Assembly (NCBI GenBank): GCA_003647065.1
Contig: QMMC01000011.1
Span: 1-36,002, forward strand
Source of the DNA: Deltaproteobacteria bacterium
GTDB lineage: Bacteria; Myxococcota_A; Polyangia; Polyangiales; B10-G4
Direction of reading: 5' to 3'
DNA length: 36,002 nucleotides
Under the pieces are notes generated by a model that was not told where the DNA came from, searched no databases, and was given only the letters and a program-made list of their open reading frames with translations. A program made the position numbers and the translations under genes. Shown piece after piece: positions 1-36,002 of the stretch; position 1 is the stretch's first letter; each line of letters begins with the position of its first letter.

Positions 1-132
1 AGGATCGCGACGGGCCGCGGTTTCCCCGCAAGGAAGGGAGCCGATGGAAATGCAGAGCATTTTCGAGGGTTCCTGACGCCGCGGGGGAGCCGCGGAACGA
101 GCGAGGACCCTTCCATGTCTCTGGATCGCGCA

Positions 133-684
133 CTAGTCGTCGATATCAGGAGGCACCCAGACGAGGCTCAGCCCTGGGGCAACGGCGATGGTATCGCCAT
201 GACCGAAGACGAACAAAGCATCGATGGTCGGACCCACGGCGACGGTAGGCCCAAACGCATAGCCGATGAAGGCGCCAAACGAGACCAGGGGCCCAGCGGA
301 GAGGCCCTGGTTCGTCACCCCCGCCCAGAGCCCGGCTCGGGCGCGAAGATCGAGCCAGAGTTTCGAGGGCCGGTAGACGAGGCCCAAGGATACGGTCAAC
401 GGCATGAAGACGCGGGAAACCGCGTCGACGCTGGAGGTGATCGCCCCGAGGCCCATCGCCCCTCCGACCCGGAAGAGGCCGAGGGGCATGGTGACGTCCG
501 CGAGGAACATTCCGCCGTAGCCCGCATCGGTAGAGTCGGTGCCGTCGGCGTCGACGGTATTGGTCGAGGCAACGAGCGCCTGGGCGGAGAGCGCCCCGGC
601 GGCCATCGACTGAGCCTGTGCCGTTGATGCCCCCGCGACGAGGAGCACCAAGGCGGTCAGCAGCGCGGAGCCGAAACGTGCCAT
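133..684 (-). CDS. Exported protein, possible small outer-membrane beta-barrel
   Basis: ORF 133..690 with ATG at 684 (MARFGSALLTALVLLVAGASTAQAQ signal peptide); alternating Gly/aromatic-rich segments; directly downstream of the transaldolase on the same strand. Confidence 0.65.
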   Translation of the reverse strand: MARFGSALLTALVLLVAGASTAQAQSMAAGALSAQALVASTNTVDADGTDSTDAGYGGMFLADVTMPLGLFRVGGAMGLGAITSSVDAVSRVFMPLTVSLGLVYRPSKLWLDLRARAGLWAGVTNQGLSAGPLVSFGAFIGYAFGPTVAVGPTIDALFVFGHGDTIAVAPGLSLVWVPPDIDD

Positions 685-694
685 CGCCAACGAC

Positions 695-1342
695 TCAGGA
701 AGCGGGAACCTTCTTGGCGTCCGCGAGGAACTTGGCCAGGCCCGAATCGGTGAGCGGGTGTTTGGCGAGCTGGAGGATGACCTTGTGCGGGATGGTGGCG
801 ACGTGGGCGCCGATCATCGCGGCCTGCACGACGTGCACCGGATGCCGGATGCTCGCCACGAGGACCTGGGTCTCGTAGTCGTAGTTTTGGTAGATGGTGA
901 CGATCTGGTCGATGAGCTCCATGCCATCGCCGCTAATGTCGTCGATACGCCCGACGAAGGGGCTGATGTAGGTGGCCCCGGCCTTCGCGGCGAGGATCGC
1001 CTGGGTGGCGCTGAAGCAGAGGGTGACGTTGGTCTTGATGCCCTCGGCGGTAAACGTCTTGACGGCCTTGAGGCCCTCGGCGATCAGGGGCACCTTCACG
1101 ACGATGTTGTCGTGGATCTTGGCGAGCTCGCGCCCCTCCTTCAGGATGCCTTCCATGTCGGTCGCGATGACCTCGGCGCTGATGGGACCATCGACGATCT
1201 CGCAGATCTCGACGATAACCTCTTTCATGGGCCGGCCAACCTTGGCTACCAGGCTCGGGTTGGTGGTCACCCCGTCGATGACGCCCATGGCGGCTGCATC
1301 GCGGATCTCGTTCACGTCAGCGGTATCGATGAAGAATTTCAT
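695..1342 (-). CDS. tal: Transaldolase, small TalC/fructose-6-phosphate aldolase-like type
   Basis: [37 protein letters not shown]... and [45 protein letters not shown] are hallmark motifs. ATG at 1342 gives 215 aa; the ORF upstream of it is not homologous. Confidence 0.95.
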
Positions 1343-1360
1343 GCCATTCCTTCCAGCTCG

Positions 1361-2287
1361 ATGACGGGGATAGGAAATGCGCCCGCGGTGGTCAAGGCCA
1401 GCCTGGGTCTGCTGCTGCTCGTGGTGGCGGCAGCGTGCGGCGGCACACAGCCCGGGGCGGCAGAAGACGACCGGGAACGAATCGAGGACCTCGAAACGGG
1501 GCGGGAAGTCACTTTCGAGGAGATGATCGCCAATCTCGGCCGCGCACGGGTCATCTACGTGGGCGAGGCCCATGACGATCCGGCCCACCACCGGGCCCAA
1601 GGGGCGATCCTCGAGGCGCTGCACGGGCGGGATCCCGACATCGCCCTGGGGGTCGAGATGGTGCAACGGCCCTTTCAGCCGGCCCTCGATACGTGGGTCC
1701 AGAGCGCGGGGGCCGAAGACGACGAGGCGGCGCTCCTGACCGGTGTCGAGTGGGAGGAGCGGTGGGGCTTCGATTTCGAGCTCTACCGGCCGCTCTTCGA
1801 GCTTTGCCGCAGCGAGGGCATCCGCATCATCGCCCTCAACGCGCGCAAGGAGCTCACCCGGGCCGTGGCTCGGCGGGGGCTGACCGGCCTCTCGGAAGAG
1901 CTCGCCACCGAACTACCCGAGCTGGTCCTCGACGACTCCCAGCATCGCGCGATGATCGAGGAGGCCCTATCGGAGCACCCCAACATGAGCGAAGCGTTTT
2001 TCGAGCGCATGTACTCGGCTCAGGTCGTCTGGGACGAGACGATGGCCGACTCGGTCGCGACGGCCCTCGCCGCCCCGGACGCCCCGCGTCGGTTGATGGT
2101 GATCGCCGGCTCCTTCCACGTCGTGGGCGGCCTCGGCGTGCCCGGCCGGGCCGCGCGTCGGGGCGCGACGCCGTACGAGATCGTCCTGCCCTTCACTCCT
2201 GGTCGCGACCAGAGCCACCCTTCGATTTCTCGAGGTCCTCCGGGTCGGTATCGATGGGTCGGGTCACGTCATCCGACCACGCCGTGA
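1361..2287 (+). CDS. ChaN-like (haem-binding uptake family) lipoprotein
   Basis: [28 protein letters not shown] lipobox; [18 protein letters not shown]...[14 protein letters not shown] pattern of ChaN family; start at 1361 in ORF 758..2287. Confidence 0.85.
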
Positions 2288-4172
2288 TTTGGGTCCCTTC
2301 TTCCTCGTCGTCGAATCCGAACTCACCAAACGACTGCACTGCCGCGACGGCCAGGTCCTTGGCGGTGGTCACCGGGTCGTCGAGGGCGGGGGCCGGAATG
2401 GTATCCCCGATGGCGCGGGCAACGACGGTGCGCCCTTCGTGGGGGTCGTCCGAGTCGTCCTCCTCGGCCAAAGCCGCCAGGGCCGCCGCATCCCCCGGGT
2501 CGTCCGGGCCGTCCGGGTCTTCGAGTCCATCCATGAGGTCGGGCGCGGGCGCGTCGGGGCGCTCGGTCTCGGAGGTATTGTCGTCGTCCTCGGAAGGGGG
2601 CGCACCAAAGGCCGTGTCGTCGTAGGCGAGGGCGCCGGTGTCCGGCCCCGGCGCTCCTTTGGGGATGACGATGGGCTCGATGCCCGTATAGGTCACCAAA
2701 TCCCCATCGTCATCGAGGCGAGCCTCGACGGTCGCGATTTCGGGGGACCGCGGCATTCCGATCATGAGGTCTTCGGGCATGCGGGGAGGCGGCGGCACGG
2801 CTGAACCGCGATGTGATGCCAGCTCTGCCATCGGGTTCGGGACCGAAGAGCGAGCCGTGTCGTCGACCTCCGGTTCGAGTAGATAGTTCGGCTGATGCGC
2901 CGGCCGGCTGACGCTTTCCACGTCGGCGACGAAGACGGCGGTCATGTCTTCCGGACCGTCATCGTCATCGTCGAGAATGCCAGATGCGTCGTATGCGGAC
3001 GCCGAAGACGCCGAAGACGCCGAAGACGCCGAAGAGACTGCCGAATCCGGCGAGGGCTCCGGTTCGGGAGTCGGCGCGGACTGGCGAACGACGCCTTCGA
3101 GGTCGCCCGTCGCGAGCACCTGCTCTTCGAGGAGCTCGTCGTCTTCGAGCAGTTCACCGTCCTCGAGCAGCTCGTGCTCCTCGAACGTTTCGTCGTCTTC
3201 GATCAGCTCGACACCGAGGAACTCGTCGACCTCGTCCTCCGCGAGGAAGGCCTCGGGGAAGAGGTCGATCATGTAGTTGGCGAGTTTCCTTCGGCTGTAG
3301 GGACGGCCAATACTGTAGAGGTATCCCTCGAGGTCGTCTCCCAACTCCTGAGCTCGTTGGTAGCGTTCGCGGCGATCCCGGGCGAGGGCCTTGAGCACGA
3401 TCGAGGAGAGATGAGCGTTGATGTCGCTGGCGATGCCCCGGGGGTCGGGGACCTCGCCGGCGCGCACCGCCAAGACCGTGTCGATGTCGTTGTCCCGCAG
3501 AAAGAGCCGCTGCCCAGTCAGGAGTTCGAAGAGCAGGATCCCGAGGGCGTAGATGTCGCTCCGCCAATCGATGGTCTCGCCGTGGGCTTGCTCGGGCGAG
3601 AGATAGGCGAGCTTGCCCTTGAGCACCCCAGCCTGGGTCTGGGTGCTTCGCCCGGCGGCTTTGGCGAGGCCGAAATCGATGACCTTCACGTCGCCTTCGA
3701 AAGAGACGAGGACGTTCTGCGGCGACACGTCCCGGTGGATGACGTTGAGGGGTTGCCCGTCCCGGCCGACGGCGCGGTGAGCAAAGTCGAGGGCTTCGGC
3801 GACCTTGGTGACGATGAAACACGCGGCCTCGATGGGCACCGCGCCGTTGCGCGCCACTTCGGCCTTGGTGAGGCCCCGGAGGTCACGACCGTGCACGTAT
3901 TCGAGGGCGATGTAGTAGTGCTCGTCGACGCAACCGAGGTCGTAGATCTGGGCGATGCTCGCGTGATTCAACTGAACGGCGATCTTCGCTTCGTCCACGA
4001 ACATCGAGACGAACTCGCTGTCCTGTGCGAGGTGCGGAAGGATCCTCTTGACCGCAACGATGCGCTCGAAGCCGACGTCCTCACGGGAGCGCGCCTTGAA
4101 TACCTCGGCCATTCCGCCCTTGGCGATTGGTTCGAGGAGGTCGTAGCGACCGAAACGCGACGATTCGTCCAC
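2193..4172 (-). CDS. Cytoplasmic Ser/Thr protein kinase with long acidic C-terminal tail
   Basis: GRYDLLEPIAKGGMAEVFKA, VAVKRI, HRDVSPQNVLV, DFGLAK, SPEQAHG motifs; GTG start; tail rich in Asp/Glu with no obvious TM helix. Confidence 0.93.
   Translation of the reverse strand: MDESSRFGRYDLLEPIAKGGMAEVFKARSREDVGFERIVAVKRILPHLAQDSEFVSMFVDEAKIAVQLNHASIAQIYDLGCVDEHYYIALEYVHGRDLRGLTKAEVARNGAVPIEAACFIVTKVAEALDFAHRAVGRDGQPLNVIHRDVSPQNVLVSFEGDVKVIDFGLAKAAGRSTQTQAGVLKGKLAYLSPEQAHGETIDWRSDIYALGILLFELLTGQRLFLRDNDIDTVLAVRAGEVPDPRGIASDINAHLSSIVLKALARDRRERYQRAQELGDDLEGYLYSIGRPYSRRKLANYMIDLFPEAFLAEDEVDEFLGVELIEDDETFEEHELLEDGELLEDDELLEEQVLATGDLEGVVRQSAPTPEPEPSPDSAVSSASSASSASSASAYDASGILDDDDDGPEDMTAVFVADVESVSRPAHQPNYLLEPEVDDTARSSVPNPMAELASHRGSAVPPPPRMPEDLMIGMPRSPEIATVEARLDDDGDLVTYTGIEPIVIPKGAPGPDTGALAYDDTAFGAPPSEDDDNTSETERPDAPAPDLMDGLEDPDGPDDPGDAAALAALAEEDDSDDPHEGRTVVARAIGDTIPAPALDDPVTTAKDLAVAAVQSFGEFGFDDEEEGTQITAWSDDVTRPIDTDPEDLEKSKGGSGRDQE
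3001..3036 (+). repeat. 9-bp tandem repeat (gccgaagac, about 4 units) inside kinase gene
   Basis: gccgaagacgccgaagacgccgaagacgccgaagag read directly; encodes Ser-Ser-Ala repeats on the minus strand. Confidence 0.85.
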
Positions 4173-4241
4173 CCAGAGCGCAGCTTAGCGGGTCACCGTT
4201 GGGGGTCAACGGGGGTGTCGACCTACGTACGATTCAGACGC

Positions 4242-4454
4242 TCAGCCGCCGTAGATCACCTCGATCTCGACGTCCTCGGCGACGTCCTCGGCGACGTCCT
4301 GGGCGACGTCTTGCCCGGCCTCCTGCCCGTCATCCTGGGACGGGGGCTGCTGAGGAGTGGTCAGATCCGCGCTAGACTGGGCGTAATCCCAGTACGCGAG
4401 GGCCCCGGCGACAAGAAACGCCAGGGCCCAGAGCAGCCCCGCAGAGGGGGTCAT
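4242..4454 (-). CDS. Small single-TM protein (70 aa) with QDVAQDVAEDVAEDVE repeat tail
   Basis: MTPSAGLLWALAFLVAGALAYWDYAQSSADLTTPQQPPSQDDGQEAGQDVAQDVAEDVAEDVEIEVIYGG; ATG at 4454; lies just upstream of the kinase on the same strand. Confidence 0.6.
   Translation of the reverse strand: MTPSAGLLWALAFLVAGALAYWDYAQSSADLTTPQQPPSQDDGQEAGQDVAQDVAEDVAEDVEIEVIYGG
4269..4316 (+). repeat. 12-bp tandem repeat (gacgtcctcggc-like, 4 units)
   Basis: gacgtcctcggc gacgtcctcggc gacgtcctgggc gacgtcttgccc read directly. Confidence 0.85.
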
Positions 4455-4568
4455 CTTGGCTGGGACCCGCACGAAGGAAGTATGAGGTCCAAGCCCCCGG
4501 GGCGCCCACAAAGGGTGCCGATTGGAACGAATTTGAAGGACCGGGGCGCCGCCCCGTCGAAACCCGGT

Positions 4569-5888
4569 ATGCGTGTGACCGCCCTTCTTTCTTTGGTGCT
4601 CTTGGCCGCTTTCGCGGCGCCGGCCCTCGCTCAGCCGTCCCAGGAGACCGCCCACCGAGACGACCCCCGGGACGCCGAGCACGCCCGCATCGCCAACCTG
4701 ACCCGGTCCGAACGGGAGCTCCTCGCTCCCCACATCGCCCGGGGCCCGGTCGCCCTGATCGAGTTTCGAGGCCAGGCGGAGCTCCCGGCGATCCACTTCG
4801 CAATGAGGGTCCGTGCCCCGGCGGCACGGATCGCCGAGGTCATCGCCAACCCCGGGGGCTACCCGAGCTTCATGCCCGCCCTCGACGAGGTCGAGGTGAC
4901 CGGGCGCCGCAGAAACATGGTGTCCTACCGTTGGACCTGGCAGACCGCGGTCTTCACCCTCCACGGCGACAACGTCCTCCAAGTATACCCGGCCCCCGTG
5001 GGCCGGAGCGACCGCCCCTACCGTATCGAGTCCCGAGCGACCGGCGGTGACCTCGGGACCGGGCGCCTCGTCTGGCGCGTATACCCCGAGGGGCCCAACC
5101 AATCGCTGCTCACCCTTTCGGCGCGCCTCGACCTGCGCGAAGCGAACTACCTGACGCGGCAGATCAACCGTGGCCAGAACTCCATCAATCGAACGATCAA
5201 CATCAGCCTCGCCTACGTGATGTTGCACGGCACGGCGAAGGAGGCCGAGCGGCGGGTCGGCGCGCCGACCTTGCGCGCGCCGGAGGCTCCGCTGACGCGC
5301 CCCGAGGTCGACGTCCAGGCCCTCGCCCATCTCCTCGGTCGGGGTGACCTGCTGCTGATGGATACCACCGGGGACCGCTTGAATCAGGTGACCGTCGTCG
5401 GGCGCATCGGCCGCGACGAGGCGCGCACCCGGGAGGTCATGACCGACCCCCGAGAATTCGGCCCCGCGCTGGTACCGGGGGCATACGCCCGGATCGTCCG
5501 ACAGGGAGACCAGGACCTCGACTTCGAGTGGGGGGTGAACATGCCCCTCATCGGCACATCGGGGAAGATGCGCCTCGGGGAAACTGGCGATGGAACGGTC
5601 TCCATCGATGCCATCGAAGGCGCCCTCGAAGGCGGGCGCTGGCGTTTCGCCACGGAGACCTACCCGAACGGCGAAGCCATCGTCATCGGTTGGGCCGACT
5701 TCGACCCCGCCGACGCGAGTTGGCTGATTCGGGCCATGGTCGCCGACGACCCGCCCCTCGGCGCGGGCATCGCCGGCGGAACCTCGATCATGCTCGTCCG
5801 GGGCATCCGCTCCCGAGCCTGGCGCGTCCAAGAAGCACGCGCCGCGGCCGAAGCCGCGGCCGCCCAGCGAGAAGCCGAAGGCAGCTAA
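4569..5888 (+). CDS. Exported protein with apparent tandem SRPBCC/START-like domains
   Basis: ATG at 4569, signal peptide MRVTALLSLVLLAAFAAPALAQ; MRVRAPAARIAEVIANPGGYPSFMPALDEVEV typical of SRPBCC/polyketide cyclase-like domains; second similar region VVGRIGRDEARTREVMTDPREFGPALVPG. Confidence 0.75.
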   Translation: MRVTALLSLVLLAAFAAPALAQPSQETAHRDDPRDAEHARIANLTRSERELLAPHIARGPVALIEFRGQAELPAIHFAMRVRAPAARIAEVIANPGGYPSFMPALDEVEVTGRRRNMVSYRWTWQTAVFTLHGDNVLQVYPAPVGRSDRPYRIESRATGGDLGTGRLVWRVYPEGPNQSLLTLSARLDLREANYLTRQINRGQNSINRTINISLAYVMLHGTAKEAERRVGAPTLRAPEAPLTRPEVDVQALAHLLGRGDLLLMDTTGDRLNQVTVVGRIGRDEARTREVMTDPREFGPALVPGAYARIVRQGDQDLDFEWGVNMPLIGTSGKMRLGETGDGTVSIDAIEGALEGGRWRFATETYPNGEAIVIGWADFDPADASWLIRAMVADDPPLGAGIAGGTSIMLVRGIRSRAWRVQEARAAAEAAAAQREAEGS

Positions 5889-5917
5889 ACCGCTCGTACA
5901 CCTCTAAACAGTGTCGC

Positions 5918-6832
5918 CTAGTCGCAGAGCATCGACGAGCAGCTCATCGAGAAGCAGTCGTCGGTGCTGACGCAGCCGGTCGCGGCGGGGCAGTCCGCGG
6001 CGACGCCGCCGGCCATGCCGACGACGACGAAGCCGGCGTCGGTGACGGTCTCCAAGATGGCCGCGTTTCCGGGGGACCCGGCGGTGTCGTTGATCAGACC
6101 CACGAACCCCGGGGAAACGGCCGTGGCGGTGATCTCGAGGGTCGTCGTCACCCCGTTGATCGCCGCGACGATGGCGTCCCGAACCTCGTCCGCCGTGGTG
6201 ATGGTCGAGATGTCGATGGCGACGCCGGTTGCCGTCGCGTTCGTATCGAACTCGAAGACCGTGGGGGTGTTCATGCCGTCGTCGAGGGTGAAGGTCTCGG
6301 TGTCGAGGAGCATCGCCGACACGGGGGTGGTGATGGAGCCAGAGGCCGTAGCAAGAGCCTGGGCCGCCGTGCACGTCGCGTTGCAGGTGCCGCAGTCCAG
6401 CATGTTGCCGTCGTCGCAGGTCTCGGTGCCCTCTACCGTCCCGTTGCCACAGGTCATGGCCACTCCGGTATCGGTCCCGGCGTCGGTCCCGGCGTCGGTC
6501 CCGGCGTCGGTTCCGGCGTCGGTCCCGGCGTCGGTCCCGGCATCGGTCCCGGCATCGGTCCCGGCGTCGGTCGTCGCGTCCATGGACCCATCGGTCATGG
6601 CGTCCGAGGTTGCATCCGGCGTCGCGTCCAGCATCGCGTCCGGCGTGGCATCCGGCGTCGCGTCCGGCATGGCATCCGGCGTCGCGTCCATGGTCCCGTC
6701 GCGGATGCCGCTATCGACGGCCGAGTCGGTCGTCGCGTCGCCGATCTTCGAGCGGTCGAAGTCGACCACCAGCTGACAGCCAGAGAGCGCCAGGACGAGG
6801 GCGGAGAGCGTGAGCATTTGAAGCTTGGTCAT
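5918..6832 (-). CDS. Lipoprotein with long tetrapeptide-repeat linker and Cys-rich MYXO-type motif
   Basis: MTKLQMLTLSALVLALSGC lipobox; (ATPD/AMPD)n and (AGTD)n repeats; CGNGTVEGTETCDDGN motif resembling DUF4215/myxococcus Cys-rich repeat. Confidence 0.8.
   Translation of the reverse strand: MTKLQMLTLSALVLALSGCQLVVDFDRSKIGDATTDSAVDSGIRDGTMDATPDAMPDATPDATPDAMLDATPDATSDAMTDGSMDATTDAGTDAGTDAGTDAGTDAGTDAGTDAGTDAGTDTGVAMTCGNGTVEGTETCDDGNMLDCGTCNATCTAAQALATASGSITTPVSAMLLDTETFTLDDGMNTPTVFEFDTNATATGVAIDISTITTADEVRDAIVAAINGVTTTLEITATAVSPGFVGLINDTAGSPGNAAILETVTDAGFVVVGMAGGVAADCPAATGCVSTDDCFSMSCSSMLCD
6471..6690 (+). repeat. Two 12-bp-periodic tandem repeat tracts encoding four-residue repeats
   Basis: cggtcccggcgt-type 12-mers about 6471..6570 and gcatccggcgtc/gcgtccggcatg 12-mers about 6612..6690. 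Confidence 0.85.
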
Positions 6833-6865
6833 CTTGATATTCCGAAATTCGGCGAATTTTGCGAC

Positions 6866-7861
6866 TCAGAAGGACATTGCGGCGGCGACTCCGCCACCGT
6901 GGGCGCTGACCGCAGGGGTGATCTGGAGCTCAGCGCTCTCGTCGTCATCGTCCGAGCCGCTCGTGAGCCAGAGCACGACGGCGGTGATGGCGCCGGCTAT
7001 CGCGACCCCGAAGGCCACGTCCGCGAAGAGGGCGAGGGTCTCACCATTGTCGGCGGCCTCCTCGGTCGGGTCCTCGTCGAAGGAAGACTGCTCGCTCAAG
7101 GCGAGAAAACCGAGGACCGACCCGGTGATGAGCCCGACGCCGGCAACCGCCGACGAGACCCACACGCCGGCGGGGATGCTTTCGTCTTCCTCTGCGGCCT
7201 CCTCCTCGGGCTCTTCGTACTCCTCGCCTTCGCCCTCTTCGCCAAACTCGTCGCCCACCGGAGGCAGGACGACGAAGGCGGGAGCTACTTCGTGGCGCTC
7301 TCCAAAGGTCATGGTGACGGTCTCGGTCACCGGCTCGTGGCCTTCGAGGGTGAGGGCTACCGTGTGGTCACCGGGGGGAACTTCGACCTCGGCGGGGGTG
7401 ACCTCTTCGCGTGCGACCTCGTCGATCGTGATCGCGGCCCCCGGTGGAGTGGAGGTCAGCACCAGGGTCGCCGGCCGCGCCCGCAGCTCGGCGATGCTTT
7501 GCTCGACCTCGGCGCGGTCGGGGGCGTCGGCCCGTTCGGTGAGGTAGCGCTCGTAGGACTCGACGGCCCCGGCTGCATTGCCGCCGCGCTCCCGGGCGTG
7601 GGCTACGCCGATCAGCACCACGGGGTTCGGCACGGCGCCGTAGGCCTCCATGAAGGCGGCTTCAGACTGCTCGAACTCACCGGCTTCGAGGTGCGTCTGG
7701 CCGCGGCCATAGGCCTCCCGGGCGGTCGCCCGATCCGCGTCGGAGGGGCCCGCAGGCTCAGCAGCAGCGCGCCGGCGCCGGCGTTGGGCATCCGCCGAAC
7801 TCGGGGACAGGACCGCGGTGGCCATCGCGAAAAGAACGAGGCACGAGAAGATTCGACGCAT
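6866..7861 (-). CDS. Exported TPR-like/PEGA-domain protein
   Basis: Signal peptide MRRIFSCLVLFAMATAVLSPSSADAQ; AREAYGRGQTHLEAGEFEQSEAAFMEAYG; LVLTSTPPGAAITIDEVAREEVTPAEVEVPPGDHTVALTLEGHE is PEGA-like; hydrophobic segment near the C-terminus. Confidence 0.82.
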   Translation of the reverse strand: MRRIFSCLVLFAMATAVLSPSSADAQRRRRRAAAEPAGPSDADRATAREAYGRGQTHLEAGEFEQSEAAFMEAYGAVPNPVVLIGVAHARERGGNAAGAVESYERYLTERADAPDRAEVEQSIAELRARPATLVLTSTPPGAAITIDEVAREEVTPAEVEVPPGDHTVALTLEGHEPVTETVTMTFGERHEVAPAFVVLPPVGDEFGEEGEGEEYEEPEEEAAEEDESIPAGVWVSSAVAGVGLITGSVLGFLALSEQSSFDEDPTEEAADNGETLALFADVAFGVAIAGAITAVVLWLTSGSDDDDESAELQITPAVSAHGGGVAAAMSF

Positions 7862-7921
7862 CAATATTCTCCCAAAGGACCCGTGGGCCTGCCCTCTGGT
7901 ACCCCCAAGTCGAGGGGACCG

Positions 7922-9943
7922 TCAACTGGCCTCGGGGCTGGAGGCGCCATCGTCGGGCCAGACGTTCTCCAGGTAGCGTTCCACGGTAGCGAGGGGCTCT
8001 CGAAGGGCGTGGGCCTGGTCCTCGAGGCCGCCGATGCGGTGGTCCAACTCCTGGACGGTGGACGCAGCGCCGCGCTCGACCCCGGCGCTGCGGCCCTCGA
8101 GCTCGGTGCGCAGCTCCCCGAGGCGGGCCTCGAGGTCGTCACAGCGGGCGGCCTCGGCGACGACCTTTTCCTCGATGGCGGCGAGCTCCCAAAGCACGGC
8201 GTCCGCCGGGCCTTCTTTGCCTTCGCCGCGCCGGACCTTCTGGCGCATACCCTCCCGGAGGCTGCGCAGCTGATTCCGGCGGACGACCAGCTCTTCGAAC
8301 CCACCGCGGCACGAAGAAAGCCGGGCAGCGAGGCTGTCGATGGCCCGGCCCAGGGTGCTGCGGAAATCCCGGGCCTGACCATCGAGTTCCTCGAGGCGGC
8401 CCTGCATCACCTCGACCTCGTCGAGTTCGGGCTCGAGACTGTCGAGGCCCCGGACGACGACGGCCATCGCCTGCATCACCCGCGGGGGCGAGGGGATCTC
8501 CGTTTCGACCTCGTCGAGGCAGGCGCGGATCGCCGAATAGCGCTCGCGCCAGCGACGAACGCCGAGGAGCCCATCCCGGGAGGAGTCGCGAACGGTGGGC
8601 ACACCCTCGGCGGGGGTCGGCCCCCGGAGCTCCTCGGGGATGGTGGCGTCGACGACGGCCGGGGACGCAGGGATCGGAGGCCGGGTATAGGCGATGGTCA
8701 CCCGTGGTCCGCGGCGCGGGGACTCGGGAGGAGCGAGATTGAGGCCCGGGCCGTCGCCAGGAGCAGTGGCGCCGAGGGAGGCGGCTCCCGCGGCGGGCAA
8801 CGGGTCAGGTACATCGAGGACGGCGGCGCGTTCGCCAGCGAGTTGGGGGGTCAGGTCCGGGTCGGGCGCCGAATCGGCGGGGGATGCGGGAACCGGGGGG
8901 ACGGCCTCCATGTCCAAGAGCGTCTGCCGAGCGACGGATCCATCCTGCTCGAACTGCGGACCCCAGCCGTCTCCCCCGTCGCTCTTTTCGTCGAGACCGC
9001 CCCAACTCGCAGGCGTGCCGACGAGCTCCCAGACCCGGTCGAGCTCCTCTAGGAAGTGGAAGGCGTCTCGAAAGCGATCGTTCGGGTCCTTTTCGAGGCA
9101 TCGGAGTAGCAACTCTTCGACGACCGGGGCGACGTCGGGGTTGCGCTCCCGTGGCGGGATGGGTGGGTCGGTGACGTGCTTGACGAGGAGGTCCCCGGGG
9201 TACTCGTAGTCGAAGGGCAATGCCCCGGTGATGAGCTCGTAGAGGATGATGCCCAGCGAGTAGAGGTCGGCACGCCCGTCGATGTTCGTCGACTGGATGT
9301 ACTCCGGGGCGATGTAGCCCGGGGTGCCGAATATCTGCTGACTCCCGGTGAGGGAGGGGGCATCGAGGATCTTCGCGATTCCGAAGTCGAGGACCTTCAC
9401 GAAGTCCGGATGCTCGCGCCTCGGCACGAGGAGGATGTTCTCCGGCTTGAGGTCGCGATGGACGACGCCCATCTCATGGGCCCGGGCGAGGGCCGTGGCG
9501 CACTGCCGGGCGATGTTGAAAGCGCGCTCCACGTCCATCGGACCGTCGGCCAGGGCCGCGAGGAGCAGGTCACCGGGCACGTACTCCATCACCAGATAGA
9601 CGAGGCCATCGTCGGTTTCGCCGAAGTCCGTGATCTCGACGATGTTGGGGTGGTTGATGCGATTGACCGCCCGGGCCTCGCGGATGAAGCGGTCGCGCTG
9701 GACCGGGTCCCGGGCCAGGTCACGGCGTAGAATCTTGATCGCCATGAGGCGGTCGATCATGACGTGACGCGAAAGATAGACGCTGCTCATGCCGCCGGAG
9801 CCGAGGCGCGAGATGAGCCGGTAGCGGCCGCCGATGGTCCGTCCCAGGAGCGGATCGTGAACACGGCGCAATTCTTCGGCGTCCCGAGGACATCGAACGA
9901 TGTGGTCGGGATAGAGCTCCTGGCAGCGCGAACAGATCTTCAT
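7922..9943 (-). CDS. Ser/Thr protein kinase with N-terminal zinc-ribbon-like motif and C-terminal coiled coil
   Basis: MKICSRCQELYPDHIVRCPRDAEEL; GRYRLISRLGSGGMSSVYLSRH; HRDLKPENILL; DFGIAK; GTPGYIAPEY. ATG at 9943 preferred because the ORF extension overlaps the upstream gene. Confidence 0.93.
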   Translation of the reverse strand: MKICSRCQELYPDHIVRCPRDAEELRRVHDPLLGRTIGGRYRLISRLGSGGMSSVYLSRHVMIDRLMAIKILRRDLARDPVQRDRFIREARAVNRINHPNIVEITDFGETDDGLVYLVMEYVPGDLLLAALADGPMDVERAFNIARQCATALARAHEMGVVHRDLKPENILLVPRREHPDFVKVLDFGIAKILDAPSLTGSQQIFGTPGYIAPEYIQSTNIDGRADLYSLGIILYELITGALPFDYEYPGDLLVKHVTDPPIPPRERNPDVAPVVEELLLRCLEKDPNDRFRDAFHFLEELDRVWELVGTPASWGGLDEKSDGGDGWGPQFEQDGSVARQTLLDMEAVPPVPASPADSAPDPDLTPQLAGERAAVLDVPDPLPAAGAASLGATAPGDGPGLNLAPPESPRRGPRVTIAYTRPPIPASPAVVDATIPEELRGPTPAEGVPTVRDSSRDGLLGVRRWRERYSAIRACLDEVETEIPSPPRVMQAMAVVVRGLDSLEPELDEVEVMQGRLEELDGQARDFRSTLGRAIDSLAARLSSCRGGFEELVVRRNQLRSLREGMRQKVRRGEGKEGPADAVLWELAAIEEKVVAEAARCDDLEARLGELRTELEGRSAGVERGAASTVQELDHRIGGLEDQAHALREPLATVERYLENVWPDDGASSPEAS

Positions 9944-10016
9944 GCCGGGCGATCCAGAGTAGACCGACCGAGCAAGATCGGGAACCGGCCAGTTCGCCGG
10001 CCAGTTCGGTGGGCGC

Positions 10017-10610
10017 TCAGGCGGCGTCGCCGGCGTCGGCGGACGCATCAGAGCCAGCGTCCGCAGCGGCGTCACCGCCCGCATCGGCGGCGGCATCGGA
10101 GCCGGCATCGACGGGAACACCGCTGTCGACGCACATTCCCGAGTGATCCACGCTCATCCCGGACCGGGCGGCCTCGCAGGAGCTCGTATAGGTCTGGCGG
10201 TCACATCCACAGACAGGGGCAAGGACGCCATCGCACCGGATGGGACGCTCGACGCACGCGCCGGCGGCCGCGCCGCACGCCGTCACCATGCAGTAGCCCA
10301 TGCCGCAGTCGTCGCCCGCGGGATCGCAGGACATCGTGCCGTCCATGGCGGCGTCAGTGCCGCCGTCGGTGCTGGCATCGGTGCTGGCGTCGGTACTGGC
10401 GTCAGGCCGGTCCGCGACGCCGCAGCGCTCGTCCGGACCGAGGCATCGGCCCCGGGCCGTCGAAGACGCGGTGGTCTTGCAGCAGACGAGGCCCGACGAG
10501 CAGTCGCCGTCCGCAAAACAAACCTCTCCATGGCCCGCGGGGCAGCCCAGGAGAAAGAGGGCAGCGAGGGGCAAGAGGATCGCGAGGATCTTGGACGCGG
10601 GGCTCGTCAT
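10017..10610 (-). CDS. Lipoprotein with Kazal-like domain and Asp/Ala/Thr repeat linkers
   Basis: [23 protein letters not shown] lipobox; [35 protein letters not shown] matches Kazal-type pattern; [17 protein letters not shown] linker. Confidence 0.82.
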
Positions 10611-10712
10611 GGCGCGCGGAGCATAATCCCCCCGCGCGAGGGAGTCGAGCGGGTAAAAAGGGGAGTTATTCTGCGGAAATCACGGGTCCCGGCGGAAGGT
10701 CGGGGGCAGAAA

Positions 10713-11600
10713 TCAGGGCGGATCGTAGGCGCAGCGGAAGCCCAGGTCCGGGGCGGTGCCCCCCTCCCCGACCCGAAAGCGATAGGCGCTGCGCATGGTG
10801 AAGGCCGGGGAGCGCCAGGATCCCCCGCGGACGACCCGGTCCCCGCCGGTCATCGCGCCGGTGGGATGGACGACCGTGCCCGCGGCGTAGGCGTCGTGGG
10901 CGTAGAGGTCGGCGGTCCACTCCCAGACGTTGCCCGCGAGGTCGTGGACGCCGTAGGGGCTCACGGCGCTCGGGTGAGACCCTACCCGGGCCGCGTAGCG
11001 CGCGCCGTCGATGTCGTCCGGCCGATTGAAGCCGATCCCGTGGTTGGCGAGGCGGTCGTTGTAGACGTTCCCCCAGGGGAAGGTCCGGCCGTCGTCGCCC
11101 CGGGCGGCGTGCTCCCACTCGGCCTCGGTCGGCAGGCGCCCGCCGACGAAGCGACAATAGCGGAGCGCCTGGCGATGGGTCACGCCGGTTACGGGATGGG
11201 CCTCTTGGGAGAGGCGCTCGTCGTCGGCGGAGACCCGCGACGGCGTGCACGCCCCGGCCGCGACGCAGCGCCGATGGGCGGCGACGGTCACCTCGAAGCG
11301 GTCGATGCCGTAGGCCGCGAGGTGGACCCGCTGCTCGGGTCGTTCGGCGGCGAAGAACTCGGGGTGGCAGAGTTCGCGCACCTCGGGGAGCGGTGAAGTG
11401 CGCTCGCAGAGCGCGACCGCCTCGACGATCTCGTCGTCGGAGCTGCCGCGGACGAAGCTCGCGGCCTCGATCCACGCGATCGCCGGGGCCGCGACGCGCA
11501 GCGTATGGGGCCCAGAGGCCGGGGGCACCGCCGGGGGGCTGACGGCCGTCGTGCCCAAGAACTCGAAGAAGAGCAGGGCGATGGCGTGGACGAAGAGCAC
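10713..11600 (-). CDS. SUMF1/formylglycine-generating-enzyme-like domain protein
   Basis: GGRLPTEAEWEHAARGDDGRTFPWGN, DLAGNVWEWTADLY, RVVRGGSWRSPAFTMRSAYRF...DLGFRCAYDP are SUMF1-family motifs; GTG start. Confidence 0.9.
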   Translation of the reverse strand: MLFVHAIALLFFEFLGTTAVSPPAVPPASGPHTLRVAAPAIAWIEAASFVRGSSDDEIVEAVALCERTSPLPEVRELCHPEFFAAERPEQRVHLAAYGIDRFEVTVAAHRRCVAAGACTPSRVSADDERLSQEAHPVTGVTHRQALRYCRFVGGRLPTEAEWEHAARGDDGRTFPWGNVYNDRLANHGIGFNRPDDIDGARYAARVGSHPSAVSPYGVHDLAGNVWEWTADLYAHDAYAAGTVVHPTGAMTGGDRVVRGGSWRSPAFTMRSAYRFRVGEGGTAPDLGFRCAYDPP

Positions 11601-11609
11601 GGGAGTGTT

Positions 11610-12392
11610 CTACGCGACGGGGGGCCGCGGGGGTAGAGGGCGCAGGAGTAGCGCGGCGACGGAGCCTGCGATGAGCACGAGGGCGACGAGCTGACTCGTC
11701 GATACCGCGCCGCCAAAATAGACCCCGCGGGCCGCGTCTCCGCGGAAGAGCTCGATGACGAAGCGTAAAACCCCGTAGGCGGCGCCGTAGGCCAGGAGCC
11801 GACGACCGGCCCCGACAGAACCGAGGGGCACGAGGGCAAAGACCAGGGCCAGCACCAGGAGCCCGGCGCCTTCGTAGAGCGGGGTCGGGTGGCGCAAGAT
11901 CGAGGGGTGGGCGCCGGGGGCGAGGGGATGCGTATACAGGACCGCGAGGGGCCCCTCCGACGGCGCGCCGTAGCAGCAGCCCCCGAGGAAGCAGCCGAGG
12001 CGGCCGACCGCATGGGAGGCGGCTAGGCCTGGAGGGCTGAGGTCTGCGAGCAGGCCGAAGGGGAGGCCGAAGGCCCGGCAGCTGAGATAGAGCGCGACGG
12101 CCGCTCCGGCGGGGGCCCCGAAGAAGACGTCGCCGGGCTGGGTGATGGCGCCCATGGGCGTGCCCGTGCGCACCCACTCGACGAGCACGAAGAGTAAGAA
12201 CGCGCCGGTCCCGGCGCCGGCGCAGACGAAGCCCAGGGTGGCGATGGTCGCGCCGACGTCGAGGCGCGCCCGGGCCGCGGCCCGGACCACGAGGCCGGTC
12301 ATGACCAGGATGGCCACGGTGAGCATCACGCCGTAGTTGCCGATGGGGCGGGCGACGTCGCCGAGCTCCACGACCGTCAGGATCGGGTCCAC
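11610..12392 (-). CDS. lgt: Prolipoprotein diacylglyceryl transferase family protein
   Basis: Multi-TM; GRLGCFLGGCCYGAPSEGPLAV, HPTPLYEGAGLLVL, RFVIELFRGDAARG are Lgt signatures; GTG start. Confidence 0.88.
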   Translation of the reverse strand: MDPILTVVELGDVARPIGNYGVMLTVAILVMTGLVVRAAARARLDVGATIATLGFVCAGAGTGAFLLFVLVEWVRTGTPMGAITQPGDVFFGAPAGAAVALYLSCRAFGLPFGLLADLSPPGLAASHAVGRLGCFLGGCCYGAPSEGPLAVLYTHPLAPGAHPSILRHPTPLYEGAGLLVLALVFALVPLGSVGAGRRLLAYGAAYGVLRFVIELFRGDAARGVYFGGAVSTSQLVALVLIAGSVAALLLRPLPPRPPVA

Positions 12393-12393
12393 G

Positions 12394-13086
12394 CTACTCC
12401 GCGGGGTCGGAGGGCGGATCTCCGAGGAGCGTCGGGATCTTCAGCGCGTTGTGACGTCCGTTTTCTGGCGTGTCTGCGCCCTCGGATGGCTGTTCGGCTT
12501 GAGGAGCATCGCGGTCACTGCCGAAGATTTGCGGGGTCTTCAGCGCGTTGTGACGTCCGTTTTCTGGCGTGTCTGCGCCCTCGGCGGTCGGATCCATCGG
12601 CGGCGGCGGGAAGACCGGGGGCGGCGCGTTCGGATCGACGGGGTCCGCGTTCACGTCCGGGTCGACCGCGTCCGGATCCACCGCGTCCGGATCGACCAGC
12701 GTGTCGTCCCGAAGATCATCGGGCCCGGAGTTGGGGTCGTGGCGCATGAAGACCCCACCATCCCGATAGACCTGGAAGTTGTTGTTGTTCGGGTCGGCGA
12801 CGTTGGCGGACATGCACGCGTTGCAGAGGCCGCAGGTGAGGGCCACGAGGACCGAGGGGATGAGGGCGACGACGCTCACGATGATCCCGCCCGTAGCGGC
12901 CCCAGCGGGTTGCCCTTCGGCCTTGGCCCGGCTGAGGGCGATGCCCCCGGTGATCACCCCCGCGAGGCCGAGGAGCGGCGCGGCGAAGGAGAGCACGGTG
13001 CCCAGGAAGGGAACGAACGAGAGGAAGAAGCCCCCGAACATGAAGAGCAGGCAGAGGACGCCGAGGATGATCGAAGCTATGCCCAT
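12394..13086 (-). CDS. DUF4190-like membrane protein with low-complexity and repeated C-terminal tail
   Basis: MGIASIILGVLCLLFMFGGFFLSFVPFLGTVLSFAAPLLGLAGVITGGIALSRAKAEG resembles DUF4190; tail VDPDAVDPDAVDPDV and twice EGADTPENGRHNALK. Confidence 0.78.
   Translation of the reverse strand: MGIASIILGVLCLLFMFGGFFLSFVPFLGTVLSFAAPLLGLAGVITGGIALSRAKAEGQPAGAATGGIIVSVVALIPSVLVALTCGLCNACMSANVADPNNNNFQVYRDGGVFMRHDPNSGPDDLRDDTLVDPDAVDPDAVDPDVNADPVDPNAPPPVFPPPPMDPTAEGADTPENGRHNALKTPQIFGSDRDAPQAEQPSEGADTPENGRHNALKIPTLLGDPPSDPAE
12438..12584. repeat. Perfect 48-bp direct repeat (12438..12485 and 12537..12584), 99-bp period, in frame
   Basis: Both copies read tcttcagcgcgttgtgacgtccgttttctggcgtgtctgcgccctcgg. 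Confidence 0.95.
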
Positions 13087-13119
13087 GGCACCGGGAGGGT
13101 AGCACCTCCCGTCAGGAGA

Positions 13120-14232
13120 TCATTCGCTGGGCAACACGCCGAGATGAGTGAGCAGGGTGCACGTCGCAGCGCGCTTCTCCGGCGCCCGAGTCAGGAGACC
13201 AAATCCGTGACCGGCGCCCTCGAGCTCGATGTAGGTAACAGGTGATGCAACAGCGCGCAGCGCGCTGACCATGGCCCGGGCCTGGCCCGCCTGGAGGACG
13301 ATGTCGTCCGTGCCGTGCACGACCAGCCCCGGCGGGTCGGCGGCGTCGACGTGGGTGATCGGCGAGGCGAGGGCCGCATCGCCTCCGCCGAGGAAGGCGT
13401 CGACGACCCGGCGCGTGGGCACCGAGTAAGGGGCCTCGGGGCGCATGTCGAAGGCGCCGAAGTACGCGACCCAGGAGTCGACCCGGGGCGAGGCGTCGAT
13501 GGTGCACGAGCCGTCGTCGAGGGCGTCAGCGTCGGCGGCGGTGCCGAGGAGCGCCGCGAGGTGGCCGCCGGCGGAGGCTCCGACGGCGACGACGCGTTCG
13601 AGGTCGAGGTGGTGTTCTTCGCCGTGGGCGCGCAGCCAGCGCACGGCGCAGCGCACATCGGAGACCGCTGCCGGGAAGGGGTGGCGGGGGGCGAGGCGGT
13701 AGTCGAGGCTGGCGGCGGCGACCCCGTGGCTCGCGAAGAGGCGCCGGACCCGGGCGAAGTCGTCTTTGTCCCCGCCGCGCCAGCCGCCTCCGTGGATCAG
13801 GACGGCGACCGGGTGGGGCCCCGGTCCGTCGGGTACGGAGAGGTCGAGCTCGAGGGTGCGGCCCGGGGCCCGGACGTAAGGCTGGTCCAGGAGCTCGTGG
13901 GTTGGGCGGCTCCGGTCGATGCCCCGGGGCAAGGCGCACTCTTCGACTCGGCGGGGCGGGGCCCGAGGGGGGGCCTCCGGGGGCGTCGGTCCCAAGAAGG
14001 CGAACGGGCGACGTGAGTCGACGGGAGCCGGGATTGGGACCGGAGGCTCACCGGGGACGACGGGGACGACGGGAGCATCGGGGCCCGGCGGGGCCGGAAC
14101 CACAGGCTCGGCGGCGGCTGGTGCTTCCGGGGGCGCCGGGGCCGGGGCCTCGGCCTGGGGGACCGAGCCGGCGTCACAAGCGCCTATGAAAAGTGGGGCG
14201 AAGAGGACTACCCGGAGAACTACCGAAGGCAC
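13120..14232 (-). CDS. Alpha/beta hydrolase (esterase/lipase, HGGG type) lipoprotein
   Basis: VPSVVLRVVLFAPLFIGACDAG lipobox (GTG at 14232); VAVLIHGGGWRGGDKDDF, SLDYRLAPRHPFPAAVSDVRCAVRWL, VAVGASAGGHLAALL. Confidence 0.88.
   Translation of the reverse strand: MPSVVLRVVLFAPLFIGACDAGSVPQAEAPAPAPPEAPAAAEPVVPAPPGPDAPVVPVVPGEPPVPIPAPVDSRRPFAFLGPTPPEAPPRAPPRRVEECALPRGIDRSRPTHELLDQPYVRAPGRTLELDLSVPDGPGPHPVAVLIHGGGWRGGDKDDFARVRRLFASHGVAAASLDYRLAPRHPFPAAVSDVRCAVRWLRAHGEEHHLDLERVVAVGASAGGHLAALLGTAADADALDDGSCTIDASPRVDSWVAYFGAFDMRPEAPYSVPTRRVVDAFLGGGDAALASPITHVDAADPPGLVVHGTDDIVLQAGQARAMVSALRAVASPVTYIELEGAGHGFGLLTRAPEKRAATCTLLTHLGVLPSE
13987..14047 (-). repeat. Copy 1 of a dispersed 61-nt repeat with 9-bp terminal inverted repeats around a 56-bp core
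   Basis: Reverse complement matches 35793..35853 at 57/61 positions; core 13987..14042 begins cggtcccaa and ends ttgggaccg. Confidence 0.9.
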
Positions 14233-14326
14233 CGAAACACGGTAGCAGCGCTCGGCCCCGGAGCCCCACAAATGGCCCCAACTTCGCCTCGACCGCCTCC
14301 GGGTCAGGCGCCATAGTCCCGCCGCT

Positions 14327-15262
14327 GTGAGCAAGGAAGAACAGAGTGAAGCGGGCCCCCGGGGCGGGCGCTGCGCCATCGTCGGGCGCCCCAACGTGGG
14401 CAAGTCCACCCTGCTCAACGCAATCCTCGGGCAAAAGCTCGCCATCGCGACGGCGAAGCCCGGCACGACCCGGAGCAACGTCCTCGGCGTCGCCCACCGG
14501 GACGACCCGCCGACCCAGGTGGCCTTCGTCGATACGCCCGGCATGGGCAAGGCCAAGACGGCGCTCCACCGGGTCCTCGGCGATACGGCCCGGGCGGGCC
14601 TCCTCGACGCCGACGTCATCTTGATGATGACCGACAAGGTCGAAGACTGGAACGCCAAGCGCCACCCGGGGGACCAGACGGTCCTCGAGGCGTGCCGGAT
14701 GATCGGCGTCCCGATCATCGTGGTCATCAACAAGGTCGACCAGGTCACCCCCCGGGAGCGGCTGCTTCCCATCCTCGAGAAATGGCTCGGTGAAGAGGGC
14801 GTCGTGGCCGTCGTGCCGACCTCGGCGACCCGGGGCACCAACCTCGCCGAGCTCTTCACCGAGATCCGCGAGCACCTCCCCGAGGGCCTGCTCTACGAGG
14901 ACGGCGAGACCCTCACCGACCGGCCGATGCGCTTCTTCGCCGCCGAGCTCATCCGCGAAGCCGTGATGAACCACACCCGGGCCGAGGTGCCCTACGGCGC
15001 CGCGGTGCAGCTCGACGAATACTCCGACGAGCCGAAGATCACCCGTATCAGGGCCACGGTGATCGTCGAGAAGGACTCCCACAAGGGAATCGTCATCGGC
15101 AAGAAGGGCGCGCTGCTCAAGACCATCGCCACCGAAGCCCGGGAACAGATCGAGAGCTTCATCCAGCGGAAGGTCTTCCTCGAAGTGTGGGTGAAGGTCG
15201 TCCCGGGGTGGACCAACGATCCCCGCCGGGTCCGGGAGCTGGTGAGCGAGGACGACACGTGA
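14327..15262 (+). CDS. era: GTPase Era
   Basis: CAIVGRPNVGKSTLLNAILGQKLAIATAKPGTTRSNVLG, DTPGMGKAK, NKVD, KH-type IVEKDSHKGIVIGKKGALLKTIATEAREQIE; GTG start. Confidence 0.95.
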   Translation: MSKEEQSEAGPRGGRCAIVGRPNVGKSTLLNAILGQKLAIATAKPGTTRSNVLGVAHRDDPPTQVAFVDTPGMGKAKTALHRVLGDTARAGLLDADVILMMTDKVEDWNAKRHPGDQTVLEACRMIGVPIIVVINKVDQVTPRERLLPILEKWLGEEGVVAVVPTSATRGTNLAELFTEIREHLPEGLLYEDGETLTDRPMRFFAAELIREAVMNHTRAEVPYGAAVQLDEYSDEPKITRIRATVIVEKDSHKGIVIGKKGALLKTIATEAREQIESFIQRKVFLEVWVKVVPGWTNDPRRVRELVSEDDT

Positions 15263-16677
15263 GCGAGTCACGGTCCAGACGTGGGGCGTCGCGCCAGCGG
15301 CCCCGCGATGCCATGCCCAGCGGCGCCGGCGGCAACCGGCCGGTGGTGGCGATCGTCGGCCGACCCAACGTCGGCAAGAGCACCCTCTTCAACCGCCTCG
15401 CCGGCGGGCAGATCGCCATCGTCGAAGACGTCGCCGGGGTGACCCGAGACCGCCACTACGCCGACGCCGTCGCCCGCGGTCGGGAGTACGTGCTCATCGA
15501 CACCGGGGGCTTCGACCCCGAATCCGAAGACCCGATGGCCGAGTCGATCGCGTCCCAGGTGCGCCTGGCGATCGACGAATGCGACCTCATCGTGAGTGTC
15601 CTCGACGCCACGGTAGACCCGACGCCCGCAGACCGCGAGGCCGTGAAGCTCCTGCGCCACGCGCAGAAGCCGGTCATCTGGGTGGCCAACAAGGCCGACT
15701 CGCGCAAACACGAGCACGAGGCCATGAGCCTCTACGAGCTCGGCTTGGATTTGATCCTCCCGGTCTCGGCCCTCCACGGCAACGGCACCGGCGACCTCGA
15801 AGACGCCATCGCCGCGGCCTTCCCGGAGGTCGATGAAGAGCACGAGCCCATCGGCGGCCGGGACTGCTCCCGGGTCGCCATCGTCGGCCGCCCCAACGCG
15901 GGCAAGTCGTCCCTCGTGAACCGCCTCGTCGGCGAAGACCGGCACCTGGTGGACGCGCGGCCCGGCACCACCGTCGACCCCATCGACACCCTCATCGTGC
16001 GCAACGACAAGCCCCTGGTGCTCATCGACACGGCGGGCATCCGCCGGCGCCGGTCGGTCAAGGGCGGCATCGAGGGCCTCGCGGTGATCCACGCCATCCG
16101 GGCGATGGAGCGGGCCCACTGCGTGGTGCTGATGATCGACGCCGCCGGCGGCACCGCCGAGCAAGACGCGCGCATCGCCGGCCTCGCCGAAGAGCGAGGC
16201 CGGGCGCTCGTGATCGCGGTCAACAAGACCGACCTGATGAGCGCCGATGACCGCAAGCAGGTCGTGACCCGGACCAAAGAGATCTTGGCCTTCGTGCCCT
16301 GGGCGCCGGTCATCCCGGTGAGCGTCAAGAACGGCCGCGGCGTGCAGAAGCTCATGAACGCCGTCGACTCGGCGCTCAAGGAGCACGACAAGCGCATCGG
16401 CACGGGGCAGCTCAACCGCTTCTTCGCCGAGGTGATCGAGACCCACCCACCGCCCACGTCGAGCAAGCGCGACGTGCGCCTCTACTTCATCACCCAGGCC
16501 GAGGTGCGCCCCCCGACCTTCATCGTCGTGGCAAACCGCCCCGACGACGTGCACTTCAGCTACCAACGCTACGTCGTGAACCAGCTGCGCAAGCGCTGGG
16601 GCTTCGAGGGCACGACGATGCGGGTCCGCTACCGCAAAAAGCGCCGGACCGAAAACCCCGACGCCGCCCCGCGCTGA
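15259..16677 (+). CDS. der: Ribosome biogenesis GTPase Der (EngA)
   Basis: Two G domains (GRPNVGKSTLFNRL and GRPNAGKSSLVNRL), DTAGIRRRRSV, C-terminal KH-like domain; GTG at 15259 overlaps era stop (GTGA); ATG at 15313 is an alternative start. Confidence 0.95.
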   Translation: MSESRSRRGASRQRPRDAMPSGAGGNRPVVAIVGRPNVGKSTLFNRLAGGQIAIVEDVAGVTRDRHYADAVARGREYVLIDTGGFDPESEDPMAESIASQVRLAIDECDLIVSVLDATVDPTPADREAVKLLRHAQKPVIWVANKADSRKHEHEAMSLYELGLDLILPVSALHGNGTGDLEDAIAAAFPEVDEEHEPIGGRDCSRVAIVGRPNAGKSSLVNRLVGEDRHLVDARPGTTVDPIDTLIVRNDKPLVLIDTAGIRRRRSVKGGIEGLAVIHAIRAMERAHCVVLMIDAAGGTAEQDARIAGLAEERGRALVIAVNKTDLMSADDRKQVVTRTKEILAFVPWAPVIPVSVKNGRGVQKLMNAVDSALKEHDKRIGTGQLNRFFAEVIETHPPPTSSKRDVRLYFITQAEVRPPTFIVVANRPDDVHFSYQRYVVNQLRKRWGFEGTTMRVRYRKKRRTENPDAAPR

Positions 16678-16704
16678 GCCAAAAGCCCCGCGCTGAGCCA
16701 AAAG
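16667..16704. repeat. Perfect 19-bp tandem duplication spanning the der stop codon
   Basis: ccccgcgctgagccaaaag twice in direct succession. Confidence 0.92.
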
Positions 16705-16717
16705 CCGCGCGCCCCGC

Positions 16718-17854
16718 TCAGTCTGTCCTGAGCAAGAACGACCCGAGAGCGTCCATCGCCGCGGCGAACCCGGTCCGGTCGAAGTGCGAGCCGCTCGCGA
16801 GCCAGTCGACGTGGTCTCCAGCGACGTCGTCGTGGAAGTGCCCGACGACGTCGAGGTGGTCGGCCCGGCCGGCCCAGAGCAGCTCGCCCCAGAGCATCGA
16901 CAGGGTCGGCACGATGCCATCGGCCACGCTGTTATCGACCGTCCGGCCGATGCCCGCGCGCAATATCTTCTGGGCGCCCTCGTCGGCTTCGGGGCAGGGA
17001 TAGACCTTGTTGGCTCGGCTGGTGACCGAGTGCAGGGTCGTATAGATGGTCGCGCTGAGGGCCTGATAGGGCGAGCGCATGCGGGTCACGAGGCGCACCG
17101 GCGTCGGCGGCGGGGAGGCGCTCGCGAGGCTCCCATAGCGGACCCCCTTGGCGTTCTCGGTCGCGGCGTTGAAGATGTCCATCGCCTCGGGGGTGATCTG
17201 GATGATGCCGCCCTGGTCCCGGCGGATGCCGTCGAGCCAGTCCCGGACCTCGTCGCGGCCCCGGTCACCGACGAAGCGCAAAAGCAGATTGGTCGTCCGA
17301 TCGAGGAGCTTGATGTCCACGCCGACCACCTCGTCGACGGTGCCGATGGCGGCGATGAGGCTGCTGAAGATGGTCAGCGGCGGGCCACCGAAGCGCAGGG
17401 TGGTGAAGGTCAGGAGGGAGAGAGCGTAGAGCAGACGCGTCCCGGAGACCGTCGTGAAGAAGCCCGCGAGGGGAGTCCCGTGGTGGGGCGTATTGATGGT
17501 GACCACCGAGCGCAGGCGCGACTTCCACGCGAGGCGCGGCTGGTCGAGCTCGAGACACACGGTGGGCGATGCGATGAGCCGCGCGTCGAGGCCCCCGGTG
17601 GAGTGACCGACGAGATGGATAGGCCCATCGCCATCACCGGCGGTCCGGCTCACTTGGTCGGCGACCCGGTGGGCGCGCCGGCGGATCGACGCGGTGGGCG
17701 GCGTCGGCACGATCTCGAGCAGGTAGCGCACCCCGGCGGCCTGGAAACGTTTGGCGAGGAGGCGCTCGACGTGCTCGAAGTAGTCGTAGCCGGCGAGGCG
17801 GCCAAAGCCGAACATCCCCGGAATCAGATAGACGCGGTGTACTTCTTCGCTCAC
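16718..17854 (-). CDS. Lipase-like alpha/beta hydrolase
   Basis: VYLIPGMFGFGRLAGYDYFEHVERLL...IHLVGHSTGGLDARLI...VVTINTPHHGTPLAGF; GTG start. Confidence 0.85.
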   Translation of the reverse strand: MSEEVHRVYLIPGMFGFGRLAGYDYFEHVERLLAKRFQAAGVRYLLEIVPTPPTASIRRRAHRVADQVSRTAGDGDGPIHLVGHSTGGLDARLIASPTVCLELDQPRLAWKSRLRSVVTINTPHHGTPLAGFFTTVSGTRLLYALSLLTFTTLRFGGPPLTIFSSLIAAIGTVDEVVGVDIKLLDRTTNLLLRFVGDRGRDEVRDWLDGIRRDQGGIIQITPEAMDIFNAATENAKGVRYGSLASASPPPTPVRLVTRMRSPYQALSATIYTTLHSVTSRANKVYPCPEADEGAQKILRAGIGRTVDNSVADGIVPTLSMLWGELLWAGRADHLDVVGHFHDDVAGDHVDWLASGSHFDRTGFAAAMDALGSFLLRTD

Positions 17855-17916
17855 CGCTGCATCTGGTCCCGAGACGGGTGCTGCGTCAAGAAAGGACGTA
17901 GTGCTAGGCTCCCGCC

Positions 17917-18357
17917 GTGTTCACGAAGGTACTCACGGTCTGCTTGGCCCTCGCCGCCCTCAGCGGATGCTCGGACCGCAAAGAGAATGAAGCGCGGCTC
18001 TTCCTCGGCCGGGCCGAGCTCATCTCCATCGACGCGCCGATCGCCGAACGCAGGCAGCTCCTCGAACGCATCGAGGCGCTGCCGCTGACCGACGAGGCAG
18101 TGGTTGCCGTACGGGACAAGTGCGTAGGGGGCCACGGCGCGCTCATCGAAGCGGAAGAATCACAGAACGAGGCGACGATCGCCCTCGGGGCCATCACCGG
18201 GGGCCGGGACGACGTGCAGGTCCCGGCGGCCGAGGCCGCGCGCATCGAGGCACTGATCACCCGCAGCAGCGAAGCCATCATCCGGTCCCGGGCGCTCCTC
18301 GAAGAGTGCGAAGACGGCAAGCAGCGCCTCCGGCGCAGTATCGATGGGCGCGGCTGA
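17917..18357 (+). CDS. Small lipoprotein of unknown function
   Basis: MFTKVLTVCLALAALSGCSDRKENEARL lipobox; GTG start; mostly helical remainder. Confidence 0.75.
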   Translation: MFTKVLTVCLALAALSGCSDRKENEARLFLGRAELISIDAPIAERRQLLERIEALPLTDEAVVAVRDKCVGGHGALIEAEESQNEATIALGAITGGRDDVQVPAAEAARIEALITRSSEAIIRSRALLEECEDGKQRLRRSIDGRG

Positions 18358-18382
18358 AGGCGATGGGTCACACTCCGTGACG

Positions 18383-19135
18383 ATGACTCTCCGCGTCGCT
18401 CGCGTCGTATTGGCCCTCGGGCTGGCCCTACTCTTTGCCTGCGAACGGAGCGGCTCGGCCTCCGAGCAAGGCGGCGCCGGGGCCGACGAGTCGGGTCTCG
18501 CGGGAGCGCCGATCGAGCCGCCTTTCGCCGTCGAAGGAGACCTCGACGGGTTGCTCCTCGTGTGGTTCGACGAGGCGGGGCCGCACCGGGCGAGCAGCCG
18601 CGACGAGGTCCCCGAAGCACACCGCGAGTACGTGCGCGTCGACTCGCTCCGGGCCGCACCGGACGAACGCCTCGACGCTGAACTCGTGTACGTCGCCGAC
18701 ATTCGTACCGCGACCGAAGCCGGCCCCTACGTCGTGCGCACGGTGCGCCGAGATGCCTACGACGCCCTCGTCGACGAGGCCCAGGGGGTCGCCCCCCTCG
18801 GAGCCCTGAATCCACCGGAGCCCACCGAGGAAACCGGCGAGGAGACGGGCGAACCGGCGCCGGGCGCCGCCGCCCATGCCGCCTCGGAGGTCATCATCTA
18901 CGGCGCCGACTGGTGCCAGGCGTGCAGGGCATCCGCCCGCTTCTTCACGTCCCGGGGCGTGCCCTTCATCGAGAAGAACGTCGAACAAGACCCGGCGGCC
19001 CGGGCCGAGATGACCCGAAAGGCCCAGGCCGCCGGAGTGCGTCCGTCAGGCATTCCCGTTATCGATTTCCGCGGCACCATCCTGACCGGCTTCGACCAGC
19101 GACGCCTCGAAGCACTGATCGCCGCGGGCGGCTAG
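18383..19135 (+). CDS. Lipoprotein with C-terminal glutaredoxin-like domain
   Basis: MTLRVARVVLALGLALLFACERSG lipobox; VIIYGADWCQACRASARFFTSRGVPFIEKNVEQDP...SGIPVIDFRGTILTGFD glutaredoxin pattern; ORF starts at 18344, GTG 18377/ATG 18383 preferred. Confidence 0.85.
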   Translation: MTLRVARVVLALGLALLFACERSGSASEQGGAGADESGLAGAPIEPPFAVEGDLDGLLLVWFDEAGPHRASSRDEVPEAHREYVRVDSLRAAPDERLDAELVYVADIRTATEAGPYVVRTVRRDAYDALVDEAQGVAPLGALNPPEPTEETGEETGEPAPGAAAHAASEVIIYGADWCQACRASARFFTSRGVPFIEKNVEQDPAARAEMTRKAQAAGVRPSGIPVIDFRGTILTGFDQRRLEALIAAGG

Positions 19136-19168
19136 AACACCGCCCCGGAGCCGCGGGTGACGTCGCCG

Positions 19169-19966
19169 TCAGGGCGCGACGGCGGCGAATGCGTCGGCGA
19201 GCTGCGCCTCGACGGTCGAGTCGCCGTAGTGGGCTTCGTATCGGAGCTGCATGCCCTCGGTCATGATGAGGTTGTAGTCGTTGCCCGGCGCGTCGAGGGC
19301 GGCGTCGAAGGCGCCGGTCGTGTCGTAGAGGACCGGCATGGTGAAGCCATAGCGGTCCCGGACCTCGGCGCAGAGGGCAGCGTCGGGGGGGCCGAAGTCG
19401 GCGGCGGCGGCGATGACCACGTAGGCTTCGAGGCCGTCGGGCTGGTGACGCTCGTAAAGCGTCTGGACGGTGGGGGCGAAGGCCCGGCAGGTCGGACACC
19501 ACTCGGCAAACTCGAAGACCCAGGAGACCGGCGCCTCGCAGAGGTCGTGGAGGCGGTGTTCGACCCCGTCGCAGTCGAGGAGGGTGACATCGGGGGCGAC
19601 GTCGCCGATGGACGTGCCGTAGGGGCCGACCGGCGGGCAGGGGAGCGTGGCCACCGGCCCGCGGCAGGTTCCCTCGGGGGCGCAGGTATCGCCGGCGGCG
19701 CATTCACCACAGACGCCGCCGCAGCCGTCCTCGCCGCAGTCGAGGCCTCCGCACTCCGGCTGACACGCATCGAGGCCCCCATCGCGAGGGCTCGACGCGT
19801 CCGCCGCATCGGGGGCCCCCGAGTCCTCGGGGCCAGCGCCGGAGTCGGCCACCGCCGAATCGGCTCCCGGAACAGGGGGCCTTTCTTCGTCACATCCGGT
19901 AACGATCGACGTTACGAGGAATAGGGCCAGGGACGTGACCGGGACCGTGGGGAAGAATCGCATCAT
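19169..19966 (-). CDS. TlpA/redoxin-like thioredoxin-fold lipoprotein
   Basis: MMRFFPTVPVTSLALFLVTSIVTGC lipobox; IGDVAPDVTLLDCDGVEHRLHDL...WVFEFAEWCPTCRAFAPTVQTLY. Confidence 0.87.
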   Translation of the reverse strand: MMRFFPTVPVTSLALFLVTSIVTGCDEERPPVPGADSAVADSGAGPEDSGAPDAADASSPRDGGLDACQPECGGLDCGEDGCGGVCGECAAGDTCAPEGTCRGPVATLPCPPVGPYGTSIGDVAPDVTLLDCDGVEHRLHDLCEAPVSWVFEFAEWCPTCRAFAPTVQTLYERHQPDGLEAYVVIAAAADFGPPDAALCAEVRDRYGFTMPVLYDTTGAFDAALDAPGNDYNLIMTEGMQLRYEAHYGDSTVEAQLADAFAAVAP

Positions 19967-20954
19967 GGACTATCGGAGCCCCTACGGGCCGCCCACGCTT
20001 TGGTTACTCTTTTCTTGGGGAATCATCATCGGAGCCGGGTGCGACGGGGACTCCCTCGCCGCAGATTCCGGGAGCGCCGACGGGGCGATGCCTCCCGCGG
20101 ACAGCGCGACGGATACCCGCTCCGACGCCCCTGACACGGAAATTGATGCGGCAATCGCCGCGGACGGCGGCGAAGAGTGCCGCGGGACCTTCGTGACCGA
20201 GGTTCAAGGGACGATCGTCACCGAGGGCGGTGAAGGCGTCCCCGGCGCCCGTCCCCAGGCCTGTATTCGCAAGTCTCCCGATCGGGCCCTGACCTGCCTC
20301 GAGCCACCCACCGCCGACGCCGCGGGCTCCTGGTTCATCACCGTGCCCGATGCCGTCCAGTGCTGGGAGTCGGCCGCGATGCGGGTCCTGCTCCCCGCCG
20401 GGGGCTACGCCACCACCTACTGCGACCTCGACCCGAGCCCCGCGGCGGATGGAGTGCTCGGCGTCTCGGCCCCCTACGTTCTCTACGCGACCCCCGCTCC
20501 GAGCACCCTGCCACCGGTCGGCGACGCGAGCGTCATGCGCACCGTGGTCTTCGATGATGGGCTCGAGGTCGACGTCGTCCCGGATAGCCTCGGCTTCGGC
20601 GTGGACTACGACAGCCTCGCCGCCCGACGCGTGCCCCTCGGCGCGGAGTCGCCATGCTTCGCCGAGGGCGCAGGGCTCGCAGGGCTCTACGGTTTCGGCG
20701 AAGAGGGGAGCGCCGACGACGGGGGCGTGGCGGTCCGCATCCCGAATACGACCGCCATCGCTGCGGGCGCCGCTGTCGAATTGCTCCTCGTTGGAGGCCT
20801 GGCGACGACCCTCGGCGACGGAACGCCCGTGGAAGAAGCCGCGTTGGTGGTCTTCGGCACCGCCACCGTCTCCGCCGACGGCGCCTTCGTGGTCAGCGAC
20901 CCGGGCTCCGAGCTGCCGTATTTCACGTGGCTGGGCTACCGCGCGGCTCCGTAG
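19965..20954 (+). CDS. Lipoprotein, possible carboxypeptidase-regulatory-like fold
   Basis: MDYRSPYGPPTLWLLFSWGIIIGAGC lipobox; VQGTIVTEGGEGVPGARPQACI...TADAAGSWFITVP; ORF extends to 19935. Confidence 0.7.
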   Translation: MDYRSPYGPPTLWLLFSWGIIIGAGCDGDSLAADSGSADGAMPPADSATDTRSDAPDTEIDAAIAADGGEECRGTFVTEVQGTIVTEGGEGVPGARPQACIRKSPDRALTCLEPPTADAAGSWFITVPDAVQCWESAAMRVLLPAGGYATTYCDLDPSPAADGVLGVSAPYVLYATPAPSTLPPVGDASVMRTVVFDDGLEVDVVPDSLGFGVDYDSLAARRVPLGAESPCFAEGAGLAGLYGFGEEGSADDGGVAVRIPNTTAIAAGAAVELLLVGGLATTLGDGTPVEEAALVVFGTATVSADGAFVVSDPGSELPYFTWLGYRAAP

Positions 20955-20983
20955 GCTTCACCCGGCGACGCCCTAGGGAACCC

Positions 20984-21375
20984 TCAGATGGGGCTTGGAG
21001 CCACGCCCAGGTAGGTCAGGATGCCAGGACGCATCAGCGTCCTCTTTTCGCCGATAAATTCGCCGTCGGGACCCACGGTCGACGTGAAGGTAACGAAACC
21101 TGGGTCGAGGTTCATGACGCCAAAGCGCCCGGACTCGTCGGTGACTTGCGTCTCCAAGTGGTCCCGGTGGGCGGGTCATGGAAGAAGCTGAGCCCGGCGC
21201 GGCCAAATCCCTTTCGATGCCCGCGGCCCTCCCAAACGGGGTCGACGGGTGGTGCGACGCAGAGTTGCTGCTCACAGAGGGTGTCGGCAGGGAACCCTCG
21301 GCCGATGAGAAATCTCGCCTAATCCACGGTGCTGAATAGGGTGCGGGTGTCCAGGGCAGTGGTCGAATGCTCAAG
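20984..21375 (-). pseudogene. Decayed coding remnant with one in-frame stop and one -1 frameshift
   Basis: Minus-strand reading: LLEHSTTALDTRTLFSTVD*ARFLIGRGFPADTLCEQQLCVAPPVDPVWEGRGHRKGFGRAGLSFFHDPPTGTTW then after a shift ETQVTDESGRFGVMNLDPGFVTFTSTVGPDGEFIGEKRTLMRPGILTYLGVAPSPI*. TAG at 21319..21321; shift near 21152..21157. Confidence 0.6.
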
Positions 21376-21389
21376 TAGTTTCGGCACTC

Positions 21390-22739
21390 TTAGGCGTTCA
21401 GGGCGGCGAGGATGCCGCCGGCGGCGCTGATCCGTACCGTGATGTCTTCGTCCGTCAGGGCCCCCCGGGCTGCATCGGGCTCGACCGCGTCCCGGGCGAG
21501 GGCCCGGGCGGCGACTCGGCGAATGTTGGCCTCGGACGAGGCCATGAGCGCCTCGAGGCGCGGGGTCGCCTCGGCGACATCTTCTCGGGCCAGGAACGCC
21601 GCGGCGCTCACCGCAGGAAGGTCCTCCCCTCGCATGATCTCACCGAGGACCTCGAAGCCCTTGTCCGCCGTCGTCTCGTCCCGGGCGAGGATGGTGGCGA
21701 TGCCCAAACGCACTTGGGGGTCCTCTTCGGACTCCGCTGCGGCGATGAGCACCGCCCCGAGATCTGCCACGCCCTCGAGGGAGCCGAGGGCGACCGCGGC
21801 CTGAGAACGGAGGTTCGGCGCTGAGACCTCGAGGGCCCGCCGGAGGTAGGCTCGGGCGAGGGTCTCGCCTTCGACGTGGCCTTCAGGGACCTCGTCCCCG
21901 GCTTGCCGGGCGCCCCCGGCGAGGACCCGGGCCGCTTCGATGCCGGCGGGGCTCGGGGCCATGTCGAGGAGCGGACCGAGCACTGAGAGGGCCGCGGCGC
22001 GGTCGGCCCGAACGAGGGCCCGGACAGCCGCGAGGCGCACCCGTGATTCGGGGTCCCCGAGGCGCTCCTCGAGCATGCGGAAACCCTCGACGCCAAAGGC
22101 CCCGAGGGACGTGGCCGCCGCGGCCCGGACAGCCGGCGAAGGATCGACCCGGGCCGCTTCGGCGAGGGCTGCCCGGATGGCGCCGGCGGGGGCCGCCTCC
22201 GCCAGCTTGCGCGCAGCGACCCGGCGCACCGCCTCGGCGGGATGTTCGAGGTAGGCGAGAAGGAGAGCTTCGTCGCTCTGACCATCGAGGACACTGACCG
22301 CGGCGGCGAGAATCTCCCACCGCTCGGCGTCCAGGAGGGCCCGGAGCTCATCCTTCGCCCCGCCGTCGCCGCCCCTGGCGAGCAACTCGAGGGCTCGGGC
22401 TCGGAGCACCGGCTCCCGCCCGGGCTGCGCCAGGCGCCGGAGCGATTCACGGCCGGCGGTCCCGGCGAGGCCGAGCTGTGCCAGCGCCGCGCGGCGGGCG
22501 CCTTCGTCGTCTCCTGCGGCGGCGTCCTCGAGCAAGAGGGCTGCGACCTGAGCGAGCAGCCCCGGGTCGGCCCCCTCGTCCTCGCGGTACCGCTCGTAGC
22601 GATGAATCGCGAGTTCGAGGTCGCTCGCTTCGACCGCGCTCATGACCTGGCCCCGGGGCCCCCCACCGCACGCGGCGGCCAAGACAGAAAGGAGGACCAG
22701 GTTGAGTATCAGAGCGGCGGGCATCGCGAGGGGGAGCAT
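21390..22739 (-). CDS. HEAT-repeat lipoprotein
   Basis: ALILNLVLLSVLAAACGGG lipobox; repeated helical units such as DPSPAVRAAAATSLGAFG, DPESRVRLAAVRALVRA, DPQVRLGIATILARD. Confidence 0.87.
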   Translation of the reverse strand: MLPLAMPAALILNLVLLSVLAAACGGGPRGQVMSAVEASDLELAIHRYERYREDEGADPGLLAQVAALLLEDAAAGDDEGARRAALAQLGLAGTAGRESLRRLAQPGREPVLRARALELLARGGDGGAKDELRALLDAERWEILAAAVSVLDGQSDEALLLAYLEHPAEAVRRVAARKLAEAAPAGAIRAALAEAARVDPSPAVRAAAATSLGAFGVEGFRMLEERLGDPESRVRLAAVRALVRADRAAALSVLGPLLDMAPSPAGIEAARVLAGGARQAGDEVPEGHVEGETLARAYLRRALEVSAPNLRSQAAVALGSLEGVADLGAVLIAAAESEEDPQVRLGIATILARDETTADKGFEVLGEIMRGEDLPAVSAAAFLAREDVAEATPRLEALMASSEANIRRVAARALARDAVEPDAARGALTDEDITVRISAAGGILAALNA

Positions 22740-22798
22740 AGATCAGCCACGACAAAGTCGCTTCGATCGATTCGCCCCCCCCGGATAGGCAAGGGGGC

Positions 22799-23662
22799 TC
22801 AGCAGATCGCGCCGTCGGGGATGCACTGGTACGTGCCCCAGCAGAAGCTGCAGCTGCTGCCGCTCGCACACCCGTCGGCGCGACAGTCCGGGGCCGGGGC
22901 GCACTCGCACACCTCGCAGCCGTCCGCACCCACGACCAGGCCGTTGTCGCAGGCGATCTCGCAGACCACCGCGGGACAAGCAACCGGGACGCACGCGCGG
23001 GCCGCTTCGTCGCACACCGTGCCCGCCGCGCAGCGCGCCGTCGGGCAGAACAGTTCGGGGATCGGGGCGCACTCGCACACCTCGCAGCCGTCCGCACCCA
23101 CGACCAGGCCGTAGGCGCAGGCGATCTCGCAGACCACCGCGGGGCAGGCCACGGGCATGCACCGATCCGAGGCCTCATCGCAGACCGAGCCGGCGGGGCA
23201 GGTGAACGCCGTCGTGCAGGACTCCACGGGAACGCATTCCTCGAGGTCTTCATCGCATTCCGTGCCGGGGCCGCAGAGCGTCGTGGCGCAGAAGACCGAT
23301 TCGACAGGTCGACAGGTGGCGGGAACGCAACAAGTCGTGGACTCGGCCGGACAATCCGCGTCGCACAGGGACGTCACGCAGATCTCCTCGGCCGAGCAGG
23401 TCGAATCGGCGCCGGGGGTGCACTCATCGTCGGTGCAATCGTGGTCGATCAACGGGCAAAAGGTGTCGCACTCGCCGTCTCCGTACCAACCGAAGTCTTC
23501 GCAATAATCGACTCCATCGGCCTTGGGACCGCTGGCGTATTCGTCGCGGGCTTCGTCCTTGGTCAGGTCCGCAGCGGGAGGGACCCCCGCGGTGCAGGCG
23601 GCGAGAATCGTGAGCAGGGCGGCGAGCCCGAAGAGGGCGGTGCGGTCATTCCGGTTAGTCAT
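22799..23662 (-). CDS. Cys-rich lipoprotein with two antistasin-like motifs
   Basis: MTNRNDRTALFGLAALLTILAAC lipobox; VACPAVVCEIACAYGLVVGADGCEVCECAP and VACPAVVCEIACDNGLVVGADGCEVCECAP. Confidence 0.82.
   Translation of the reverse strand: MTNRNDRTALFGLAALLTILAACTAGVPPAADLTKDEARDEYASGPKADGVDYCEDFGWYGDGECDTFCPLIDHDCTDDECTPGADSTCSAEEICVTSLCDADCPAESTTCCVPATCRPVESVFCATTLCGPGTECDEDLEECVPVESCTTAFTCPAGSVCDEASDRCMPVACPAVVCEIACAYGLVVGADGCEVCECAPIPELFCPTARCAAGTVCDEAARACVPVACPAVVCEIACDNGLVVGADGCEVCECAPAPDCRADGCASGSSCSFCWGTYQCIPDGAIC
22895..23143. repeat. 81-bp in-frame direct repeat (22895..22975 and 23063..23143), 168-bp period
   Basis: Copies differ at 2 of 81 positions by eye (ccgttgtc versus ccgtaggc). 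Confidence 0.9.
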
Positions 23663-23823
23663 GGGTTTTCACTTTCTCCATCCGACCCGGCACCTCGCAA
23701 GTGCCGATCCAAGAGAGAAACCAACCAAAACCCATACATTCCGCGCCTGGCGACCCCGATCTGTACCGTCGGACCCCCAAGTGTTCCGCCACCCCCGAGC
23801 GGGGGCTGGAGGACCCGTCAGGC

Positions 23824-25200
23824 TCACTCCGCGTAGGTTGCCGAAGGGCCACCACCGGCGACGGGCCAGGGCGTCGGCCCGACCCCCCGAGATTCGGTCG
23901 CGACGATGGTCACGGTGGTCTCGCCGGTCCGGACGGCGATGTCACCGAGGGGCGAAATCTGCAACTCCGGGTCGTTCACGTCGCCGAGCCCCGAGGTTGC
24001 CCAGCGCCGTTCTCCGCCCACGACGGCGACCCCGTGGAGGCTCTCGCCGACGGCTAGATAGACGACGCCGGCATCCCCAACCGCGAGGTTCGAGGTGACG
24101 CTGAAAACTCTTCCAGTCCCGGAACCTCGGATTCGCGGGGCCGGATAGGACCATAGCGGGTCGCCGTCGTCGCCAGAAAATGCATGCAGTTGACCATCGG
24201 CGCCGGTCGCGCGCGAACCATTGAAGTATACGAGCACCTCTCCGCGGGGGCCGATCACCGGCGGCCCCATGATGGCATTCGTCTGACCGCTGGTGGTACG
24301 CGCGACCGACTGACGCACAGCCATTTCACCGGACCGGGCATCGAGACCGATCAGCTCATAGGTCGAGATGCCGTAGCGCAAGGACCACAGGCGTGCTCCG
24401 TCGAAGGCCGGCTGAGTGATGTTGCGAAGGGTGCCGTCGATGAGCGCCGGCGGGTTTCGGTAGTAGCGCCGGGTGAGACTGGTGAGCTCATAGGCGACGT
24501 TCCAGCAGAGCACCGCACCGCGGCCCCCCGCGTCGACGAGGCACTCGTCGTTCCACAGAAAAGACGACGGCTCTTCGAGCACGACGCGGTCTGAGCCGCC
24601 ACCGGCGCGCGTGCGGTAGAGGTACTTCGGCATGTCCGTGCCGTTGGTGCTCCCGTACACCGGGCCGGCCGCCGGGATTGCCACCCACGTCCATACTTGC
24701 CCTTCGACGTCGAGGGACGGCGGGTCGAGGACGCCATCGGTCGTAACCCGGGTGACCTCGAAGCGGCCCTTCAGCCAAACGTGGCCGCTCACGTGGACGT
24801 CGACGCTGGTGCGAATACTCCATGGTCGCCCGTCGAAGGCCTCCGGAAGGTCCACGGCCCAGCGCAGGGCGAGGCACGGGTCATGGGATACGAGGCGCCA
24901 ACCCTCCTCGGTCTGCTGAGGCGCGTAGAGGTTGCCGAGGGCGTCGTAGGCGGGGCGACCGTCGATGCCTTCGAGCTGACCGCGCACGTCGCCGGGAGCC
25001 AGTTCTCCGAAGCAATCGGGACGCGGCGGGGGACCCGTGTCGACCGGAGACGGCCCCGAGTCGAACGGCGGCCGACCCGAGTCCGCAAGACCCTCGACGC
25101 CAAGGGACGTCTTCGACCCGCAGCCCCACCCCAGCAGAAGAGCAATGAGAAGCAGAAGCAGCCGCGCACAGCGAAGAAGCTCTCGGTCACCGAGGGTCAT
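23824..25200 (-). CDS. Beta-propeller/PQQ-like repeat lipoprotein
   Basis: MTLGDRELLRCARLLLLLIALLLGWGCGSKTSLG lipobox; repeated beta-propeller-like segments (GQLHAFSGDDGDPLWSYPAP, AGVVYLAVGESLHGVAVVGGERRWATSG). Confidence 0.75.
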   Translation of the reverse strand: MTLGDRELLRCARLLLLLIALLLGWGCGSKTSLGVEGLADSGRPPFDSGPSPVDTGPPPRPDCFGELAPGDVRGQLEGIDGRPAYDALGNLYAPQQTEEGWRLVSHDPCLALRWAVDLPEAFDGRPWSIRTSVDVHVSGHVWLKGRFEVTRVTTDGVLDPPSLDVEGQVWTWVAIPAAGPVYGSTNGTDMPKYLYRTRAGGGSDRVVLEEPSSFLWNDECLVDAGGRGAVLCWNVAYELTSLTRRYYRNPPALIDGTLRNITQPAFDGARLWSLRYGISTYELIGLDARSGEMAVRQSVARTTSGQTNAIMGPPVIGPRGEVLVYFNGSRATGADGQLHAFSGDDGDPLWSYPAPRIRGSGTGRVFSVTSNLAVGDAGVVYLAVGESLHGVAVVGGERRWATSGLGDVNDPELQISPLGDIAVRTGETTVTIVATESRGVGPTPWPVAGGGPSATYAE

Positions 25201-25219
25201 GGCGACGAAACGGTCACGG

Positions 25220-26962
25220 TCAGGAGCGACGCCCACGACGTGCACGACGCCCGACCCGGAAGAGAGCGAGCACACCGAAGACCACGATCGCCCCCCAAGA
25301 CCGCCCCCGTTCCGGCGAACTCGCGACCACGACCCGGCACCCACAGCCTCCGTCGTCGGTACCGGTCGAACCCCCGTCGGCGCCGGGTGTCGAACCGTCC
25401 GGGGAGCCCGTGCCACTGTCGACCCCCGGGACCGACCCGTCGGGCCCCGGCGTGCCCGAATCGAGCCCCGGAGTGCCCCCGTCGGGGCGCACCGTCGTGC
25501 ACATGCCCGGCGCGCAGTATTCGAAGGCCCCGATGTCCAGCGTGCTGTCCACGGGCCTCGCTTCACGCGCTTGGTGGCGCACGTACATCTCGGAGAGGTC
25601 GTGATCCGGCAGCACGGCGGCGTTCAACGTCGCCGCAGCATCGATGCAGGATGAGCCGAGGGCCAGGTGGTAGTCCTGCCCGGCCTCGTCGACGAACCCC
25701 GGGGCCGCACCGGAAACTCCAGAGCCGTCGTCGGTGATGGAGCCGGACAACGTGCCGTGACTGTCACTGCGCCCCGGCTTCATCCAGTTGTGCATGAGCG
25801 TGAGGTCGCCGTTCTCGGAGAGCATCGCGAGGCGGTCGCCCGATGCCGTGACGTAGACGACGTTGTTGCGCACGTCGGCGCTCTCTTCGTTGGTGGAAAG
25901 ACGCAGCAACGTCGTATTGCCAGACCGCGTCGAGACGATGGTGTTGTTGAAGAGGTGCAGCGTGCCCTTGCGGTAGTCGCCCTCGGTGCCCGAATCACCG
26001 CCGTAGTGGATGATCTGGCTGTTGCCGTCGCCCTCGTGCTCGACCAGCACATTGCCGTAGACGAAGGTCTCCCCGTAGGACGGGTGGCCCACGAGAACCG
26101 CGCTGTCCTCGGCGTCGACGAGGTCGAGCTGCCTATTGCCACTCTCGACCCAGTTGTGGCGCACGACCAGCCCCGCGGAGCGGTCCTTCAGGTTGTTCCC
26201 ATCGCAGCCATCGCGAAGGGGGCCGTAGTGGTTGAACTGAAAGGTGATGTCGATGGCCGCCGTGTAGCTGTTGTGCTGGTAGGCGCTGCCGCTGATGCCA
26301 TTGTCGTAGAGCGAGTTGGACTCGACGAGGATGTCGTGGGTCTCGCCGTCGAAGGACCCGATGAAGAGCCCGTTACCGCTGTCGTGGAGCGCGCAGTTGC
26401 GAATGGTGAGGAACTCGGCCTTCTCCACATAGATGGCGGCGGCGTTGTCCGAATAGGTGGCGCTCGACCCATCGGGGTTCGTGAAGTTGAAAGGGGCGCG
26501 CCCGGAGCGAATCTCGAGGCCCTCGATGATGATGTACCCGGGCAACGTATCCTCGGGCCGGTTCGAGCTGCCCACCTTGATGACGCCGCGAACCTCGTTC
26601 CGGAAGTCGAGCTCGGCGCGGGTGGTGGCGCCACGACCATCGATGACCGGCCGCTCGCCCCCCGGTCCTGCCACGCCTTGAATGGTGATCGGCGCAGCCT
26701 CGGTCCCCCGGCGACCGATGACCCACTTCTCGTTGTAGGGAGCCGCCCGCCAATGGATGCGCACCGTGTCCCCGGGCATCAGGCTCTCCCAGGGCACGTC
26801 GCCGATGGCCGCGTAGGACATCCCGTCCCCTACTTCGAAGACCTCGGCCCGGGCCAGAGGCGGCGCCGCCGCGAAGAGGCTCGAGAGCACCGCGAAGACG
26901 AAGAGCCCCGGGAGGATCGCAGAGAGAAAAGACCGAGGGTGGCGGTGGGTGGGCGGGTTCAC
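25220..26962 (-). CDS. Secreted right-handed parallel beta-helix protein with MYXO-CTERM-like tail
   Basis: Signal peptide; IIIEGLEIRSG, IRNCALHDSGNGLFIGSF, HDILVESNSLYDNG beta-helix pattern; tail GGCGCRVVVASSPERGRSWGAIVVFGVLALFRVGRRARRGRRS; GTG start. Confidence 0.88.
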   Translation of the reverse strand: MNPPTHRHPRSFLSAILPGLFVFAVLSSLFAAAPPLARAEVFEVGDGMSYAAIGDVPWESLMPGDTVRIHWRAAPYNEKWVIGRRGTEAAPITIQGVAGPGGERPVIDGRGATTRAELDFRNEVRGVIKVGSSNRPEDTLPGYIIIEGLEIRSGRAPFNFTNPDGSSATYSDNAAAIYVEKAEFLTIRNCALHDSGNGLFIGSFDGETHDILVESNSLYDNGISGSAYQHNSYTAAIDITFQFNHYGPLRDGCDGNNLKDRSAGLVVRHNWVESGNRQLDLVDAEDSAVLVGHPSYGETFVYGNVLVEHEGDGNSQIIHYGGDSGTEGDYRKGTLHLFNNTIVSTRSGNTTLLRLSTNEESADVRNNVVYVTASGDRLAMLSENGDLTLMHNWMKPGRSDSHGTLSGSITDDGSGVSGAAPGFVDEAGQDYHLALGSSCIDAAATLNAAVLPDHDLSEMYVRHQAREARPVDSTLDIGAFEYCAPGMCTTVRPDGGTPGLDSGTPGPDGSVPGVDSGTGSPDGSTPGADGGSTGTDDGGCGCRVVVASSPERGRSWGAIVVFGVLALFRVGRRARRGRRS

Positions 26963-27039
26963 GACGCCATTGAATCACGGCCACCACCCGAGGCGAAGCC
27001 AAGGCCGCACCGACCTCGAAATCCACTACCCTCGGACCC

Positions 27040-27642
27040 ATGGCAGCGAAAAAGAAGCGAAAAGTCAGGGTCAAAGTTCGCGGGTACGAACCAGAAGACG
27101 CGAGGGCGGTCGCGGTGATCCTCGGGAGCCGCGGGGTCGTCGAGGAGACCATGCAGGTGCCACACCGACCGGTCTCCGAGGCCACCGGGCGCTTCGCGAA
27201 GCGCGACTCACGGAACCGCATCCTGGTCGCCGAGATGGACGGCGAGGTCACCGCCGTGGGCGGGCTTCGGCTGCATCGATCGCTGCGGGCCCGCCACGCC
27301 GCCAGCCTCTGGCTCGCGGTGGCGGACGACGTGCGGGGACGAGGGATCGGCGGCCTCGTCGTCGACGAACTCCTCGACCTCGGCGAGAAGTGGATGGGCG
27401 TTCTGCGCTTCGAGATCGCCGTCTTCGTCGACAACGAAGCGGCCATCAAGCTCTACCGGGAGCGCGGCTTCGAGATCGAAGGCGTGGTGCAAGCCGCTGC
27501 GCTCCGCGACGGGAAGCTCGTCGACAACTTGTCGATGGCGCGCGTCGCGGAGAGGCTTCCCTATCCTCGGATCACCGTCCGTGACGTCGCCCAGAAGATC
27601 CCGGCCCTGCTCGGGTCAGGGCCGGACCGGTCCAAGAACTGA
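27040..27642 (+). CDS. GNAT-family N-acetyltransferase
   Basis: ASLWLAVADDVRGRGIGGLVVDELLDLGEKW...LRFEIAVFVDNEAAIKLYRERGFEIEG. Confidence 0.9.
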   Translation: MAAKKKRKVRVKVRGYEPEDARAVAVILGSRGVVEETMQVPHRPVSEATGRFAKRDSRNRILVAEMDGEVTAVGGLRLHRSLRARHAASLWLAVADDVRGRGIGGLVVDELLDLGEKWMGVLRFEIAVFVDNEAAIKLYRERGFEIEGVVQAAALRDGKLVDNLSMARVAERLPYPRITVRDVAQKIPALLGSGPDRSKN

Positions 27643-27655
27643 CCTCGAGGCTGGG

Positions 27656-28078
27656 TCAGGTGCCGGGTGGCGGCGGCGGCATCTTCTGTTCGATGAGCCA
27701 CGCGTCCGAAGAGATGAACTCAACCGCGTCGTGGTCCTTACCGACGAGGTCCGGGTGATCGGTGATCACCCGCTTGGCGCCAGCCGCTTCGGCGGCGGCG
27801 ACGAGGGCGTCTTCCCACGCGTCGGGACCGTGGTCCCCGGGGACCTCGATCATATTCACGAAGGTCTTGATCAGCTCCATCTGAGCTTTGACCGCGTCCT
27901 CCTTGAATTCGGGCAAGGTGATCAGCATGGCGGCAGCCCGGTCCAGGATCCAAGCAGAGGTCGAACCCTCTCCCTTGTGCTGGCCGAGAATTCGCTGAAC
28001 GACCTGGTCCGGCGGCGACTGGGGGGCCACCGAGGCATTGACGTACACATCCGGTGCGAGGATTACATCCACGAGCAT
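27656..28078 (-). CDS. PIN-domain-like protein
   Basis: MLVDVILAPDVYVNASVAPQSPPDQVVQRILG and DAWEDALVAAAEAAGAKRVITDHPDLVG fit PIN-fold acidic motifs. Confidence 0.7.
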   Translation of the reverse strand: MLVDVILAPDVYVNASVAPQSPPDQVVQRILGQHKGEGSTSAWILDRAAAMLITLPEFKEDAVKAQMELIKTFVNMIEVPGDHGPDAWEDALVAAAEAAGAKRVITDHPDLVGKDHDAVEFISSDAWLIEQKMPPPPPGT

Positions 28079-28171
28079 CACCTCCTGATGGGCACTGTGA
28101 TCTTACGACCAGCCCGCGACGTCAAGGGTGAAGGCGTGGCACCTGGGCCCCGAGGGCGCTAGACCGCCCCG

Positions 28172-28993
28172 ATGGTCCGCCTCGGCCAAGAGCATATCGG
28201 CGAACAAAACCGGCGCTTCGTCGTGATTCTCGACGATGACTCGGAGGTCGAGGCGGTGCTCTACCGGGGCGATACGCTCTGCATTTCGAGCCAAGTGGGC
28301 TGCGCCGTGGGGTGCCCCTTCTGCGCCTCCGGGGCCAACGGCCTGGCCCGGCCCCTGGCCTTCGAGGAGCTGACCGGGCAGGTCGAGGCGGTTCGCCAGG
28401 CGGGCCACGCCGTCCGGCGGGTGACCGTCTCGGGCGTCGGAGAGCCGCTTCACAACGCCGCCGCGGTCGAAGAATTCCTCGAATGGTGCCGTGATGGAGG
28501 CATCCGGCGCAGCCTCACGACCTCCGGAGGCCCGACCGAACGCCTCGTCCACTTCATGGTCCAGGCTCCCCACAATGGCCTCACCATCTCGGTTCACGCG
28601 GGGACCGAGGAGACCCATCGACGCCTCGTGCCCCACGGCCCGACCCTCGACGCGCTCTTCGGGGCCGTCGGCGAGGCCTATCCCCAGCTCGGCACGAGGC
28701 GCCGCAAGAAGACGGCCCTCGCCTACCTGATGATCGCCGGAGACAACGACACCGATGCCGAGCTCGACGCCTTCGCAGCTCGCGTCGCGCCGTTCCCCTT
28801 GGCGGTACACCTCTACGCGTTCAACCCTGTGCCGACGAGCACCTGCCGCCCCGTCACCCGTGGGCGCTACGAAGAGGCCTACGAGCGGCTGACGGGTCAC
28901 GGGCTCCGGGTGCGCATGAGCAGCCAGGCGCGCATCGAAGCCAACGGTGGCTGCGGTACCCTCGTCGCCCTCGGAAAGCGGCGGCCAGGATAG
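28172..28993 (+). CDS. RlmN/Cfr-like radical SAM methyltransferase, compact form
   Basis: TLCISSQVGCAVGCPFCASGANGLARPL (CxxxCxxC), VSGVGEPLHN, LTISVHAGTEETHRRLVPH, NPVPTSTCRP, SSQARIEANGGCGTL; 273 aa. Confidence 0.88.
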   Translation: MVRLGQEHIGEQNRRFVVILDDDSEVEAVLYRGDTLCISSQVGCAVGCPFCASGANGLARPLAFEELTGQVEAVRQAGHAVRRVTVSGVGEPLHNAAAVEEFLEWCRDGGIRRSLTTSGGPTERLVHFMVQAPHNGLTISVHAGTEETHRRLVPHGPTLDALFGAVGEAYPQLGTRRRKKTALAYLMIAGDNDTDAELDAFAARVAPFPLAVHLYAFNPVPTSTCRPVTRGRYEEAYERLTGHGLRVRMSSQARIEANGGCGTLVALGKRRPG

Positions 28994-29034
28994 GTCGAGG
29001 ATAGGTCCAGGATAGTCCGAGGATAGGTCGAGGA
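28987..29034. repeat. 11-bp tandem repeat (aggataggtcg, 4 units plus partial)
   Basis: aggataggtcg aggataggtcc aggatagtccg aggataggtcg agga read directly. Confidence 0.92.
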
Positions 29035-29054
29035 CCGAGCGCTCCCTGACCCGG

Positions 29055-29696
29055 TCAGGCGTCGGCGGTCAAGTGTCGGCGCCGGAAGCGACAGAAGACG
29101 AAATGTTGCACCGCCCCCCCAGGCGTTCGGTGTTCCTCGTCCCAGGTCTCGATCAGTTCGAAGGACTCACCGAGCTCGACGCCGAGCTCTTCGGGGGTGT
29201 AGCGCACGACCTCGAGACCGCTGCACTTCTCGGGGCCATCCGAGGCGAAGGTCGCGAGGATGGCATCCCCCCCGGGCATCAACGCCTCGAGTAGCGTGTC
29301 GCGATAACGCTCCCGGTCAGTGGGGTCGGTGAGGAAGTGAAACGCGGCGCGGTCGTGCCAAAGCCGGTAGCGCTCCGGAAGTTCGACGCCGATCACGTCG
29401 GCGCAGATCCACCGCACCTCGGCAGCGCGCTCACCGAGGCGGGCCCGAGCGTGGTCGAGGGCGGCCTCCGAGATGTCGAGGACCGTCATCTGGCGAAAGC
29501 CCCGATGCAGCAGATGATCGACGAGCAGGCACGCACCGCCGCCGATGTCGATGATGGGCTCGTCGGGACCCACGTCGGCATGATCGATCAGCTGGAGCGA
29601 GGAGTCCGGCGTATCCTGGTGCCAGCTGACCTCCGAGACGTCGCGGTCGGCGTATACGTTCTCCCAGTGCGTCCGGCGTTCGGTGCTTTGCGGCAT
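29055..29696 (-). CDS. Class I SAM-dependent methyltransferase
   Basis: MPQSTERRTHWENVYADRDVSEVSWHQDTPDSSLQLI...IIDIGGGACLLVDHLLHRG...VLDISEAALDHARARLG; ATG at 29696 preferred over the 29798 ORF start. Confidence 0.9.
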   Translation of the reverse strand: MPQSTERRTHWENVYADRDVSEVSWHQDTPDSSLQLIDHADVGPDEPIIDIGGGACLLVDHLLHRGFRQMTVLDISEAALDHARARLGERAAEVRWICADVIGVELPERYRLWHDRAAFHFLTDPTDRERYRDTLLEALMPGGDAILATFASDGPEKCSGLEVVRYTPEELGVELGESFELIETWDEEHRTPGGAVQHFVFCRFRRRHLTADA

Positions 29697-29852
29697 GTCC
29701 CCAGATGTAGGCGCGCATACTGCGTCGTCAAAGGCGACACGACTCCCCGCACCAACGATCCCTGGGATCTGATGAATGGCCCTGGGCACTGCGGACATTT
29801 GAGCCTATAGACTGTGAACTGCAGACCGCACCTCGGTACTTACTCAAAGATC

Positions 29853-30293
29853 ATGTACCGCTTCATTCACAAGCCCGATCATCACCTCTTCGTCTGCGCG
29901 CTCTACGGCGGCGGCAAGCCCGCCGAAGACTTCGCGACGCACTTCCGGGAGCTGCGAAAAGCAGGCCTCGCCGCAGGCCAGAACCGGCTCACGGTCGTCG
30001 TACTCCTGCGCCCGGGGCACCCCCTCCCGCCCCCCAGCGCTCGGTCCGAGGTGGCGGCGCTCATGTCGTCTGGTGATGTGCTCGCGGACATCGCCGTGAT
30101 CTCGACGAACCCCGTGGTTCGAGGCGTTCTGACCGCCGTTTCCTGGGTGAAGTCGGGAGACATGGTCACATTCCGCATGTTTCCCACGTGGGCCCACGCG
30201 AGCCCGTGGCTGGAAGAACGCCGAGGGGGCCCCCTCGGGCCCGCCGACCAGCTCATCACCGAGCTGATGCACAAGCCGGCCATGAGCGCCTGA
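29853..30293 (+). CDS. Hypothetical protein, possible SpoIIAA/STAS-like fold
   Basis: MYRFIHKPDHHLFVCALYGGGKPAEDFATHFREL...PPPSARSEVAAL...AVISTNPVVRGVLTAVSWV...TWAHASPWLEE; fold call is inference from pattern. Confidence 0.6.
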   Translation: MYRFIHKPDHHLFVCALYGGGKPAEDFATHFRELRKAGLAAGQNRLTVVVLLRPGHPLPPPSARSEVAALMSSGDVLADIAVISTNPVVRGVLTAVSWVKSGDMVTFRMFPTWAHASPWLEERRGGPLGPADQLITELMHKPAMSA

Positions 30294-30392
30294 TTCGGCC
30301 CCCAAGCAACAAGAACGGACCGTCCCCAGACCGGGACGTCCCCCCATGCATTTGATTTCGGTGCATCGCCAAGTCGTGCGATCTTCCGGCCC

Positions 30393-32825
30393 GTGAGCGG
30401 GGAAGCAGACGGGATGGAGGCGGGGGCGACGATGGGCTCGGGCGAAACGCCGGGGCGCTTCGGGACCTTCGGCGGTGTGTTCACGCCGTCGATCCTCACG
30501 ATCCTCGGCGTCGTCATGTACATGCTCATGGGCAAGGTCACGGGCCTGGTGGGCCTGGGCTGGTGCCTTGGGATCGTGGTGGTCTCCCACCTCATCACCC
30601 TGTCCACGGGCCTGTCGATCTCATCCATCGCGACGAACCGCACGGTGGGCGCCGGCGGGGCCTACTTCATGATCAGCCGCTCCCTCGGTGCCGCCGCCGG
30701 TGCCGCCATCGGCCTGCCCCTCTTCTTCGCCCAAGCGCTCTCGGTCACCTTCTACGTCGTCGGCTTTGTCGAGTCCCTGCGCCAGATCTTCCCGTTCATC
30801 GACGGGTGGACGGCTATTGGCATCGGCACGCTCACCAACGTGTTCTTGACCGGGCTTTCGCTGAAGAGCGCCGAGCTCGCCATCAAGGCCCAGTACTTCG
30901 TCATGGCCGCGATCGGCATCTCGCTGGTCGGCTTCGTCGCGGGACCCTTCTTCGCCGAGGGCGTCGTCCCGATGTCGAGCCCGATCGAGTGGGACAACCC
31001 CGACGGACCGCCGGTCTCCACGGTCTTCGCCATCTTCTTCCCGGCGGTCACCGGGATCATGGCGGGGGTCGGCATGAGCGGGGACCTCAAGGATGCGCGC
31101 ACGTCTCTGCCCCGGGGCACCCTCGCGGCTATCGCAGTCGGCTTCGTCGTCTACATGACGTTCCCCATCTGGCTCGCCATGCACAAGACCAACGACCAGC
31201 TGGTCAACGAGCTCGACTCGGTCTTTCAGATCGCTGGCATCTTCGCGGCGTCGATCTACGCCGGCGTCTGGGGCGCCACTCTATCGAGCGCCCTCGGATC
31301 GATCCTCACGGCGCCCCGGACGCTGCAGGCCCTCGCCATGGACGGCCTCGCCCCGCGCTTCCTGGGCAAGGGATTTGGGCCTCAGAACGAGCCCCGGGCC
31401 GCCCTCTTCCTGACCTTCATCCTGGCCCAGACGGGGATCTTCCTCGGGTCCCTCGAGGTCATCGCGCCCATCCTCACCATGTTCTTCCTTGCCACCTACG
31501 GCGTGACCAACCTGGCCTGCGGCCTCGAGCGGTGGGCGGCGAGCCCGAGCTTCCGCCCGACCTTCAAGGTCCCCGCGGCGCTCAGCATCGGCGGCGCCCT
31601 CGCGTGTTTCTACGTGATGAGCATCATCGACATGGGCGCGATGGTGCTGGCTCTGGGGATCTGCGCCCTCATCTTCGTCATCGCCGAACGTCGAGCCCTC
31701 GGCACGACCTACGGTGACGCCCGCCACGGCATCTGGTCGGCGCTGGTCCGCAGCGCCCTCCATCGGCTCAGGCGGGTCGAATTTCACCCGCTCAACTGGC
31801 GCCCCAACCTCATCATCATGGGCGGCAATCCCAACAAGCGCGCCCACCTCCTGCACCTCGGCAACTCGATCGTCCAAGACCGGGGCATCGTCACCTACTT
31901 CCACTTGCTCAAGGGGTTGGTGGTGGACCAGGCCGACATCCGCCGGGAACTCTTCGAGACCTACGAGCCCAAGATCGCCGAGCGCTTCCCCAACGTCTTT
32001 TACCGAGTCGACATCGTCGACGACGTGTACAGGGGCGCGGTCTCGACCGCTCAGGGCTACGGCATCGGGAACTTCGAGGCGAACTCCGTGATGCTCGGGT
32101 GGCCGAAGAAAGAAGAACGCTCGGAGCCCTACGTCTCGATGCTACGCGATCTCACGCAGCTCGACCGCTCGCTCTTGCTGGTGAAATACGACGACGAACG
32201 ACAGCTCGGTGAGGGCAAGGAAATCCACGTATGGTGGGGCGGTCTCGCAGGCAACGGCGGGCTCATGCTGCTCCTCGCATTCCTCCTGACGGCCCACTAT
32301 CGATGGCGAAACGCGCGGATCACCGTGCTCACGGTGGTGAAGCGGGACGAAGACCGAGCCCGGGCCAAAACGAACTTGAAGAACCTGCTGGCTCAGGCGC
32401 GCCTCGAGGCCGAGACCCGAGTGATCCTCCGCCAGGGACGCAGCATCCCTGACATCATGTATGTCGAATCGGACCACGCGGACCTCGCCATCGTCGGTTT
32501 CGTCCTGCCCGACATGGACAAGTCCGCGGTGGGCTTCTTCGAGCGCATGAACACCATCCTCGATCGCCTTCCGACGACGCTCCTGGTGCACAGCGCGCGG
32601 AACTTCTCCGGCGAGCCGGTGCTCTTCGACCAGCCCACCAAGCCGGGCCTGGGCATCGCCCCCGACGGCCCCGCCGACAAGCCCGCCGAGAAGCCCGCCG
32701 AGGCCCCCACTCCTGCCCCGGCCGGTGCGACCGCCGTGCCGACCTTTTCCGACGCCGAAGCCTCACCACCCGAGGCCAGCACGTCGACTGCCAAGACCGA
32801 CGCCGACGTCACGCTACCGGACTGA
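30393..32825 (+). CDS. Cation-chloride cotransporter (SLC12/APC superfamily)-like permease
   Basis: FGTFGGVFTPSILTILGVVMYMLMGKVTGLVG, VGAGGAYFMISRSLG, FFPAVTGIMAGVGMSGDLKDARTSLPRG; soluble C-terminal region NWRPNLIIMGGNPNKRAHLL; GTG start. Confidence 0.9.
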   Translation: MSGEADGMEAGATMGSGETPGRFGTFGGVFTPSILTILGVVMYMLMGKVTGLVGLGWCLGIVVVSHLITLSTGLSISSIATNRTVGAGGAYFMISRSLGAAAGAAIGLPLFFAQALSVTFYVVGFVESLRQIFPFIDGWTAIGIGTLTNVFLTGLSLKSAELAIKAQYFVMAAIGISLVGFVAGPFFAEGVVPMSSPIEWDNPDGPPVSTVFAIFFPAVTGIMAGVGMSGDLKDARTSLPRGTLAAIAVGFVVYMTFPIWLAMHKTNDQLVNELDSVFQIAGIFAASIYAGVWGATLSSALGSILTAPRTLQALAMDGLAPRFLGKGFGPQNEPRAALFLTFILAQTGIFLGSLEVIAPILTMFFLATYGVTNLACGLERWAASPSFRPTFKVPAALSIGGALACFYVMSIIDMGAMVLALGICALIFVIAERRALGTTYGDARHGIWSALVRSALHRLRRVEFHPLNWRPNLIIMGGNPNKRAHLLHLGNSIVQDRGIVTYFHLLKGLVVDQADIRRELFETYEPKIAERFPNVFYRVDIVDDVYRGAVSTAQGYGIGNFEANSVMLGWPKKEERSEPYVSMLRDLTQLDRSLLLVKYDDERQLGEGKEIHVWWGGLAGNGGLMLLLAFLLTAHYRWRNARITVLTVVKRDEDRARAKTNLKNLLAQARLEAETRVILRQGRSIPDIMYVESDHADLAIVGFVLPDMDKSAVGFFERMNTILDRLPTTLLVHSARNFSGEPVLFDQPTKPGLGIAPDGPADKPAEKPAEAPTPAPAGATAVPTFSDAEASPPEASTSTAKTDADVTLPD

Positions 32826-32852
32826 GAGCCTGCCCTCTGCATCACGCACTAG

Positions 32853-33464
32853 TCAGCTCACCTGGCGACGGCGACGCACGGCGGGCAAGGCCAACACCGG
32901 CAGCAGCACGAAGGCGAGCCACCACCACTCGAATGACGCCAGGCCGAGACCTTCGACGACGGTCGCGAGGGCCCCGACGATGAAGACGCCGCCGATCAGA
33001 TAGTAGGCGATCACGCCGGAACGCCATCCGAAGGAGAGGCTGCGTCCTCCGGCGATGGTCATCGCGAGGGACCAGAGCACGAGGCGTCCATCGGCGTAGA
33101 GGCCCCCGGCGCCGAGGAAGGCCCACATGGCGAGGCGCATCCAGAAGTCGAGGTTACCGCTGCTGGCCGGGGATGGCGCCTTGCCGCCGCCGAAGCGCTC
33201 GTAGAGGTAGCGGACGATGTCCCGGGACTCGCCCATGTAGCGATAGCCGCCCGCCTCCTCGATGCGGAGTACCGGCACCGTCTTGCGCCCCCGGGCCTCG
33301 ACGATCTCGCGCTTGGCATCGGCGTCCGCGAGGATGTCTCGCTCGGCGATGACGAGCCCGAGGTCGCCGAGGGCCCCCCGGACACGCTCGCAATAGAAAC
33401 AGCCGTTGTAGTGAAAGAGCGTGAGGTCGCGGGCGGATTCCGAGAGATTGGCGACAGCAGCCAT
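32853..33464 (-). CDS. Glutaredoxin domain fused to C-terminal transmembrane helices
   Basis: LTLFHYNGCFYCERVRGALGDLGLVIAERDI...GRKTVPVLRIEEAGGYRYMGESRDIVRYLYERF, then hydrophobic segments (FLGAGGLYADGRLVLWSLAMTIAGG; VIAYYLIGGVFIVGALATVVEG; WWWLAFVLLPVLALPAV). Confidence 0.85.
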   Translation of the reverse strand: MAAVANLSESARDLTLFHYNGCFYCERVRGALGDLGLVIAERDILADADAKREIVEARGRKTVPVLRIEEAGGYRYMGESRDIVRYLYERFGGGKAPSPASSGNLDFWMRLAMWAFLGAGGLYADGRLVLWSLAMTIAGGRSLSFGWRSGVIAYYLIGGVFIVGALATVVEGLGLASFEWWWLAFVLLPVLALPAVRRRRQVS

Positions 33465-33671
33465 ACCTCTCCGATGCCAGAAGAGTGGGTTTCGTTACAA
33501 GGGTAAAGGAGCAGACCGGCCCCGGGGCCCCGCTCACACGGCCATTTGCCGATGCCGGGCGCATCTGTCAGAAGACGACCGTTTCCCGTAGGGGGGTCGA
33601 GGCGCTCAGGGGTACTGCGCCATCGATCTCGGGCCGAGCCGCCCTGCCCCACCGACCGATGTGAGTCACGA

Positions 33672-35765
33672 ATGCTCTTTCCGACCCAAGACACTCTCCG
33701 CCTGCTCTCGATCTCCCTGCTCGCGATCGGCCTCCTCGGCACGAGCGCCGGTTGCTCGGAACGCGAAGGCGGCCCTGATGCAGCCTTCCCGGACACCGGG
33801 GCCGGAGACGGCGGCGGAGGCATGTGCGCCGATGGCACGCGCAACGGGACCGAAACGGCGATCGACTGCGGGGGGGACGCCTGCGGACCCTGCCCCGACG
33901 GGTCCGGTTGCGTACGGGCCACCGATTGCCTGAGCAACGCGTGCCGATCGGGGTTCTGCCTCGTCGCGAGCTGCACCGACGGAACGCTCAACGGTAGCGA
34001 GTCGGACATCGACTGCGGCGGGACCTGCACCGGCTGCCTCGGCGGCAAGGCGTGCGGCGCCGGCACCGATTGCCTGAGCAACGATTGCGTGGACGGGGCC
34101 TGCACGATGTCCAGCTGCGAAGACGGCGCCCTGACCAACGACGAGACCGACGTCGACTGCGGCGGCCCGGTCTGCCCCGACTGCGACGGCGGCGAGGGCT
34201 GCCTGGTCGATACCGACTGCATCAGCACCATCTGCAACCGCGGCACCTGCAGCTCGGCGAGCTGCACCGATCGGGTGCAGAACCAGGACGAGTCGTCGGT
34301 GGACTGCGGCGGCGCAGCGTGCGACGGCTGCCGCGACGGGTTCTCGTGCAGCACCGGTGCGGACTGCGCGAGCAACGCCTGCATGGGCGAGGTCTGTATC
34401 TCCTGCGTCGACGGAAGAATGAACGGCGACGAGACCGACGTCGATTGCGGCGGCGCGACCTGCGGCCCATGCAACGATGGCTCGATGTGTTCGGCCAACG
34501 CCGACTGCGTCGGCGATCGCTGCCTCGACGGGAGCTGCATCTCTTGCGGCGATGCCGTCATGAACGGCGACGAGACCGACGTAGACTGCGGCGGCGCGAC
34601 CTGCGGCGGCTGCGCCGACACCAAGATGTGCGTCGCCGATACGGATTGCACCGGCATGCTTTGCGTCGGCGGGAGCTGCATCTCTTGCACGGACAGCATC
34701 ATGAACGGTGCCGAGACTGACGTAGACTGCGGCGGCACCCTCTGCGGCGGCTGTGCCACCGGCGAGATGTGCGTCGCTCCGACGGACTGCCTCAACAGCA
34801 TCTGCACCAGCGGCGCCTGCGTCGCGCCGGCGTGTGACGACGTGGTGATGAACCAGGACGAGAGCGACGTCGACTGCGGCGGCGCGACTTGTGATGGCTG
34901 CACGCCCGGCGACACGTGCACCGCGGGCTCCGACTGCGCCTCCGGCGTATGCGACGCCGGCGTATGCGTCGCGCCCACCTGCACCGACGGGGTCACCAAC
35001 GGCGGCGAGACCGACCGCGACTGCGGCGGCAGCACCGCCTGTCCGCGGTGCCCGGACTTCCGGCTCTGCGATGGACCGAGTGACTGCACCAGCGCCGAGT
35101 GCACCACGGGTGTGTGCGGCGATGTCGGCTGCATACCCTTCCGCGACGCCGCGGGGGACCCCATCGTCGACACCTTCGGGTACTTCGGCTGCAGCCTTCC
35201 CCTCACCCCGGCCACCCTCCCGTGCCCAGACATCTCGACGACGGGGACCTCGACGACCCTCGGCGACGACGGCGAACTCGAGCTGCCCCTCGGTTTCAGC
35301 TTCGACTATTACGGCACGGCCCGGACGATGGTGACCCTCTCCTCGAACGGGGCCCTCGCCTTCGATACGACCTCGGTCACCTTCTCGAATGCGTGCTTCC
35401 CGCGCACCACGTCGCCCGAGGAACTCATCGCCGTTTTCTGGGACGACCTCGACCCCGGCAACCCCGGCAGCAACGTCTGGTACGAGACCGTCGGCACGGC
35501 CCCGAACCGCCGCTTCGTCGTGCGCTGGGACACCGAGCACTTCTCGACCAGCCCCGATCGCGCCGTCGTCACGGTCGTCCTCGAAGAGGGCACCAACGAC
35601 ATCAAGGCCTGCTACCACGACACCAACTTCGGGGACGCGAGCTACGACGATGGCGTGACCGCGACCGCGGGCATCAACGGCGACGCCGGCATGTCGTCAC
35701 TGCAGTTCAGCTGCAACACCGCGACCCTGACGGATGGCCTCTACCTCCAGTACTTCCACCCCTAG
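33672..35765 (+). CDS. Surface lipoprotein with nine about 46-50-aa, 8-Cys repeats and a C-terminal beta-sandwich-like domain
   Basis: LRLLSISLLAIGLLGTSAGC lipobox; repeated CxDGxxNGDETDVDCGGxxCxxCxxGxxCxxxxDCxxxxCxxGxC; C-terminal FGYFGCSLPLTPATLPCPDI...VVRWDTEHFSTSPDRAVVTVVLEEGTNDIKACYHDT. Confidence 0.88.
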   Translation: MLFPTQDTLRLLSISLLAIGLLGTSAGCSEREGGPDAAFPDTGAGDGGGGMCADGTRNGTETAIDCGGDACGPCPDGSGCVRATDCLSNACRSGFCLVASCTDGTLNGSESDIDCGGTCTGCLGGKACGAGTDCLSNDCVDGACTMSSCEDGALTNDETDVDCGGPVCPDCDGGEGCLVDTDCISTICNRGTCSSASCTDRVQNQDESSVDCGGAACDGCRDGFSCSTGADCASNACMGEVCISCVDGRMNGDETDVDCGGATCGPCNDGSMCSANADCVGDRCLDGSCISCGDAVMNGDETDVDCGGATCGGCADTKMCVADTDCTGMLCVGGSCISCTDSIMNGAETDVDCGGTLCGGCATGEMCVAPTDCLNSICTSGACVAPACDDVVMNQDESDVDCGGATCDGCTPGDTCTAGSDCASGVCDAGVCVAPTCTDGVTNGGETDRDCGGSTACPRCPDFRLCDGPSDCTSAECTTGVCGDVGCIPFRDAAGDPIVDTFGYFGCSLPLTPATLPCPDISTTGTSTTLGDDGELELPLGFSFDYYGTARTMVTLSSNGALAFDTTSVTFSNACFPRTTSPEELIAVFWDDLDPGNPGSNVWYETVGTAPNRRFVVRWDTEHFSTSPDRAVVTVVLEEGTNDIKACYHDTNFGDASYDDGVTATAGINGDAGMSSLQFSCNTATLTDGLYLQYFHP

Positions 35766-35792
35766 CGCCAAGGGCGCCCACTCACGCCATTC

Positions 35793-35853
35793 GCCTCCGG
35801 TCCCAATCCCGGCTCCGGTCGACTGGCGTCGCCCTTTCGCCTTCTTGGGACCG
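35793..35853 (+). repeat. Copy 2 of the dispersed 61-nt repeat, intergenic
   Basis: gcctccggtcccaatcccggctccggtcgactggcgtcgccctttcgccttcttgggaccg; core 35798..35853 with perfect 9-bp terminal inverted repeats. Confidence 0.9.
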
Positions 35854-35877
35854 GCTTACGTCCTCGGGGCTGACCTC

Positions 35878-35919
35878 GAAATACCTTTGGTATTCCTTCG
35901 GCCCGCCCCTGTGGGGGCG
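35878..35919. other. Two adjacent short intergenic inverted repeats (hairpin candidates)
   Basis: aatacc-ttt-ggtatt (35880..35894) and cgcccc-tgtg-ggggcg (35904..35919). Confidence 0.5.
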
Positions 35920-36002
35920 CTCGGCGACTGACGCAAGTGGACGCCCTTGGCCCCACTGAGCGCGCCGAGGATTTGGGGACGCGTGGTTGCTTAATTGTCT
36001 TA

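Follow-up and report, generated by a model that had tools for sequence, protein, structure and literature searches.

Background

Small palindromic repeats are common, and their dispersal is poorly understood. The small dispersed repeats of cyanobacteria and the bcr1-type repeats of Bacillus cereus are very small mobile elements with conserved secondary structure, some of which are said to sit within other repeats. REP sequences are described from within other palindromes and as in-frame insertions in open reading frames (PMC3733652), and their recognition involves irregularities of the stem together with a GTAG guide (PMC8266576). RPEs, which are about 150 bp long and mostly intragenic, are inserted in frame in protein genes of Rickettsia (PMC10969869, a review for the length and location).

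The sequence analysed here, referred to as the window, is a stretch of 36,002 nt that comprises the entire contig 11 of a 7.08 Mb genome in 594 contigs, a metagenome bin. A first-pass annotation had noticed two copies of a 61-nt repeat in it. In this one genome, some 100 copies and dozens of corresponding empty sites, together with nesting and co-varying stems, define where the element ends and reveal no target duplication.

Results

Two copies of the repeat in the window

The features of the window were as follows.

13120..14232, minus strand: lipoprotein with an alpha/beta-hydrolase (BD-FAE/Abhydrolase_3) domain, with copy 1 in its Pro-rich linker; orthologues are without the 19 residues
13987..13995, minus strand: copy 1 terminal inverted repeat, one 9-bp arm
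13988..14044, minus strand: copy 1, 57-nt insert, in frame in the coding sequence and adding 19 codons; ends taken from empty sites of other copies, length and frame checked
14034..14042, minus strand: copy 1 terminal inverted repeat, second 9-bp arm
33546..35765, plus strand: Cys-rich repeat protein, with its TAG stop 2 nt before the type A repeat
35768..35950, plus strand: type A palindromic repeat interrupted by copy 2 and 126 nt long once copy 2 is removed; supported by the predicted empty junction, which was found, and by the fold
35796..35852, plus strand: copy 2 of the hairpin, 57-nt insert
35970..36002, plus strand: third dispersed repeat (TTGGGGACGCGTGGTTGCTTAATTGTCTTA), start only, cut by the contig end

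Realignment within the window reproduced the original match: the reverse complement of 13987-14047 was identical to 35793-35853 at 57 of 61 positions, in inverse orientation, and in both copies CGGTCCCAA and TTGGGACCG form a perfect 9-bp inverted repeat enclosing a 56-bp core. The next best ungapped alignments in the window reached only 30-35 of 61 positions and the genome holds 46 matches, so chance similarity of the two copies was rejected. As had been annotated, copy 1 encodes PPVPIPAPVDSRRPFAFLGP in the Pro-rich linker of the lipoprotein hydrolase and copy 2 is intergenic, 30 nt downstream of a TAG stop. The repeat as such stood, and its extent was refined: judged from the empty sites described below, the inserted unit is 57 nt, TCC-GGTCCCAA...TTGGGACC, so that the inverted repeat borrows a flanking G for its ninth base pair.

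Other repeats were also seen in the window. Positions 1-136 are a dispersed repeat that is 80-96% identical to at least six other places in the genome, and one of its matches lies directly beside a hairpin copy (L217). Positions 12422-12584 hold two 64-nt copies, 91% alike and 99 nt apart, both with CAGCGCGTTGTGACGTCCGTTTTCTGGCGTGTCTGCGCCCTCGG.

Copy number and distribution

When copy 2 was used as the query of a whole-genome sequence search, 46 matches were returned, 45 of them at E <= 3e-5 and two identical to copy 2 across all 61 bases. The central pattern GGTCGACTNNCGTCGCCC matched the host genome 50 times with 0-1 mismatch, and its reversed control nine times with up to 2 mismatches. A covariance model built from 21 copies gave 96 matches at E <= 0.05, some of which belong to a related but longer form, about 91-104 nt in length. 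The genome-wide count that the first-pass annotation had proposed came to about 50 close copies and about 100 in all; a copy density estimated over 835 kb, chiefly of the largest contigs, comes out too low, since the assembly is interrupted at repeats.

The proposed search of relatives covered 183 further genomes within the order and 378 within the phylum and found no copies; no other member of the family appeared among the relatives. One weak, partial BLAST match in an order member looks like chance, as do the isolated single matches from an exact pattern scan across GTDB (no multi-copy genome; records of this genome itself possibly left out). The hairpin had no Rfam match at the gathering threshold.

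Hairpin structure and co-variation of the stems

The repeat is predicted to form a hairpin with an outer stem of 8-9 bp, a middle stem of 2-3 bp and an apical stem with a mismatch, between which lie conserved internal loops with fixed motifs (AATCC..GC / CGCCTTCTT); read on the reverse strand, the loops are rich in purines (GAA/GGA, GAAA/GGA, G.A). The unit measures 57 nt, or 56 nt in another subfamily, with an overall range of 55-57 nt. Folding the core as DNA and as RNA, as had been suggested, predicted a hairpin under both parameter sets, stronger for copy 2 on the reverse strand (-30 vs -24 kcal/mol with RNA parameters, -15 vs -11 kcal/mol with DNA parameters), and co-variation supported it.

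In a 56-copy alignment fitted to the structure, 85 two-sided stem changes were counted, compared with 30 ± 4 after shuffling and no more than 30 in slid controls. An ungapped alignment made without the structure (A2) agreed, with 17 two-sided changes vs 4.6. The outer six pairs scored 4.7 within copies and 2.9 between copies, and none of 10,000 permutations scored as high. Among 54 copies there were 37 distinct outer-arm pairs, complementary within copies and not between them; the arms of the type A repeat, introduced below, likewise scored 13.1 of 15 within copies vs 9.9 between. As the copies are related and not independent, none of these figures is a strict probability. The internal mismatches beside the stems were nearly unchanged across all copies.

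It is conceivable, though on the whole unlikely, that this paired change is mutational and not selective, with template switching during replication perfecting imperfect palindromes, in which case the co-variation would be uninformative on recognition or RNA function. Long palindromes are prone to such templated correction, and co-variation occurs in all three stem-bearing families of the genome. Correction would however be expected to remove the mismatches next to the corrected stems, and these persist almost unaltered in all copies.

In the type A arms (L084-L111) the plus strand has 29 A-C and 4 G-T positions, so the minus strand pairs via G-U; this bias apparently derives in the main from a single inherited column. 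The wobble pairs of the short hairpin have no strand bias (17 vs 23), and G-U strand bias was accordingly rejected as proof of RNA function.

Empty sites and nesting in other palindromes

Copy 2 had been described as intergenic. It is intergenic, but its nesting within the larger palindromic type A repeat (35768-35950) had been missed. Excision of the 57 nt TCCGGTCCCAA...TTGGGACC (35796-35852) predicts an empty type A junction, CGCCATTCGCCGGCTTACGTCCTCG, of which the genome contains 12 exact occurrences, or 28 when up to 3 mismatches are allowed (control 0). For type B, a second palindromic host repeat whose flanks are common to eight hairpin copies, the empty junction was read off one unfilled copy and had 47 matches at up to 3 mismatches (control 0). 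The hairpin was also found within other copies of itself, either at the apical loop (GACTGAC^GTCG; C71:10112 and C239:2335) or just past the middle stem (CCAGC^T; C16:32433 and C313:5800). The hairpin is thus a discrete insert that has entered at least two other palindromic families and its own copies without visible target duplication.

A search for target duplications had been proposed, and none was visible where the empty site could be reconstructed for type A or for coding copy 1; none was seen by eye at the type B and nested sites, although some type B flanks are not identical, varying at a few bases, and their ends are known with less certainty. Insertion sites mostly follow C, often in GCC or AGC, without an established fixed tetranucleotide. 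Within a given host repeat the nested copies keep one orientation, for which we estimate a chance probability of about 0.03 over the distinguishable sites, some of which may share one origin. Many of the copies nested in type A and all those nested in type B may descend from a few insertions carried along by the host repeat.

Tandem arrays were present with a period of 56-57 (C142, C544, C92), and long-form arrays with a period of about 90-104 (C390, C303, C112, C300).

Several further observations concern these repeats. Identical hairpins stand in tandem with period 56 and share CTAG at each junction at L223:4-176 and L224:1475-1584. At L200, L201, L203, L202 and L199, where long-form arrays have a period of about 90-104 nt, the long form carries the internal-loop motif twice along its stem, as if a hairpin had been inserted in a hairpin. 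Type B repeats (AAACAGTGTCG...CTGTTTAG) at L276-L295 occur in a short and a long form, the latter with an additional module that has GCGAGG on either side, as though a duplication had accompanied it. The third repeat, TTGGGGACGCGTGGTTGCTTAATTGTCTTA (window 35970-36002; L084, L085, L103 and others), often follows type A repeats and elsewhere forms inverted pairs about 60 nt apart.

Coding copies and genomic context

A rough screen of GC at third positions places most copies outside reading frames, and only a few of the approximately 75 screened are intragenic. The 57-nt insert of copy 1 starts within a codon and leaves the frame intact after it, with the addition of exactly 19 residues, PVPIPAPVDSRRPFAFLGP, between VVPGEP and TPPEAPP of the lipoprotein esterase linker; this exact fit supports the initial idea that the repeat can be tolerated as a protein linker. 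These residues are absent from the orthologues compared (best identity 46%), which is compatible with an insertion and not decisive, because the orthologue linkers vary in length. At the outset, only two copies in the genome and a conserved linker had been named as pointing to a chance or ancient coding duplication; the copies are many, and the orthologues are without the segment. Copy 1 clearly illustrates how a mobile hairpin can, by its length of 57 nt, keep the frame and supply a secreted enzyme with 19 extra residues rich in Pro.

Elsewhere in the genome, a long-form copy is in frame after the ACP of a PfaA-like synthase, a short copy at C71:13219 seems to occupy a Pro/Ala-rich linker without a domain match, and a further copy lies at the 3' end of a gene in C89. 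Type A repeats start about 10 nt or less after the upstream stop codon in most of 28 loci.

Transposase candidates

The host genome encodes two Y1_Tnp proteins, and no hairpin copies lie within about 1.5 kb of either gene. One of the genes is flanked by an unrelated REPIN-like repeat, GGGGACGGTATAAACTTTCT, and the other has no repeat of the hairpin or host-repeat families nearby. The presence of a Y1 gene with its own REPIN-like repeats shows that a RAYT-like system exists in this genome and does not tie it to the hairpin. No transposase was found between neighbouring hairpin copies, where the intervening genes look ordinary, and no parent insertion sequence was found between or beside the copies examined. 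The Y1 (RAYT-like) gene at L083:1260-2443 is flanked by inverted copies of GGGGACGGTATAAACTTTCTCACTTTC, and L209, L262 and L274 also contain this sequence, there in REPIN-like fashion as close-set inverted pairs.

Discussion

Copies of the hairpin are dispersed through the genome, precisely inserted, nested in other palindromes, changed in pairs along their stems and tolerated in frame. The repeat is probably a member of a lineage-restricted family of small REP/RPE-like mobile palindromes that would be moved by an HUH-type enzyme. The element would travel as a folded single-stranded DNA hairpin and be recognised by its shape and internal loops, not by fixed terminal bases; cutting and joining would be done by a trans-acting HUH enzyme (Y1, IS200/IS605- or RAYT-like) that makes no target duplication. 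A 57-nt form landing in a gene adds 19 codons without a frameshift and is tolerated in a linker. Against this reading stands the finding that no transposase is linked to the family.

A role as a structured RNA or 3'-end mRNA element, kept for transcript folding (ends, stability) and spread by recombination or together with the host repeats, is rather improbable as the explanation of the family, and a role at transcript ends is still a live alternative or addition to mobility. It would account for stem co-variation around fixed internal loops and for type A repeats starting so close to stop codons. It agrees poorly with the absence of an Rfam match and of copies in all relatives searched, with the unbiased wobble pairs of the short hairpin, and with copies at unrelated sites that include coding frames and the interior of other copies.

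Movement as a conventional MITE by the DDE transposase of a parent insertion sequence is very unlikely. Small size, non-coding sequence, terminal inverted repeats and high copy number are what would be expected of such an element, but the reconstructed sites are without target duplication, the terminal repeats vary between copies and no parent element was found between or beside the copies examined. Of the two names first given to the repeat, a small non-autonomous REP-like mobile element is therefore upheld, by some 100 copies, empty sites, nesting and the in-frame insert, and MITE is not supported, since no target duplication was seen, the ends differ between copies and co-vary within each, and a parent insertion sequence was not found. 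By eye, the 3' junction TTGGGAC/TTGCCGAC has no GTTRRRY, and an integron attC site was rejected. Misjoining of repeats in a fragmented metagenome bin, suggested by the 594 contigs, the many copies near contig ends and the scarcity of copies in large contigs, is scarcely credible, because copy 1 and several nested copies lie well inside contigs, and the junctions are precise and recur many times, with copy 1 in frame.

Returning to the mobile palindrome, we tentatively raise a further possibility, itself doubtful, that it represents a distinct class of mobile hairpin. Such a class would be read by its internal-loop architecture while its terminal stems drift freely as long as they pair, and its one-orientation insertion into palindromes, by an enzyme making no target duplication, would build hairpins within hairpins (short, long, type A, type B).

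Comparison with known systems

REP and REPIN sequences, associated with RAYT (TnpA_REP) and tagged by GTAG or CGTC (PMC3733652, PMC8266576, PMC3116915), are close in kind: they too are short, high-copy palindromes of one lineage, found in few species, often near gene 3' ends and sometimes in other palindromes or in-frame reading frames, with irregular stems. They differ in size, with 20-40 nt (20-50 nt as a length criterion for REPs) vs 55-57 nt for the hairpin and 91-104 nt, or roughly 100 nt, for its long form, although the hairpin fold is likewise predicted and supported by co-variation. Furthermore, the hairpin has no constant terminal tetranucleotide: no GTAG or CGTC tag was found beside it, the flanking columns of the 56-copy alignment being variable at both stem feet. 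Its outer stem is variable yet paired around fixed internal loops, and no RAYT gene is linked to it.

RPEs resemble it as in-frame palindromic inserts that add a short peptide to a protein product, and in-frame gene insertion was found here for copy 1 (19 codons added) and the PfaA-like case. In contrast to RPEs, the hairpin is 57 nt long and has most copies outside genes, a few of about 75 being intragenic, and its sequence and host are judged unrelated by description. MITEs (PMC10969869, PMC6382973) share its small size, non-autonomy, terminal inverted repeats and dispersal, whereas the hairpin shows no target-site duplication, its ends differ from copy to copy and no parent insertion sequence came to light. 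Single-strand transposition of the IS200/IS605 type would fit the lack of duplication and the constant nested orientation, as a likeness in working and not in membership; the sites, mostly after C, show no established fixed tetranucleotide. The hairpin family works like REPs and RPEs. With no GTAG/CGTC tag, no visible target duplication and no ends conserved between copies, it is filed with neither REPs nor MITEs, nor is it filed as an RPE; we therefore call it a new small mobile palindromic repeat.
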